Origin: Photobacterium profundum SS9
GTDB lineage: Bacteria > Pseudomonadota > Gammaproteobacteria > Enterobacterales > Vibrionaceae
DNA: 64,000 bases
Assembly (NCBI RefSeq): GCF_000196255.1
Contig: NC_006370.1
Span: 2,493,411 to 2,557,410, forward strand
Reading direction: 5' to 3'
This document shows, one piece after another, positions 1 through 64,000 of the stretch. Position 1 is the stretch's first letter; every line of letters begins with the position of its first letter. The notes below the pieces were generated by a model. That model saw only the letters and a program-made list of their open reading frames with translations. It was not told the DNA's origin and searched no databases. Both the position numbers and the translations under genes were made by a program.

Positions 1-9
1 GGATTATAA

Positions 10-1254
10 ATGGAACGAGTGCTTACCAATCTTAGATTAGTCACCCTGTCGTCAGAGACATCAGCCGATAATAACGGCTATCAGATCATCGAAGATGGCA
101 TGGTTGGAATAACAAACGGCAAGATCATGTTTGTCGGCTCTGTATCTGATAGTCCTCTGGCATGTCATAACGACCTGCATGGCCATCCTGACGTAATTGA
201 TTGTGGTAATGCATTAGTAACCCCTGGCTTAATTGATTGCCACACCCATCTTGTCTTTGCAGGTAATCGAGCAAACGAGTTTGAACAACGCCTAAACGGT
301 ATGCCTTACGAAGAAATGGCCAAACGAGGTGGCGGTATTATCTCTACCGTTCAAGCGACCCGTGAAGCAACAGAAGATGAACTCTACCAACTCGCGATCA
401 AGCGCTTGAATGGATTGAAACGTGACGGCGTCACAACCATTGAAATCAAATCAGGTTATGGCTTAACGCTGGACGATGAGTTAAAAATGCTTCGTGTGGC
501 TCGACGCATTGGAGATATGCCAGATATTAAGGTTTCGACTACGCTTTTAGCCGCTCACGCTGTGCCTCCTGAATATAAAAACCGTGCTGATGATTATATT
601 GAGTATGTTTGCCAACACATTATTCCTGCGGCAGTAGAACAAGGGCTCGCAGATTATGTTGATGTATTCTGCGAAGGAATTGGGTTCTCTACACAGCAAT
701 GCCAGCGTGTATTTGAAACAGCCAAACACTACGGACTGGGTATTAAAGGTCATACCGAACAGTTATCCAATTTAGGCGGCAGTGCACTTGCAGCAAGAAT
801 GGGGGCCACCTCTGTCGATCATATTGAACACCTCGACCACGATGGTGTGGCTGCACTTGCTGCGAATAATACTGTCGCAACCTTATTACCTGGGGCTTAT
901 TATTTCTTGCGTGAAACGCAACGTCCACCCATCGAACATTTACGTAAACTGCAGGTTCCTATGGCAATTTCAACCGATTTTAATCCGGGAACATCCCCTA
1001 TCGCTTCGCTCCGTACCATGATGAATATGGCATGTACATTCTTCCGACTTACACCCGAAGAATGTTTACGAGGTGTAACCTGCAACGCTGCTCAAGCGTT
1101 AGGGCTGGAAGCATCACGCGGGAAAATCAGTGTCGGCATGGAAGCAGATCTCGCACTTTGGGACATTGATACGCCCGCTGAATTATCTTACCGACTAGGT
1201 GTGCCCGATCTTGTTGCACGCATTGTGGATGGAGAGCTTTTCTATGCCAAATAA
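10..1254 (+). CDS. hutI: Imidazolonepropionase HutI
   Basis: Cytoplasmic metal-dependent amidohydrolase that opens 4-imidazolone-5-propionate to N-formimidoyl-L-glutamate, the third step of histidine degradation. The 414-aa length is normal for the family. Visible features are the metal-binding HTH (His78 and His80, in DCHTHL), the later IKGHTEQ and [11 protein letters not shown] segments that supply further metal and substrate ligands, and the [10 protein letters not shown] block near residue 325. An in-frame stop lies directly before the ATG, so the gene is complete at the window edge. The 3' end overlaps hutG by 11 bases, and hutU and hutH follow on the same strand, which indicates one operon. 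The usual regulator HutC is not in the window and could lie upstream. Confidence 0.97.
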
Positions 1255-2338
1255 CCAATTATCAAACGCAACTATTTCAAACACAATCAACATGAGCGCT
1301 TGGCAAGGGCGCACCGATCCTGAAGATGGCGAACTGGGCATGCGATGGCACCAAAAAGTGCTACCTGCCGATCAAGCCAATGAAGAAGGCATTATGTTGC
1401 TGGGCTTCGCCTGTGATGCTGGTGTCGCTCGCAATAAAGGTCGTACAGGTGCTTACGGTGCCCCTATTGCAATCCGCCGCGCACTGGCAAATTTAGCTTG
1501 GCACCATCAAGAGCCAGTTTATGACGGCGGCGATATCAGCTGTGATGACGGTAACTTAGAGCTAGCTCAGCATCGCTTAGGTGAAGATGTCTGCCTTGCT
1601 TTGCGCCAAAAACATAAAGTGATTGTCTTTGGTGGTGGCCATGAAATGGCATGGGGAACATTCCAGGGTATTGGCGCTTATTTACTGCAAAAACAAGAAG
1701 CCACTGAAAGCATTAAAGCACCGCTTAATTTGAGTGAAGAAAAGACTGCGGAACCAAACGTGAAAGGCACGGCTATACCCACACCTCGTGTTGGCATTAT
1801 CAACTTTGATGCACATTTTGATTTACGTAATCCACCATCTGGTCCACAAGCGAGTGCAGGCAGCTCAGGCACACCATTCCATCAAATCGCTCGTTTTTGC
1901 GAATTACAACACTGGCCATTTAATTATGCTTGTCTTGGTTTAAACCGCGGCAGTAACACACAGGCATTATATGAAAAAGCCGATCGACTTGGGGTTTTAT
2001 ACCGAGATGATACGGAATTAACACACCGAACCATCGAACAAACCCAAGCGGCACTTAATACATTTATCGCTGAATGCGACTACTTATACCTCACAATTGA
2101 TTTAGATGTTTTTCCAGCCTGTGTTGCACCCGGTGTAAGTGCACCTGCGGCTCGTGGCGTATCGTTAGAAATCATCGAACAGTTAATGGAACCCATTTTA
2201 ACGGCTAAAACAGAGCAAGGTGATTCAAAGTTACTTGTCGCTGATTTAGCGGAATATAACCCTCGTTTTGATATTGATAACCAAACTGCACGGTTAGCAG
2301 CAAGACTGACCTGGACAATAGCCCGTGCCATTCGTTAA
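1244..2338 (+). CDS. hutG: Formimidoylglutamase HutG
   Basis: Arginase/ureohydrolase-family enzyme that splits N-formimidoyl-glutamate into glutamate and formamide, the last step of the hut pathway. The binuclear manganese motifs are visible: [18 protein letters not shown] and [10 protein letters not shown] place the start at 1244 (protein begins MPNNQLSN), because GGAGAG at 1231-1236 sits 7 bases before it. A longer open frame begins at 1199 but has no ribosome-binding site. The product is 364 aa, longer than most HutG proteins, mainly because about 35 charged residues (rich in Glu, Lys and Pro) separate the GGGHEMAWG region from the NFDAHFD motif. It overlaps hutI by 11 bases, which suggests translational coupling. 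Confidence 0.95.
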
Positions 2339-2416
2339 ATCCGCTATCGCTTATTTACTTTAAATAACAGTGAACGATATAACCACTAAGACGAATAACA
2401 CAGCAAGGAGAGCTAC

Positions 2417-4123
2417 ATGACACAATCAACAATTCCAAACCCTCGTCTGGATGAATCACGCACAATCATTGCACCGACTGGTACGCAATTAAATGCTAAA
2501 TCATGGCTAACAGAAGCCCCACTTCGCATGTTAATGAATAACTTGCACCCTGACGTTGCTGAACATCCTCACGCATTAGTTGTATATGGTGGCATTGGCC
2601 GCGCTGCACGAAATTGGGAATGTTATGACAAGATTGTTGAAGTATTAAAACGTCTTGAAGACGATGAAACCTTGATAGTGCAATCAGGTAAACCTGTTGG
2701 TGTCTTTAAAACACACACCAATGCACCACGTGTATTAATTGCCAACTCAAACCTTGTACCGCATTGGGCAAACTGGGAGCACTTCAACGAGCTCGATAAA
2801 GAAGGTTTGATGATGTACGGTCAGATGACAGCGGGTAGCTGGATCTACATCGGCTCACAAGGCATTGTTCAAGGTACTTACGAAACATTTGTTGCCATGG
2901 CTCGTCAACACTTCAACGGTGATGCAAAAGGCCGTTGGGTACTGACTGGTGGGCTTGGTGGTATGGGTGGCGCTCAGCCTCTAGCGGCAACAATGGCAGG
3001 CTTTTCAATGCTGGCTGTAGAGTGTGATGAATCACGCATCGACTACCGTTTACGTACAGGTTATGTCGATAGCAAAGCAACAACCCTTGATGAAGCATTA
3101 GCGATTATTGAAGAATCGAAGCAAACCGGTAAGCCAGTATCAGTCGGCCTATTGGGTAATGCCGCAGATGTATACGCAGATATCGTTAAGCGTGGCATTG
3201 TACCAGACGTAACAACAGACCAAACCTCTGCGCATGATCCGCTGAACGGTTACCTCCCTCAAGGTTGGTCGATGGAACATGCTGCTGCAATGCGCCTTGA
3301 AGATGAAGCGATTGTTGTAAAAGCAGCAAAACAATCAATGGCAGTGCAAGTTCAAGCAATGCTTGCACTACAAGAAGCCGGTTCAGCCACGGTTGATTAT
3401 GGTAATAACATTCGTCAAATGGCACTAGAAGAAGGTGTTGAAAACGCGTTTGATTTCCCTGGTTTTGTTCCTGCCTATATTCGACCTTTATTTTGTGAAG
3501 GTATTGGACCTTTCCGTTGGGTTGCGCTTTCTGGCGACCCTGAAGATATCTATAAAACCGACCAAAAAGTAAAAGAACTGATTCCAGACAACCCGCACCT
3601 GCATAACTGGTTAGATATGGCACGTGAACGTATTCAGTTCCAAGGTTTACCTGCGCGAATTTGTTGGGTTGGTTTAAAAGATCGTGCTCGCCTTGGCAAA
3701 GCATTTAATGAAATGGTCAAAAATGGTGAGCTTAAAGCCCCTATCGTAATTGGACGAGATCACCTTGACTCAGGCTCTGTTGCCAGCCCCAACCGTGAAA
3801 CAGAAGGCATGATGGATGGTTCAGATGCCGTGTCTGATTGGCCTTTATTGAATGCCCTTTTGAATACCGCATCAGGTGCGACTTGGGTTTCTCTTCACCA
3901 CGGTGGTGGTGTTGGCATGGGCTTCTCGCAGCACTCTGGCATGGTAATCGTGTGCGATGGTACTGACGATGCAGCCGAACGTGTAGGACGTGTTCTTCGC
4001 AATGACCCAGCAACTGGTGTAATGCGCCATGCTGATGCCGGTTACGATATCGCCATTAACTGCGCCGAAGAGCAAGGTTTAGACCTTCCTATGGTCAATA
4101 CAAAAAACACTCACTCTAAATAA
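2417..4123 (+). CDS. hutU: Urocanate hydratase HutU
   Basis: NAD+-dependent urocanase that converts urocanate to 4-imidazolone-5-propionate, the second step of histidine breakdown, in the cytoplasm. At 568 aa it has the usual length. Diagnostic stretches include [12 protein letters not shown] near the N-terminus, the glycine-rich NAD-binding [11 protein letters not shown] (about residues 175-185), the DQTSAHDP segment, and [13 protein letters not shown] near residue 500. AAGGAG lies 10 bases before the ATG. It is the third gene of the hut operon, 78 bases after hutG and 23 bases before hutH. The 78-base spacer shows no terminator. Confidence 0.97.
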
Positions 4124-4146
4124 ACAACCGATAGCGAGAAGTAATC

Positions 4147-5679
4147 ATGTACCAATTAGAAATTATTCCAGGCAAGCTATCGCTGAAACAACTTCGTGAA
4201 GTTAGCCGTCAGCCTACTCAATTATCTTTAACGGAAGATGCACTGCCTGAAATGCTAATTAGCGCAGAAGCGGTTGCACAGGTCATCAAAGATGACAAAG
4301 TTGTTTATGGCATTAATACAGGGTTTGGTTTGCTCGCCAACACCCGTATTGCCGCTGAAGATCTTGAAACACTGCAACGTAGCATTGTACTTTCACACGC
4401 TGCAGGCATCGGTACATTTATGGATGATGCCACTGTACGAATGATGATTGTATTAAAAGTAAATAGCCTTTCACGCGGTTACTCGGGTATTCGTCCATTG
4501 GTTGTTAATGCATTAATGCAATTGGTTAACACTGAAGTATATCCATGTATTCCGAAGAAGGGATCTGTGGGTGCATCTGGCGACCTTGCCCCTCTTGCTC
4601 ATATGAGCACCGTGCTATTAGGGGAAGGTGAAGCGCGTTACCAAGGAGAAGTGATTACTGGAGCACAAGCACTTGAGATTGCAGGATTAGAGCCTATTAC
4701 CCTAGCCCCTAAAGAAGGGTTAGCGCTACTTAATGGCACGCAAGCATCAACCGCATTTGCACTAGAAGGCTTTTTTGCAGCAGAAGATTTATACGCAGCA
4801 GCAACAGTTTGTGGCGCAATGTCTGTTGATGCCGCACTGGGTAGTCGTCGTCCATTCGACCCTCGAATTCACCGTGTTCGTGGTCACCGTAGTCAAATTG
4901 ACGCGGCAATGGGCTACCGTCACATGTTAGGCCAAAACAGCGAAATTGGTTTATCGCATCAACAATGTGAGAAGGTACAAGACCCTTACTCGCTGCGCTG
5001 TCAGCCACAAGTGATGGGCGCTTGTTTACAGCAAATTCGTAATTCTGCTGTCACGTTAGAAGTCGAAGCAAACGCAGTATCCGATAACCCACTTGTTTTT
5101 GCAGATGATGGCGACATTATTTCGGGTGGTAACTTCCATGCAGAACCTGTTGCAATGGCAGCAGATAACCTTGCATTGGCCATTGCCGAAATTGGCAGCT
5201 TGTCTGAGCGTCGTATGGCTTTACTGATCGACAGCGGGTTAAGCAAGCTTCCACCGTTCTTAGTGGATAACGGTGGGGTTAACTCAGGCTTTATGATTGC
5301 ACAAGTAACCGCAGCGGCATTAGCAAGTGAAAATAAATCGCTTGCTCACCCAGCATCAGTCGATAGCTTGCCAACATCAGCGAACCAAGAAGATCACGTT
5401 TCAATGGCTACATTCGCAGCACGTCGTTTAACCGATATGGCTGAAAACACACGGGGTATTCTTGCTGTTGAATTGCTAGCGGCGGCACAAGGTCTCGATT
5501 TTAGAAGCCCTAACAAGAGCTCTGAATTAATCGAACAAGCAAAAATGCAATTACGTGAACGTGTTTCTTTCTATGACAAAGATCGCTACTTTGCGCCAGA
5601 CATCGCAAAAGCAAATCAACTATTAAAAGAAGCGACATACAATGCCTTAATGCCAGCTACATTACTCCCAAGCTTGTAA
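4147..5679 (+). CDS. hutH: Histidine ammonia-lyase HutH
   Basis: Histidase, the entry enzyme of histidine catabolism, which deaminates L-histidine to trans-urocanate and ammonia. The Ala143-Ser144-Gly145 triplet inside [12 protein letters not shown] cyclises to form the MIO prosthetic group. Other conserved blocks are [17 protein letters not shown] and the QEDHVSM region near residue 415. The length of 510 aa is typical. The ATG is 11 bases after a GAGAAG Shine-Dalgarno-like stretch. It is the last gene of the hutIGUH operon, followed by a hairpin with a T-run. The order I-G-U-H matches other Vibrionaceae hut clusters, though regulation cannot be read from this window because the promoter lies upstream. 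Confidence 0.97.
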
Positions 5680-5717
5680 TGTAACGTTGTAACCATTACT
5701 TGCTTTGTAAAACGATA

Positions 5718-5762
5718 TAAATCGAAACTGACCTTTAGCATTATGGTGAGTTTCGATTTTTC
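5718..5762 (+). terminator. Terminator after hutH
   Basis: Inverted repeat AAATCGAAACT / AGTTTCGATTT with a 19-base loop, ending in a T-run. It lies about 40 bases after the hutH stop. Confidence 0.75.
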
Positions 5763-5988
5763 TATTTTCATCCTTTCCCACCTTTGATATCCCCTCTCTT
5801 CTAACGTTGATTTACAAGCTTTTTCACACAATGAATATTGCATACAAAGTTAAAACCTTGATAAATGCACGGTTATATCTGTCTTAAATGGTCTAAGATG
5901 TTGATGAGACACTACTATTATTCGTCGCTATTCATATTAATGTGAGTAGCAGTTTAACTGATTGTATTGTTCCAACACGGAGGATGCT
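5763..5988. other. Spacer between hutH and the fructosamine-kinase gene
   Basis: AT-rich spacer that must hold the promoter of the downstream gene. GGAGG at 5979-5983 is the ribosome-binding site of the next gene. Nothing else recognised. Confidence 0.5.
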
Positions 5989-6852
5989 ATGTGGCAAGCC
6001 ATTTCTCACCAACTATCAGATGTACTGGGTAAACCGTTTAAAATCAGCGAGCGAGAGGCTCTCGAAGGTGGAGATGTCAATCAATGCTATTGCATTGGTG
6101 ATGGTGATGAGCGCTTTTTTATCAAACTAAATGATAAAGAACAGCTTGCCATGTTCAAAAGTGAAGCCGAAAGTCTACGCATTCTCAACGAGGCTAATTG
6201 TGTTCAAGTACCACAACTGCTGCACCTTGGAACATGCCGTGAGAAATCTTTCTTAATTCTAAATTACCTACCAACAAAAACCATCGACAACGAATCTGCC
6301 TTCAAACTTGGCCAGCAGCTTGCTGAATTACACCAATGGGGAGAGCAAGCAGAATACGGTTTTGATTTTGATAATTATGTTGGTATTACTCCGCAGCCTA
6401 ATAAATGGCGTCGTCGTTGGTGTCGATTCTTTGCTGAACAGCGCATAGCATGGCAACTTCAACTGTGTGAAGAAAAAGGCATTAAATTTGGGAATATCGA
6501 TACCATTACAGGTAATGTTATTTCGTTATTGATGCACCACCAGCCAACCCCTTCTTTGCTACATGGTGATTTATGGCATGGTAATACAGCTTTAACTGTC
6601 ACAGGGCCTATCATTTTTGATCCCGCTACATACTGGGGAGATAGAGAGTGTGATATCGCAATGACCGAGCTCTTTGGTGGTTTTCCTGCCAGTTTCTATG
6701 AAGGGTACCAGTCTATTTTCCCATTAGATGATGGATATCAAGAACGTCGCGACCTTTATAATTTATACCATATCTTAAATCACTGTAATCTATTCGGCGG
6801 TGAGTACTTAGCCCAAGCTGCACATATTATAGAAAAGCTAAAACTCGCTTAA
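5989..6852 (+). CDS. Fructosamine/ketosamine-3-kinase family protein (YniA-like)
   Basis: Cytoplasmic small-molecule kinase of the fructosamine-3-kinase family, which phosphorylates protein-bound or free ketosamines and so allows deglycation. The 287-aa length fits. Visible signatures are FFIKLN (ATP-binding lysine region), the catalytic loop LLHGDLWHGN near residue 195, and the metal-binding DPATYWGDRE. I chose ATG 5989 because GGAGG lies 5 bases upstream; an in-frame TTG at 5962 lacks such a site. In E. coli yniA lies near yniC, and here a yniC-like HAD phosphatase follows after 202 bases, so the neighbourhood is conserved. The physiological substrate is not known from sequence. Confidence 0.88.
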   Translation: MWQAISHQLSDVLGKPFKISEREALEGGDVNQCYCIGDGDERFFIKLNDKEQLAMFKSEAESLRILNEANCVQVPQLLHLGTCREKSFLILNYLPTKTIDNESAFKLGQQLAELHQWGEQAEYGFDFDNYVGITPQPNKWRRRWCRFFAEQRIAWQLQLCEEKGIKFGNIDTITGNVISLLMHHQPTPSLLHGDLWHGNTALTVTGPIIFDPATYWGDRECDIAMTELFGGFPASFYEGYQSIFPLDDGYQERRDLYNLYHILNHCNLFGGEYLAQAAHIIEKLKLA

Positions 6853-6919
6853 AAGTGCATCTGACCATATGCCGTGCTAAAGCTCGTATCATGGTAAATA
6901 TCAGGATAAAGCAGAATCG

Positions 6920-6956
6920 AAAACATTAGTCCGATAAACGAGCTAATGTTTTTTTT
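6920..6956 (+). terminator. Terminator after the kinase gene
   Basis: AAAACATTAG / CTAATGTTTT stem followed by a T-run. It separates the kinase gene from the following HAD gene, so these are probably separate transcripts. Confidence 0.8.
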
Positions 6957-7054
6957 GCGCAAAATACAGTAATCTCGACAGTCGTTATGTGTAATACCCA
7001 TCTTGATAAGTAGATAATCCAATATTTATCAAGATTGGTATAAACCTTATAGGT

Positions 7055-7720
7055 ATGAAAAAAGTCATGTTAAAAGCAGCAGTATTTGATATGGATGGAC
7101 TACTCGTCGATTCAGAACCGTTTTGGCAACAAGCGCAAGTCGAAGTATTCTCATCTATCGGCGTTACCATTGAACAAAAAGATACATTGCAAACGATGGG
7201 TTTACGCATTGACCAAGTCGTCGATTTTTGGTTCAAAAAGCAACCATGGCAAGGCCCTAATTGTGCGGAAATAACCGCTTTAATCGTTTCTCGCGTACAA
7301 GATTTAGTGAAAGAACATAAGCCTGTACTACCTGGTGTGTTCGAAGCCATTGCAACTTGTAAAGCAATGGGACTAAAGGTTGCCCTAGCCTCTTCATCAC
7401 CACTAGGTTTAATTGAAGCAACATTAGAAGCATTAGAACTAGAAAATGAATTTGAAGCTGTACTATCTGCTGAGCATCTTCGTTATGGCAAACCCCACCC
7501 AGAAGTGTACATCAACGCTGCAGATGCATTAGGCGTGGAGCCACAAGCATGCGTCGCCTTTGAAGATTCAGTCAATGGTTTACTGTCAGCCAAAGCGGCA
7601 CAAATGAAAGGGATAGCGGTACCTGAAGCGGAATATGCCAATGATGCTCGCTGGGCGATTGCAGATAGAAAACTTTCATCGCTTCACGAAGTAAATCAGC
7701 AATTATTAAGTAGTCTATAA
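7055..7720 (+). CDS. HAD-family sugar-phosphate phosphatase (YniC/HxpB-like)
   Basis: HAD-IA hydrolase of 221 aa with all four HAD motifs: DMDGLLVDSEP (nucleophile and acid-base aspartates near residues 12-14), the ASSSPLG motif II, GKPHPEVY with the motif III lysine, and FEDSVNG (motif IV). Members close to this sequence dephosphorylate hexitol phosphates and 2-deoxyglucose-6-phosphate. Proximity to a YniA-like kinase mirrors the E. coli yniA-yniC neighbourhood and supports the YniC assignment. Specificity within the HAD family cannot be fixed from sequence, and beta-phosphoglucomutase-like activity is the main alternative. The ribosome-binding site is weak. Confidence 0.85.
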   Translation: MKKVMLKAAVFDMDGLLVDSEPFWQQAQVEVFSSIGVTIEQKDTLQTMGLRIDQVVDFWFKKQPWQGPNCAEITALIVSRVQDLVKEHKPVLPGVFEAIATCKAMGLKVALASSSPLGLIEATLEALELENEFEAVLSAEHLRYGKPHPEVYINAADALGVEPQACVAFEDSVNGLLSAKAAQMKGIAVPEAEYANDARWAIADRKLSSLHEVNQQLLSSL

Positions 7721-8094
7721 ACAAAAAACAATTCAATTGTTGGTGTTACAAAGGGCTAAACCGAGTTACATCAACAATTCTTACTGTTCAATTATTTAAA
7801 TGTTTCATTTTTGACGTTTTATAAAATAACTTAAAAGTTATAAACCACTTCATATCCATCAAAAAAAGACAATACTGAGAACCCTCACTTAATAATTATT
7901 CAGTTCTTCTTATCAATTCAAAGTTTGTAGTTAATTTTCAGCAAAAACCAATGCGAAACGCTAGGATTTAGTTATACCAGTAAATCACCTGACAAGTGTA
8001 TTCATAATGATTCTTACGTCAGGAGCATCAAGTGGTAACACTGGTTCTGTGAATTTTTGTATCTGTAGAGGTGCATCATACCAAGGAGTATTAA
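7721..8094. other. AT-rich spacer with promoter/leader of the CPXCG gene
   Basis: No gene supported. CCTGAC at about 7990 and GTCAGG at about 8019 form a long-loop inverted repeat. AAGGAG lies 6 bases upstream of the ATG at 8095. No riboswitch recognised. Confidence 0.4.
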
Positions 8095-8298
8095 ATGAAG
8101 AATTATTCAGAGCAGAGTGTCTCTTGCCCGCATTGTGGACATATTATCAAGATAACTCTTGATACGAGTGGTGGTAGCCAAGAATTCTACGATGACTGCC
8201 CGTCGTGCTGCCATGCAGTGCATTTAAACATGCAAATTGATGAGGTTCATAAAACCATCAATTTATTTATTGATGCTGATGATGAACAAATTTTTTAG
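8095..8298 (+). CDS. CPXCG-motif cysteine-rich small protein
   Basis: A 67-aa protein with the pattern Cys11-Pro-His-Cys14 and Cys35-Pro-Ser-Cys38-Cys39, typical of the small CPXCG family of probable zinc-ribbon proteins found widely in gammaproteobacteria. No signal peptide or membrane segment is visible, so it is likely cytoplasmic. Translation is well supported by AAGGAG 6 bases before the ATG. The role of the family is unknown. The C-terminal half is acidic (DEVHK to DADDEQ). It stands alone, with a 266-bp repeat directly downstream. Confidence 0.8.
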   Translation: MKNYSEQSVSCPHCGHIIKITLDTSGGSQEFYDDCPSCCHAVHLNMQIDEVHKTINLFIDADDEQIF

Positions 8299-8331
8299 TC
8301 TTCGTCATACCCAGCAATAAGTCTAAGCCTA

Positions 8332-8597
8332 TATACCCAAGTTACCTCAAGCTGCTCGTTTCAGCGAGAATTTATTGGGCTCTAGGCAAGGCGCTGATTT
8401 ATAGACCTAGTGGTTCTACGTTGAAAATAAGTAACACCGCATAGAGCCCAATAAAACTCGCCCTTCGGGAGTGATTCAGCATGTCTACTTCTGTGTCAAA
8501 TGTGTTTGAAAGGGAATGCCATTCCTACACATATTTTCCTTGAATTAAACACGCTGAGATCACTCTGAATCCTGCATCTTGAGGTGACTTGGGTATA
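8332..8597 (-). repeat. 266-bp palindromic-ended repeat, full copy A (reverse)
   Basis: Full-length copy in reverse orientation relative to copies B and C. Ends are near-perfect inverted repeats beginning TATACCCAAG and finishing CTTGGGTATA. Internal inverted repeats (for example TTGGGCTC / GAGCCCAA and AAATGTGT / ACACATTT) predict two long stem-loops. It has no coding capacity of its own. It lies between the convergent CPXCG and ribE genes. The copies at 14077 and 16653 have exactly the same length. Insertion at a TA dinucleotide would suit a non-autonomous element moved by an IS630/mariner-type transposase, which is an inference. Confidence 0.85.
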
Positions 8598-8633
8598 CGA
8601 CCATTCAATAGGCTTAACTTAATAATAAATTTA

Positions 8634-9254
8634 TTACTGTGTATTACTCGATTGGTTCATAAGCACTCGTTCGACGGTGTCAACAATCGCTTGAGTTTGT
8701 GGATCAATTTCAATATTAACCACATCACCTATTTTACGGGTACCAAAAAGTGTTCTTTCAAGCGTTTCAGGGATCAGGTGTACGCAGAATCGATTGTCCT
8801 TAACCTCACCGATAGTTAATGAACAACCATCAATACCAATATACCCTTTCGTTAACACATACTTCATCGACGGCATTGGCATCGTAAACCAAATTGTACA
8901 ATTGTTAGCGGTATTAATAACATCAGAAATGGTCGAACACAGATTGATATGACCCGACATAGAATGTCCGCCAATTTCATCACCAAATTTTGCTGCACGC
9001 TCAATATTGACGTTATCTCCTTCCAGTAACAAACCGAGATTAGTCACTTTTAAGGTTTCTTGCATTAAATCAAAAGAAACAAAGTCGCCTTCTACTTTGG
9101 TAACCGTTAAACAACAACCGTTATGTGCAACAGATGCACCCAGCGTTAATCCTTTTCGCAGCTCTTGCGGCATTTCTAATACATGTGTCTGAAAGTTCTC
9201 TTTTTTTAATATTTTAACGACACGTACTGTACCTTGAACGATTCCTGTAAACAT
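8634..9254 (-). CDS. ribE: Riboflavin synthase (alpha subunit)
   Basis: Converts two 6,7-dimethyl-8-ribityllumazine molecules to riboflavin plus the pyrimidine precursor. The two tandem beta-barrel repeats are visible: MFTGIVQG with NGCCLTV in the N-terminal half, and GGHSMSGHI with GIDGCSLTI in the C-terminal half. The 206-aa length fits. Photobacterium also has lumazine-protein and yellow-fluorescent paralogues, but these lose the intact N-barrel motifs, so a true synthase is favoured. In E. coli and vibrios this gene is a divergent neighbour of norM/mdtK. Here norM lies 3.4 kb away, with a sensor system in between. No FMN riboswitch is seen upstream. Confidence 0.95.
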
Positions 9255-9412
9255 CTGTATCCCCGACTATTATTTTAATATCAGTTGGTTAGTCATCGCA
9301 TTATATATCTAAACCCATAAAAACACAGGATTCAGAACCATTCGACTCTCACCATTTTTGTGTGCACCGTTGCTATGTACACCGCTTTTATATACAAAGA
9401 TTACACCGAAAC

Positions 9413-10858
9413 TTATTTAGACTGTGGTCGATGATATTGTGGCAATCGTATCTCTGCGCAAAGGCCACCTTCACTGCGGTTTCGTAAAACTAACGATCCG
9501 CCATGGGCTTGAATAATCGAGCGACTAATAGACAACCCCAACCCCACACTTGATGAACTGGTATCTCTGGCTTTTTCTAATCGTACAAAAGGTTTAAAAA
9601 CATCCTCTAATGCGCTTTCATCAATACCTGTACCACTATCACAAACCTGTACAACAGTGTGCTGCTCATCATTAAAACAGTTTAATTCAATCGGAGAAGG
9701 TCTACTCGTATTCTCTAACTGCTGTCCATAACACAAACTATTGTTCAGTAAATTTTCAATTACTCGCCTAAAGGCAATAGGCGACAATCGACAGATGATT
9801 TTATTAGCTGCAATAAAGTGTATGACATCGCCTCGGTCTTGATAATCATCGGTAATTGTTTGCAATAAACTGGTTAGCTCAACGGTTTGGCTTGGCTCTT
9901 GTTGAGCATCGTCTCGCGCAAAGTTCATTGTTGCTTCAATCATCAATTCCATATTAGTCAGTGTTTTTAATAATTGTTTTTGATCCTCATTATGCTCAAT
10001 AAATTCTAGTCGTAAGCGCATGCTGGTAATAGGAGTACGTAAATCGTGAGAAATAGCAGCAAGCATCTTTGTTCTATCATCAACAAACTGCGATAGTTGT
10101 GTTTGCATCTGATTGAATGCTGCAATTGTCGGTAAGATCTCTTCTGGCCCTGAAAGTTCAAGCGGGGTAAAGTCTCGTTCTTGCCCCAATTTTTGTGCGG
10201 CAACAGCCAGTTTTTTAACAGGAAGTAACGATCGTTTAACCACCCAATACATCGCACTCAGCGTAAATAATGCCACTAAAATTAACCCAACAATTGCGGA
10301 CCAAGACCAGCGTAATGCTTGCTGATCAATCGCTGAGCTAAAATTTAACCAATAATTATTTGATAACTTTACCGAGCCAATCAACTGCGTTTTATATTCA
10401 ACCATCCGCTGTTGCATCATTGGCATATGTTCCATCGACATATTCATGTGCCGCATCTTCTTGCTCATGCCTGCTTGTTGTTCATTATGATGCTGCGAGA
10501 TAACAGATTGGATCTTTACTTGATGAGGAAGAGGTTCTGAAAAAGACTGTGTCAGTTGTGCAGACAAATCTGCTCGTTGGTTTCCGGTTACGACCGCTGT
10601 ATTATCGAGCGACAACGTTAAACCAGAGCTTTGACTAGCTGCCAATATTTCATCATGCAGCTCTACAGGCGTGCGATCAATAACATTAACCAAGGCTGCA
10701 ACACGTTCTAACGTACTATTACTTGTGGCTAAGTTAAGCATCTGAGCACGTTCATTCGAAAAAATTTGAAGGGCAATCAATAGCTCAAATACTAAACCAA
10801 GTACCATGATGATACAAATTTTACCAATAAGACTAGAAGGTAAAATGCGTTTAATCAT
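9413..10858 (-). CDS. Sensor histidine kinase with Met/His-rich periplasmic loop
   Basis: Membrane two-component sensor of 481 aa. Order of parts: TM1 (about residues 10-32), periplasmic region (about 33-182), TM2 (about 185-207), HAMP, HisKA with His271 in AISHDLRTP, and HATPase with NLLNNSL, CDSGTGI and GLGLSIS boxes. Residues 123-152 of the periplasmic part are extraordinarily rich in Met and His (HH, then MRHMNMSMEHMPMM), a composition typical of copper(I)/silver ligands. The start overlaps the response-regulator gene by 8 bases, so the two are one operon. A divergent Met-rich secreted protein lies 200 bases beyond the regulator. Copper or silver sensing is inferred, not shown. Confidence 0.93.
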   Translation of the reverse strand: MIKRILPSSLIGKICIIMVLGLVFELLIALQIFSNERAQMLNLATSNSTLERVAALVNVIDRTPVELHDEILAASQSSGLTLSLDNTAVVTGNQRADLSAQLTQSFSEPLPHQVKIQSVISQHHNEQQAGMSKKMRHMNMSMEHMPMMQQRMVEYKTQLIGSVKLSNNYWLNFSSAIDQQALRWSWSAIVGLILVALFTLSAMYWVVKRSLLPVKKLAVAAQKLGQERDFTPLELSGPEEILPTIAAFNQMQTQLSQFVDDRTKMLAAISHDLRTPITSMRLRLEFIEHNEDQKQLLKTLTNMELMIEATMNFARDDAQQEPSQTVELTSLLQTITDDYQDRGDVIHFIAANKIICRLSPIAFRRVIENLLNNSLCYGQQLENTSRPSPIELNCFNDEQHTVVQVCDSGTGIDESALEDVFKPFVRLEKARDTSSSSVGLGLSISRSIIQAHGGSLVLRNRSEGGLCAEIRLPQYHRPQSK

Positions 10859-11624
10859 GTGTTACCTCGCACACCAGTTGATAGCCCCCACCCCAAATCG
10901 TCTTGATTAATTCAGGCTTTTTATGATCGATTTCTAACTTCTTCCGTAATCGGCTAATAATAGTATCAATAGAACGATCATATACATCGGTCTCTCGCCC
11001 TTTGGCCAAATCCAATAGCTGCTCTCGGCTTAATACTTTTCTTGGATGTTCAACAAATACTTTCAATAATGTAAATTCTGCACTCGTTAATGAAACAGCA
11101 ATACCATCGTTGTCTGTTAATTCACGCTGACCAATATCAAAACACCAACGATTAAAGCGATAAACATAGCTTTCTTTATCTTGCGCCTCTTCAACAGAAT
11201 CCACTTTCGACTGACGTACTGACTTACCTTCAGGTATCGCATTAAAACGACGAATCACAGCTTTTACGCGGGCTAATAATTCGCGTGGATTAAACGGCTT
11301 AGGCAAATAATCATCCGCGCCCATTTCGAGCCCAATGATTTTATCTACCTCCTCGCCCATCGCTGTCAGCATTATCACCGGTATATTCGAATGAACACGC
11401 AATTCACGGCATAAGGTTAATCCATCTTTTCCGGGCAGCATTAAATCCAACACGATCAAATCGATTGAATTGTCTCGAAGGCATTGCTCCATTTCATTCC
11501 CATCTGCGGCAACAGAAACCCGATAATTATGCTGGCTTAGAAAACGCTTTAACAAATCACGGATCTCGCTATGGTCATCAACGATTAATAGATGAGGTAG
11601 TGAAGGTAAAGCGGAACTGTCCAT
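10851..11624 (-). CDS. OmpR-family response regulator
   Basis: DNA-binding response regulator of 257 aa. The receiver domain begins LLIVDDHSEIRD (acidic pocket). The phospho-acceptor aspartate lies in LIVLDLMLPGKDG, the switch threonine in VIMLTAMG, and the conserved lysine in YLPKPF. The C-terminal winged-helix domain shows the OmpR/PhoB pattern (LTSAEFTLLKVF, RSIDTIISRLRKK, IKTIWGGGYQL). I prefer ATG 11624 over an in-frame GTG at 11636; both have weak ribosome-binding sites. It is co-transcribed with the sensor kinase. The likely output is the divergent Met-rich/SHOCT gene pair and possibly its own operon. Confidence 0.93.
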   Translation of the reverse strand: MDSSALPSLPHLLIVDDHSEIRDLLKRFLSQHNYRVSVAADGNEMEQCLRDNSIDLIVLDLMLPGKDGLTLCRELRVHSNIPVIMLTAMGEEVDKIIGLEMGADDYLPKPFNPRELLARVKAVIRRFNAIPEGKSVRQSKVDSVEEAQDKESYVYRFNRWCFDIGQRELTDNDGIAVSLTSAEFTLLKVFVEHPRKVLSREQLLDLAKGRETDVYDRSIDTIISRLRKKLEIDHKKPELIKTIWGGGYQLVCEVTHD

Positions 11625-11684
11625 AAAAATCCACAATATAATACGAATGAATAATGACTATACGCCATTAACCTATTGAGTTCT

Positions 11685-11702
11685 TGTCAATGTATGTCAA
11701 TG
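11685..11702. promoter_or_regulatory. Candidate response-regulator operator
   Basis: TGTCAATG occurs twice, at 11685-11692 and 11695-11702. The spacing of 10 bases is one helical turn, the standard arrangement for OmpR-family dimers. It lies in the divergent region between the regulator and the Met-rich gene. Confidence 0.45.
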
Positions 11703-11821
11703 AGTTGAGTACAATTCAAACTGACATAATTTGGCATAAATGAATTCGTTTCTGACAAATCTGCGACAAACTTTTTTGTTTTAATAGTCAGGTAAAAACA
11801 AAAAACATTAAAGGTGATCAA

Positions 11822-12073
11822 ATGAAACGTTCAATTTTATTAGCAGCAAGTCTAGTCATTCTTCCTTCTCTTGCAATGGCTAACAACGCTCACCATGAAA
11901 CAAACCAAGATAGTGCTCATATGGTAGGAATGCATTCTGAAATGATGCAACAAATGATGAATAACCCCGAGCAGATGCAGGCCATGATGACCGAGATGCA
12001 ACAAATGATGAAGAAAATGGGGTGTCAGGGAAATATGACAACAATGATGAAAAACAGCCCTGAACAACAATAA
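11822..12073 (+). CDS. Small secreted methionine-rich protein
   Basis: An 83-aa protein with a clear signal peptide (MKRSILLAASL, cleavage expected after SLAMA at residue 20). The mature part of 63 residues contains 16 Met in repeated MM and MQ clusters, plus three His near its N-terminus, a fourth at the HSEMM cluster, and a single Cys. Such composition suits periplasmic copper(I)/silver binding. It is preceded by AAAGGTGATC as ribosome-binding site and sits divergently next to a two-component system whose sensor loop has the same Met/His bias. A SHOCT-domain membrane protein follows after 45 bases. No named family recognised. Confidence 0.8.
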   Translation: MKRSILLAASLVILPSLAMANNAHHETNQDSAHMVGMHSEMMQQMMNNPEQMQAMMTEMQQMMKKMGCQGNMTTMMKNSPEQQ

Positions 12074-12118
12074 CGCTGTCATTGAGTTCATTAATACACA
12101 TTTACCCCAGGAGATACT

Positions 12119-12316
12119 ATGCACACGATGAGTATGATGCCATTTTCAATGATTTTCATGTGGATTATTATGATTGCCTTTGTATACCTAATAATAAAGG
12201 CTATCAGGCAAGACAATAAATCGCCCTCTAGCTCTGCGATTGAAGTTGCAAAATGCCGCTTTGCTAATGGCGAAATTACGCAGGAAGAGCTAAAGGCAAT
12301 AAAAAAAGAACTGTAA
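12119..12316 (+). CDS. Small membrane protein with C-terminal SHOCT domain
   Basis: A 65-aa protein. One hydrophobic helix (about residues 6-27, MPFSMIFMWIIMIAFVYLII) is followed by a linker and a C-terminal SHOCT motif (about residues 38-65, CRFANGEITQEELKAIKKEL). SHOCT domains are short helical oligomerisation modules often found in small membrane proteins of metal-efflux clusters. A good AGGAGA lies 6 bases before the ATG. It is 45 bases downstream of the Met-rich secreted protein and so probably in the same transcript. Function unknown. Confidence 0.8.
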   Translation: MHTMSMMPFSMIFMWIIMIAFVYLIIKAIRQDNKSPSSSAIEVAKCRFANGEITQEELKAIKKEL

Positions 12317-12333
12317 ATAATGATATTCACAGG

Positions 12334-12358
12334 TGTCCTACCATCATGAGGTAGGACA
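12334..12358 (+). terminator. Hairpin after the Met-rich/SHOCT pair
   Basis: A perfect 9-bp stem TGTCCTACC / GGTAGGACA with a 7-base loop. The T-run is poor, so it may work as a stabiliser rather than a strong intrinsic terminator. Confidence 0.5.
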
Positions 12359-12552
12359 TCAAAAGCAACAGTAATTGTTATCTCCTGCCAGCAGTATCAT
12401 AGACTTCCCTATCATAGGGTCATCAATACGCCTCATCGTAATCAACACCTCAGAAACAAAAAACACACCGCGTAAACTATTCATAAAATATGCTAATGTA
12501 TCGGCATATTAAACAACGCTGCTGAATAGTCGTCATTCGATAGCAATATTGA

Positions 12553-12580
12553 TTGTCTCTTCTTATTGAATCGCTATAAT
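12553..12580 (+). promoter_or_regulatory. Candidate sigma-70 promoter of norM
   Basis: TTGTCT at 12553-12558, a 16-base spacer, and a consensus TATAAT at 12575-12580. It lies about 57 bases before the GTG start of the MATE transporter. Confidence 0.5.
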
Positions 12581-12636
12581 CACCGCGCTTTACTCTATAC
12601 ATTTATTCATTATTTCTGCTTTTAGGAGCATGCTCT

Positions 12637-14007
12637 GTGCATAATTACAGGCGTGAAACACGTCAACTTCTTACTTTAGCAATACCTGTTCTTATTGCAT
12701 CTGTTGCCCAAACATCAATGGGGTTCGTTGATACCGTTATGGCTGGTGGTGTAAGTGCTACCGATATGGCTGCCGTTTCTGTTGCTTCTAGTATCTGGTT
12801 ACCTGCCATTCTTTTTGGTGTTGGATTATTGATTGCCCTTGTACCAATAGTGGCGCAACTCAATGGTTCAGGCAAAAAAGATAAAATTCCTTTTGAAGTA
12901 CAACACGGTTTTCTTCTCGCCTTGATCATATCAGTTCCCATTATGGCCATTTTATATAATGCTGGTATGTTGATTGACTACATGGATGTCGAACCTATTC
13001 TGGCTGAAAAAACCATTGGTTATTTACATGCTGTTGTATATGCCGTGCCCGCTTTTCTACTATTCCAAACCCTAAGAAGTTTTGCTGAAGGGTTATCTTT
13101 AACTGTGCCCGGCATGGTTATCGGTTTTATTGGTCTAATGGCAAACATTCCGCTTAACTGGATTTTTGTATATGGCAAATTCGGTTTCCCTGAAATGGGC
13201 GGTGTCGGCTGTGGGGTGGCTACAGCCATTGTTTATTGGCTAATGTTCTTCTCTATGCTGGTTTATGTATTAGTAAACAAGCGCCTTAAACGTGCTGGAT
13301 TGTTTGATGTTTGGTACAAACCACAGCCTAAAGCAGTACTTCGACTGTTCAAGCTTGGCTTCCCTGTTGCCGCTTCAATGTTTTTTGAAGTGTCATTATT
13401 TGCTGTCATTGCTTTAATGATTTCACCATTGGGCTCAATTATTGTTGCCTCGCACCAAGTCGCGATTAATTTCTCGTCGTTGGTCTTCATGTTACCTATG
13501 AGCTTAGGGATCGCATTAAGTATTCGAGTAGGCCACATGCTTGGTGAACAAGATTTAGTCGGCGCTAAAATCGCAAGCCATTGCGGTCTTATTGTTGGGT
13601 TAATTATGTCGTTAATGACCGCTATTTTAACCATTATTTATCGTGAAGAAATTGCCCTTCTCTACACCGATAATGCAGACGTTATTGTTCTTGCAGGTCA
13701 GCTGTTATTCCTCGCTGCCGTTTACCAATGTAGCGATGCTATTCAAGTTGTCGCTGCGGGTGCCTTACGTGGTTATAAAGATATGCGAGCAATTTTTATT
13801 CGTACATTCATCGCATACTGGATGCTCGGTTTGCCTGTTGGTTATATTCTGGGTATGACAGACTGGATTGTAGAACCGATGGGGCCACATGGCTTCTGGA
13901 TTGGTAACATTGTTGGTTTATCCGCTGCAGCGATTATGCTTGCCATGCGCCTACGTTGGATTCAGTGCCAAAGCGATGAATTCCAAATAGCAATGTCACT
14001 TAAATAA
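12637..14007 (+). CDS. norM: MATE-family multidrug efflux pump (NorM type)
   Basis: Inner-membrane multidrug/Na+ antiporter of 456 aa with about 12 hydrophobic segments in two related halves, typical of NorM/MdtK. Family features include AIPVLIASVAQTSMGFVDTVMAG at the N-terminus (helix 1 with the conserved Asp) and the LRGYKDMR segment in the second half. Translation starts at GTG 12637, with AGGAGC 9 bases before it; a nearer ATG opens only a five-codon frame. Synteny with ribE supports NorM. Substrates cannot be inferred from sequence, though cationic drugs and fluoroquinolones are usual in the family. Confidence 0.92.
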   Translation: MHNYRRETRQLLTLAIPVLIASVAQTSMGFVDTVMAGGVSATDMAAVSVASSIWLPAILFGVGLLIALVPIVAQLNGSGKKDKIPFEVQHGFLLALIISVPIMAILYNAGMLIDYMDVEPILAEKTIGYLHAVVYAVPAFLLFQTLRSFAEGLSLTVPGMVIGFIGLMANIPLNWIFVYGKFGFPEMGGVGCGVATAIVYWLMFFSMLVYVLVNKRLKRAGLFDVWYKPQPKAVLRLFKLGFPVAASMFFEVSLFAVIALMISPLGSIIVASHQVAINFSSLVFMLPMSLGIALSIRVGHMLGEQDLVGAKIASHCGLIVGLIMSLMTAILTIIYREEIALLYTDNADVIVLAGQLLFLAAVYQCSDAIQVVAAGALRGYKDMRAIFIRTFIAYWMLGLPVGYILGMTDWIVEPMGPHGFWIGNIVGLSAAAIMLAMRLRWIQCQSDEFQIAMSLK

Positions 14008-14028
14008 GCCTCAGATAGATAACAAATA

Positions 14029-14076
14029 AACCGCATATATTGTCAGCGACAAAGTTGCTACTGTATGCGGTTCTTT
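14029..14076 (+). terminator. Terminator after norM
   Basis: AACCGCATA / TATGCGGTT stem followed by TCTTTT. It lies just before a full repeat copy. Confidence 0.6.
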
Positions 14077-14342
14077 TATACCCAAGCTACCTCAAGATGC
14101 AGGATTCAGAGTGATCTCAGCGTATTTAATTCAAGGGAAATGTGTGCAGGAATGGCACTCCCTTTCAAACACATTTGACACAGAAGTAGATACGCTGAAT
14201 CACTCCCGAAGGGCGAGTTTTGTTGGGCTCAATGCGGTGTTACTTATTTCCAACGTAGAACGACTAGGTCTGTAAATAAGCGCCTTGCCTAGAGCCCAAC
14301 AAATTCTCGCTGAAACGAGCATCTTGAGGTAACTTGGGTATA
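14077..14342 (+). repeat. 266-bp palindromic-ended repeat, full copy B
   Basis: Same length and organisation as the copies at 8332 and 16653: TATACCCAAG left end, CTTGGGTATA right end, and two internal hairpin arms. It is inserted immediately downstream of the norM terminator, so it disrupts nothing. Confidence 0.85.
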
Positions 14343-14744
14343 TACCCTTTCAGTAAAAACATAAATGAGCTGGTGATTCAAAAAAAGATGTTACCTTTGC
14401 TTTGCTATGCAGCAAGTAAAGGAAGTCACTCGCACATATTAATATTGACAACATTCAATCTTGTAAATGAACCTACCTTTATTCCCCACCTAAACAACCA
14501 AACATTTCAAAACATAATATATTAAACAAAACATTTAGAGTAAATCACCAAAAGGATACGAATTTTCAGTTTAAAATGAAAATTCACCTCGGTGGTTCAA
14601 GTACAAACAAGGTTATATATTGAAATGGCTATGCACTTGATGTAGAACGAAACTGAAGTCAATCCTAAGCAATAAACACTAATCGTTCATCGTGAATAGC
14701 ACAATGAAACAAACAACATAATTGTTTATTAAAGGAATACTAAC
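14343..14744. other. AT-rich promoter region of the GH19 chitinase
   Basis: About 400 bases with no supported gene. A short open frame here overlaps the repeat end and has no family match. TAAAGGAA upstream of the chitinase ATG is its ribosome-binding site. Confidence 0.4.
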
Positions 14745-16427
14745 ATGTTTAAATTCCGACACTTAGCAATATTACTCAGTTGCGCCCTTGCCACTAACAG
14801 CTTTGCTATGAATATTCAGCCAGACCCCAATAACCCGAGTGGCTATGTTATACCTCGGGCTGATATTGAAGCAGCAGAGCGAGCTAAAACAGCCGACCCA
14901 ATGTATGACACTTGGGCAAAAGCACTTGAAACACTTCCTAATCAGCAAGTTGAAGCTATTTTACCAGGCTTAGCCTCTAACCCAAGTAATGTCATTCGAG
15001 CTGAGCGCGTATTTCCAGAAACGGAATGGATCTACCTAACGCAAATGGCTGCATCTGAATACACCTATACCCGATTCCTTCGTGCAATAGGAAAATTCCC
15101 AGCGTTTTGTGGCGAATATACTGATGGTCGCGATTCCGACGCTATTTGTAAACGATCTATCGTTACCTCTTTTGCCCATTTTGCTCAAGAAACAGGAGGG
15201 CATATTGCCATCGACAATACTTGGGACAATCCGAAAGGTTTAGAAGAGTGGCAACAGGCACTGGTTCACGTTCGTGAGATGGGTTGGTCTGAAGGCCAAC
15301 CCGGCTATACCACTGGATGTGGTCAAAACGATTGGCAAAATAAACGTTGGCCATGTGCTGAAGGGCAAGGTTATTTTGGGCGAGGTGCCAAGCAGCTTTC
15401 ATATCACTTTAACTATGGTGCTTTTTCTGAAGTCATGTTCGATGGTGATGCAACTGTCCTACTTAATAACCCAGGACTCGTTGCAGATTCATGGCTAAAT
15501 TTAGCCTCTGCGACATGGTTTTTTCTAACCCCTCAATCGCCAAAACCTGCCATGTTGCACGTTATTGATCGCACATGGAAGCCGTCTCAGCGAGAAACCG
15601 AAGCAGGGATTGGCTACGGCTTTGGTACCACTATCAATATTATTAATGGTGGTATTGAATGCGGTGAACAAAATAAAGACAAAGGGCAACCCGTTAATCG
15701 CATCCGTTACTGGGAAGGATTATCAGATTACTACCAAATATCTATCCAACCAGATGAAAAAAATACATGCTGGCAGCAAAAACCATATGGAAGCCTTAAT
15801 CTAAATGGTGCGACCGACGTACTTTACACTAACTGGGAGGGTGACTGGACGTATCATGCTGATCGCCCAGGCGGAGTCTCTTTCGAGTGTAAGCTGGTCG
15901 GTTATCAAACCGCCTATTCTGCGTTGGTTAAGGGCGATTACGAAAAGTGTGTCACTAATTTTTATGAATCTCATGCTAATTGGCCGAATGTTCGTGTAGT
16001 TGAACAATTAGGTCCTGTAGACCCTCCAATTGTTCCAGAACCACCAGTAGGAGGCAACTACCCAGCATGGAATATAAACACTGAATACACTGGCGGTGAG
16101 AAAGTGACCTACAACGGCGCTTCTTACGAAGCAAAATGGTGGTCACAAGGTAATGACCCGAGCAAAGGAGATCCGTGGAAACTGATTTCCGATACTCCCG
16201 TCAATCCGGTACCACCAGTAGAACCAGAGCCACCGTTCAACCCAGAACCACCAGTTGAACCATTACCGCCAACAGGTGCCACTCAATGGATTGCAGGGCA
16301 AAGAAATGTAAATAACGGTGATAAAGTGACGAATATCGGTAAGTGCTTTATTGCCAAAAACAACCCAGGCGTTTGGGACACCCCTACCAGTACAAACTGG
16401 TTCTGGGATGAAGTTTCATGTAAATAA
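14745..16427 (+). CDS. Secreted chitinase, GH19 with chitin-binding modules
   Basis: Extracellular endochitinase of 560 aa. A signal peptide (about residues 1-21, ending NSFA) is followed by the GH19 catalytic domain (about 90-350), with the catalytic Glu149 in FAHFAQETGGH and the family signature GRGAKQLSYHFNYG. A Pro-rich linker leads to a CBM5/12-type chitin-binding module (about 440-485, with the AKWWSQG aromatic strip), a second Pro/Glu linker, and a C-terminal module beginning ATQWIAGQ that looks like another carbohydrate-binding fold. GH19 enzymes are much rarer than GH18 in bacteria. A GH18 chitinase with similar CBM5 modules lies 18 kb away. Expression by chitin oligosaccharides is likely but not readable here. 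Confidence 0.93.
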   Translation: MFKFRHLAILLSCALATNSFAMNIQPDPNNPSGYVIPRADIEAAERAKTADPMYDTWAKALETLPNQQVEAILPGLASNPSNVIRAERVFPETEWIYLTQMAASEYTYTRFLRAIGKFPAFCGEYTDGRDSDAICKRSIVTSFAHFAQETGGHIAIDNTWDNPKGLEEWQQALVHVREMGWSEGQPGYTTGCGQNDWQNKRWPCAEGQGYFGRGAKQLSYHFNYGAFSEVMFDGDATVLLNNPGLVADSWLNLASATWFFLTPQSPKPAMLHVIDRTWKPSQRETEAGIGYGFGTTINIINGGIECGEQNKDKGQPVNRIRYWEGLSDYYQISIQPDEKNTCWQQKPYGSLNLNGATDVLYTNWEGDWTYHADRPGGVSFECKLVGYQTAYSALVKGDYEKCVTNFYESHANWPNVRVVEQLGPVDPPIVPEPPVGGNYPAWNINTEYTGGEKVTYNGASYEAKWWSQGNDPSKGDPWKLISDTPVNPVPPVEPEPPFNPEPPVEPLPPTGATQWIAGQRNVNNGDKVTNIGKCFIAKNNPGVWDTPTSTNWFWDEVSCK

Positions 16428-16450
16428 AGATATGCACGATTCTTGACTAT

Positions 16451-16495
16451 AAACCCTAACATCTTTCTAGTAATAAGATAAACGTTAGGGTTTTT
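16451..16495 (+). terminator. Terminator after the GH19 chitinase
   Basis: AAACCCTAAC / GTTAGGGTTT stem with a long loop and five terminal T. Confidence 0.75.
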
Positions 16496-16652
16496 CATAG
16501 CTCTTGGGGATTGATACTGTCACTCCATATTCTTCAAATTTGACAATTAGTTATTAACTACGCCATAAGTTACGCCGTCACCAATGCCACAGACGATATC
16601 CAAACCTGCCAACACTATTAGCAGCGAAGAATACGATATTATTCATTTAGTA

Positions 16653-16918
16653 TATACCCTAGCTACCTCAAGATGCAGGATTCAGAGTGATCTCAGCGTG
16701 TTTAATTCAAGGAAAATGTGTGTAGGAATGGCATTCCCTTTCAAACACATTTGACACAGAAGTAGATACGCTGAATCACTCCCGAAGGGCGAGTTTTGTT
16801 GTGCTCTATGCGGTGTTACTTATTTTCAACGTAGAACGACTAGGTTTATAAATAAGCGCCTTGCCTAGAACACAACAAATTCTCGCTGAAACGAGCATCT
16901 TGAGGTAACTTGGGTATA
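16653..16918 (+). repeat. 266-bp palindromic-ended repeat, full copy C
   Basis: Third full copy, in the same orientation as copy B and of identical length. One arm carries compensating-type changes (GTGCTC / GAACAC instead of GGGCTC / GAGCCC), which only partly keep the stem. Confidence 0.85.
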
Positions 16919-17367
16919 AATGCCTCTCTACCATTAACTGAAGAAAGCATCTTCATTTGTTTTCTCATATCAAGTTTCTGTGCTTCTGCTGCACCATTGA
17001 TACTAATACTATTAATAAGAATTAAGTTTCAACAATAAAATCATTATCCTCATATAAATTAAGATTAGTGTCATATTTACAACACTCAATCTTTAACATG
17101 ATAAATTCTCACGTTAAACAAATATACTCACACAAAGAAACATCACTCACCAATAATAATTAGAATATAAAAAATATTACTTTCAATTTAATTTCTCACT
17201 TTAGAAACCAAAAAATCAAATATAAAAACACTATATTTTATATTTATAATGATATCGCAAAAATGATAAATAGTTTTTACACTTATCACTCATTATTAAT
17301 TGGCAAGGAATAAAACTCAACCATTGTTAATTGTGTTAAAATAAAATTAAAACACTAGGAGCGCGTA
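16919..17367. other. Very AT-rich region before the di-heme peroxidase gene
   Basis: About 450 bases with no supported gene. The last 200 bases are exceptionally AT-rich, which could suit H-NS binding. AGGAGCG lies just upstream of the ATG at 17368. Confidence 0.4.
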
Positions 17368-19668
17368 ATGAGTAATAGAACGAATAAAAGACGTTCACGG
17401 CTCGGTGCTGTGATAGCAGCTACAACTATATTTGGCTTATCGACAGGGTATGTTTATTCAGTAGAGCCAGTTGTTGTTGAACCTCCATCTATTGGTTCAT
17501 TAAAAGGAATAGAACCAGCTGCAGTTCCAGGCATTGAAAAATATATCAAGAATAAGAATGCTGCTATTAAGCTAGGTAAAGCCCTATTCTGGGATATGCA
17601 AACAGGTAGCGAAGGGCAAAGCTGTGGTAGTTGTCACTTCAGTGCTGGTGCGGATCCCCGGGATAGAAACCAACTTAGCCCTGGTTTAAACCACACGGAT
17701 CCAAATAAAAGAGAGGTATTCAACTCAACTAAATCTGGCGGCAGCGGTGGCCCTAATTACACCCTTACACTTAATGATTACCCATTTACCCAATTTAATG
17801 ACCCTAAAAATCGCAATTCTGGGATTTTATTTGAAACCGATGATGTAACGTCCTCTCAAGGTATATTTGGGAGCCATTTTAATGGATTGAATATTGTTAA
17901 AGAATATAATGACTTTACTGATGGCATTGAAAATTGCGACAAAGTAGAAGATATATTCCATGTCGCTAACGTAGGTAGCAGGAAAGTTGAACCACGTAAT
18001 ACACCGACCATGATCAACGCAATTTTTAACTTCAGAAACTTTTGGGATGGTCGTGCAAATAATGTATTTAATGGTGTAGACCCATTTGGTCGTCGAAATG
18101 AAAACGCACGCGTTGTTTATTATAACCAATCAACAAGCAGTACAACCCTTGAAGAAGTTAATCTAATTAACTCAAGTGCAGCATCACAGGCTGTTGGTCC
18201 TCCTTTAAGTGATTTCGAAATGTCTTGTGGCGGAAAGTCATTTAAAGAACTTGGTCGTAAAATGCTAAAACTTAAGCCGCTCGCATTACAAGAAGTTGAC
18301 CCTACCGATAGTGTGCTTGGTTCATCAGCTGTACTTGGTGGCAAAGGTTTAATGGTTGATTACCGTAAACTGATTATTGATGCTTTCCAAGACGGTTATT
18401 GGAAGAGCCCATATAAGTCAGACGATGGCTATAACCAGTTTGAATTAAACTTCTCATTATTCTGGGGGCTAGCAATCCAAATGTATGAAAGTACATTGAT
18501 TTCAGATGATTCTCGATTCGACCGCTTTATGGACGGTGCTTCTAGTGAATTAACCAGTGCTGAACAGGCAGGTATGGGCATCTTCCTTGGAAAAGGTAAA
18601 TGTGCAAACTGTCACAGCGGTCCTGAGTTTTCGAAAGCTGCGACTCACCTTGTACCAGAAAACGAAGAAGATGGTTTAGTTGAACGTATGCTTATGGGCA
18701 ACCAGCTTCCAGCTGCTTACGATAATGGATTCTACAACATTGGTGTTCGCCCATCTGAAGAAGACTTGGGTGTAGGTGCTGATGGACCATTTGGACACCC
18801 TCTATCCTTCACACGTCAAGCTCAGGTTGTAGCCGGTGGCGGTAATGCACCAGACGATTTTGAGGTAGATCCAGATACGTTCGAAGTTAACCCAGGCGTA
18901 CCGCTAACAGCGTATGAACCTAACGCAGTCGATGGCGCATTTAAAGTACCGGGTCTACGAAATGTGGAGCTAACAGCACCTTATATGCACAATGGTGGTA
19001 TGGCAACCCTAGAGCAAGTTGTTGAGTTTTATAACCGAGGTGGTAACCGCCAAGGTACTGATACACATAATACATCAGGCTTTGGATCTCACGATTCTAA
19101 CCTAGACCCTGATATAAATAGCTTAGAGCTATCATATGAAGAGCAAGCCAACCTTGTTGCCTTCTTAAAATCACTAACAGATGACCGTGTTCGTTGGGAG
19201 GCTGCACCGTTTGATCGTCCACAGTTATTTGTACCAATCGGTCACCCTGATGATGAGAACTCTGCATCAGATCGCGGCGATGGTCTAGCAGTTGATGAAT
19301 GGTTAGAAATTCCTAAAGTGGGTGCGCAAGGCCGAACTGCTAAAAATCTACCAGCACTGGTTGGGTTTTTAGAAGAAGCAGAAGACCTTTCACCTGATGC
19401 GGTAGACGACTATGCGACAACAAAACGTTATAGAACAATCACCCTTCGAGTGCTTGATAATGACGTAGTTAATGGTGCAGCTATTGATGCAAAAACAGTT
19501 GTTGCTACTAACCTTCCAGCATCAAGTAAAGCAGCTATCACAGTCAGAAATGACGGTACAATATCGTACTTCGCTAAAAGAAAAGGAACATTTACCTTTA
19601 ACTACACTGTTAATGATACCAACGGTAATACTTCAAACGTAGCAACAGTCACTGTAACAGTGAACTAA
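17368..19668 (+). CDS. Large di-heme cytochrome c peroxidase-like protein with C-terminal Ig-like domain
   Basis: Exported 766-aa protein of the bacterial cytochrome c peroxidase/MauG superfamily. A basic N-terminus and hydrophobic stretch (about residues 10-31) form a signal peptide or anchor. Two heme c sites are visible: C86-GSC-H90 and C412-ANC-H416. The classic PGLRNVELTAPYMHNGG peroxidase block is near residue 530. The last 90 residues (DAVDDYATTKRYRTITLRVLDND to VTVTVN) form a cadherin/VCBS-type Ig-like domain. Ordinary CcpA peroxidases are about 320-350 aa, so this is more than twice as long, with insertions between the hemes. Peroxide reduction or oxidation of a surface or extracellular substrate are both possible. 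Confidence 0.85.
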   Translation: MSNRTNKRRSRLGAVIAATTIFGLSTGYVYSVEPVVVEPPSIGSLKGIEPAAVPGIEKYIKNKNAAIKLGKALFWDMQTGSEGQSCGSCHFSAGADPRDRNQLSPGLNHTDPNKREVFNSTKSGGSGGPNYTLTLNDYPFTQFNDPKNRNSGILFETDDVTSSQGIFGSHFNGLNIVKEYNDFTDGIENCDKVEDIFHVANVGSRKVEPRNTPTMINAIFNFRNFWDGRANNVFNGVDPFGRRNENARVVYYNQSTSSTTLEEVNLINSSAASQAVGPPLSDFEMSCGGKSFKELGRKMLKLKPLALQEVDPTDSVLGSSAVLGGKGLMVDYRKLIIDAFQDGYWKSPYKSDDGYNQFELNFSLFWGLAIQMYESTLISDDSRFDRFMDGASSELTSAEQAGMGIFLGKGKCANCHSGPEFSKAATHLVPENEEDGLVERMLMGNQLPAAYDNGFYNIGVRPSEEDLGVGADGPFGHPLSFTRQAQVVAGGGNAPDDFEVDPDTFEVNPGVPLTAYEPNAVDGAFKVPGLRNVELTAPYMHNGGMATLEQVVEFYNRGGNRQGTDTHNTSGFGSHDSNLDPDINSLELSYEEQANLVAFLKSLTDDRVRWEAAPFDRPQLFVPIGHPDDENSASDRGDGLAVDEWLEIPKVGAQGRTAKNLPALVGFLEEAEDLSPDAVDDYATTKRYRTITLRVLDNDVVNGAAIDAKTVVATNLPASSKAAITVRNDGTISYFAKRKGTFTFNYTVNDTNGNTSNVATVTVTVN

Positions 19669-19696
19669 TTCCCCTACGAAAAACTTGAAGCAACAA

Positions 19697-19726
19697 AACC
19701 CAGATCGAAAGGTCTGGGTTTTTTAT
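19697..19726 (+). terminator. Terminator after the di-heme peroxidase
   Basis: Stem AACCCAGATC / GGTCTGGGTT closed by a GAAA tetraloop and followed by a T-run. Confidence 0.9.
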
Positions 19727-19920
19727 TATGCTTCGGTACGGGTAATGTGCTTTTGCTTCGCTCAGGTGAACCCAATCTAGGATTCTGCATCCCTATCTTA
19801 TTTGGTAAAACCCAGACGTAAAAAAACCGCTAACAATGTAGCGGCTTCTTTGAATGTGGCGGAGTGTTCTGGGTGAGGCGGATTTGGAACAAATCACTCT
19901 AACCACTATCGCTATATGCA

Positions 19921-19950
19921 AAAAGGGCGCTGATAAATCAGCGCCCTTTT
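19921..19950. terminator. Bidirectional hairpin in the decayed tRNA region
   Basis: Perfect 13-bp stem AAAAGGGCGCTGA / TCAGCGCCCTTTT with a TAAA loop. Confidence 0.7.
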
Positions 19951-20110
19951 CTAAATGTGGCGGAGAGATAGGGATTTATTACTCGCAAGCTCGTACCCTT
20001 CGGGCTATTGCCTTTTCGTGCCTTCGGCACGGGCAATGTGCTTTCGCTTCGCTCAGGTGAACCCAATCTAGGATTCTGCATCCCTATCTTATTGGGTAAA
20101 GTCTAGACGT

Positions 20111-20142
20111 AAAAAAGCCGCTAACAGAGTAGCGGCTTTTTT
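20111..20142 (-). terminator. Terminator of tRNA-Ser
   Basis: On the minus strand AAAAAAGCCGCT / AGCGGCTTTTTT, immediately downstream of the tRNA 3' end. Confidence 0.85.
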
Positions 20143-20147
20143 GAATG

Positions 20148-20238
20148 TGGCGGAGAGATAGGGATTTGAACCCTAGAAGGGCTATAAACCCTTGCCGGTT
20201 TTCAAGACCGGTGCTTTCGACCACTCAGCCATCTCTCC
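20148..20238 (-). tRNA. tRNA-Ser(UGA)
   Basis: Read on the minus strand it gives GGAGAGATGG at the 5' end, a long variable arm, a T-arm GGGTTCAAATCCC and an encoded CCA. The anticodon loop CTTGAAA gives UGA. The length of 91 nt is usual for a class II serine tRNA. Confidence 0.95.
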
Positions 20239-20429
20239 ATAGGCGGCAGATAATACGTATCTTCCTCTTTGCTGTAAACTTTTTTTATTAACTATTGGCT
20301 CGACTGCGCAAATTATATATAAAATGATTAAAAAATCGTTCTTTGGCAAAAAATTCACTTATTAATGACAACTTTTGTGTTTCTATATGTCCAATTATTG
20401 AATTTCTTAATATTTACATGTAGACCGAT

Positions 20430-21359
20430 ATGCTTAGCAACATTAGACGTTTTGCAGTTTACTGCTCATTATTTGCTTGCTTACCCTTTGTAAATCTAGC
20501 AAAAGCAAACTCGATATCTCCTTCAGGTAGTTCGTTATGCACCGTTGAAATATCAACGACGAATAGCGTGTGGAAACAGCTTAATAATGCTTGTGATATT
20601 GGCGCTGGATTATGGGGAAACACACCAAAATCAAGTACTGGTAGTTTTTGGATCCAATGTAACTACAGCAGCGCAATTCCAAACAAAAGCTTTTCACGAA
20701 AAGTGAACCTCTTATTTCCTGACAATGCTTATTTGATAGAAGATACTGGTAAATATCGTTGCCTTATTGGTCCCTACTCGACGCACACCAAGGCTATGGG
20801 GGCAAAACAGCAACTTGAAACCCAAAAAATAACAAGCACATTTATACGGCAAACAACAAAAACAATATCTGGTTTAGCGAAGACATCGACATTAAAACCA
20901 ATATCGAAGTCTAAAAACACTCAAATAACGCCAGCCAAAGCACCGAATAATCCCAAGCTAAACACGCTTGTTGAAAATAGAGTTGTACTTAACTCGATTA
21001 TTTACTCTTTTACATTTAATGGATTGCAGTATCACCAGCCCAAAGATATTTACTCGACTGAAAATATGCCACCAATGTTCATCAATGAACAAGACAACTA
21101 TTGGTCGCGTATAAATATTAATAGCGCTCAAAAATGGTGTCGCAATTATGGACTACGGCTTCCTACATATGAAGAAATTGAACTGCTACAAAGCCATGGC
21201 AGACACCTCTTAATGCGATATCGCTGGCCAACAGAAATCAGCTATTGGACTTCATCCGTCAATCCTATCACCAACGAAATAAAGACGTTAAATTTGCGAA
21301 GTGGTAAGTATGATGAATATCGCCCACCCGCGCTTTTATATACAGCGTGTGTTAAATAA
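20430..21359 (+). CDS. Secreted protein with SPOR-like and C-terminal lectin-like/DUF1566-like regions
   Basis: Not a characterised gene. The 309-aa protein starts with a signal peptide (about residues 1-26, ending AKA). The part around residues 100-145 (YRCLIGPYSTHTKAMGAKQQL) resembles a SPOR repeat, which binds denuded peptidoglycan glycan strands at division sites. A Lys/Thr/Pro linker (about 148-185) leads to a C-terminal region with AQKWCRNYGLRLPTYEEIE and YWTSS, the pattern of DUF1566/formylglycine-type lectin-like folds. Six or more Cys suggest disulfides. No good Shine-Dalgarno is visible before the ATG. It stands alone and ends in its own terminator. Periplasmic or outer-surface location is inferred. 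Confidence 0.7.
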   Translation: MLSNIRRFAVYCSLFACLPFVNLAKANSISPSGSSLCTVEISTTNSVWKQLNNACDIGAGLWGNTPKSSTGSFWIQCNYSSAIPNKSFSRKVNLLFPDNAYLIEDTGKYRCLIGPYSTHTKAMGAKQQLETQKITSTFIRQTTKTISGLAKTSTLKPISKSKNTQITPAKAPNNPKLNTLVENRVVLNSIIYSFTFNGLQYHQPKDIYSTENMPPMFINEQDNYWSRININSAQKWCRNYGLRLPTYEEIELLQSHGRHLLMRYRWPTEISYWTSSVNPITNEIKTLNLRSGKYDEYRPPALLYTACVK

Positions 21360-21372
21360 TAAGCCGATGACA

Positions 21373-21408
21373 AATAATAAAGTTAACTGATTTACGTTAA
21401 CTTTATTA
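21373..21408 (+). terminator. Terminator-like hairpin after the SPOR-like gene
   Basis: Perfect 12-bp stem AATAAAGTTAAC / GTTAACTTTATT with an 8-base loop. Confidence 0.65.
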
Positions 21409-21967
21409 CTTGTTCCACATTTTTTTGCTTTATTATCGTGCAGCTGCTACATAAAGAAGGCAACAAAATTCTTTGATTACTCATCTGTAAGAAATCAAAA
21501 AAACGCATATAGCTGCATAACAAACAACGTAACTGCATAGCATTGTTAACATCACTTCATTTGAGTATTCAGCCCTAATCCCGTTATTAATTAAACCAAA
21601 AATATTAGAGTAAACCCTCAATAAAACCTTTTCTTTCCAGTATTATCACTGTCCTTATTTCTCAATATCACTCTGCCTTTTACCATTCCTTCATTATAAA
21701 CACCGCAATTACCCTCATTTAAAAAAGATCAAAACAAGCTGAATAATAACGTTCGCACAAACGCATATAAATTCACAAAAGCAGATTGGTATGTAACTTG
21801 CTAATTATAATGAATTAACGAAAACGTGATCAGAAACCGTCATAAGAATAGACGTTAACGATTCTGTTTCTATACTTGTAACTGTTAACAAGTTATTTAC
21901 ATTTAGATAGCAATATATTCAAAAGCAAACACAACATGCGCTTTTACATTAAACAAGGAAGAAAATA
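21409..21967. other. Promoter region of the amino-acid ABC transporter
   Basis: About 560 AT-rich bases without a supported gene. CAAGGAAG lies just before the ATG at 21968. I see no certain regulator site. Confidence 0.4.
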
Positions 21968-22996
21968 ATGACTAAAAAACCATCAGTACTGCTTGCGGCG
22001 ATAGCCACTACATCAGCACTTTTCGCGGTTAATGCATCAGCAGCTAACACGACCCTAGAAAAGGTAATGAAGCAAGGTTATGTCCAATGTGGTGTGAGTG
22101 CTGGCTTACCAGGCTTCTCAAATCCAAACTCTAAAGGGGAATGGGAAGGGCTAGATGTTGAATTCTGCCAGGCAATCGCAGCAGCAACTGTCGGTGATAA
22201 AACAAAAGTTAAATATATTCCATTAACAGCAAAAGAACGTTTTACTGCACTTCAATCAGGCGAGATTGATGTGTTATCTCGAAACACCACATGGACTCTG
22301 CACCGTGATAGTGCTCTCGGCTTAAACTTTGCTGGTGTTAGCTATTATGACGGCCAAGGGTTTATGGTCAAAAAAGAGTTAGGCGTTTCAAGTGCCAAAG
22401 AACTCGATGGCGCTGCAGTATGTGTTCAATCAGGTACAACGACAGAACTTAACCTTGCCGATTATTTCCGAGTTAATGGCATGAAATATAGCCCAGTTGT
22501 ATTTGATACCGCCCCACAAACATCGAAAGGTTTCGACTCAGGTCGATGTGACGTATTAACCACAGACCAATCAGGATTATATGCACTTCGTCTAAATTTG
22601 GCTGATCCGGCTTCTGCGGTTGTTCTTCCTGAAGTTATTTCTAAAGAACCGCTAGGGCCCGTTGTTCGACAAGGCGATGATCAATGGTTCAATATTGTTA
22701 AGTGGACATTAAGTGCAATGCTTAATGCTGAAGAATACGGTGTTACATCTGCAAACGTCGATAAAATGAAAGAATCAAAAGATCCAAATATTCGTCGTCT
22801 AATCGGTTTAGATGGTCCTAAAGGTAAAGGGCTTGGCCTAAATGATGATTGGGGATACCAAATCGTCAAGCAAGTTGGCAACTATGGTGAAAGCTTCGAA
22901 CGTACTGTTGGTACAGGTTCACCGCTTAAAATCGAACGTGGCTTAAATGCACTTTGGAAAGATGGCGGTATTCAATACGCTGCCCCTATTCGTTAA
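21968..22996 (+). CDS. Amino-acid ABC transporter, periplasmic binding protein (AapJ-like)
   Basis: Periplasmic solute receptor of 342 aa for a general polar amino-acid uptake system. A signal peptide (about residues 1-25, ending NASA) is followed by a type II solute-binding fold: GYVQCGVSAGLPGFS at the N-terminus, then DVLSRNTTWTLHRDS and the ligand-proximal VCVQSGTTTELN segment. The WTLHRD and GTTTELN blocks are characteristic of the AapJ/BztA group rather than of HisJ or GlnH. It is first in a four-gene cluster with two permeases and an ATPase. The usual excess of binding protein would be produced by its place at the head of the transcript. Confidence 0.92.
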   Translation: MTKKPSVLLAAIATTSALFAVNASAANTTLEKVMKQGYVQCGVSAGLPGFSNPNSKGEWEGLDVEFCQAIAAATVGDKTKVKYIPLTAKERFTALQSGEIDVLSRNTTWTLHRDSALGLNFAGVSYYDGQGFMVKKELGVSSAKELDGAAVCVQSGTTTELNLADYFRVNGMKYSPVVFDTAPQTSKGFDSGRCDVLTTDQSGLYALRLNLADPASAVVLPEVISKEPLGPVVRQGDDQWFNIVKWTLSAMLNAEEYGVTSANVDKMKESKDPNIRRLIGLDGPKGKGLGLNDDWGYQIVKQVGNYGESFERTVGTGSPLKIERGLNALWKDGGIQYAAPIR

Positions 22997-23083
22997 TTAC
23001 TAAAATCAATCTACATTATATTAATCGGAGGCAGTAACATTGTTGCTGCCTCCCAACATCTCAATAGGAACTGAGGTTGTTGT

Positions 23084-24295
23084 ATGGCTCCTAAAACAGC
23101 AAAAGCGTTAAATATAGCGGATGTAGCAAGTCCACCTAAGAAACAAAATCTTTTTTATAATCCCACTTTTCGCGCCATTATTTTTCAAATAATTGCTGTA
23201 CTGGGCTTACTTTTCTTTTTTTACAACATCATAAATAACGCACTGGAAAATCTTGATGCACGTGGTATTGCAACAGGATTTGGATTTCTCAACGAAGAAG
23301 CTGGTTTTGGTATTGGCTTAACACTGATCGATTACGATGAAACGTATACTTATGGTCGTACCTTTTTTGTCGGCTTACTAAATACAGCTTTAGTGTCTGT
23401 TTTAGGTATCTTTTTAGCGACAATTATCGGCTTCACAGTCGGTATTGCACGCCTTTCTTCAAACTGGTTAATCAGTCGCTTTGCGGCGTTTTATATCGAA
23501 ATATTTCGTAATATCCCTCTCTTACTACAAATTTTCTTCTGGTACTTTGCAGTACTTCAAGCACTACCTTCACCGCGTCAGAGCCTAAGCATAGGCGAAA
23601 GCTTTTTTATTAATGTACGTGGGCTTTATCTTGCCGGCCCTGTCTTTAACGAAGGTTCTGGTTGGATATTTGCAGCATTAGCTTTAGCGATTGTGCTATC
23701 CATCATATATGCCATTAGATCACATAAAAAACAGCAAGATACAGGGGAGCAATCGCCCGTATTACTCACAACCATAGGTATGGTAATTGGCTTGCCTCTT
23801 ATTGCTTTTTTCGCAGCAGGTATGCCTGTATCGATTGAATATCCAGAACTAAAAGGGTTTAACTTTCGTGGTGGTATCTCGATTTTACCGGAGCTAGCCG
23901 CTTTACTTGTCGCACTTAGCATCTATACCGCCTCTTTCATTGCTGAAATTGTGCGTTCAGGGATTAATGCCGTCAATCATGGGCAAACAGAGGCATCACT
24001 TGCTTTAGGTTTACCACGAAGTAAAACTCTACGCTTGGTCGTTATTCCTCAAGCGATGCGAATCATTATTCCACCTCTTACTAGCCAATATTTAAACCTG
24101 ACCAAAAACTCTTCATTAGCTATGGCTATCGGTTATCCCGATCTTGTGTCTGTTTTTGCAGGCACAACATTAAACCAAACAGGTCAAGCTATTGAAATCA
24201 TTGCTATGACTATGGGGGTTTACCTAAGTTTAAGCTTAACTACGTCATTCTTTATGAATATGTATAACAAGAAAGTCGCTTTAGTGGAGAGGTAA
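23084..24295 (+). CDS. Amino-acid ABC transporter permease (AapQ-like)
   Basis: Inner-membrane permease of 403 aa, longer than ordinary HisQ/HisM-type subunits (about 230 aa), as is typical of AapQ/BztB. N-terminal TM at about residues 28-48, a long insertion between early helices (about 165-290), and the coupling EAA loop with EASLALGLPRSKTLRLVVIPQAMRI near residue 310. It follows the binding-protein gene after 87 bases and precedes the second permease by 4 bases. Confidence 0.92.
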   Translation: MAPKTAKALNIADVASPPKKQNLFYNPTFRAIIFQIIAVLGLLFFFYNIINNALENLDARGIATGFGFLNEEAGFGIGLTLIDYDETYTYGRTFFVGLLNTALVSVLGIFLATIIGFTVGIARLSSNWLISRFAAFYIEIFRNIPLLLQIFFWYFAVLQALPSPRQSLSIGESFFINVRGLYLAGPVFNEGSGWIFAALALAIVLSIIYAIRSHKKQQDTGEQSPVLLTTIGMVIGLPLIAFFAAGMPVSIEYPELKGFNFRGGISILPELAALLVALSIYTASFIAEIVRSGINAVNHGQTEASLALGLPRSKTLRLVVIPQAMRIIIPPLTSQYLNLTKNSSLAMAIGYPDLVSVFAGTTLNQTGQAIEIIAMTMGVYLSLSLTTSFFMNMYNKKVALVER

Positions 24296-24299
24296 TATA

Positions 24300-25397
24300 A
24301 TGAGTCATCATGATTTTCAGCCTGACTTACCACCACCAGCAAATACTGTCGGTATTATTGGATGGTCACGTCAGCACTTATTTTCATCGATAACAAATTC
24401 TATCGTGACCCTTTTCCTCGCTTATTTTGCAATAACAGGATTATGGGCAGTTATTCAATGGGCATTTATAAACGCCGATTGGATTGGTGATACGCGTGAT
24501 GCATGTTCTCGTGATGGAGCATGTTGGGTATTTATTAATGTTCGTTTTGACCAATTCATGTTCGGCTTCTACCCTGCAGACCAACTTTGGCGGCCAAAAC
24601 TGTTTTATTTTACGCTGGCAATTTTCATTTCATTGCTTGTGATAGAAAAAACACCTGGCAGAAAATGGATTTGGTTATTCTTTGTTAATGTTTACCCTTT
24701 CTTTGCTGGCTTCTTATTATACGGCGGTGTATTTGGCCTAGAAGTTGTTGATACCCACTTATGGGGCGGTTTGCTCGTCACACTGGTTATTGCGATTGTA
24801 GGCATTGTGGTTTCACTGCCTATTGGAGTAGCACTCGCCCTTGGTCGACGTTCCGACATGCCGATAATACGTAGCATATGTACCATTTATATCGAGATAT
24901 GGCGTGGTGTACCCCTTATTACCGTATTATTCATGGCTTCTGTACTGCTGCCATTATTTTTAACCTCAGAAATGGAAATGGATAAGCTTTTTCGGGCATT
25001 AATCGGCGTGGTGTTATTTAGCGCCGCCTATATGGCAGAAGTTGTACGGGGTGGATTGCAAGCAATACCTAGAGGTCAATACGAAGCGGCAGATGCGCTG
25101 GGGCTCTCTTATTGGAAAAGCATGTACCTGATTGTGTTGCCGCAAGCCTTAAAGATTACCATCCCTTCCATTGTGAACACCTTTATTGGTCTATTTAAAG
25201 ACACCAGCCTTGTATTGATCATCGGTATGTTCGATGTGTTAGGTATTGGCCAAGCCGCTAACAGCGACCCCGAATGGTTAGGCTTTTCGACAGAAAGTTA
25301 TATTTTTGTCGCTCTCGTTTTTTGGGTTTTCTGTTTCAGTATGTCTCGTTACAGTATTTTTTTAGAAAATAAATTGCACACGGGTCATAAACGATAA
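24300..25397 (+). CDS. Amino-acid ABC transporter permease (AapM-like)
   Basis: Second membrane subunit, 365 aa, pairing with the preceding permease. It has hydrophobic segments from about residue 35, a conserved [13 protein letters not shown] stretch and the EAA loop ([28 protein letters not shown]) near residue 265. Only 4 bases separate it from the upstream permease stop, and 14 bases from the ATPase start, which is tight operon packing. Confidence 0.92.
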
Positions 25398-25411
25398 GCA
25401 AGGATAGCACT

Positions 25412-26236
25412 ATGACAAGCAGTACGTTGATTGCAAGTAGTAACCTTTCTGGTGGTGAAGCCACTGTGGACGAAACAACAAAGTCGGATCAATCTATTAT
25501 GACCGATACAATGATTGAGCTATCTAACGTTAATAAATGGTATGGGCAATTCCACGTACTAAAAGACATCAATCTAACCGTAGCTAAAGGTGAAAAAATC
25601 GTTATTTGTGGTCCTTCTGGCTCAGGGAAATCAACCTTGATTCGCTGCATTAACCGCCTAGAAGAGCACCAGAAAGGTCAGGTAGTTGTTGCTGGTAACG
25701 AACTAACCGATGATCTTAAAAATATCGAATTAGTACGTAAAGAAGTCGGCATGTGTTTTCAGCACTTCAACCTCTTTCCCCACCTTACCGTATTAGAAAA
25801 TTGTACTCTTGCACCTATTTGGGTGAAAAAAATGCCTCAGAAAGAGGCTGAAACATTAGCGATGAATTACCTTGAACGCGTTAAAATACCCGACCAAGCA
25901 GATAAGTACCCAGGTCAACTCTCTGGCGGACAGCAGCAGCGTGTCGCAATTGCACGTTCGCTATGCATGAACCCGCAAATCATGCTCTTTGATGAGCCTA
26001 CTTCAGCGCTAGATCCTGAAATGGTACGTGAGGTACTAGATGTTATGGTTGAGTTAGCTCATGAAGGTATGACCATGATATGTGTGACGCACGAAATGGG
26101 CTTTGCCCGTCAGGTTGCCGATCGCGTTATCTTTATGGACCGTGGTGAGATCATAGAAGAAAACAATCCTCACGATTTCTTCGACAACCCACAGTCTGAC
26201 CGTACGCAGTTGTTCTTGAGCCAGATACTGCATTAA
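25412..26236 (+). CDS. Amino-acid ABC transporter ATP-binding protein (AapP-like)
   Basis: Cytoplasmic ATPase subunit of the general amino-acid transporter, 274 aa. Walker [11 protein letters not shown]-loop [12 protein letters not shown], signature LSGGQQQR, Walker [13 protein letters not shown], and switch His in CVTHEMGFA are all present. The N-terminus carries about 29 extra Ser/Thr-rich residues before [11 protein letters not shown]. An internal ATG at 25499 is therefore an alternative start, though AAGGATAG upstream of 25412 supports the longer form. It is the last gene of the operon. Confidence 0.93.
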
Positions 26237-26622
26237 ATGTAATCGAGCACTAAAAGCGAAGCTTTATTCAGCTTCTGTTTTGCTGCATGATGTAATCTAC
26301 TAATAAAGCAGAACAGTTTGCATATAGAAAATATCTGCATAGCGAAAGGGTTTATTCATAATCACTCGATGAGTGTTACAATGTGCAGCTTGAGGATTTA
26401 TAACCTCATACGAATTTATCGTACGAATGACACTGAAATATTTGTTTACATTTTTACCAAAAAAGATAATGAATTGTTAAGTATCATTCGACTCAAGAAC
26501 TTAGATAGGATGTGTTTGGTCAGTAAATGGTTTTATTACAAGTTAATAGCTTGCAATTATGAACGTTTGCCCTCATATATGTCTTAACAAATATCAACAT
26601 AACTAACCCTAAGGGGACACTT
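26237..26622. other. Spacer between the transporter operon and yccA-like gene
   Basis: A weak hairpin (GAAGC / GCTTC) followed by GTTTTG lies near 26258-26283 and may end the transporter operon. An 89-codon frame inside has no ribosome-binding site or family and is not called. AAGGGGAC precedes the next ATG. Confidence 0.4.
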
Positions 26623-27288
26623 ATGAACGATCGTATAGTGAATCGTACTGGATCTTACGATAGCGTACTTTCAACCAATAAGGTTTTAAGAAACACGTAC
26701 TTCCTACTTTCTCTAACATTGCTTTGGTCTGCGGTTATCGCTGGTACCGCTATGGCAATGAACTTGCCTTACCCAGGAATCATCATTACGTTGGTTGGTT
26801 TCTACGGTCTAATGTTTTTAACTGAAAAGAACAAAGACAGTAGCCTTGGTATCGTATTTACATTCGCATTAACGGGTTTCATGGGTTATACCCTAGGGCC
26901 AATTCTGAACATGTACATTGGCGCAGGTATGGGGCACGCAATTGTTCCTGCTCTAGGCGGTACAGCCCTTACATTTATGGCTTGTTCTGCGTATGCACTA
27001 ACAACTAAGCGTGATCTATCATTCTTGAATGGTATGTTAATGGCTGGTTTTGTTGCGATTATTGTTGCGGTTGTTGCAAACATCTTCCTACAAATACCAA
27101 TGCTTTCATTAGCAATCAGCGGTATGTTTGTTCTGTTCTCTTCAGCGGCGATTCTGCTTACTACGCAGTCAATCATCCGTGGTGGTGAAACAAACTACAT
27201 TTCTGCTACCGTTACGTTATATGTCTCTATCTACAACCTATTCCTAAGCTTGCTACAAATCTTAGGCATCATGGGTAACAACGATTAA
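26623..27288 (+). CDS. yccA: Bax inhibitor-1/YccA family membrane protein
   Basis: A 221-aa integral membrane protein with about seven hydrophobic segments, of the YccA branch of the BI-1/TMBIM family. E. coli YccA is an inner-membrane protein that binds and modulates the FtsH protease. Conserved features are the N-terminal NKVLRNTYFLLSLTLLWSA helix and the final ILGIMGNND tail. The neighbours tusE, acyP and rlmI are the same set as in E. coli, which supports orthology. A clear terminator follows. Confidence 0.9.
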   Translation: MNDRIVNRTGSYDSVLSTNKVLRNTYFLLSLTLLWSAVIAGTAMAMNLPYPGIIITLVGFYGLMFLTEKNKDSSLGIVFTFALTGFMGYTLGPILNMYIGAGMGHAIVPALGGTALTFMACSAYALTTKRDLSFLNGMLMAGFVAIIVAVVANIFLQIPMLSLAISGMFVLFSSAAILLTTQSIIRGGETNYISATVTLYVSIYNLFLSLLQILGIMGNND

Positions 27289-27323
27289 TCACTTTTATTA
27301 GTGAATCGTTAAATAGATAATAG

Positions 27324-27350
27324 AAAGCGTCCGAAATGGACGCTTTTTTA
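27324..27350 (+). terminator. Terminator after yccA
   Basis: AAAGCGTCC / GGACGCTTT stem with a 5-base loop and T-run. Confidence 0.9.
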
Positions 27351-27441
27351 TTGCCTGCAATTTACATGATTTTTCCATTTCTACTTGCAGCACCGTGTTC
27401 GAATCACTATCCTTTCTGCGATCCGAATATCGAGGCGCATC

Positions 27442-27771
27442 ATGCTTGAAATTAATGGCAAACAAATAGAAACCGACGCTCAGGGTTACCTTAAGAACGT
27501 TGATGATTGGTCGAGAGATATTGTTCCCCTGCTCGCGCAAGATGAAGGTATTGAGTTATCTGAGGCACATTGGGAAGTGATTCTCTTTGTAAGAGAATTT
27601 TATTTAGAATTTAACACTTCACCCGCTATTCGTATGCTTGTAAAAGCAATGGCGAAAAAATACGGCGAAGAAAAAGGTAGCTCTCGTTATCTTTACAAAC
27701 TCTTTATCAAAGGGCCAGCGAAGCAAGCAACAAAACTTGCTGGCTTACCAAAACCCGTAAAATGTATCTAA
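27442..27771 (+). CDS. tusE: Sulfurtransferase TusE (DsrC family)
   Basis: Small sulfur carrier of 109 aa that accepts persulfide sulfur from the TusBCD complex and passes it to MnmA for 2-thiouridine formation at the wobble base of tRNAs. The penultimate cysteine of the C-terminus (KPVKCI) is the catalytic sulfur carrier. Core DsrC features such as [25 protein letters not shown] and [17 protein letters not shown] are present. I place the start at ATG 27442 with GAGGCG upstream; the longer TTG frame from 27385 has no homologous residues. Confidence 0.93.
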
Positions 27772-27803
27772 CACCTTTGCTGGATACATGAATAAACACT
27801 AAA

Positions 27804-27842
27804 AACAGGGCGCTAAGTTATTCAATCAGCCCTGTTGTTTCT
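27804..27842 (+). terminator. Terminator after tusE
   Basis: AACAGGGC / GCCCTGTT stem with a 17-base loop, then GTTTCTTTT. Confidence 0.7.
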
Positions 27843-27899
27843 TTTATTCCACCCTCTTAATTTCCACTCGCACTATTTGTTTGATCTATAAAAACCATG

Positions 27900-28172
27900 T
27901 TATTTGATTTCGAATCCATCAATATGTCGCCATTCAATGATTTCAGCGTCGATATTGTCAACCCTTGACGTTTTAGGCCCACTTTCTAACCAAGCCAGCA
28001 ACTTATTCACGTTAGCTTCACTTCCACACGCTAGCACTTCAACGCTTCCATCTGGTAGGTTCATCGCATAACCACTCAAACCACCTTGTAAACCTTCATG
28101 AGCGGTATGAAATCTGAACCCAACCCCTTGAACTATTCCTTTAACGCTTGCCTTTACACAAATCTGTGACAT
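27900..28172 (-). CDS. Acylphosphatase
   Basis: A 90-aa enzyme that hydrolyses the carboxyl-phosphate bond of acyl phosphates. The signature VKGIVQGVGFRFHT contains the catalytic Arg, and GLSGYAMNLPDGSVEV holds the catalytic Asn region. It lies convergent with tusE and divergent from the chemoreceptor gene, where the E. coli block has yccX. Length and motifs are typical. Confidence 0.93.
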   Translation of the reverse strand: MSQICVKASVKGIVQGVGFRFHTAHEGLQGGLSGYAMNLPDGSVEVLACGSEANVNKLLAWLESGPKTSRVDNIDAEIIEWRHIDGFEIK

Positions 28173-28266
28173 ATATCACCTCAAGGATTTTACAAACCAA
28201 CCGATAACGACTTATATAGTAAATTGTCATTAGACAGTCGTATTCTTCGTTAATCAGGACACCAAT

Positions 28267-29667
28267 ATGAAAGAAGTCGCGTTTCGATGGATTGATAAGT
28301 ACCTCATTCATTTAAAGATACAAGAAAAGTTTTATCTTTTATTTCTTCTGCCTTTAATTGCCATTATCAGTGTTAGTGCCATTTTAGTCGATGCAGCTAA
28401 TGAACAACGTATTGAAATCACGACAAACCAACTCAATACAGCAACAGCATTATTATCAAAATACAATGTTAACCAATCAGATGCTGTCTCATTACTTGCT
28501 AATAGTGGATTAAAACTTGGGAATGGTGAAATTTCTTCAACCGTTTCTAACATGAACTATGTAATATCAGCGATTGATCCGTCCAGTATCTATAGCTACC
28601 TGTCTACCACACAAATCAGCTTTACGATTCTGCTGCTTGTTGTTGTATTAGCCTGTGTCTATTTCATAATGACATTCATCGGTGGCGCGATGTTCACCAT
28701 GAACAGAGCCCTCGCTAATTTGGCCGATGGCGACTTAACACAGCGTATGAACTTCTTTCAAGTGCGCGACGAGTTCAGCACCATTGCCATTACCATAGAC
28801 CGCGTAGCTGATCGTGAACAAAAATTGGTTCAAGCCACACAAGAAGCAACAGCAATGATGCAGCAAATTAGTAGTGACCTGCGTCAACGTAGCCATCAAA
28901 GTGAAAACCTTTCAGCAAGCCAGCAGCAACATTTAGATTCATTAGCCAGCGCAACAGAAGAAATGGCGACATCAATCCGTGAAGTGGCTACTCACGCTCA
29001 TCAAACATCGGATCAAACCCGAGAAGCACAAGAAATGTCTGAGCTTGGTCGCACACAAGTGGGTGAAACAAAATCGGCCATTTCTACGCTTTCGAGTGAA
29101 ATTAATTTAGCAGCGAGTGCTGTCTCTGAACTCGACAATAATGCAACAAAGATAAACGACGTTGTCACAACAATTAATGGCATATCTCAACAGACGAACC
29201 TATTAGCATTAAACGCAGCGATTGAAGCGGCACGTGCTGGTGAGCAAGGTCGTGGCTTTGCTGTTGTTGCTGATGAAGTACGTACCCTTGCAGGACGCAC
29301 ACAAAGTGCAACCGTTGAAATTCAACAAATGATTGAATCCTTACAGCAAAACAGCCAGCAGTTAATGTCGGTAATGAATAATACCGTTAAAAATGCTCAG
29401 CAAAGTGAGCAGTTAATGGATTCTGTCGATAATGAAATCAGCCAAATTACAGAACGTAATCAGCAGATATCTGATCGCAGTACAGAAATTGCTGCCGCCG
29501 CAGAACAACAAGGTGCAGTGGCAGATAATATTGCCTCTAGCGTCGAGCAAGTACGCGAGCAGTCACGTCAGGTTTGTGACGTGATTTCTCAATCAAGTAC
29601 AGAGATTGATCGACTCAACCAACAAGCAGAAGTGCTTGAATCTTTGATGAGAGGTCTTAAAGCTTAA
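28267..29667 (+). CDS. Methyl-accepting chemotaxis protein
   Basis: Transmembrane chemoreceptor of 466 aa. TM1 at about residues 20-40, a short periplasmic part of about 75 residues, TM2 at about 115-140, HAMP (about 140-195), then a long coiled-coil signalling domain. The hairpin tip is nearly invariant: [40 protein letters not shown] near residues 300-340. Methylation-type Gln/Glu pairs flank it. The periplasmic part is too short for Cache or 4HB folds and lacks an evident ligand pocket, so the signal may be sensed at the membrane. It interrupts the acyP-rlmI neighbourhood. Confidence 0.93.
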
Positions 29668-29688
29668 TAAACTGTAACTGTTTATCTC

Positions 29689-29713
29689 AAGCCGCCTATT
29701 TTGGCGGCTTTTT
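29689..29713 (+). terminator. Terminator after the chemoreceptor
   Basis: AAGCCGCC / GGCGGCTT stem with a 6-base loop and T-run. Confidence 0.85.
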
Positions 29714-29779
29714 CATTTGCTTTTAATGATTAGCAGCAACATAATACGCCCCCATTCGATTTCCTTAACTGGGCATGTC

Positions 29780-30973
29780 ATGACTACTTCTATTTATCTT
29801 GTTAAAGGCCGTGAAAAATCACTTCGTCGCCGCCACCCTTGGGTTTTCTCTCGCGGTATCGATCGCATTGAAGGGAATAAACCTTCAATGGGTGAAACTG
29901 TTGAAGTTTACGACAACAAAGGCGAATGGTTAGCACGTGGTGCGTATTCTCCACAATCACAAATTCGTATTCGTGTTTGGACATTCGATAAAAAAGAAGT
30001 AATCAACGTCGATTTCTTTGTTAAGCGCCTTAAAGCTGCACAAGCTTTACGTGATGTATTAGCAGCACGTGATGGTTTAACAGGCTACCGTTTAATCGCC
30101 GCTGAATCTGATGGTTTACCAGGTATCACCATTGACCGTTACCAAAACTTTTTGGTTTGTCAGCTACTAAGTGCTGGCGCTGAAGAACAGAAAGATGCAC
30201 TGGTTGAAGCATTAAATATCTGTTACCCAGAATGTAGTGTATACGAACGTTCTGATGTAGCAGTTCGTAAAAAAGAAGGCCTAAAACAGCGTACAGGTGT
30301 TCTTTCAGGCGAAGAGCCACCTAAGTTTGTGACTATCGAAGAAAACGGCATTAAAATCAATGTTGATATCGTCGGTGGACATAAAACAGGTTTCTACCTA
30401 GACCAACGCGATAGCCGCCAAGCCGCCGTTAAATATGTGAATGGTAAGCGTGTTCTAAATTGCTTCTGTTACACCGGTGGTTTCGGGCTTTACGCTCTTA
30501 AAGGTGGTGCTAGCCAAGTCGTTAACGTTGATGTTTCACAACCAGCGCTAGACACAGCACGATTAAACACAGAAGCGAACGGTTTACCTGTTGAAAACGC
30601 AGAATTCGTAAATGCTGATGTGTTCAAACTTCTGCGCGAATACCGTGAGCGTGGCGAATTCTTTGATGTTGTTATCATGGATCCACCTAAATTTGCTGAA
30701 TCTAAATCACAGCTGGTAGGTGCATGTCGTGGTTATAAAGATATCAACATGCTGGCGATGCAAATTCTTAATCCAGGCGGTATATTATTAACATATTCTT
30801 GTTCTGGTTTGATGGACAACGGTTTGTTCCAAAAAATTGTTGCAGATGCAGCCCTTGATGCACACCGTGAAGTACAGTTTATTGAACGTTTTGGCCAAGC
30901 CGCTGATCACCCACTAGACAGTGCTTACCCTGAAGGTTTCTACCTGAAAGGTTTTGCTTGCTACGTTAAATAA
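29780..30973 (+). CDS. rlmI: 23S rRNA m5C1962 methyltransferase RlmI
   Basis: Cytoplasmic SAM-dependent enzyme that methylates C1962 of 23S rRNA. The 397-aa protein begins with a PUA domain (about residues 1-75, [19 protein letters not shown]) and continues with an EEHD-like middle region and a Rossmann methyltransferase domain: [17 protein letters not shown] for SAM binding, the VIMDPPKF catalytic motif IV, and TYSCSGLM (motif VI cysteine). I use ATG 29780, which fits the family N-terminus (MTTSIYLV); the open frame runs 21 codons further upstream. Gene context yccA-tusE-acyP-rlmI agrees. Confidence 0.94.
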
Positions 30974-31005
30974 AAGCGAGCAAACAACCATTGCTACGCT
31001 AAACA

Positions 31006-31033
31006 AAAAAGCCTGATTCTGTCAGGCTTTTTG
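31006..31033. terminator. Bidirectional terminator between rlmI and the TauE-like gene
   Basis: AAAAAGCCTGA / TCAGGCTTTTT perfect stem with T-runs on both strands. It serves the convergent genes on both sides. Confidence 0.9.
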
Positions 31034-31036
31034 TTT

Positions 31037-31795
31037 CTAAAACATTAATGCCGCTATACAACCGCATAAGGTCATTATAAATAAGAACCACTTGAGGGTG
31101 GCCGGTTGTGCTTTAATCGCCATGTTAACGGCAATATGAGCACCAAACATGGTTCCAAAGGCCAAAATTAACCCAGGTACCCACATCACTAACCCTTCAG
31201 CAATGAATAACCCTAATGCGACAACAGTAAATACTAATGTACATAGCATTTTGAGTGCATTAGCTCTTACCAAGTCATATCGCAATGTGCCAGCTAACGC
31301 TGCAATTAATACAAACCCCACCCCAGCTTGAATAAAGCCACCATAAAAACCTGCAATACCCAGCCCCCACCACGAACTCGGTGTGTCTCTTACTTTATTA
31401 ACTAACGTGCCGGGCTCTGGGGCAATAAAAGAAGGCTTCACCAGCATCACAGCCGCCATGATCAGCATTGTGCCTAATAGCACGGGCTTTATGTATTCAG
31501 TTGGCATATAGGCAGCAGCAGCGGCTCCGATTAAGCCACCGATAACAGAAGGAATAAGAATAGGAATTATATCGTCAGAATCCATCTTACCATGACGTTT
31601 GAACCCTGATACAGCAGTCACAGCCTGCATAGCAACCCCTACCCGATTAGTGGCATTTGCCACTTCTGCAGGCATCCCCATGATCATTAGTGCAGGCAAG
31701 GTCAAATTGGAACCACCACCAGCAAGCGTATTGATAATACCGGCTAAAAAGCCTGTTATGAGTAGCAGGCAAACATGCAGAAGCGTTATGTCCAT
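31037..31795 (-). CDS. TauE/SafE-family sulfite/sulfonate exporter-like membrane protein
   Basis: A 252-aa inner-membrane protein with about eight hydrophobic segments in two repeated halves. The typical repeat signature is visible: GFLAGIINTLAGGGSNLTLPAL in the first half and GFYGGFIQAGVGFVLIAAL in the second. Characterised members export sulfite, sulfoacetate or related anions, but substrate cannot be deduced. It stands alone, convergent with rlmI. Confidence 0.88.
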   Translation of the reverse strand: MDITLLHVCLLLITGFLAGIINTLAGGGSNLTLPALMIMGMPAEVANATNRVGVAMQAVTAVSGFKRHGKMDSDDIIPILIPSVIGGLIGAAAAAYMPTEYIKPVLLGTMLIMAAVMLVKPSFIAPEPGTLVNKVRDTPSSWWGLGIAGFYGGFIQAGVGFVLIAALAGTLRYDLVRANALKMLCTLVFTVVALGLFIAEGLVMWVPGLILAFGTMFGAHIAVNMAIKAQPATLKWFLFIMTLCGCIAALMF

Positions 31796-32083
31796 ATAAT
31801 GCTTGTATCCCTATGTTATGAGGAAGCTGGGTATAATTATTAAATATGGTGAAAGTTACGCTAGCACAATACATAAACAAGATTAGCGAAAAATAATGTA
31901 AACCTGATATTTAGTACAGCATTGATATCAAAAGACACTATAAATTGATTACGGGTACATCTGGTTCAGTTTAGATTCAGCTTTCTAGCTTCAGACTCAA
32001 AGTAACTGGTATAGAATATAATACTTTGTCACACTTACATTCGCTTTATCTTAATTCGTCATTAGAATTCGAAAGGAATAAAC
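31796..32083. other. Divergent promoter region between TauE-like and DUF2057 genes
   Basis: Holds the two divergent promoters. AAAGGAATAAAC upstream of 32084 is the ribosome-binding site of the DUF2057 gene. No other signal recognised. Confidence 0.4.
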
Positions 32084-32728
32084 ATGAAACTACGTACCGC
32101 CATCATCGCTCTAACAGCTTGTGGACTAAGTTTTCCAACATTAGCAGACGTAAATCTTGAATTACCTAAAAGTGCTGAACTTGTACTGGTCAACGGTGTT
32201 GATGCTGAAGGTAACGCTGCGCTTACTTTGAAAGATGGTAAAAACCAAATCGCATTCCGCATTGAAAAAAACTACCGCGAAAATGGCGATTACAATCTAT
32301 TCAAGTCAGATATCGTTATCATGACGTTTGACGGTCAAGATGCTAATTATGTATTAACACTACCTAAAATCACATCAAGCCTTGAAGGTGAAAAGTTTAA
32401 CCGCAACCCTTCACTAAAACTAAAAAATAAATCAGATAGCTCTGTGAATTTTGAGCAGGGTAAGCTAATGAAAAATGGCGTACAGTTTGGTCGTGATTTA
32501 GAAAAAGAGATGGCAGTCTACAACCAATCATCTCAGCCAGCGGCCTATGCAATGGCAACAGGTGCAATCGCGGTAACACTACCAGCCACGATTAACCCTG
32601 CTGATTACCCTGCACTTCAAAATAAAAATGGCGACAAAACAACTGTAGCTGGTCAAATGCTAGATTACTGGTACAGCCAAGCAGATGAAGCAACACGTGC
32701 TAACTTTAAAGCGCGTATTGCGAAGTAA
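32084..32728 (+). CDS. DUF2057 (YccT/CsgI-like) periplasmic protein
   Basis: A 214-aa exported protein. A signal peptide (about residues 1-21, ending TLADV) precedes the family core: LELPKSAELVLVNGVDAEG and the QIAFRIEKNYR block. E. coli YccT (CsgI) is a periplasmic modulator of curli assembly, whereas vibrio members are unstudied. The C-terminal ADEATRANFKARIAK helix is conserved. Monocistronic, ended by a strong convergent terminator. Confidence 0.85.
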   Translation: MKLRTAIIALTACGLSFPTLADVNLELPKSAELVLVNGVDAEGNAALTLKDGKNQIAFRIEKNYRENGDYNLFKSDIVIMTFDGQDANYVLTLPKITSSLEGEKFNRNPSLKLKNKSDSSVNFEQGKLMKNGVQFGRDLEKEMAVYNQSSQPAAYAMATGAIAVTLPATINPADYPALQNKNGDKTTVAGQMLDYWYSQADEATRANFKARIAK

Positions 32729-32761
32729 ACTCTTTTTTCTATATTATTAAAGTGGGAATAC

Positions 32762-32790
32762 AAAAGGCTTTGTATAAACGAAGCCTTTTT
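32762..32790. terminator. Terminator between the DUF2057 and HDOD genes
   Basis: AAAAGGCTTTG / CGAAGCCTTTT stem with 6-base loop. It works for both convergent genes. Confidence 0.85.
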
Positions 32791-32805
32791 AGCGGCTCAT
32801 TATCG

Positions 32806-34035
32806 TTAATGTAAGTAGCTGTTATTGCGTACTTCACGGATCATTTGATTATACAAACGCCCGACCAAATCCGGCGAAATATCATTCCCTTCCGTTACAC
32901 TATAAAGTAACTGCCAATCAGCCTGCTCAAAGGCGATAACACTTTCCAAGTATTTTTTAAGTTCACACTCTTGCCCTAATAAGGCTTTTTTAATTTCATC
33001 ATTAACCTTCAACATATCTAACGCTTCTTGAATATCTAAGCCTAAAATATCGGGAAGGTTTGAAAATAGTCCAACCAAAAAAGCCCTATCGATAAATGTT
33101 TTATTTTTACCTGTATTTATTGCAACCAACTCGCAAAAACGTGCCCGACTGACCGCTTTCGTATAAATATCAGTCGTTCTTGTTTGCGTTAATTCTTGAG
33201 CCGTTAATAACGATATAAACTTCCGCATATTATTCTCACCCATAAAGCATACAGCTTGCTTTATCGAGCCAATATTACCCTCTCTGCCATACAAAGACGT
33301 ATTCAGAAAAGAAATCAATTTATGCGTTAATTTAATATCAGACTCAAAAATACTCGTTAGCTCTTTGTAACAGTAATTATCTGCCATAACATGTTGAAAT
33401 ACATTAAGTAAAATGCCTTCATTCAAAGTATTCGTTCTAACTTCAACAAGATTTTGCTTTGAAAATACATCACCTTTGAAAAAATCTACCTTACACAAAG
33501 AGTACTGCTTAAACTCTTCATAAGAAGAGATATCATCAAGAATAATACGCAAATTGAACCTTTTTGCCTTATTGATCAATGATTCAACTAGCGATCTTTT
33601 TTTGTTTGTAACCGATATCTTCACATGGCTTATATTTTTCAGGTAGTTTTCAAAGCCGTTATAAAGAACACGATCATCCATCATTAAAAAGTAGTTATTA
33701 CGAGATGCTTTTTGGACTAAGTCTAATAACTCCGTATCAAGAACTTCTTGTTTTGATAATTCAATAACTAAGCCACGTGAAGAAAAGAAATAATCGATAA
33801 TATTTTTAAATGTATTTTTCTCAAACGTAATAATCAACACTTTATTGTCTGAGTACTGATTGAGACCTGCATGAACCAATAAATCGTTCAATTTACGAGG
33901 ATCAGATCTGTCTGAAAAAACAGACATCGGAATACACTTGTCAGAAAACTGCGTTTTATTCATAAAGCTTATTTGGTAAGCAACCTTATTTTGCTGACGA
34001 TTAAAAACAGGTTGTCTTACAACAGAAAAATCCAT
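32806..34035 (-). CDS. EAL-like/HDOD signalling protein (YuxH family)
   Basis: A 409-aa cytoplasmic protein. The N-terminal part (about residues 1-190) is a degenerate EAL-like domain that starts FSVVRQPVFNRQQNKVAYQI and lacks the catalytic EAL triplet and metal ligands, so c-di-GMP hydrolysis is unlikely. The C-terminal HDOD domain (about 200-400) is marked by DIKLTHKLISFLNTSLYG, IKQAVCFMGENNMRKFI and AFLVGLFSNLPDIL. In Vibrio cholerae the similar CdgJ influences motility and biofilm. No operon partner is seen. The gene is AT-rich with many Lys and Asn codons. Confidence 0.85.
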   Translation of the reverse strand: MDFSVVRQPVFNRQQNKVAYQISFMNKTQFSDKCIPMSVFSDRSDPRKLNDLLVHAGLNQYSDNKVLIITFEKNTFKNIIDYFFSSRGLVIELSKQEVLDTELLDLVQKASRNNYFLMMDDRVLYNGFENYLKNISHVKISVTNKKRSLVESLINKAKRFNLRIILDDISSYEEFKQYSLCKVDFFKGDVFSKQNLVEVRTNTLNEGILLNVFQHVMADNYCYKELTSIFESDIKLTHKLISFLNTSLYGREGNIGSIKQAVCFMGENNMRKFISLLTAQELTQTRTTDIYTKAVSRARFCELVAINTGKNKTFIDRAFLVGLFSNLPDILGLDIQEALDMLKVNDEIKKALLGQECELKKYLESVIAFEQADWQLLYSVTEGNDISPDLVGRLYNQMIREVRNNSYLH

Positions 34036-34502
34036 TTACTCTTACTCTTTTCTAAATATCGATATAATCGTGGATAATCGGCACATTCTATGGAGCAATG
34101 TCACGCTTTATTTATAACATTATCCTGCTACTAATCATTATTTAAATTTCATTTTTGCCAATTCAACCACAATTAACCTTAACACTGTAAATACATCGAA
34201 ACCAACCCATTCACAGGTAAAATGAATAAAAGGCATTTATTTTCAATCTAAATATGCTCTCTAACCTCGCACATGCTACAAATCTTTCTTGCTTAGATTG
34301 GCATTCAAATTAGTTCTCGGTGCAAAATAAGATCATTTCCGTTACATAAAAACGACAGTTATTTGCGATTTAGTATGAAAAACAAGACAATCGATTGTGC
34401 ACATTTTGTCATCAACCCTATAGTTGTTTTTGTTCAGAACAGAAGTTTTCTGGTCAACGTGATTTTATCAATTCAATGAAACAATGTGTTAAGGATGATG
34501 AC
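34036..34502. other. Divergent region upstream of HDOD and GH18 chitinase genes
   Basis: About 470 AT-rich bases. An open frame continues upstream of the chitinase start from 34395, but has no ribosome-binding site. AAGGA at 34492-34496 precedes ATG 34503. Confidence 0.4.
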
Positions 34503-37500
34503 ATGCACCATTTGAAACAAAGGTCGATATCTAAGCCCTTATTTACGCTCAGTACCCTCACCGTTTCTTGTTTACTTGCATTTAATGCGCAGGCAGCTAT
34601 AGATTGCAGCAGTATAGAAGAATGGAACTCAAGTTCTTCCTATTCTGGAGGAGCGCAAGTACAAGAAAATAATATTGCTTATAAAGCAAATTGGTGGACT
34701 CAAGGGCAATCACCATCTACCCACTCTAATGCCTCTCAAGAATGGTCTTTACTCGATAGCTGTAAAACCGATGGAGGTATAGGCAACGAAGCACCAACGG
34801 TTTCGCTAAGCTCACCATCAGCTTCTGATATTATTACAGAAGGTGATACTGTTTCGATTACTGCCAATGCAGCAGATGCAGATGGCGCAGTGGTACGCGT
34901 CGATTTTTATACTAACGGCACGTTAATCGGTTCTGATTCATCAACCCCTTTTGCTTTGTCATGGATGGCAGTTCCAGGCCAACACAGCGTAACAGCGAAG
35001 GCAGTCGACGATAAAGGCGCTGAAACAACCAGCTCAGCTGTCATTATTACTGTTGATGCGGCCCAAGGTGGAAATGAATTACCAACAGTAGACCTAACCC
35101 TCTCAACCAATAGCGTAAACATTGGTGCAACAGTAATATTGACTTCAGTTGCTGCCGATTCTGATGGCACAATCGATAAAGTCGACTTCTTTGCCAATGG
35201 GGCATTAATTGGTACAGCCGCGACGTCACCATACACACTCACATACACTGCGGCTCAGTCTGGAAGCATCAGTTTTTTTGCTCGTGCTACTGACGATTTA
35301 GGAGCCACCTCTGACTCTGTGATTAGTCAACTTACAGTATCTGGTGGTTCTGTTGCCGGTAATTGTCGCCCTGATGGTCTATATCAAACAGAGGGGGTAA
35401 CCGTACCTTACTGTAGTATTTATGACGAAGATGGACGTGAAGTCATGGGCGCAGATCATCCTCGCCGTGTGATTGGCTACTTTACAAGTTGGCGCGCAGG
35501 TGATGATGCGCAAACCTCATACCTTGTAAAAGACATCCCTTGGGAGCAACTCACTCACATTAACTATGCGTTTGTGAGTATTGGTGCTGATGGCAACGTG
35601 AATATCGGAGACGTTAATGACCCGACTAATCCAGCAGTGGGTATGGAGTGGAACAACGTTGAAATTGATCCAGCATTAGGTTTTAAAGGGCATTTTGGTG
35701 CACTCGCGACAGCCAAAGCTAAGCATGATGTGAAAACGCTCATTTCAATCGGTGGGTGGGCTGAAACAGGCGGTCACTTTGGTCCAAACGGTGATCGTAT
35801 TGCCGATGGTGGCTTCTACACCATGACAACCAATGCCGATGGCAGCATAAACCATGCTGGCATCGAAAAATTTGCAACATCTGCAGTTGAAATGATTCGT
35901 AAATACAAGTTCGATGGTGTCGATGTCGATTACGAATACCCAACCAGTATGTCGGGCGCTGGTAATCCTGACGATATAATTTTTGCCGAAGCTCGCCGCC
36001 CTTACCTCATGCGTTCATACCATGAGTTAATGCGTGTACTGCGTGAAAAATTAGATAAAGCCAGTGCTAATGATGGCATTCACTATATGCTAACCATCGC
36101 TGCTCCATCTTCTGGCTACTTGTTACGCGGTATGGAAACAATGGAGATCACTAGTATCTCGATTATGTCAATATCATGTCTTATGATCTGCACGGAGCAT
36201 GGAATGAACACGTAGGTCATAACGCAGCCCTTTACGACACAGGTAAAGATTCAGAGCTTGCTATGTGGAGTGTCTATGACACTGCAGCTTATGGTGGTAT
36301 TGGTTACCTGAATACTGACTGGGCATATCACTACTTCCGAGGCTCAATGCCTGCAGGGCGCATTAATATTGGGGTTCCATATTATACGCGTGGTTGGCAA
36401 GGTGTCACAGGCGGAAATAATGGGCTTTGGGGTAAAGCACCACTGCCTAATCAAGCAGAATGTTTAGCGGGTACAGGTGAAGGCGAGAAAAATAAATGCG
36501 GCAATGGTGCAATGGGCATTGATAACTTGTGGCACGACAAAGGGGCTGCCGGTAATGAAATGGGCGCAGGCTCGAATCCAATGTGGCATGCAATGAACTT
36601 AGCACAAGGCATTTACGGTACTTACACGGCAGCTTATGGGCTCACGCCATCGAGTAATCCACTTGTGGGCACTTACGCGCGCAATTACGATGAAGTGGCT
36701 GTTGCGCCTTGGTTATGGAATGCCGAGAAGAAAGTATTCCTATCTACTGAAGATAAAGAGTCCATTAACGTTAAAGCTAATTACATCGTCGATAAAGAGA
36801 TCGGTGGCATCATGTTCTGGGAGCTAGCAGGTGACTATAACTGCTATGTGCTCGATGCTAATGGCCAACGTACCAGTATTGATGCAACAGAAAATGCCTG
36901 TAAGACCGGAAATGGCGAATACCATATGGGTAACACAATGACAAAAGCTATCTATGATAAGTTTAAGTCTGCTACACCGTATGGAAATACTGTCGCAACA
37001 GGTCCGATACCAACAGAAGCCGTCGATATTACAGTATCAATCAGTGGCTTTAAGGTGGGCGATAAAAACTACCCTATCAACCCTAAGTTAACCTTTACGA
37101 ACAACACTGGATCTGAACTTCCTGGTGGAACGGAATTCCAATTTGATATTCCAACATCAGCGCCAGATAACGCAACCGATCAATCTGGTGGTGGTTTAGC
37201 GGTTATAGCATCAGGACACGTTGCTGCGAATAACATTGGCGGACTACAAGGTGAAATGCACCGTGTTGCCTTTACCCTACCGTCTTGGAAAAATTTACCC
37301 AATGGCGGCACGTACGAGCTGGATATGGTTTATTACCTCCCAATATCTGGACCTGCTAATTATGCCGTTAACATTAACGGTAAAGAATATGCACTCAAGT
37401 TTGAATATCCAGATCTACCGCTAGGTGATATTGGCTCAGGAAGTGGTGGTAATGGCGGCGACTGTAATATTACAGGCATCAACACTTACCCTAACTGGCC

Positions 37501-37642
37501 ACAAATAGATTCGGGCGGTCAGCCTAGCCACGCTAATCAAGGAGACAAAATCATTCATAACGGCGTAATCTACCAAGCAAACTGGTGGACAAGCTCAACA
37601 CCTGGAGGCGATGGCAGCTGGGCAACGGTTTGCTCAATTTAA
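34503..37642 (+). pseudogene. GH18 chitinase (ChiA-like) interrupted by a single-base frameshift
   Basis: Reads as one multi-domain secreted chitinase of about 1046 aa in two frames: first part 34503-36215, second from about 36155 to 37642. Domains in order: signal peptide (ends NAQA), CBM5 chitin-binding (NSSSSYSGGAQ, KANWWTQG), two Ig-like Big/PKD repeats, GH18 with the intact catalytic FDGVDVDYEYP (Glu478), then ChiA-type C-terminal domain ([17 protein letters not shown]) and a last CBM5 (YQANWWTS). Near 36150-36156 one base is missing: after MEIT the next frame continues [15 protein letters not shown], a standard GH18 strand. The first part alone lacks the end of the barrel. No slippery heptamer is visible, so this is a mutation or a sequence error. 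AAGGA precedes ATG 34503. Confidence 0.88.
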
Positions 37643-37664
37643 GCTAATCGACATCATTAATTTG

Positions 37665-37692
37665 AAGCGCAGATAGTATCTGCGCTTTCATT
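37665..37692 (+). terminator. Terminator after the GH18 chitinase
   Basis: Near-perfect palindrome AAGCGCAGATA / TATCTGCGCTT, followed by TCATTT. Confidence 0.75.
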
Positions 37693-38100
37693 TACAAAAC
37701 AAACAAACAATCAAACAACCAATCATCGGCAAAACTTAGAAAAAATGAGATATTGTGCTCATTTTTTCGCCAAACAGTTCAACGGGCTATTTTTAACGTT
37801 GTTAGATAAATACAGATAATTTTATTAATAAATAACAACACTTTATAATGCGAAACTGAAACTTTGCTTCACCTTTATATTCAATTTCGCAACCTTGGGT
37901 TTAAAGCCTAATTAAACGATGTTTAGTAAATAAGCGTCTGTTATTAAATTAATTATTACACCATTATCTCAAACAACGCTTATTTAGTGAAAAATATTAT
38001 ATACACCTCTTTACGCTTTAAGCACTAAAATTTATTATTTTTTATGTTAAAGTCTGCATCCCGTTAACACAAAGAATAAAAAGAGTGTTCAGTAAGTAAA
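37693..38100. other. AT-rich spacer before the L,D-transpeptidase-like gene
   Basis: About 410 bases, with no supported gene or clear repeat. It must contain the promoter of the following gene. Confidence 0.4.
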
Positions 38101-38745
38101 ATGAAAAAAGCAATTTGCCTATGCATTTTGATTTTCTTTTATTTGCCTATTCAGGCATCTGCAAGTAATGTCAAAAGTAGTTCATATTCTAATAATAATG
38201 CTGATATTGTAGTACAGTACGTTTACAAGAAGACAAAGCTTGAAGGCGTTGTTGATTATGCAATTTTCAAACAAGGATTTAACGCATACACCAATACTAA
38301 GGGAAAAAAGAAGTCGCTACTTACGATCATTGATTACAGTAAGCCTTCAACTGAAAAAAGATTCTTTGTTATTGATTTAAAAAACCATACATTACTGTAC
38401 AACACGTATGTTTCTCATGGTGTAAACAGCGGTGGTAAAATGGCGAAAAATTTCTCTAATACTGTTGATTCAAGAAAAAGCTCGTTAGGTACATATCTAA
38501 CGTCAACGACCTATAACGGTGGCAATGGTTACTCGCTAAAGTTAGATGGACTTACTGCTGGCATCAATGATAATGCACGTCGTCGCTACATTGTGATTCA
38601 TGGTGCTGACTATGCGACAGAGACTTTTATAAAGCGAAACGGTTACTTAGGTCGCAGTTGGGGTTGCCCGGCTTTACCTAAAAAATTATCGAAGAAAATC
38701 ATTGATACCATCAAAAATGGTAGTGTTATCTTTGCACATGCTTAA
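38101..38745 (+). CDS. Murein L,D-transpeptidase catalytic-domain family protein
   Basis: A 214-aa exported protein. Signal peptide at about residues 1-21 (ends ASA). The catalytic core shows IVIHGADYATETFIKRNG and the active-site segment GRSWGCPALP, where the Cys is the nucleophile of the YkuD-like fold. The family (PF13645-type) is probably involved in peptidoglycan cross-link remodelling or in attaching proteins to the wall, but substrates are unproven. Family members commonly have about 200-250 aa, so it is complete. It stands alone. Confidence 0.85.
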   Translation: MKKAICLCILIFFYLPIQASASNVKSSSYSNNNADIVVQYVYKKTKLEGVVDYAIFKQGFNAYTNTKGKKKSLLTIIDYSKPSTEKRFFVIDLKNHTLLYNTYVSHGVNSGGKMAKNFSNTVDSRKSSLGTYLTSTTYNGGNGYSLKLDGLTAGINDNARRRYIVIHGADYATETFIKRNGYLGRSWGCPALPKKLSKKIIDTIKNGSVIFAHA

Positions 38746-38755
38746 TACTTTTTAA

Positions 38756-38789
38756 ATTATGGTCGATGTCATTTGATTTCGACCATAAT
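38756..38789 (+). terminator. Hairpin after the transpeptidase-like gene
   Basis: ATTATGGTCGA / TCGACCATAAT perfect 11-bp stem. Only a weak T-run follows. Confidence 0.5.
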
Positions 38790-39321
38790 GCATTTAAAAA
38801 ACAAATAGTGATTGATTTCAAACATACAACTTTCATTCATTACAATGTGAATAAACCTAATAACAATAACCACTTATATATTAAACCGCCCTCTCTCCTT
38901 CCTAATTATTATAGTTTCAACAATCAAAGCTAACTAATTTACACTTAAGATAGCTACACATCTTAATCTCTTTGATTTAATAATATTTCTCGTAAAGAAA
39001 GGTGATTAAGTTCTATATCCAAGTCACCATAACAAATCCATTATTATTGCGTATGTCGAGATAAAGACAATAAACAACGTGCTAAACATAGCAATGCATT
39101 TTAATTTATAAAGATAATTCAAACACTTGAAGGTAAGAGAGTTGCATTCAAGAATAGTGAATAACAACAAATGTAATGAACAATAACGATCATAGAATAA
39201 TGATTAACGATTGTATTAACCGGATAGGTTCACATAGAAGCAGTATAACGATATAAAACCATTAGTTTATTTGTTAAACCCAAGTCATCTCAAGATGCTA
39301 GGTATATAACCTAATGAAGCT
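38790..39321. other. Noncoding region with a repeat-end remnant
   Basis: About 530 AT-rich bases without a supported gene. At 39279-39296 lies ACCCAAGTCATCTCAAGA, a degenerate end of the 266-bp repeat without the rest. Confidence 0.5.
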
Positions 39322-39350
39322 AAAAAAAATCCCCACCGAAGTAGGGCTTT
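39322..39350 (-). terminator. Terminator of ald
   Basis: On the minus strand the stem CCCTAC / GTGGGG is closed by a TTCG-type loop and followed by an eight-T run. It lies just downstream of the alanine dehydrogenase stop. Confidence 0.8.
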
Positions 39351-39373
39351 CTTAAAGTTTAGAGCAACTTTAT

Positions 39374-40495
39374 TTAAGCAATCGCTTTATCTGCAGCAAC
39401 AAACTCTAGGTCTAATGCAGATGCAACACTCTCACAAGTGATTTGACCACGGTAAACGTTTAGACCGTTTAGTAGGTGCTTATCATCTTGAAGCGCCGCT
39501 TTGTAGCCCTTATCAGCTAGCTTAAGAATGTAAGGTAGCGTTGCGTTGTTGAGTGCGAATGTTGATGTACGCGCAACAGCACCCGGCATGTTAGCAACAC
39601 AGTAGTGAACAACATCATCAACGATATATGTTGGATCGCTATGCGTTGTTGCATGAGATGTCTCAACACAACCACCTTGGTCGATTGCAACGTCTACAAT
39701 CGCAGAGCCCGGCTTCATTTTCTTAATCATTTCAGCTGTAACCAGTTTCGGAGCAGCAGCACCTACGACTAATACACCACCGATAACAAGGTCTGCCGCT
39801 AGTACATGCTTTTCAATCGCTTCTTTCGTTGAATAAACACACTGAACCGTACCACCAAATTGCGCGTCTAAATCACGTAATACATCGATATTACGGTCAA
39901 GAACAACAACGTTAGCACGTAGGCCTACAGCCATTTGTGCAGCGTTTGCACCAACAACACCACCACCGATGATAACAACTTTTGCAGGCTCAACACCTGG
40001 TACACCAGCTAGAAGCATACCGCTACCGCCTTTAGATTTCTCTAAAGCGAAAGCACCTGCTTGAATAGACATGCGACCTGCCACTTCTGACATTGGCGCA
40101 AGCAGGGGTAAGCGTCCTTTGTCGTCTGTTACAGTTTCATACGCAATACATACTGCTTTGCTGTTTACCAAGTCTGTAGTTTGCTCTGGATCCGGTGCCA
40201 AGTGAAGGTATGTGAATAGAATTTGACCTTCACGCAGCATAGCGCGTTCAACTGCTTGAGGCTCTTTTACTTTGACAATCATTTCTGCTTCAGCAAATAC
40301 CGCTTCAGCAGTTGGTAAAATTTGTGCACCAGCGTCGATGTAATCTTGGTCACTGAAACCAATACCTGAGCCAGCCAGAGTTTGAACGTATACAGTATGA
40401 CCATGAGAAACAGCTTCGTTTACTGAAGCTGGAACCATACCTACACGGTACTCATGAACTTTAATTTCCTTAGGTACACCAATAATCATCTTCAT
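39374..40495 (-). CDS. ald: Alanine dehydrogenase
   Basis: NAD+-dependent enzyme of 373 aa that interconverts L-alanine with pyruvate and ammonia. N-terminal [19 protein letters not shown], the catalytic KVKEPQ segment near residue 75, [11 protein letters not shown], the NAD-binding [17 protein letters not shown] near residue 170, and [21 protein letters not shown] near 270 are all typical. Length matches bacterial Ald. It precedes an accessory cassette on the same strand whose aminotransferase would use or make alanine, but a kilobase of noncoding DNA lies between them. Usually induced by alanine through Lrp-type regulators, none of which is seen here. Confidence 0.95.
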
Positions 40496-41095
40496 TTTCC
40501 TTGCTGACTTGTTTAGGAGTTATATACACAATAATGAATTCCTCGTGGAATGTGTCACCATTTTTTAACTAATATTCAACAAATGGTTCTGGCATTTTAT
40601 TCCAAATCAGTATAATCAACCGATCTTGAGCTGCGTCACACTATATAAGTTCAACAAATGAACCCAAAGCAGACCAGTTAACCAGCTTTGAGAACTAAAG
40701 TAGCGGTTAAAACCACAACCAAAACAAAAAGCAGATATAAATACTAATGAAAACACTCGCATATAAGTAATATCAAGGTGTTAAAGGCATATTTAAAGGA
40801 TTAGCTATAGAACAAAGCACTATTTATATGAATTACCGCTCACTAAAGACTAAAGCAAGCCAAGGTTCAAAACCGCACAAGAAAACACATTTAATTAACA
40901 ATAAAGCAACCAACTGAAGTGTTAGAGGCAGACTTAAGATAATAAGATCACAAAAAAGGAGGCTACAGCTTTTATACCCGTGACAAATATCACAGTTAAA
41001 CTTGGGGGCATTGAGCTCAAGAGGCGTTATACCATTCAGGATAAGTCATTGGGCAAGCGTTTTCACAGGGGAAATTGATAATAACAAGGCAGAGA
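40496..41095. other. Noncoding upstream region of ald
   Basis: About 600 AT-rich bases with no supported gene. It should contain the ald promoter. I see no riboswitch or clear operator. Confidence 0.4.
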
Positions 41096-41254
41096 TATAC
41101 CCAAGCACCTCAAGATGCAGGATTCAGAGTTTTGTTGGGCTCTATGCGACGTTACTTATTTTCAACGTAGAACAACTAGGTCTATAAATAAGTGCCTTGC
41201 CTAGAGCACAACAAATTCTCGCTGAAACGAGCATCTTGAGATAACTTGGGTATA
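41096..41254 (+). repeat. 266-bp repeat, internally deleted 159-bp copy D
   Basis: Both terminal inverted repeats are present. 107 bases of the left arm are missing, with the junction at a shared GAG (GATTCAGAG joined to TTTTGTTGGG). It forms the left border of the accessory island at 41.1-45.4 kb. Confidence 0.8.
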
Positions 41255-41285
41255 AAGGCCGTACTTGCCTACGAAGTACTAACCT

Positions 41286-41311
41286 AAATGGTGGGGCGAC
41301 CCCCACCATTT
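41286..41311. terminator. Strong hairpin at the island's left border
   Basis: AAATGGTGGGG / CCCCACCATTT perfect 11-bp stem with a CGAC loop. It could act as a terminator for the convergent-facing cassette; the T-run after it is short. Confidence 0.5.
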
Positions 41312-41557
41312 CAGATTTTATTTGGTTACATTGCCAATGAGCACCCAATTATCCCCCCAATTACGTAGCAAACTGTTGGACATAATCGGCGTTAAAGCAA
41401 TAACTCAAACAAGATTATTAAATATTAGGAACAACATAGAAAGTTATGCCCACTGCACTGCGAGATTTTTTCCCTGTACCTGCGCTCGTTAGGCATTTAC
41501 TGTGTCAGGGTCGGAACATACTTTGTCAAATCGCACCAATATTGCATATTGAAGCAG

Positions 41558-42301
41558 CTAAAAGATACTTTCTGCAGTAGCAAAATCATCTAAAGTATCA
41601 ATTTCAATCCATTTTAATCCCGTAATATCTAATGTATTAAAAACAACATTCTTATCAATAAGTCGCTCATATCCAGCTTCGTAATATTCCTGATGATTTT
41701 TTTTATCTTTCATCATTTCATTCAATTCTAAAAATAAAACTTTAGCCGTGTCATTACTTATCTTTTCAATACCAATAGATTCCCCTATAGCATCTTTAGG
41801 GTTTACATCTTTGCTCGCTTTAATAACATGATTATTTTTATTAACAATTATTTTTATTTCTTCCGCATCAAGGTTTATGTTTTTATCCACACATAAGCAA
41901 TTTTCGTATTCTGATGCGATTAGGTTTTTAAGTATCTCAACATCAAAAACCACATCGGCATCAAACTTTATAAAACTGGATTCTTTCACAAATTCTTCCG
42001 CAAGCATTAATGAATAACCTGTGTTAGTTTCTGTGTAAAATTCATTAGTAACAAAGTGAACATTCAAATCTGGAAAGTTTTCATTCATAAATTCTTTAAT
42101 ATTATCTTCTAAATAACCAAGAATAAAAACAACCTCATTAATACCACACTTCATAACATTAGAAATCATCATTTCCAATATTGTATGATCACCTATTTTC
42201 AACAAACTCTTTGGGCAGTTATCAGTTAAAGGCCTGATTCTTGAACCAACCCCTGCGGCCAAAATAATAGCTTTAAGTTTGTTGTTACTATTCGTAGTCA
42301 T
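41558..42301 (-). CDS. Nucleotidyltransferase, PntC/LicC-like (probable CTP-dependent headgroup activation)
   Basis: A 247-aa cytoplasmic nucleotidyltransferase of the sugar-phosphate superfamily. The N-terminal AIILAAGVGSRIRPLTDNCPKSLL is the nucleotide-binding signature. FDADVVF holds the metal-binding aspartate and WIEIDTLDDF the C-terminal metal ligands. This layout matches small cytidylyltransferases such as phosphocholine LicC and 2-aminoethylphosphonate PntC. Gene neighbours, a PhnW-like transaminase and a CDP-alcohol phosphotransferase, favour activation of a phospho- or phosphono-amine to its CDP/CMP form. The true substrate is unproven, and hexose-1-phosphate remains possible. Last of three genes, very AT-rich. 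Confidence 0.75.
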   Translation of the reverse strand: MTTNSNNKLKAIILAAGVGSRIRPLTDNCPKSLLKIGDHTILEMMISNVMKCGINEVVFILGYLEDNIKEFMNENFPDLNVHFVTNEFYTETNTGYSLMLAEEFVKESSFIKFDADVVFDVEILKNLIASEYENCLCVDKNINLDAEEIKIIVNKNNHVIKASKDVNPKDAIGESIGIEKISNDTAKVLFLELNEMMKDKKNHQEYYEAGYERLIDKNVVFNTLDITGLKWIEIDTLDDFATAESIF

Positions 42302-42356
42302 AAAATAAACCTTTTTTAAACAATTATTTCAAATGGGAATAAACTTAATATTGTAT

Positions 42357-43127
42357 TTATTTTTTTACATCATCATTTTTATGATGTTCTAAATTTAAAC
42401 CTCGTTGCAAACCTCGATAAAGGCCATAAAAAGCCTGGCTAAGAGCGAACAACCAAAGCATAGGCGTTAGTATATTTAGAATCAGAGAAAACGATAACAT
42501 GAAAACAAATACGCCCTCATCAAATGATATAATTTTCTTTTGCTCACTTATGAACCATTGTAAATTTTTAATAACGCTAAATTCAATACCAGCAACACTT
42601 TCTCGATTAGGTTTATTTTTGGAGACTTCTTCTAAATAATTACTATTTAGAGTCATTTGAGTGTAAATAGATACGTATTTAACGTAACCACGCAATGAGT
42701 AAAAAGCGATCCCTATCAATGATAATAATACTGGAAGTACGCTTCCTGATTGAGCATATGCTGCGTACCCTACAGAACCAAACCAAAGTGTCACTTGAAT
42801 TTGATCGGTAAGTTTATCGTAATAGGAGCCCGACGCAGATGTCGTTTTTCTATAACGTGCCATTTGACCATCCATACAATCAAAAACATGGCTTAAATTA
42901 ATTAAAATTGCAGCCATAATAAAATTACTCGTGCCACCTATGACTATCAACACAGAAGCTATGATTGCAGTTATAAATGAGATTAACGTTATTTTATTTG
43001 GTGTAAGGTATTTAATATCTACAACAAAATAATTCAGTAAAATAGCCAATGGAGATGTCACAAAAGATGACCACCATTCATCATCTTTTGTTTTTGTTGC
43101 CCATAATTTTTTAAATTTAACATTCAT
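42357..43127 (-). CDS. CDP-alcohol phosphatidyltransferase family protein
   Basis: A 256-aa membrane enzyme with about six hydrophobic segments. The signature D-x2-DG-x2-AR-x9-G-x3-D-x3-D is intact in DCMDGQMARYRKTTSASGSY followed by YDKLTDQ (residues about 85-112), so catalysis is expected. This family transfers a phospho-alcohol from CDP to a lipid alcohol, as in phospholipid headgroup synthesis. It overlaps the upstream transaminase gene by 4 bases and precedes the nucleotidyltransferase by 55 bases. The natural reading is that it uses the CDP-linked product of that partner. Acceptor unknown. Confidence 0.85.
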   Translation of the reverse strand: MNVKFKKLWATKTKDDEWWSSFVTSPLAILLNYFVVDIKYLTPNKITLISFITAIIASVLIVIGGTSNFIMAAILINLSHVFDCMDGQMARYRKTTSASGSYYDKLTDQIQVTLWFGSVGYAAYAQSGSVLPVLLSLIGIAFYSLRGYVKYVSIYTQMTLNSNYLEEVSKNKPNRESVAGIEFSVIKNLQWFISEQKKIISFDEGVFVFMLSFSLILNILTPMLWLFALSQAFYGLYRGLQRGLNLEHHKNDDVKK

Positions 43128-44302
43128 AATTCCATTCTCACCATTTCATCTTCTATTCTACATTCATCATTAATATATATCCCTTCTACAGCTGATAAAT
43201 CATTATTACCAATCAGTAAGAAATCATTCAATATTTCTTTTAAAGAACTTAAAAAATATTCAATTTCATTAATAGATAATTCACCAATATTTCCAACCTG
43301 AAAGACTTTACCTTGGAAGCACCCTTTCCCTTCATAAATAACAATAGATTTATCACGTAATTCTTTTCGTAAAACACTTACATTAACATTTAACGGTACG
43401 CAAACAGTAGTCAATATTGAACACATGTTTTTTTGTTCAATTAAAAACTTAAGTCCTAAATTAAGTATGCCTTGTCGTAAAAGGTTCGCTTTATCCTTTA
43501 GATCTTCATAATAATTATCAACGCCTTTATCAATGATATTAGACAACGCCTGTTCTAAAGCATAAAAAAGATGTACTGCTGGAGTATTTGGTGTTTGTGA
43601 ATATTTTTTAATAAAGCTATAAAACGTATACAAATTAAGATACATTGTTTTAGCCGGAAGATCCTTTAGCTTTTCAAACTCTTCAGTTTTACCAATTACA
43701 AAAGACAAACCAGAATAAGAACCGATAGCTTTAGAACTTGAACTTGAAATAAATGCAATATTACATTTTTCCATATCAATAACTTCCGCACCAGCACTGC
43801 TAACACAATCCACAACAAAAGTTGCACCATGTTTTTTTGTAAGTAAGCCAATATCGTCTAATGAATTCAACATTCCTGAACTTGTTTCATGATGAACCAT
43901 AGCAACGACATCTATTTGATGCTTAGTTAAATAATCGTCAACTTTTTTCAAATCAAAACCTTCTCCCCAAGGAAATGGTAGAAAATGAGTGTTTTTATTA
44001 TGAATTTTTGAAATCTTATTCAGTCTTTCACCAAATTCACCATTAGACAAAATAAGAATATGTTTATTTCCAACGACTGATGACAATATTGATTCATTTG
44101 CAGCAGTTCCAGACCCAGTAATAACAACTGCACGATAATCATCAGTATCAACATTAAAAACTTGCAAAAGTTTAGTTTCAATACTAATGAGTAAACGATC
44201 AAATTCAACTTCTCGATGGCAGATATCTTTTTTGCCAATAGAACTTCGTACGTTTTCAGCCAAATTTACAGGACCTGGTGTAAATAATAAGACTTTTTTC
44301 AT
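43124..44302 (-). CDS. Class V aminotransferase, 2-aminoethylphosphonate-pyruvate transaminase-like
   Basis: PLP-dependent transaminase of 392 aa. The start LLFTPGPVNLAENVRSSIG and CHREVEFDRLL are typical of PhnW-type enzymes, which interconvert phosphonoacetaldehyde plus alanine with 2-aminoethylphosphonate plus pyruvate. TGSGTAANE, VDCVSSAGAE and the PLP lysine in SSSSSKAIGSYSGLSF are present. ATG 44302 is chosen by homology of the MKKVLLFTPGPV start; the longer frame adds ten residues. It heads a three-gene operon with a 4-base overlap to the next gene. Whether the natural substrate is phosphonoacetaldehyde cannot be shown, since no PEP mutase or decarboxylase is in this window. Confidence 0.8.
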   Translation of the reverse strand: MKKVLLFTPGPVNLAENVRSSIGKKDICHREVEFDRLLISIETKLLQVFNVDTDDYRAVVITGSGTAANESILSSVVGNKHILILSNGEFGERLNKISKIHNKNTHFLPFPWGEGFDLKKVDDYLTKHQIDVVAMVHHETSSGMLNSLDDIGLLTKKHGATFVVDCVSSAGAEVIDMEKCNIAFISSSSSKAIGSYSGLSFVIGKTEEFEKLKDLPAKTMYLNLYTFYSFIKKYSQTPNTPAVHLFYALEQALSNIIDKGVDNYYEDLKDKANLLRQGILNLGLKFLIEQKNMCSILTTVCVPLNVNVSVLRKELRDKSIVIYEGKGCFQGKVFQVGNIGELSINEIEYFLSSLKEILNDFLLIGNNDLSAVEGIYINDECRIEDEMVRMEL

Positions 44303-45117
44303 TTTTAAATCACGCCTATTAATATTTAACATTCCATTTATTAAATTATCTAAATAACAATTACGTTATTTATTACTGATAAAAATAATAAAAGAATATA
44401 AATACACTTAATATAAAATACTAACTATTTAATAACGTTTCTTTGTGGGATTTATTTTAAAGAAATGATTATTAATTGTGGCTATCTGCCTAAATCACAT
44501 TGACAACCAAAATATCTTATAGGTAAAACACAGCCTAGAAGGTTATTCTAGTCTGTTTAATTTTACATTTATATATTACATTCAATGTGTTAATTCATTT
44601 CCCAGTAAAACCAACTAAGATGCTGAACAAAGCTGTTACTTTATATGGCACATATAATATCCAATGTATTTGGTGTCTGATGCTAACTACTGTCAAACCC
44701 AAGTCAAAAAAACACTGTTAATAGTTTCCCTGTGAATAGTTACTATTAATCAGACATCTCAACATTTATTAGTAATTAACCAACTTATATATCGAGGGTA
44801 ATTATTACTAAATAAGTCATTCATAAATAAAAACTATGTTTCAACATACTATGATGCTGGTTTTATTCAATATCATAATATGCTTGACTGAACTTCATTA
44901 AGTTATTAAATACATAAATAAACTAAAAATTCAGCTGCTTAACAAATCATTAACCGCCTAGAGGTAGGCTGGCTTGCACTCTATCCTTAATAAGACTTTC
45001 TATCAAGATATATTTTAAAAAATAAAAATTCGGCTAGAATTTGTGCCACGGTGCTCAAATAATCATCTATTCGTATTGAGTACAGCTGCCATAGGCAGGG
45101 CATCCTTTCATTCTGGG
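44303..45117. other. AT-rich upstream region of the headgroup cassette
   Basis: About 810 bases, very AT-rich, with no supported gene. It must hold the promoter of the cassette. Short frames overlapping the next repeat are not credible. Confidence 0.5.
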
Positions 45118-45199
45118 TATACCCAAGTCACCTCAAGATGCAGGATTCAGAGTGATCTCAGCGTATTTAATTCAAGGAAAATGTGTGTAGGAATGGCAG
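45118..45199 (+). repeat. 266-bp repeat, truncated left end E
   Basis: Only the first 82 bases remain (TATACCCAAG to AATGGCA), after which unrelated sequence follows. The left edge abuts TGGG, so GGGTATACCC is palindromic. It marks the right border of the accessory island. Confidence 0.75.
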
Positions 45200-45357
45200 A
45201 TAGAAGCGAACAACAACACTTCATGTATAACCCTCGACCTCTAAAGCTCTTTTTAATAGCTACGATATCTGGGAATACTATTGAGAGCCACTGACGTAAT
45301 CTTGTCGGAAAGTCCAATCTAGCTGATCGCAAATTCCGTTATACATAATTCCTTTCA

Positions 45358-45380
45358 CGCCCAAGTCATCTCAAGAAGCA
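45358..45380. repeat. Short remnant of the 266-bp repeat end
   Basis: GCCCAAGTCATCTCAAGAAG resembles the terminal repeat but with several changes. It lies just downstream of the HAD gene stop. Confidence 0.5.
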
Positions 45381-45393
45381 GGAGAGGCTAACG

Positions 45394-46083
45394 CTAAGTG
45401 TGTCGAATTGAACCTGTTGCTAAATTCAATACCGTTGGATGTGCTTGATTCATTGAATCAAAAGAATAATCCAATGCAAGCTGCCCATATTCAACGGAAT
45501 ATTTAGAGGGATGCATAATGTCTGTGTCATTCACTAGTACTGTTTTTAATCCAGCGGATAATGAAGATTTTATGCCAGTAACACTGTCTTCAATCGCTAA
45601 GACTTCATGAGGATTAAAACCCAATGTAGCACACGCTAGCTGGTATATATCGGGAGCTGGCTTATTAGAGGCCACATCTTCACCACAAAAAACGTGATCA
45701 AATAATTCAAGCCAGCCATGGCGCTGTAAAATACCTTCAACGTAGATACGTGGCGCGCCAGTAACGACCGCTAAAGGCACTTTTCCCGAGAGCTCATGCA
45801 GTAATGTACTCACGCCCGATTTAGCCGGAATATTATCAAGTATTAGTGCTTTTTCTGTTATTGCTTCCATTTGTTGCAACATGTGTTCAATAGGCATACT
45901 AATGGAAAAGCGAGTAAAAAGGTCTATCGCTACTTTATCCCATGTTACACCAGCATACTGCTCTAGAAATGCCCCCATAGAAAAGTCGATATCTAATGTC
46001 TTTAAAAACCCAGACCAATTTTCTGCATGGAACACTTCAGAATCGACAAGAGTGCCATCAAAATCAAAACAAATAGCCCGCAT
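45394..46083 (-). CDS. HAD-family hydrolase (subfamily IA)
   Basis: A 229-aa phosphatase-like enzyme with all HAD motifs: FDFDGTLVDSE at the N-terminus, VVTGAP as motif II, ASNKPAPDIY with the motif III lysine, and IEDSVTG as motif IV. It resembles beta-phosphoglucomutase/YfbT-type sugar-phosphate phosphatases. I start at ATG 46083, because GGGGAAA lies 7 bases upstream. The longer frame from 46191 begins inside a repeat remnant. It lies 126 bases after arsJ on the same strand, so a role in the arsenate cluster is possible, yet unproven. Confidence 0.85.
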   Translation of the reverse strand: MRAICFDFDGTLVDSEVFHAENWSGFLKTLDIDFSMGAFLEQYAGVTWDKVAIDLFTRFSISMPIEHMLQQMEAITEKALILDNIPAKSGVSTLLHELSGKVPLAVVTGAPRIYVEGILQRHGWLELFDHVFCGEDVASNKPAPDIYQLACATLGFNPHEVLAIEDSVTGIKSSLSAGLKTVLVNDTDIMHPSKYSVEYGQLALDYSFDSMNQAHPTVLNLATGSIRHT

Positions 46084-46183
46084 TTTATTTCCCCAACAAA
46101 CTGAAGCGGCTATGTTAGAAGTTAGTTCTTCTGAAAGCAAAAAATTCACCAACACATCGTTATTAATGTGTTGATGAATACTT

Positions 46184-46197
46184 ATACCCAAGTTGCC
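46184..46197. repeat. Repeat-end remnant between arsJ and the HAD gene
   Basis: TTATACCCAAGTTG matches the terminus of the 266-bp repeat and then diverges. It separates arsJ from the HAD gene. Confidence 0.5.
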
Positions 46198-46208
46198 ATC
46201 GTGCGACG

Positions 46209-47441
46209 TTATAAAGCGGCTTGCATCTTAGGGTGTGCGGGTAAACGAATAGAAATCACCGTTGTTATGGCTAAGAAAACAAAAGAGACCCATAAACAAG
46301 CAGCAAGTCCGTACTCTTGATACATCCAACCCGATAAAATCGTACCAATTAAACGCCCCATCGCATTTGCCATGTAATAAAAGCCAACATCCAGCGATAC
46401 GCCGTCATCTTTGGCATAGCTAACAATCAAGTATGAATGCAGTGAAGAATTAACCGCAAATACTGCACCAAAAATTAATAGCCCAACGATAATAGTCAGC
46501 TCTGGCTGCCAATGAAACTGTACGCCAAGCGCAATGATTGCGGTAATAACAGCAAGCAAAGCAGCCCAGCCCAGCGCCGCTCGTCCATCTGGTACAACAC
46601 CTTTCGCTTTACCCGTTAACCGAGGAGCAAAACCTTGAACCACACCATAAGCAATAACCCAAGTAGCAAGAAAGCCACCAACCATTACATGGTCCCAGCC
46701 AAATACTTGCCCTAGGTAAATAGGCAATGCGACAACAAACCACACATCGCGAGCGCCAAACAAAAACATACGAGCAGCAGAAAGGATATTGATACTCTCA
46801 CTTTTTGAAAATATCTGACTAAATTTTATCTTGTTCTTGGCTTTCCCCAGGTCTTTCTCAAGCCAAAGCAAACTCATGCAAAATACAATCGCCAGCACAG
46901 CAGCCATTACCAACACAGAACCTTGAAAACCTAATGCCGCCAACAATAAACCGCCCAGAAAAAATCCGGTACCTTTAAGCGCATTTTTTGAGCCTGTCAG
47001 AATTGCAATCCACTTATACAATGCACCTTGTTGATCGCTAGGGACTAAGGTTTTAATGGCACTTTTCGCGCTCATTTTATTTAAATCTTTGGCTATGCCC
47101 GACATCGCTTGTGCCAACATCACCCAAGCAACGGTAAGGTAAGCTGTCGGAATGGCAAGCATGACCAAAGCAATAACCTGCATGGCAAGGCCAATATTCA
47201 TCGTGCGATTTAACCCGACTTTCGCACCAAACCAACCACCAATAAGGTTGGTCACTACACCAAAAAATTCATAGAACAAAAATAGTAATGCAATTTCGAG
47301 CGGTGAATAGCCTAGCTGATGAAAATGCAGTACCACCAGCATGCGTAATGCACCATCGGTGATAGTAAAATTCCAATAGTTAAACGTCACCAGCATGTAC
47401 TGCTTTACATCTTTCGACAGATTTGAAAACGCTGCAATCAT
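46209..47441 (-). CDS. arsJ: Organoarsenical efflux MFS transporter ArsJ
   Basis: Major facilitator protein of 410 aa with about 12 membrane segments. The opening (SKDVKQYMLVTFNYWNFTITDGALRMLVVLHFHQLGYS) is the hallmark of ArsJ, which exports 1-arseno-3-phosphoglycerate made by an arsenate-using GAPDH; the product hydrolyses outside to free arsenate. Its partner GAPDH gene lies immediately upstream (106 bases apart), the known gene pair. ATG 47441 is chosen by fit to family N-termini; an open frame extends to 47498. Confidence 0.92.
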   Translation of the reverse strand: MIAAFSNLSKDVKQYMLVTFNYWNFTITDGALRMLVVLHFHQLGYSPLEIALLFLFYEFFGVVTNLIGGWFGAKVGLNRTMNIGLAMQVIALVMLAIPTAYLTVAWVMLAQAMSGIAKDLNKMSAKSAIKTLVPSDQQGALYKWIAILTGSKNALKGTGFFLGGLLLAALGFQGSVLVMAAVLAIVFCMSLLWLEKDLGKAKNKIKFSQIFSKSESINILSAARMFLFGARDVWFVVALPIYLGQVFGWDHVMVGGFLATWVIAYGVVQGFAPRLTGKAKGVVPDGRAALGWAALLAVITAIIALGVQFHWQPELTIIVGLLIFGAVFAVNSSLHSYLIVSYAKDDGVSLDVGFYYMANAMGRLIGTILSGWMYQEYGLAACLWVSFVFLAITTVISIRLPAHPKMQAAL

Positions 47442-47547
47442 TCCGATATCTCTATCTAATGCTCCATATTTATCACTAATGAATAAATACAGAGTCATTT
47501 TCTTTGTAAGCGATCATCAACACAATCAATGACGATGCTAAATATGA

Positions 47548-48549
47548 CTAGGCTGAGCCAACTTGACGAATAAGCTCTGAAGTACGCGTCGCGTAACCCA
47601 TTTCATTGTCGTACCAAGCGTAAATTTTCACCATACGATGGTTAACAACCATAGTAGAGAGCGCATCAACAATCGTTGAGCGTTGATCACCTTTGTAATC
47701 AATAGAGACAAGTGGACGATCTTCAAAGCCCAGTACACCAATCATTTCAGTTTCTGATGCTTCTTTTAGCAGTGCGTTGATTTCTTCAGCTGTCGTATTT
47801 CGGCTAACATCAAAAATAATGTCTGTTAACGATGCGTTAGCTAAAGGTACACGCACTGCATGACCGTTAATTTTACCTTTTAATTCAGGGAAAATTTCAA
47901 CAATAGCAGTCGCTGAACCCGTTGTGGTTGGAATCAAACTTGAGCCACATGAACGTGCACGACGAAGGTCTTTATGCGGCGCATCAAGAATGGTTTGGGT
48001 GTTGGTTAAATTATGAATTGTCGTAAAAGAGGCTTGATCGATACCGATCTTCTCATGAATCACCTTAACAATCGGTGCAATACAGTTGGTAGTACATGAT
48101 GATGCTGTAACGATATGGTGCCTTTCTGGATCAAATAAATGATCATTCACACCCACCACCACATTGAGTACACCTTCTTCTTTTACGGGTGCAGATACAA
48201 CAACACGTTTTACCCCTTGGTCGAGGTACTTTTGCAGCAATGATGTTTTACGATGAACACCCGTAGCTTCAAGAACAACATCACAGCCCGACCAGTCGAC
48301 AGCATCAATATCACGCTCTTGGGTACATGTGATGCTTGCATCGCCAATCAACAGCTGATCACCTTCGACAGTAACGGCATGATTCCAACGACCTTGAATC
48401 GAATCGAACTCAAGTAAATGCCCCAGTGTTTTTGCATCACCAGCCACATCATTTATCTGAACAAATTCTAATTCTTCCCAATCAAAGGCTGCGCGAAGTG
48501 CTAAACGTCCGATACGACCAAAACCATTAATACCGACTTTAATTGTCAT
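47548..48549 (-). CDS. ArsJ-associated glyceraldehyde-3-phosphate dehydrogenase
   Basis: Type I GAPDH-like enzyme of 333 aa. NAD-binding IGVNGF-type start is [14 protein letters not shown], the active-site Cys lies in [12 protein letters not shown] near residue 153, the partner His in [10 protein letters not shown], and the phosphate-binding AATGSATA-type segment in [18 protein letters not shown]. In this operon type it phosphorylates, or here arsenylates, glyceraldehyde-3-phosphate to 1-arseno-3-phosphoglycerate for ArsJ. The start at 48549 has AAGGGT 7 bases upstream, preferred to the longer open frame. It is preceded by a strong terminator that separates it from the phosphatase gene. Confidence 0.92.
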
Positions 48550-48665
48550 GTTCTTACCCTTATTCATTCAATGTTAACGTAAACTGAAACGCTACATGCG
48601 CAAATTCATATATATGCTTTACCGTATATTAATGGACCTCAGACTGATTGACCAGTTTTTTCTGT

Positions 48666-48711
48666 AAAAAAGCCCCTTAGTGCATTGAAGTTCTTGCACT
48701 AAGGGGCTTAA
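48666..48711 (-). terminator. Terminator between the phosphatase and GAPDH genes
   Basis: AAGCCCCTTAGTGCA / TGCACTAAGGGGCTT perfect 15-bp stem; the minus-strand transcript ends in six U. The gapdh-arsJ pair thus probably has its own promoter or relies on readthrough. Confidence 0.9.
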
Positions 48712-48759
48712 TTTTTAATTATCTAAGAGCTGAAAAAATGCCCTAACTGTTAGAAACCG

Positions 48760-49272
48760 TTATTTAGCAAATTGTTGAATGTAATCAATGTGCGGTTGAC
48801 GAGTAAATGCACCCGGACGAAGTGCTTGAATTTGTGCAATCGTAGGTTCTAATTCAAAACCACGAGCTAACATTAGGCGTGCGGCAATCAATCCTGTTCG
48901 ACCAGACCCCCCCATGCAATGAATAGCCAATGACTCGCCATTATCTAACATTGCTTGTGCAGCAGTATTCGCTGCATCCCAATTAGCATCAAATGCTTCG
49001 CCTGGGGCACAATCATCTTCAATAGGAAGGTGAAACCACTTAAGCCCTAGCGTCTTACATTCTTGTGTTAACAGTTCAAGTCCACCATCAGGTAAGTCAC
49101 TTTCTTGCAATGCCGTTAAAACAGCGGTTACCCCTGCCTCTTTTAATTGTACTAATGAATCATGCAAATTTGCTTCTTTCTTACCTGGGCAAGGCATTAG
49201 CAGAAGTTGTGCGCCTTGGCTACCCAAAGTTGTATCTAGAGAAAGAGCCCAAAATGGATGTGTCTTTGACAT
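48760..49272 (-). CDS. Dual-specificity/CDKN3-like protein phosphatase
   Basis: A 170-aa cytoplasmic Cys-based phosphatase. The P-loop CMGGSGRTG (Cys-X5-Arg) lies in AIHCMGGSGRTGLIAARLML near residue 115, with the acid in the preceding LPIEDDCAPGEAF loop. It resembles the small dual-specificity/cyclin-dependent-kinase-inhibitor-3 group. It lies between the arsC-arsR fusion (66 bases upstream) and the gapdh-arsJ pair, so participation in arsenate handling, for example hydrolysis of arseno- or phospho-intermediates or alternative reduction, is an inference. No signal peptide. Confidence 0.82.
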   Translation of the reverse strand: MSKTHPFWALSLDTTLGSQGAQLLLMPCPGKKEANLHDSLVQLKEAGVTAVLTALQESDLPDGGLELLTQECKTLGLKWFHLPIEDDCAPGEAFDANWDAANTAAQAMLDNGESLAIHCMGGSGRTGLIAARLMLARGFELEPTIAQIQALRPGAFTRQPHIDYIQQFAK

Positions 49273-49338
49273 TGTGTGTACCTATAATTTTATTGTTTTG
49301 AAATGACTAAAACCTTGAGAGATCAGTGTCCATGAAAC

Positions 49339-50100
49339 TTATTTTTTCTTACTAAATCCTGGCTTTTTTCTGTCTTTAATCTGGCTGAGCTTTAATTTTT
49401 CATTATTGATTAGCCCAGGATTACCATTGCGTACCGTTGTTAATATGTGGTGGATCCAAACAGGTAAATTCTCAGGTAAACGATAGAAAACCCATAAGCC
49501 TTCACGTTGATCTTTTAAAATTCCTGCATCACGCAATAGAGCAAGATGACGAGAAACTTTTGGCTGACTAACAGACAAGGCTTTCGTTAAATCGCCCACA
49601 GAAAGGGCAAACTCATCTTCAATCAACATCAAGATACGAAGACGAAGCGGATCACCCATGATCTTAAAAAGCTCAACAGGGCCAACAGCATCACTTTGAT
49701 CTTCACCATTTAGCATTAAAAATAGCGCAATTCTTGCTTTAAGCCCTTCATAAGTATCGACGAAACCTTGATCTCCTTCTAGTGGTTTAGGATCTTTAAA
49801 ATCCCAATGGATCAACGCATCCGATTCAGGGAATAGCCCACATTCATTACTCGCCTTATCACATAGCGTTATAACCACATCAAAGTGTTGATCATGTAAT
49901 GCCTCTACTGAAATGCTTTGAAGATTGTCACTATTCACATCATATTTAGTTAAAACAGTATAAACACGCTCATCGACAGTTTCGGGGCTCATACCCGCAC
50001 TCATCACTTCATAACTATCATCAGCCATGTGTCGCATTAATGCCTCAGCCAGTTGAGAACGTGCCGAATTGCCAGTGCAGAGAAAAAGTATTTTTTTCAT
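49339..50100 (-). CDS. Fusion of thioredoxin-type arsenate reductase (ArsC) and ArsR repressor
   Basis: A 253-aa fusion. Residues 1-135 form a low-molecular-weight phosphatase fold with P-loop LCTGNSAR (Cys8) and cysteines Cys80 and Cys87, spaced exactly as the catalytic Cys triad of thioredoxin-coupled ArsC (10, 82, 89 in S. aureus numbering). Residues about 140-230 form an ArsR winged helix (VELFKIMGDPLRLRIL, SVSQPKVSRHLALLRDAG). The C-terminal tail is Lys-rich. The ArsR part has no cysteine at all; the usual ELCVC metal motif is replaced by FALSVGDL. It heads the arsenate cluster, and is probably autoregulated. Confidence 0.92.
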   Translation of the reverse strand: MKKILFLCTGNSARSQLAEALMRHMADDSYEVMSAGMSPETVDERVYTVLTKYDVNSDNLQSISVEALHDQHFDVVITLCDKASNECGLFPESDALIHWDFKDPKPLEGDQGFVDTYEGLKARIALFLMLNGEDQSDAVGPVELFKIMGDPLRLRILMLIEDEFALSVGDLTKALSVSQPKVSRHLALLRDAGILKDQREGLWVFYRLPENLPVWIHHILTTVRNGNPGLINNEKLKLSQIKDRKKPGFSKKK

Positions 50101-50131
50101 ATGAGTCTTGATTTTCGATATTTGAAATCAT

Positions 50132-50153
50132 TATATACGACTAAGCATATATA
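50132..50153. promoter_or_regulatory. Candidate operator upstream of the arsC-arsR fusion
   Basis: Imperfect palindrome with TATATA arms at both ends (TATATACG / GCATATATA), 32 bases before the fusion ATG. It is the only dyad here that resembles an ArsR-type site. Confidence 0.35.
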
Positions 50154-50183
50154 TTAAAAGTCAGATATAGCGATTGTTGATAT

Positions 50184-50217
50184 AAAAATGCCACCTTGTG
50201 CATAGACAAAGGTGGCA
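50184..50217 (-). terminator. Terminator of the alpha/beta hydrolase gene
   Basis: TGCCACCTT / AAGGTGGCA perfect 9-bp stem with five U on the minus strand, downstream of the hydrolase stop. Confidence 0.85.
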
Positions 50218-50259
50218 ACAGGTAAACTTATATATGAGCGTTCAAATGCTCGTCGTTTT

Positions 50260-51369
50260 TCAACAACCAGAACGTAACGGGTCTTCACTTAGGTCAAAGG
50301 GTTGGATCGTATTATCTAGGATCCATTCTTTGATTTTCGACATGATAAGGGGATGAGAAAGCAAATCGAGATGGTTTATTCCCTCGCCTATCCACTTATG
50401 CTTAGGTGGGAAATCTAACCCAATATGTCCTGTTTCCGCATCACCTAATGCACTTGATACAGGTACAAGCCCATCGCCTAACATTTGACTTTTCTCATCG
50501 TAAAAATTATTCCCAAGGCAGCTCGCTATCGCATAACATGCGACCCCTTCTGGCAACGTAGGTCTCTTTTTAAGTACCTTTCTTGTTTCTTCATCTTGCT
50601 GCCAATCACTATGGCAAATAAAGCCATGGCTTAGGTCTCTTGTCCCGCTACTGCGGATTTCCGTTACTTTACTTAACACCTTTAAATACGGCGCATCTGC
50701 AACTCTTTCATCAACCCAGCTTGCTAGCTTAGCCAATGGAGCGCCATTATGTGGTGTACCTAATGTAATAAACGTGGTTAATTTATCTAACCAATCCACA
50801 TCATGCTGCTTGCCATAGTAACAAGCACTGCGAGTAACCAACCCGCCCATACTATGACCTACAATCACTAACTCAGTGACCGCACATGGCCAAGCGGCTA
50901 ATAACGCCTCAAGCTTTAAGGCAAACTCTTCGCCGTTAGCTGAAATATGCATGCCAGTGTTATAACGGAGGTAGATGGGGGTATAACCAAATGTCGCCAT
51001 GAAACGACCATGATCATGCTCTTTACGTAACCATTGCACATCATTCATGCACCAACCGTGTACGCAAAGTATAATTCTGTCTGTCGCTGCTGGCAGTTGA
51101 AGAGATAATAAAGCCGGATCGTCACTTAGCATTTGCTGCTGATCGCGAAACTGCATTTTTTGAGCAAAACGGCTGTCTCGCTGTTCAAGAGAATCACCTA
51201 CCATGCCATTTAAGGTAGCTATCACTGCATCACTCTGGACGGGTGGTAGACCCTGCTCGATAAATTCTGTGACTTTATCTTTAGCAACTCCGGTGTTCTC
51301 AGCCATTTTAGAAGAAATTTCATCTATGAATGCTTGGAATTTCTGACTCAGGTTATTCCTTGAAATCAT
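50260..51369 (-). CDS. Alpha/beta hydrolase, lipase-like
   Basis: A 369-aa serine hydrolase. The nucleophile elbow GHSMGG lies in IVGHSMGGLVTRSACYYG near residue 185. An oxyanion-type HGWCMND segment comes earlier (about residue 120), and the late His is probably in IGEGINHLDLLSHP near the C-terminus. An N-terminal helical part of about 70 residues resembles that of granule-bound esterases. No signal peptide is seen, so it may be intracellular. GAGG 10 bases before ATG 51369 decides the start; an upstream ATG at 51417 lacks one. Placement next to wax-ester genes suggests a role in neutral-lipid hydrolysis, an inference. Confidence 0.8.
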   Translation of the reverse strand: MISRNNLSQKFQAFIDEISSKMAENTGVAKDKVTEFIEQGLPPVQSDAVIATLNGMVGDSLEQRDSRFAQKMQFRDQQQMLSDDPALLSLQLPAATDRIILCVHGWCMNDVQWLRKEHDHGRFMATFGYTPIYLRYNTGMHISANGEEFALKLEALLAAWPCAVTELVIVGHSMGGLVTRSACYYGKQHDVDWLDKLTTFITLGTPHNGAPLAKLASWVDERVADAPYLKVLSKVTEIRSSGTRDLSHGFICHSDWQQDEETRKVLKKRPTLPEGVACYAIASCLGNNFYDEKSQMLGDGLVPVSSALGDAETGHIGLDFPPKHKWIGEGINHLDLLSHPLIMSKIKEWILDNTIQPFDLSEDPLRSGC

Positions 51370-51650
51370 ACTCACACCTCGATTTGTGGTTCTAAATGCC
51401 TTCATATAGTGATACATCTTTCCTAATATGTTAGCAGCCTATTAGCAAAGACTTATTATTCAATATCTATACAATCATACATTGTATTGGCAATACATAT
51501 TTATATAACACTTTAGTAGATTTAACTGAAATGAAAAAGCAGAAGGGGAAATAATAGAACACTGGGATTGAAATGAAAAAATATAACATTAAAAATCTGA
51601 CATAAGATTATAATAAATAAAATTAGAATAATCACCCTAACTTTTACTTT

Positions 51651-51690
51651 AAGCATAAAAAGGCTGAAATAGTTCAGCCTTTTTATGCTT
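51651..51690 (-). terminator. Terminator of the GMC oxidoreductase gene
   Basis: AAAAAGGCTGAA / TTCAGCCTTTTT perfect stem, extended to 18 bp by flanking AAGCAT / ATGCTT. Loop ATAG. Confidence 0.9.
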
Positions 51691-51703
51691 ACAAATAATA
51701 CCA

Positions 51704-53341
51704 TTAAGCTTTTGTTGTTTCTTTTACCTTTATTTCAGTATTCTTCTTTTTATAATCAGCCAAAATCATATCAGCTGCTTTTTCAGCAATCATAATGGTC
51801 GGCGCATTAGTATTACCGCCAATTAAAGTAGGCATGATTGATGCGTCTACAACACGTAAACCTTTAAGGCCAATAACCTTTAGTGCTGGGTCAACAACCG
51901 CTTGATCATCAACACCCATTTTACAAGTGCCAACTGGATGGTAAATCGACTCTGCTTTTCGGCGAATAAACGCTTCTAACTCTTCGTCTGTTTGAACCTC
52001 TTTCCCTGGAAATACTTCAACGCCTCGGTAATGTTCAAAAGCTGGTTGCTTCAAAATTTCACGAGACATCTTAATGCCTTTTATCAAGATTTTGATGTCT
52101 TCTTTGTTCTCTAAATAACGAGCATTAATCAATGGAGGAACAGCGGGATCTGCACTTCTTAATGTCAGTTCTCCTCGGCTTTTAGGGCGAAGATTACACG
52201 CATGTAATGAATAACCATGCCTAACTGTTTGCAATAGATTAAGACCATGATTATCAAGAAAACACGGTGAAAAGTGAAATTGGACATCAGGCACAGCAAG
52301 GGAGGGGTCACTCTTTACAAAGCCACCAGCCTCCGCAATGTTTGTGGTGAAGTTACCCTTTCGAAATAATAAAAAGTCAAAAATACCTTTAATCGAACGC
52401 ATTAAGGCAACAGGTGAAAAACCAACAGAGTGAAAAGTACGCTCACGGGTTACAGCCAGTACATCAAGATGATCTTGTAAATTTTTACCTACGCCATCAA
52501 GCTCACAAACTTGCTCTATACCATGCTGATTCAAAACATCTTTACTACCAACACCAGAAACTAATAAGAGCTGAGGACTATTGATTGCCCCCCCACTAAG
52601 AATGACTTCTTTCGTTGCGGTTATCGTATGTGTTTTACCCTTTTTAAGGTAATCGATACCGACTGCGACTTTACCATCAAAGTTAATTTTTGTCGTCAGT
52701 GCATCGGTAATAACGGTAAGGTTTTCTCTTTGTTCGACTGGCCGTAAATACCCAACTGCAGAGCTACAACGCTGACCATTTTTTTGCGTTACCTGATAAT
52801 AGCCGACACCTTCTTGATCTTCACCGTTAAAGTCATCCGTTAGCTTATGCCCAGCTTGCTGCGAAGCGTTAAGAAACGCTTTTGATAATGGATTTTTTGT
52901 CCGTAAATCAGCGACATTTAACGGACCACCCGCACCATGATAAGTACAAGCACCACGCTCTTGGTGTTGTGCCTTTTTAAAGTAAGGGAGCACATCACTA
53001 TAACCCCAGCCGTCATTACCTAATGTTACCCATTCATCGTAATCACACGCATGCCCACGGATGTAACACATCGCATTAGAAGCACTACTTCCTCCTAGTG
53101 TCTTACCACGAGGCCAAAATAACTTTCGTCCGCCAAGGTGTGATTCTTGCTCGGTATAATAACGCCAATTCATTTTTTTTGAATGCATCATTCCAATCAA
53201 ACCCAATGGAACATGCACCATTATACTTGAATCTTTTGGCCCTGCTTCTACCAAACAAACTTTTATTTTTTTATCGGCTGACAATCTATTAGCAAGTACA
53301 CACCCTGCAGATCCTGCACCTACAATTATAAAGTCATACAT
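51704..53341 (-). CDS. GMC-family flavin alcohol/choline dehydrogenase-like oxidoreductase
   Basis: FAD enzyme of 545 aa. The N-terminal [19 protein letters not shown] is the ADP-binding fold. GMC signatures 1 and 2 are [19 protein letters not shown] and [17 protein letters not shown]. The catalytic His region is [13 protein letters not shown], and the C-terminal [18 protein letters not shown] matches choline dehydrogenases and AlkJ-type alcohol dehydrogenases. Position back-to-back with a fatty acyl-CoA reductase favours long-chain alcohol oxidation over choline, since no bet genes are near. This is an inference from context. The C-terminus carries a Lys-rich tail. Confidence 0.88.
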
Positions 53342-53645
53342 AATACCCTCTCACATTCATTGTAATGATTATTGCCAGCCAAACTTATTAAAAGTTAATA
53401 TTGTTATTATAAATAAATGTTGTTTTTAATATAAAATCGCTCTTTAGTAACATTATAAATCATAGTGTAACTTCCAAAAAAACTTATTAAATTTTTCATT
53501 TAAGGTGAAATAAGGCCGTTAATTTAAATAAAAAGGTGATCTGTTTAATAGTTTCAAAGATTTAGTGACGACAAGAGCTCTGACCAGTGTATTTTGTATT
53601 TCTAAAAGGAATGTTATTAGATCAGTTGTATATTAAGGAGAGAAC
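53342..53645. other. Divergent promoter region between GMC oxidoreductase and fatty acyl-CoA reductase
   Basis: About 300 AT-rich bases that must hold both promoters. AAGGAGAG precedes ATG 53646. A FadR-like operator candidate is listed separately. Confidence 0.5.
53573..53589. promoter_or_regulatory. Possible FadR-like operator
   Basis: The 17-mer AAGAGCTCTGACCAGTG matches the enterobacterial FadR consensus in 13 positions by eye, including the strong right half TCTGACCAGT. It lies 57 bases before the fatty acyl-CoA reductase ATG. Acyl-CoA control of this gene would make sense, but is inferred. Confidence 0.35.
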
Positions 53646-55637
53646 ATGGCATATTTTTTGACTGGCGGAACAGGTTTTCTTGGCCGAAACCTCATCACCA
53701 GACTTTTAAAACGAGAAGGCACGATTTACGTCCTTTGTCATAATGAACAATCACAAGATATACTCGAAGCTCACATAGAGAAATGGTCTATTCCAGCGGG
53801 TCGTATCTTACCTATCACAGGGGATTTAACGCAGGCTGGTTTAGGTTTAGCCAAAGAAGATATTAAAAAATTATCTGGCTCTATTACGCATTTTTTCCAC
53901 CTTGCGGCTATTTATGATTTAAATGCCACAGCCGAAATACAAGAAGCCGTCAACATCGAAGGGACACAAAATGCTGTCGATGCGGCTGAAAATTTACAAG
54001 CAGGTTGCTTCCATCACATCAGCTCAATTGCAGCAGCTGGCTTGTACGAAGGGCACTTCCGCGAAGATATGTTCGATGAAGCAGAAAATCTAGATCACCC
54101 TTACTTCTCAACCAAACACTTATCAGAGAAAGTGGTTCGTGAAAAATGTAAAGTCCCTTTTCGTGTGTACCGTCCGGGTATGGTTGTGGGCGATTCAAAA
54201 ACGGGGATTGCAGATCGTGCCGATGGGCCGTACTACTTCTTCAAAATGATACAACGCATTCGTAATGTATTGCCTGCATGGGTACCAACTATTGGTTTAG
54301 AAGGCGGACGTCTTAATATCGTACCAGTTGATTACGTTGTTGATGCACTAGACTATATTGCGCATAAAGATGGCTTAGATAATCGTTGTTTTCACCTAAC
54401 AGATCCTAAACCTTACCGTTCAGGTGAAGTGCTTAATATTTTTGCTGAAGCGGGCCATGCGCCTCGTATGGCATTACGTTTAGATGCACGCTTATTTGGC
54501 TTTATTCCCAATCAAATGAAGAACGCTATTTTATCGTTACCAACGATTAAACAAATTAGCGACGTAACGATGAAAGATCTTGGTATTCCTTCATCAGCAT
54601 TACAATTCTTCACCTACCCTACAGAATTTGATTGCCGTGAAACGCAAAAAGCCCTAAAAGGCTCTGGCATTGAGTGCCCTCGCTTACCAAGCTATGCCCC
54701 TGCAATTTGGGATTATTGGGAGCGTCACCTTGACCCAGAGATCTCGGGTGATCGCAGCCTTAAAGGTCGCGTAGAAAATAAGATCATTTTGATCACTGGT
54801 GCAAGCTCAGGCATTGGGCAAGCAACAGCGTTCAAACTTGCCGAGAATGGCGCACAAATGATTTTGGTTGCTCGTGATGAAGAGAAACTAGCTAATACTA
54901 GAATGGAAGTAGAAGAACGTGGTGGTATCGCGCATACATACCAGTGCGATTTATCCAAAATAGAACAGGTAGATACGCTTGTTGAGAATATCTTGGCCGA
55001 TCATGGCCGTGTTGATATCTTAATCAATAACGCAGGTCGATCGATTCGTCGCTCTGTTGCGAATTCCGTTGATCGTTTTCATGACTTTGAACGCACAATG
55101 CAGCTTAACTACTTTGGCGCATTGAAACTAACCTTAGGCTTACTACCAAGTATGGAAGCACAAGGTGGCGGCCATGTTATTAATATTTCATCCATTGGCG
55201 TACTCACTAACGCCCCTCGTTTCTCTGCTTATGTTGCTTCAAAAGCAGCGATGGATGCATTTACACGCTGTGCAGCCTCTGAATATTCAGACATGAACAT
55301 TAACTTCACAACGATCAACATGCCTTTAGTGGCAACACCAATGATCGCGCCAACGAAGATCTACAAATCGGTACCAACATTATCGCCAGATCAAGCTGCT
55401 GATTTATTAGCAACGGCAATCATTGATAAGCCAAAGCGTATTGCGACTAAGTTAGGTATTTTCGGTTCCGTTCTTCATGCCCTTTTCCCTAAACTTGCTG
55501 AAATAATCATGAACAGTAGCTTCCGCATGTTCCCTGATTCGAAAGAAAGTGAGCAAAGTAAAGAGGATAAAACAGAAAAAGCATCATCAGCAGAGCTAAT
55601 GGCATTCTCTGCACTACTACGTGGTATTCACTTGTAG
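53646..55637 (+). CDS. Bifunctional fatty acyl-CoA reductase (acyl-CoA to fatty alcohol)
   Basis: A 663-aa NADPH-dependent enzyme. Its length and two-part layout match the Marinobacter alcohol-forming acyl-CoA reductase for wax-ester synthesis. N-terminal atypical extended SDR (about residues 1-370): FLTGGTGFLGRNL, catalytic YFSTK, and the VYRPGMVVGDS and GGRLNIVPVDYV blocks. C-terminal classical SDR (about 375-640): LITGASSGIGQA, NNAG, and the active-site SAYVASKAA. The tail AELMAFSALLRGIHL is also conserved. The two domains reduce acyl-CoA to aldehyde and aldehyde to alcohol. It is first of a two-gene unit with acbP, and divergent from the GMC dehydrogenase. Confidence 0.92.
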   Translation: MAYFLTGGTGFLGRNLITRLLKREGTIYVLCHNEQSQDILEAHIEKWSIPAGRILPITGDLTQAGLGLAKEDIKKLSGSITHFFHLAAIYDLNATAEIQEAVNIEGTQNAVDAAENLQAGCFHHISSIAAAGLYEGHFREDMFDEAENLDHPYFSTKHLSEKVVREKCKVPFRVYRPGMVVGDSKTGIADRADGPYYFFKMIQRIRNVLPAWVPTIGLEGGRLNIVPVDYVVDALDYIAHKDGLDNRCFHLTDPKPYRSGEVLNIFAEAGHAPRMALRLDARLFGFIPNQMKNAILSLPTIKQISDVTMKDLGIPSSALQFFTYPTEFDCRETQKALKGSGIECPRLPSYAPAIWDYWERHLDPEISGDRSLKGRVENKIILITGASSGIGQATAFKLAENGAQMILVARDEEKLANTRMEVEERGGIAHTYQCDLSKIEQVDTLVENILADHGRVDILINNAGRSIRRSVANSVDRFHDFERTMQLNYFGALKLTLGLLPSMEAQGGGHVINISSIGVLTNAPRFSAYVASKAAMDAFTRCAASEYSDMNINFTTINMPLVATPMIAPTKIYKSVPTLSPDQAADLLATAIIDKPKRIATKLGIFGSVLHALFPKLAEIIMNSSFRMFPDSKESEQSKEDKTEKASSAELMAFSALLRGIHL

Positions 55638-55706
55638 TTTAAAAACCCACCTTCATCGGTGGCTAGGTATTAACAACTTTATAATTTTAATTAAGGATAG
55701 AAAATC

Positions 55707-55973
55707 ATGGCAGATTTAAAAGCAAGCTTTGAACAAGCACAGTTAGACGTTAAGAAACTGACTCAGCGTCCAACAAACGATGAATTGCTTACAATGTATT
55801 CTTTGTTCAAGCAAGCCACTGATGGTGACGTACACGGCAAGCGTCCTGGTATGTTTGACTTTAAAGGGGCGGCAAAATACGAAGCATGGGAAAAGCAAAA
55901 AGGAATGGATGCTGAAACTGCGATGCAGAAGTATGTTGACCAAGTAGAAAAAATGGCAGCAACTTACGCATAA
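55707..55973 (+). CDS. Acyl-CoA-binding protein
   Basis: An 88-aa four-helix ACBP. Conserved positions are visible: LLTMYSLFKQATDGDVHG (acyl-CoA-binding Tyr/Lys), the RPGMFDFKGAAKYEAWEKQKG block with its core Trp, and the final helix. ACBPs are common in eukaryotes but uncommon in bacteria. It binds C14-C20 acyl-CoA with high affinity. AAGGATAG lies 9 bases before the ATG, 69 bases after the reductase, so both are probably co-transcribed. Location between the reductase and wax synthase suggests delivery of acyl-CoA to both. Confidence 0.92.
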   Translation: MADLKASFEQAQLDVKKLTQRPTNDELLTMYSLFKQATDGDVHGKRPGMFDFKGAAKYEAWEKQKGMDAETAMQKYVDQVEKMAATYA

Positions 55974-55995
55974 TCCATACGTAGCAAAATACTAT

Positions 55996-56023
55996 AAGAC
56001 CGCACTTAATGCGGTCTTTTTTT
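55996..56023 (+). terminator. Terminator after the acyl-CoA-binding protein
   Basis: AAGACCGCA / TGCGGTCTT perfect 9-bp stem, 5-base loop and a run of T. Confidence 0.9.
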
Positions 56024-56031
56024 ATGCGCAG

Positions 56032-56065
56032 AAAAAACCGCAACCTATAAGCTATAGATTGCGGT
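56032..56065 (-). terminator. Terminator of the wax synthase gene
   Basis: CCGCAA / TTGCGG plus inner CTATA / TATAG stem; six U on the minus strand. Confidence 0.8.
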
Positions 56066-56095
56066 AACAAGGGAAAGAATGTCTTTCTTATTATG

Positions 56096-57775
56096 TTATG
56101 AAGCTGATGAACCCGTTTTGGGGATGATATCGAGCACGACGGGTTGATTCATTAACTCTTCGTTTATCGGCTTAACCGCAGGATCAATCTCGATAGTTTT
56201 AGAAAGCATCGCAGTTAACTGTGATAATTGCTTTTCCAGATGATCTACTCGCTGCTGTTTCTCTATATACAAACGTTCAAATTCAGCATCATCTGGCGTA
56301 AGGGCTTCTCGTGCTGCAAGCACCGCCATTTCAACCGCCACTGTCTCGCTATCATGGCTTTCCATCTGCTCTGATACTGCTGACACTGCTGTATCCATGA
56401 TATCTTGCTCTAACTCATTTAAGGCCTCTTCCATATACCCTGCAATCACCTCAAACCCAGGCAAAGACTGGCTACATGCAACCAATGAGTAGTACATCTG
56501 CCCGGCATTACTAAAGAATGTAATATTCAATGTTTGCCCTGGCATCAGTAGCGATACTGGATATTGCTCTTTCACCTTTGCACCCATGAAATACAAGGTG
56601 TCTTTTACACCCGGTATATTAGAGATGAGCAAGTTACTTACAGGCGGAATAAACCCATTTAAGCCAAATTTACCGCTAATTAAAGACGCACCATTAACAA
56701 GCAGAGAATAATTAATATAAGCATCAGGTGAAATATTTAAGGCTTCATTTTTTAGATCAACCGTTGCCTGTTGAATCGCTTCTAATCGCTCTAATGACGT
56801 TAAGTGCGATCGTCCCAGCTCAACATGCCCGACAGACATCTTATTACCTTTACTTTCCAACTCTCCTTTATTACGAAGACTCATTGGCATCATGGCAACT
56901 AACGGTTTTCTTAAAGGTAACGAGCGATCATTTAAGTAACGATTCAAAGCAATATCGCTTACCGTAAAGAGTACATCATTCATTGATGAACCCGTTATGC
57001 GGCTAAGCTGATTCAATCTACCCATTGAAAACTGACCAAGACTCACCGCTCGGCTACGCTTAGGGCTCAAGTTAAAAGGCGTTTTTGGTGCTGTAAACGG
57101 CACCTTCAAATCACAATCAGCCAGCTTTACCGCTTTTAATGCAAGCTTACTACCCAGTCGGAACATTGATGGAATAAGCGATATTTGCTTTGATGCTTGC
57201 GTGGCTGTTTTTATTACCATGTTGGTAAGGCGTGTTTCTGCACGGCGCTCTGATGCCGTTTTACGTAAATCACACTGCCAAATAGGCTGGCTAAATGAGT
57301 CTTCAGGGTTTGTGGCACAACTTCGGGTAAATAAACTACTGGCACGAACACCATCCGCCATTGAATGGTGGACTTTAAATATAATCGCCACACGATTATT
57401 TTCAAGACCACCAATCACCCATACTTCCCACATTGGTCGACTTCGATCCAATACTTGACCATGTAAACGACCAACAACTTGTTGTAACTGTTGGTCATTT
57501 CCAGGTGATGGAAGCATAGTGATACGTAAATGATCTTCTAAATTCACTTTCGGAAGTGTTTGCCAGCTTGGTTTGCCCGTAAACGACCACTGAAGCTTCC
57601 AATTAAAAGGTGCTGTCACGTCAGTTTGCTGTAAAAATTCACCATAGAGATCTTGCGCATACGTAGCCGCATGCTCTTTAGGCGGTTCTAATATAACTAA
57701 ACCAGTTACATGCATTGGTGTTTTGTCAGATTCAAAAATAATGAAACTTAAGTCGAGAAGAGACAAACTAGGCAT
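56096..57775 (-). CDS. Wax ester synthase/acyl-CoA:diacylglycerol acyltransferase
   Basis: A 559-aa acyltransferase that joins acyl-CoA to a fatty alcohol (wax ester) or diacylglycerol. The condensing motif HHSMADG is at residues 136-142. The MPSLSLLDLSFIIFESDKTPMHVTGL start and the C-terminal VSNLLISNIPGVKDTLYFMGAKV block are typical of WS/DGAT. Known enzymes have about 455-475 aa. Here about 100 extra C-terminal residues follow, with acidic stretches and a heptad-like VDHLEKQLSQLTAMLSK. It is transcribed with the downstream... phasin partner on the same strand (phasin gene upstream, 11-base spacing). Convergent with acbP. Confidence 0.92.
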   Translation of the reverse strand: MPSLSLLDLSFIIFESDKTPMHVTGLVILEPPKEHAATYAQDLYGEFLQQTDVTAPFNWKLQWSFTGKPSWQTLPKVNLEDHLRITMLPSPGNDQQLQQVVGRLHGQVLDRSRPMWEVWVIGGLENNRVAIIFKVHHSMADGVRASSLFTRSCATNPEDSFSQPIWQCDLRKTASERRAETRLTNMVIKTATQASKQISLIPSMFRLGSKLALKAVKLADCDLKVPFTAPKTPFNLSPKRSRAVSLGQFSMGRLNQLSRITGSSMNDVLFTVSDIALNRYLNDRSLPLRKPLVAMMPMSLRNKGELESKGNKMSVGHVELGRSHLTSLERLEAIQQATVDLKNEALNISPDAYINYSLLVNGASLISGKFGLNGFIPPVSNLLISNIPGVKDTLYFMGAKVKEQYPVSLLMPGQTLNITFFSNAGQMYYSLVACSQSLPGFEVIAGYMEEALNELEQDIMDTAVSAVSEQMESHDSETVAVEMAVLAAREALTPDDAEFERLYIEKQQRVDHLEKQLSQLTAMLSKTIEIDPAVKPINEELMNQPVVLDIIPKTGSSAS

Positions 57776-57786
57776 AGATGTTCCTC

Positions 57787-58143
57787 TTATTTTTGCAAAA
57801 GCTTATCAACAGCTGCCGTTAACGTATCAATACGCTCTTCAAGGCCTGATAATTTAGTGCGGTCGATACCGCTTGTACGGCGAATAACATAATTTACCTG
57901 CTTTTCGACGTTACCTAAAACGACTTTTTTGGTGGAATCAATACGTTGCTTACTCTCGGTTTCAACATATTCACCTTTATCAACTAAAGCGCGGAACTGG
58001 CTACTTAACAAACCTTGAGTTTGCTGTTTTTGTTCCATACCTTTGCTATAAGCACCTAGACCCGCTAAATAAATAGTGCGAGCAGTCTCTTCACCAGCAG
58101 AAGTAACAGATTTAACACTTCCGATTATATTTTTGAGCATCAT
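57787..58143 (-). CDS. Phasin-like granule-associated protein
   Basis: A 118-aa protein of the phasin/PhaI type: SAGEETARTIYLAGLGAYSKGMEQ is the recognisable core, with a long amphipathic helix and a C-terminal leucine heptad stretch (LEERIDTLTAAVDKLLQK). Phasins coat polyhydroxyalkanoate granules; here neighbouring genes make wax esters or triacylglycerol instead, so the granule may be a lipid droplet. It lies 11 bases before the wax synthase on the same strand, indicating co-transcription. No PHA synthase is in this window. Confidence 0.8.
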   Translation of the reverse strand: MMLKNIIGSVKSVTSAGEETARTIYLAGLGAYSKGMEQKQQTQGLLSSQFRALVDKGEYVETESKQRIDSTKKVVLGNVEKQVNYVIRRTSGIDRTKLSGLEERIDTLTAAVDKLLQK

Positions 58144-58553
58144 AATTAATTCCCTTACTTATTATTAGCCTGCTTCTTATTACAAAAAACAAATAAAAGA
58201 AACAATGGCATCTATCATTAAAATAAGGTTAGCAATTAAAATTAGATCATTCTTTCTAATTTTTAAATTAGAACACCGCTTAGATCACAAAAACAAAACA
58301 ACAATAATTTTATTTAAAATCAAAAGCTTAAGCCAAACAATAGCCCTTCTCTTTTATTTTAGAATACTCAACCTATTCTCTTGACTTATTTCACCCAACT
58401 ATCTGTGATTGGGTTCAACATATTGAAATAAAATTCAATTTTCAATAGACAACTAGAGTCATAACTCTATCCTTAAATAGTATAAAGATAATAATAAAAC
58501 AACTTAGCAAACACTCGCCACCAATAGTAAATATAGTGAAAAAGGAATTTGTC
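58144..58553. other. Divergent region between phasin and acetyl-CoA hydrolase genes
   Basis: About 410 AT-rich bases with no supported gene or obvious dyad. It must contain the two divergent promoters. AAGGA 7 bases before ATG 58554 is the next ribosome-binding site. Confidence 0.4.
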
Positions 58554-60824
58554 ATGTCTGTACTTGAATTTATAGATACACCTATTTGCCCTTCTGCTCT
58601 TTCTCCTAGTCATTCCAATGACCAAACATTGCATGCAGAAAACGAAACAAAATTGGCTGCGCAAACATTGGCGACACCAGATGAACTTGTTGATCAAATA
58701 ATTGCGCAAGTTGGAAAGAAAATCGTTATCGGCGTACCTCTTGCTATCGGAAAACCCATTGCTTTTATCAATGCGCTTTATCAACGAGCGAAAGCCGATC
58801 CTTCTATTTCACTTCGTATAGAAACGGGTATTACACTCGAAAAACCTATTGGTAAAAGTACGTTAGAGAAAAACTTTTTAGGGCCATTTGTCGAACGCGA
58901 ATTTGCGAATGTACCCGATATTGATTATATCTGTGGTCTTCGTAAAGGCGATATGCCTAGCAATATCTGCGTGAATGAATTTTTCTTCAAAGCGGGCAGC
59001 TTTTTAAATAGTACACAGCAATTAAATTACACCAGCACAAACTATACGCATGCCGTTCGAGATCTATTGGATAAAGGGGTGAATGTTGTCGCCCAAATCG
59101 TTGCCAAACGTATCATTAATGGCGTAACAACGTACAGCTTGTGCAGTAACTCTGATTTAGCGTTAGATTTCATTCCTGAAATGGATCGATTGAAAGCAGA
59201 AGGCGTTCCTATGGCCATTGTTGGTGAAGTTAACAACAACATGCCATTCATGCGTAACCATGCAGAAGTTGCAGACTGTGAATTCGATTTCATTCTTGAT
59301 GGCAACCTGAACGAAAAACATGAAGATTACGCACTATTTGCAGCACCAAATGCCAGTATTTCCCAAGAAGATCATATGATTGGGCTATATTCGAGTACAC
59401 TGATTAAAGATGGCGGCACATTACAAGTTGGTATTGGTTCACTCAGTAGCGCATTAACGTACAGTACTATGCTGCGTCATCAGAATAACTCTGTTTACCA
59501 ACAAGTACTTCACGATCTACAAGTTGCAGAAAAATTCCCTCTTAGTTGTGTTATTGGTGAAACGGGCACATTCGAAGAAGGCTTGTACGGCTGTAGTGAG
59601 CTGATGGTCGATGGCTTCATGCACTTATTTAAAGCCGGCATTCTCAAGCGTGAAGTATTCGAAGATTTAACAATACAAACACTACTGAATGAAAATAAAA
59701 TCACGCCGAAAGTCACTATTTCTACACTACTCACTTTGCTTGAGCATAACGCAATATCTTCAGTATTAAACAGTGATGATGTGGATTATTTAAAACGTAT
59801 TGGTGTATTTAAGTCGTCGGTTCACTACCACAATGGGTTGCTTAATATTACTGATAGCAGCTATTTAGGTAATTTGAAAAATGAAGAAGCCTTACAATGG
59901 ATAACCAAACATTGCTTGAATTCAGCATTATGCGGCGGCGTAGTCATGCACGGTGCATTCTTCATCGGGCCTAAAGATTTTTACGAAGCACTTAATACAA
60001 TGACAGATGCCGAGCATGATCAATTCTGTATGACGAGTGTGAACTACGTTAATGAGCTTTATGATCATTTCCTTGGAAGCCAGCAACTCAAGCAAGCACA
60101 ACGTAAACATGCACGTTTCATTAACTCAGCCATGATGGTGACGTTAAATGGTTCTGTTATTTCAGATGCCTTAGAAAATGGACAGGTCGTTAGTGGTGTA
60201 GGCGGTCAATATAACTTTGTCGCACAAGCCCATCAATTACCCGGTGCACGTTCTATTCTAAAATTGCGCAGCTGTTGTGTACGTGGCGGTAAACTTCAAT
60301 CAAACATTTTATTCAATTACGGACACACGACAATACCTCGCCACCTTCGCGATACGGTTATTACTGAATATGGCATTGCAGATCTTCGCAGTAAGTCAGA
60401 TCACGTTGTATATACAGAACTGATTAAAATCGCAGATTCACGCTTCCAACAAGAATTACTAGAAAAAGCCAAAGCGGCTGGAAAAGTAGCAAAAGATTAC
60501 CAAATTCCTGCTGAATTCTGTAATAACACCCCAGAAGCGATTGCACAGGTATATGACAAATATACAGCACAAGATTTCTTTGGCCCCTTCCCCTTCGGTT
60601 GTAGCTTTACTGAAGAAGAGCTCAAATTAGGTAAAGCATTAAAGTCACTAAAAAATAAAACAGCAACAAGAAAAGGCAAAGCACAGTGTTTATGGCAAGC
60701 ACTATCGGCTCCAAAGCCAACAGCCGCTATTGAACCACTATTAAAACGTATTGGTATGAATGAGCCAAATAACTTACAAGACCGTATAACAAAGCGCCTA
60801 TTAACAGCAGAATTAAGTAAATAA
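58554..60824 (+). CDS. Acetyl-CoA hydrolase/CoA-transferase family protein
   Basis: A 756-aa cytoplasmic enzyme of the acetyl-CoA hydrolase/4-hydroxybutyrate CoA-transferase family. The CoA-binding GIGSLSSALTYS and the later VSGVGGQYNFVAQAHQLPGARSI are family landmarks. A glutamate expected to form the CoA thioester lies in the ITEYGIADLRSK region near residue 605. It is longer than typical 430-510-aa members because of an N-terminal extension of about 60 residues and inserts; similar long versions occur in Vibrio relatives. The upstream GTG frame from 58536 lacks a ribosome-binding site. Possible role: acyl-CoA balance next to lipid storage genes. Confidence 0.85.
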   Translation: MSVLEFIDTPICPSALSPSHSNDQTLHAENETKLAAQTLATPDELVDQIIAQVGKKIVIGVPLAIGKPIAFINALYQRAKADPSISLRIETGITLEKPIGKSTLEKNFLGPFVEREFANVPDIDYICGLRKGDMPSNICVNEFFFKAGSFLNSTQQLNYTSTNYTHAVRDLLDKGVNVVAQIVAKRIINGVTTYSLCSNSDLALDFIPEMDRLKAEGVPMAIVGEVNNNMPFMRNHAEVADCEFDFILDGNLNEKHEDYALFAAPNASISQEDHMIGLYSSTLIKDGGTLQVGIGSLSSALTYSTMLRHQNNSVYQQVLHDLQVAEKFPLSCVIGETGTFEEGLYGCSELMVDGFMHLFKAGILKREVFEDLTIQTLLNENKITPKVTISTLLTLLEHNAISSVLNSDDVDYLKRIGVFKSSVHYHNGLLNITDSSYLGNLKNEEALQWITKHCLNSALCGGVVMHGAFFIGPKDFYEALNTMTDAEHDQFCMTSVNYVNELYDHFLGSQQLKQAQRKHARFINSAMMVTLNGSVISDALENGQVVSGVGGQYNFVAQAHQLPGARSILKLRSCCVRGGKLQSNILFNYGHTTIPRHLRDTVITEYGIADLRSKSDHVVYTELIKIADSRFQQELLEKAKAAGKVAKDYQIPAEFCNNTPEAIAQVYDKYTAQDFFGPFPFGCSFTEEELKLGKALKSLKNKTATRKGKAQCLWQALSAPKPTAAIEPLLKRIGMNEPNNLQDRITKRLLTAELSK

Positions 60825-60865
60825 TTAAAATATCTGTGAGTAATCATTGAACGAGGTATGAGTGG

Positions 60866-61009
60866 ATGGCAACAAAAAGTAAAGAAATGGCATTATGCCC
60901 CTATGCTGCCGTATGGGGATGCCCTAAATGCCCAGTTAAACGGATATGTCCGGGTAAAACAACGATTGGTGATCAGCCAATCAAGCCCAAAGACAAACCG
61001 AAAGATTAA
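60866..61009 (+). CDS. Small Cys-rich protein (47 aa)
   Basis: Short frame not previously evident from size. Sequence contains CPYAAVWGCPKCP followed by KRIC, that is four Cys in C-x7-C-x2-C-x5-C, likely metal-binding. GAGG lies 9 bases before the ATG, and a strong terminator lies 15 bases after the stop. An overlapping 54-codon frame from 60858 has no Cys pattern and is less likely. Placed 41 bases after the CoA-transferase gene, perhaps in the same transcript. No family recognised. Function unknown. Confidence 0.5.
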   Translation: MATKSKEMALCPYAAVWGCPKCPVKRICPGKTTIGDQPIKPKDKPKD

Positions 61010-61023
61010 TTAATTTGAAATAA

Positions 61024-61058
61024 AACGGGTCACTATTCCTAGCTAGTGACCCGTTTTT
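61024..61058 (+). terminator. Terminator after the small Cys-rich gene
   Basis: AACGGGTCACTA / TAGTGACCCGTT perfect 12-bp stem, 8-base loop and T-run. Confidence 0.92.
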
Positions 61059-61309
61059 CTTTCTTATAAAACAGCACAAGCAACTAAGCAATACCCCTTC
61101 TATTTACAAAATCACTGCCAAATCCAAGAATCATCACCACGACTCATATCTGCTAAATTGGTTATAAACCGTTTCAAATTCAGCTAAAATTTCCGTTTCA
61201 AACATGCAGCTCTTCTGCATAAATATTTCATGAGCGAATTTTGATACTATAAATAATCAACGGGCACAGTAATGTCATATTACATTCACTAAATAGGCAG
61301 TAAACAGCA
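61059..61309. other. Noncoding spacer before the GNAT remnant
   Basis: AT-rich spacer of about 250 bases. I see nothing in it. Confidence 0.3.
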
Positions 61310-61573
61310 TTTTATGATAAGGCTAAGAATGGCGAACAGTATAAAGGGCAAGGAATGGGTAAAACGTTACTCACCGCTGCATCCCAAATAGCTTACCAAC
61401 ACGCACCGACTAATGGGCTTTACCTTGAAGTCTTAACGGGTAATGTTGCAGCCCAGCAATTTTATCAGAAGCTAGGGGCATTCAATGAGAAAACTCAGAC
61501 ATGGCAAGCACCCGATGGTAGCCATGTTCAAGAGTTTGTTTATCGTTGGGAAACCATTAAAGAAATGTGTTGA
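61310..61573 (+). pseudogene. GNAT acetyltransferase fragment
   Basis: The frame carries only the C-terminal half of a GNAT acetyltransferase. It shows QGMGKTLLTAA (motif A pyrophosphate loop) and LEVLTGNVAAQQFYQKLGAF (motif B). The N-terminal acceptor-binding half is missing: upstream in frame there are only about 15 residues before a stop. An ATG at 61355 could start a 72-aa product, but no good ribosome-binding site is seen. Probably a relic. Confidence 0.75.
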
Positions 61574-61648
61574 GGCTCAGCTGTAGTAAAATACACTGGA
61601 AGCTAACTGTTTGAGTACAGAAGAGAGTCTATATTTACAAATGAAAAA

Positions 61649-61682
61649 TAAAAAAGCCCGATACTTTCGTATCGGGCTTTTA
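61649..61682 (-). terminator. Terminator of the tRNA-Leu-tRNA-Cys transcript
   Basis: AAAAAGCCCGATAC / GTATCGGGCTTTTT perfect stem with loop TTTC, just downstream of tRNA-Cys. Confidence 0.9.
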
Positions 61683-61686
61683 AATA

Positions 61687-61760
61687 TGGAGGCGCGTCCC
61701 GGAGTCGAACCGAGGTACACGGATTTGCAATCCGCTGCATAGCCACTCTGCCAACGCGCC
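61687..61760 (-). tRNA. tRNA-Cys(GCA)
   Basis: Minus-strand GGCGCGTTGG start, T-arm CGGTTCGACTCCG and encoded CCA. The anticodon loop reads TTGCAAA, giving GCA. 74 nt. Confidence 0.95.
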
Positions 61761-61818
61761 ATATTTATCGCTAAGTCATAACTTAGCTTTATCGCTTATG
61801 GTAACGATAAATAATAGA

Positions 61819-61905
61819 TGGTGCCCCGGGCCGGACTTGAACCGGCACAGCGCGAACGCCGAGGGATTTTAAATCCCTTGTGTCTACCAATTCCACCACC
61901 AGGGC
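61819..61905 (-). tRNA. tRNA-Leu(UAA)
   Basis: Minus-strand GCCCTGGTGG start, long variable arm, T-arm CCGGTTCAAGTCCGG and encoded CCA. The anticodon loop reads TTTAAAA, giving UAA. 87 nt. It lies 58 bases upstream of tRNA-Cys on the same strand, so a single transcript is likely. Confidence 0.95.
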
Positions 61906-62285
61906 ACGCAATTCTTTATTGCGATACTCCTAACCATGTGCTTTATAAAAGCGGTTAGACACCATCTTTATAACAGTCTGCCACTGTAACATGACTGCTA
62001 GTACAAAATTCTTTTTCTCTAGAGCGGTTTACCCTGAGAACGAGACGTACTTTAACTGATTGCAAAAAGGAGTCAATAAAAAGTTTTATGGCTTTGATTC
62101 AAACGGTTAAAAACAAGCCATGCAAGTGGAAATATAAACCACAAAGCTCAAAATTGATCCAGTACAAAAATAATTAGCACAGAATTAAGACGGTGTATGA
62201 GATGAATCTATTTCACTCATTAACGAGGTTTAATCAATGGAATAACAGTTTAGATAGTGCTTTGTACATTAGATTGGGATACTGG
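61906..62285. other. Spacer between tRNA-Leu and the receiver-TPR gene
   Basis: About 380 bases. The tRNA promoter must lie near 61920-61990; a minus-strand TATAAAGCAC-like element near 61935-61944 is a candidate -10 with a GC-rich discriminator. Nothing else recognised. Confidence 0.35.
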
Positions 62286-63932
62286 CTACAAGAGTTTATT
62301 GACACGTTCTAACGCTAGTTTGTAAAGTTCATTGGCTCGCTCGATCTCTTCTTTTTTCGGTCTTGTATCATTACAGCAGACCCAATTACATGACGAAATC
62401 ACTCCCTTGATATTTGCAGCTTTCGAAAAAGAAGGGGTCGCTAATGCTGTCAGCTCAAGAATCAAAAAACATAGATGATAATGAAAAGGAACCATATGAA
62501 AAGCTCTATAGGCATCTTCTAACGCCCCTATTGCATTATTACTGTTACGTTTTTCAAAGGCTTTTTCTACCAGCTCACCTCCTTCTTTTAAGCGCTGGTT
62601 AATTTCAACATGGCAGGCTTCAAGCAGCTTAACCTGACTTTGTATCAATACATCATCATCTGATTTCCCACATAATCCTCTCGCGATCTGCATCGTTTTT
62701 TCATATTGTTCAGGTATACCACAAAAGCCATATAAGCGAGCAATATTCAACACTGTGTAATAATCATCAATAGGCTTTTCTTGAAGGTTAATTTTACTGA
62801 CTATTATGAAAGAATCTTGGATTTCACCATGTAAACAAGCCAGAATGGCGACTCCAACCAATGAACTAATCTCACTCTCATAACGTTCTTGCTCTGTATC
62901 ACCATGTATATTCTGTTCGTAAATATTGTGCCTTGCCTCATTCAGCAATTCGGTATATTCAGCATTGTCATCGGTATATATACTGGCAAGCATTAATGAA
63001 ACAGAAATATTAGAATATACACCGAAACTATAACGGCTTGTCCCTGTAACCTTTTTAATAAAATGTAAATATCCAATCGCTGCTTTCTTATGTTGTTGAA
63101 GAACAGCGTAAAGGTTAGCAATGATGAGTTCTCGTAGTGGATTTGCTGAATTAACTTTGTGCAGAAGGTGAAACTGTTCAAGGGCTTCCGGCACCCGCTC
63201 ACTCGCTATCAAACACCCGGCCAAATGCTTTCTCGCTAATGGCTGCTTCGGGTATTTGGCCAAAATATCTCGAAAGACAGTCTCTGCTCTTTTCAGTTCA
63301 CCTAAACCTTTAAGAGCTTGCCCAAAACCAATTCTTGGCCATAAATGATCAGTATGCTTACAGGCATTTTCATAGAAAACTTTGGCTTCTAAATGCCGCT
63401 CTGAACGTAATAAACAATCTCCATTAATTCTATCTATATAACCTGTATACAGCGGGTGATCCGCCCTATATCTCTTACAAAGGTCAGTCGCTGTTTGATA
63501 ATCCTTATTATCAACAGCCAGTAATAAGGGATACAAAGCCGATTTTCGCGTTAATACCATCTCAATCCGATTTACGAATACAATCGCAGAGAAAGGTTTA
63601 ATCAAATAATCATCAGGTTCCAGTTCAATGAGATGAGTAACCACCTGCTGAGTATTGTCACCAGTCACGCACATAAAAACACCATCGCTAGGAAGAAGCC
63701 GACGTTGTTTTACTTCATCAAAAATGAGACCGCCATCGATATGATGACGCATATTATAATCACAAATCACTATATCGTAGGTGTGTGCAGCTAATAAGCG
63801 AATAGCTTTGAGACTATCCATCGTACTATCAATGCTATTATTAGAAATACCCGCAGCATTTAGCATAGATCGCATGATTGAGATAGCTGTACTGGAGTCA
63901 TCTATCAATAAATATTTCTTTTCCATTACCAT
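62286..63932 (-). CDS. Receiver-domain protein with TPR-type repeats (VieB-like)
   Basis: A 548-aa cytoplasmic protein. Receiver domain at residues about 1-125: KYLLIDDSSTAI (acidic pair), VICDYNMR with the phospho-acceptor Asp, MCVTGDNT, and YLIKPF. The rest (about 130-500) is helical TPR-like repeats (AKVFYENACKH, GELKRAETVFRDILAKYPKQP, EALEQFHLLHKVN). There is no DNA-binding or enzymatic output domain, so it probably works by protein contacts, as VieB of V. cholerae does on VieS. ATG 63932 has GGAGGG 7 bases before it, which decides the start over the longer frame from 63962. No sensor kinase is in the window. Confidence 0.85.
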   Translation of the reverse strand: MVMEKKYLLIDDSSTAISIMRSMLNAAGISNNSIDSTMDSLKAIRLLAAHTYDIVICDYNMRHHIDGGLIFDEVKQRRLLPSDGVFMCVTGDNTQQVVTHLIELEPDDYLIKPFSAIVFVNRIEMVLTRKSALYPLLLAVDNKDYQTATDLCKRYRADHPLYTGYIDRINGDCLLRSERHLEAKVFYENACKHTDHLWPRIGFGQALKGLGELKRAETVFRDILAKYPKQPLARKHLAGCLIASERVPEALEQFHLLHKVNSANPLRELIIANLYAVLQQHKKAAIGYLHFIKKVTGTSRYSFGVYSNISVSLMLASIYTDDNAEYTELLNEARHNIYEQNIHGDTEQERYESEISSLVGVAILACLHGEIQDSFIIVSKINLQEKPIDDYYTVLNIARLYGFCGIPEQYEKTMQIARGLCGKSDDDVLIQSQVKLLEACHVEINQRLKEGGELVEKAFEKRNSNNAIGALEDAYRAFHMVPFHYHLCFLILELTALATPSFSKAANIKGVISSCNWVCCNDTRPKKEEIERANELYKLALERVNKLL

Positions 63933-64000
63933 CTTCAGACCCTCCATGGCTACACAAGTCAAATGATAACACCGACCAAACCTATTGCATATGAGCTCGA

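Follow-up and report, generated by a model that had tools for sequence, protein, structure and literature searches.

Why does a Photobacterium genome hold, gathered in one place, genes for what looks like a cycle of wax ester storage, and what might govern them? In the window, a 64,000-nucleotide stretch of the Photobacterium profundum SS9 genome, seven such genes lie within about 10.5 kb and all seven open reading frames are uninterrupted, as the first-pass annotation had described. We think it probable that they form a module for storing wax esters, which draws on long-chain acyl-CoA and is under the control of FadR, the acyl-CoA sensor. The genes, their order, their joint presence or absence among relatives, the conservation of an operator, the presence of FadR and the fold of the CoA-transferase can be read from the sequences themselves.

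Central to the block is FAR-A (53646..55637, plus strand), a two-domain fatty acyl-CoA reductase of 663 residues and of the 661-residue Marinobacter type. It matches NF005539/PRK07201 over its full length at 992.6 bits (cut-off 549) and is 61-63% identical to the named Marinobacter proteins among the best 120 relatives listed; our reductase tree used 19 of those 120, with three of the four class loci (L148, L159 and L160) set aside. By family, the source genome is predicted to encode reduction of acyl-CoA to fatty alcohol, and it carries, besides FAR-A in the locus, a second reductase elsewhere, FAR-B, of which 18 copies were found. The gene for an acyl-CoA-binding protein (ACBP; 55707..55973, plus strand; PF00887, 102.7 bits) stands second, after FAR-A. 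It converges on the gene for the wax ester synthase/diacylglycerol acyltransferase, WS/DGAT (56096..57775, minus strand), with a terminator-like hairpin from the consensus scan between them (55996..56018, no strand assigned). WS/DGAT scores 358.4 bits against TIGR02946 (cut-off 309.95), aligns with the solved relatives 6chj and 7nxg, HHxxxDG region included, and has about 100 extra C-terminal residues. The HHSMADG form of that motif, noted earlier, is present, and both WS/DGAT and the reductase exceed curated cut-offs. Eleven bases upstream of WS/DGAT is a phasin gene (57787..58143, minus strand; NF047773 and PF05597, 38.6 bits with a cut-off of 28.8), and the two are likely operon partners. 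Sigma-70 matches number as expected by chance (32 found, 32.2 expected), which gave no basis for assigning a promoter. The families fit the pathway first envisaged, in which reductase and WS/DGAT, assisted by a binding protein and a phasin, would turn acyl-CoA into wax ester, and wax esters are the likeliest predicted product.

Three further genes may serve mobilization. An alpha/beta hydrolase, PGAP1-like (50260..51417, minus strand; PF07819, 39.1 bits), is a candidate ester hydrolase, its substrate being our assignment. A GMC flavoprotein alcohol dehydrogenase/oxidase (51704..53341, minus strand; PRK02106, 680.7 bits; also PF00732/PF05199) is a candidate for long-chain alcohol oxidation; we rejected BetA choline dehydrogenase as its identity, since 570.2 bits falls below the equivalog cut-off of 732.1. 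The last is a large protein of class I CoA-transferase/hydrolase fold (58536..60824, plus strand), divergent from the phasin gene. Coating and mobilization of droplets, as proposed at first, are suggested by gene family.

How widely is this arrangement shared? Counting genomes over the cut-off (G225 falls below it), WS/DGAT is present in 25 of the 52 Photobacterium genomes but in just 4 of 277 other genomes of the family; the locus is thus unusual for vibrios, as had been claimed, outside Photobacterium but not within it. Among 16 named relatives WS/DGAT identity is 73-94%, and gene order is common to all 16, apart from loss of FAR-A in six and an extra gene in some, which argues that the clustering of the seven genes is not chance. 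Ten of these loci have all seven genes and six have no local reductase, five of the six having FAR-B elsewhere in the genome; the hydrolase is present at all 16. Among the Photobacterium genomes, those with and without WS/DGAT differ in reductase (23/25 vs 1/27), CoA-transferase (24/25 vs 0/27), PF05597 phasins anywhere in the genome (24/25 vs 1/27) and the GMC ortholog (at least 70% identity in 24/25, vs pieces of an 80% relative in 1/27). G072 and G073 are the WS/DGAT-bearing genomes in which a search at E 1e-60 found no reductase; G047 has no CoA-transferase, and its locus has neither FAR-A nor the operator; five loci (L029, L032, L040, L041 and L044) have no phasin beside WS/DGAT. Wide separation in close relatives, which the first-pass annotation named as something that would refute its reading, is found in three genomes, the distance from FAR-A to WS/DGAT being about 656 kb (G056), 808 kb (G074) and 799 kb (G087).

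The association across the genus reflects two independent changes on well-supported branches and three overall, in a test of independent pairs that set aside four incomplete or fragmented genomes (G079, G084, G050 and G073); because the independent changes are few, Fisher values for it are inflated. On a gyrB tree of the 52 genomes, built from that one gene and without an outgroup, presence of WS/DGAT takes five changes, three of them forced by well-supported branches. Recent horizontal arrival in the source genome is not favored, as this tree fits early presence and several losses. Among 361 other Gammaproteobacteria (the source genome and G428, which is below the cut-off, not counted), 12 carry the reductase, 18 WS/DGAT and nine both; 16 carry the CoA-transferase, eight of them together with the reductase.

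The CoA-transferase is 762 residues long, and alignment makes ATG 58554 a likelier start than 58536. Its earlier label stands in that the fold, as predicted, is that of class I CoA-transferases, with the correction that its Pfam match is limited to residues 478-645 (PF13336). In an alignment of the window protein with 45 of the 120 relatives listed (915 were found), E355 is invariant in all 46 sequences; the motif around it can be matched to SEMISDG of 3gk7, though weakly, at 3.0 bits for that stretch. E355 is a candidate for the catalytic glutamate of class I CoA-transferases. Relatives at 51-54% occur in Marinobacter. Eight of the 16 class-level carriers are without WS/DGAT, and the CoA-transferase adjoins WS/DGAT at none of nine class loci examined, seven of them from WS/DGAT-bearing genomes; nor is it present at the four loci examined in genus g12.

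A putative FadR-type operator, AAGAGCTCTGACCAGTG (53573..53589, plus strand), lies 73 bases 5' of the FAR-A start. It matches 12 of the 16 positions of what we take to be the FadR operator consensus (the E. coli fadBA operator, our control, matches 13), is one-sided, its left half matching poorly, and is the only site in the window to score at least 12. Eight first-order random windows yield 0-4 such sites, so what gives this single site weight is solely where it lies and that it is conserved. A site is found at -72 to -76 in all 16 Photobacterium reductase-A loci, with 11-13 positions matched, and the operator is retained in six of seven examined loci that are without FAR-A, G047 being the exception. 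One also precedes FAR-B in all 11 of the 18 copies whose upstream regions were aligned (scores 10-12), and all three intact g12 clusters, where its core, TGGTCGTACCAG, is identical to the core of the E. coli fadBA operator. At four reductases of Gammaproteobacteria without FadR no such operator was found, the best scores being 9-10, close enough to those before FAR-B that scores alone do not discriminate. Sites before the CoA-transferase, phasin, WS/DGAT and hydrolase genes were rejected, as their average equals the shuffled score; the window's own WS/DGAT-phasin unit has none, and isolated high sites occur in the phasin/CoA-transferase gap of L004 (12) and before the hydrolase of L012 (12) and L016 (13).

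FadR itself is encoded in the source genome (G000:C2:3021920-3022756; TIGR02812, 382.6 bits, cut-off 249.2), and 73 of its first 80 residues are identical to those of Vibrio alginolyticus FadR, 5dv5. FadR exceeds the cut-off in all 13 Vibrionaceae genomes tested but in none of the 12 genomes from other families that carry the reductase. The conserved site before FAR-A suggests that FadR controls the wax ester locus. The matches listed, with passages of PMC4537474, PMC3460868, PMC5489566 and PMC5733061 among them, hold no report of FadR control of wax esters or of this reductase. The operator, FAR-B and the Marinobacter relatives of the CoA-transferase go beyond the first-pass annotation.

We propose a model where ACBP would deliver acyl-CoA, FAR-A would reduce it to fatty alcohol, WS/DGAT would esterify that alcohol with another acyl-CoA and the phasin would coat the growing droplet of wax ester. 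FadR would sit on the FAR-A promoter and be released when long-chain acyl-CoA is plentiful, repression being the sign we assume, and its release would make wax synthesis an overflow valve. On the return path, the hydrolase would cleave the ester, the GMC enzyme would oxidize the alcohol and the class I CoA-transferase would put the freed acid back onto CoA. The product, the binding and sign of FadR and these three mobilizing roles are what we infer. It is tempting to speculate further, on a joint claim that we regard as possible but rather doubtful: that Vibrionaceae wax synthesis is under FadR in two separate reductase lineages (FAR-A; FAR-B with the g12 clusters), which would couple it, as an overflow valve, to both beta-oxidation and membrane synthesis, and that the 762-residue CoA-transferase is a third core wax ester enzyme in Photobacterium, Marinobacter and kin, returning acid to CoA by transfer and not by ATP-dependent ligation. 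The enzymes are of known kinds; control by FadR and the companion CoA-transferase look new.

WS/DGAT enzymes are often bifunctional, so the main product could instead be triacylglycerol, with diacylglycerol drawn from phospholipid metabolism and the reductase serving some other need. G072 would suit this, as it has WS/DGAT, the CoA-transferase, the GMC enzyme and ACBP but yields no reductase at E 1e-60. We consider it quite improbable, however, as a reductase accompanies WS/DGAT in 23 of 25 genomes and lies about 2.4 kb from it in all three intact g12 clusters, and the block genes include no phosphatidate phosphatase or glycerol-phosphate acyltransferase of a Kennedy-type triacylglycerol cluster. 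It is unlikely, though less so, that reductase and WS/DGAT act chiefly as a sink for excess or unusual chains or for reducing power, protecting membranes and acyl pools, with storage secondary: the operator would link the pair to the acyl-CoA level, but the phasin and apparent return path in the same block fit re-use, and most of the named carriers (13 of 16) fall outside the 94% cluster of P. profundum. That last count also led us to drop the deep-sea specialization first suggested.

Could the genes be mere neighbors? PF05597 is named for polyhydroxyalkanoate (PHA) granules and the genome has two phaC genes, so the phasin and CoA-transferase might belong to PHA storage; we give this very little credence, as the phaC pair is on contig C3 whereas all four PF05597 phasins are on C2, the locus contains no PHA synthase, and both phasin and CoA-transferase track WS/DGAT. 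The same phaC pair undoes the idea of wax instead of PHA. A chance gathering of unrelated genes at an insertion hot spot is scarcely credible. Two tRNA genes (tRNA-Cys and tRNA-Leu, 61687-61905) and arsenic genes do adjoin the block, which is split in two in 3 of 25 carriers, but the retained order and the absence of the whole set from Photobacterium genomes without WS/DGAT, G079 excepted, speak against it.

If a FadR-controlled wax ester module is the right reading, wax ester is a storage lipid in roughly half of the Photobacterium species surveyed, including P. profundum SS9, the model piezophile, and FadR would also direct whether fatty acids are oxidized, put into membranes or stored as wax. 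This would give the CoA-transferase family a function, one that could also be studied through its Marinobacter relative with the wax ester genetics established there. Marinobacter wax esters are described as changing under pressure (PMC10384521), so a deep-sea bacterium amenable to genetics would be a place to ask whether wax contributes to pressure adaptation. In titles, abstract openings and selected passages of the literature on wax ester and Photobacterium, wax made by Photobacterium is not reported, nor is wax ester storage in any Vibrionaceae among the matches listed; passages found in papers on the transcriptome and genetics of SS9 (PMC3505737, PMC8174602) do not mention the locus genes.

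How does the locus compare with known systems? The CoA-transferase shares its fold with the 4-hydroxybutyrate CoA-transferases 3gk7 and 2oas, its SE..xDG stretch aligning, at that weak 3.0 bits, with residues 237-254 of 3gk7, and a GVGGQ stretch is shared as well; unlike these proteins of about 440 residues, it has 762, owing its length to an insertion (some 100 residues) and to a C-terminal extension that is helical. On sediment metagenome scaffolds, ACBP and a Maqu_2507-like reductase (58.8-61.9%) are found close to ws/dgat, a Kennedy-type scaffold has one such reductase at 49.5%, and one ws/dgat scaffold has a phasin gene, in the passages of PMC10351704 consulted. Those scaffolds are assigned to Betaproteobacteria and Gammaproteobacteria, Photobacterium and Vibrio go unmentioned in the text, and the section on ws/dgat clusters has no FadR control or CoA-transferase. 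In Vibrio, passages of PMC5733061 describe a contracted FadR regulon, with the palindrome before seven genes and action on fad, fab and plsB genes; regulator type, length class and the operator kind of the fad genes are as here, but those passages name no wax ester reductase. The Marinobacter pathway (Maqu_2507-type reductase and WS/DGAT) has the same reductase family and length, at 61-63% identity among the relatives listed, a WS/DGAT of the solved 6chj type and a CoA-transferase relative (51-54%). In Photobacterium, by contrast, genes for ACBP, phasin and CoA-transferase join those two within 10.5 kb, and a FadR-type operator stands ahead of the reductase.

The seven wax and storage genes that the first-pass annotation placed at 50260-60824 are all intact, and its family assignments stand in family-model searches. 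Reading along the block, the hydrolase and GMC oxidoreductase come first and are encoded on the minus strand. FAR-A (the 663-residue acyl-CoA reductase) and the acyl-CoA-binding protein (ACBP) follow in plus orientation, then phasin and WS/DGAT as a minus-strand pair (phasin upstream, 11-base gap), and finally the large class I CoA-transferase, again in plus orientation. Two convergent units are separated by a terminator-like hairpin (55996-56018). FAR-A is of the two-domain PRK07201 type (992.6 bits, cut-off 549). With the Marinobacter proteins that appear by name among the 120 matches listed it shares 61-63% identity. Those proteins have 661 residues, the size of the Maqu_2507 enzyme. WS/DGAT exceeds the TIGR02946 cut-off, and its catalytic part can be aligned with the solved structures 6chj and 7nxg; about 100 residues at its C-terminus (56096-56404) extend beyond them. 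By eye, this extension has a helix-like end resembling the phasin C-terminus, and it may anchor the enzyme to the phasin. Just past the CoA-transferase are tRNA-Cys and tRNA-Leu genes (61687-61905), a possible insertion point. The genome has 6,403,280 bases in three contigs, with the window at 2493411-2557410 of C2, and the named relatives closest to the window are P. indicum, P. frigidiphilum and P. profundum ATCC BAA-1252 (94% over WS/DGAT).

WS/DGAT scores over cut-off in 29 of 329 Vibrionaceae genomes: 25 of 52 Photobacterium and four of 277 others, all four from a single genus, g12. A reductase (E 1e-60 or better) occurs in 28 of the 329; 24 of these belong to Photobacterium, and the other four are again the g12 genomes. 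Among the 25 Photobacterium with WS/DGAT, 23 have a reductase and 24 each a CoA-transferase, a GMC ortholog and a PF05597 phasin, a phasin count that overlooks P. sanctipauli (G072), whose locus L006 has a 50% phasin relative. The corresponding numbers for the 27 without WS/DGAT are 1, 0, 1 and 1, the sole genome with reductase, GMC ortholog and phasin being G079, an assembly 85% complete. WS/DGAT presence requires five changes on the gyrB tree. Because the counts cluster on this tree and independent pairs are few (two on well-supported branches, three counting all branches), the joint presence is suggestive of a real association and is not a test of one.

The order CoA-transferase, phasin, WS/DGAT, ACBP, GMC, hydrolase, ArsC-ArsR fusion is the same in all 16 named loci, ten of which include FAR-A. 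The six others belong to P. sanctipauli, P. ganghwense, P. pectinilyticum, P. aquae, P. lutimaris and P. rosenbergii. The last five (G051, G065, G042, G061 and G070) have the second reductase, FAR-B, elsewhere, and P. sanctipauli has no reductase anywhere in its genome at E 1e-60. The block is split in G056, G074 and G087, with FAR-A about 656, 808 and 799 kb from WS/DGAT. In some species a large lipoprotein-like gene (547-930 residues; L007:11916-14696, L010:11900-14692, L006:11896-13539) lies between WS/DGAT and ACBP; it is absent from the window. Two of these three copies have Asp-rich repeats, and a Pfam search with the L007 copy found no match. Arsenate-type genes (46209-50100) adjoin the wax block: a transporter, named ArsJ from gene position, an ArsJ-associated GAPDH, a dual-specificity phosphatase and the low-molecular-weight phosphatase/ArsC-ArsR domain fusion, which lies past the hydrolase in every one of the 16 named loci.

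FAR-B is followed by a DUF2505 gene and a TetR regulator in all four stretches read (L079, L084, L093, L094), including that of SS9 itself (L079:9401-12681, near 2154407 on C2), where two tandem phasins lie about 8 kb from FAR-B. The g12 cluster of L081 contains GMC, ACBP, glutathione peroxidase, reductase, DUF2505, TetR, hydrolase, WS/DGAT and two phasins; the CoA-transferase is absent from all four g12 stretches examined. In L083 (the g12 genome G186, an assembly with 6% contamination), reductase and WS/DGAT are present only in pieces. In a midpoint-rooted tree of relatives taken from the best hits of FAR-A, the two reductases form separate groups and the g12 enzymes fall with FAR-B.

We scanned 330 bases upstream of each gene against what we take to be the E. 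coli FadR consensus (16 positions). The E. coli fadBA region, as a control, scored 13 of 16, and shuffled upstream regions had a mean best score of 9.2 (sd 0.8). All 16 FAR-A copies have a site with 11-13 matches at -72 to -76 (53573-53589 in the window), in which GACCAGTGTA is invariant. The six named loci lacking FAR-A keep a site 142-176 bases upstream of ACBP (10-14 matches); a seventh FAR-A-less locus, L085 (G047), has no FadR-type site, its best score being 9. In the three intact g12 clusters, sites precede the reductase (12-14 matches), ACBP (12-13) and phasin (11-12). FAR-B sites score just 10-12, and the four reductase loci read from other members of the class lacking a FadR over cut-off (L148, L153, L159, L160) reach 9-10, so it is the core CATCNGACCAGT, common to all 11 aligned FAR-B upstream regions (18 copies were found), and not the score that sets FAR-B sites apart. 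Since FAR-A and FAR-B form separate tree groups, the FadR-type site occurs in two lineages. Mean scores for the regions upstream of the CoA-transferase, phasin, WS/DGAT and hydrolase are 9.2-9.6, at the shuffled level, with isolated sites of 12-13 matches upstream of this group in L004, L012 and L016.

FadR itself passes its cut-off in all 13 Vibrionaceae genomes given and in none of 12 others, each reductase-bearing, and 73 of the first 80 residues of the SS9 protein are identical to V. alginolyticus FadR (5dv5). From these sequence comparisons, we propose that FadR binds the site upstream of the reductase genes and may repress from it. A second conserved promoter block, GGTGATCT then TAATA (53535-53550), lies upstream of the FadR-type site, with nearly all columns invariant across the 16 aligned FAR-A promoters. 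Its left half resembles a CRP half-site, for which no partner half was seen in those promoters.

A study of marine sediment scaffolds describes ws/dgat clusters that contain ACBP together with a Maqu_2507-like reductase, as well as one that includes a phasin (PMC10351704); neither Photobacterium nor Vibrio appears as a word in its text. In Marinobacter atlanticus, wax esters are reported to be nearly abolished by double reductase deletion and not by single deletions (PMC6308636), a result relevant to the FAR-A and FAR-B pair of SS9. For Vibrio FadR, a palindrome upstream of seven genes is described (PMC5733061). Among the literature matches listed, a scope exclusive of subscription papers and RegPrecise, neither wax esters in Photobacterium nor FadR control of wax genes was found to be reported. 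By comparison with the published clusters, Marinobacter and Vibrio FadR, the reductase plus WS/DGAT pathway is of an already known kind; new relative to it are the FadR tie, the gathering of the genes and the CoA-transferase link.
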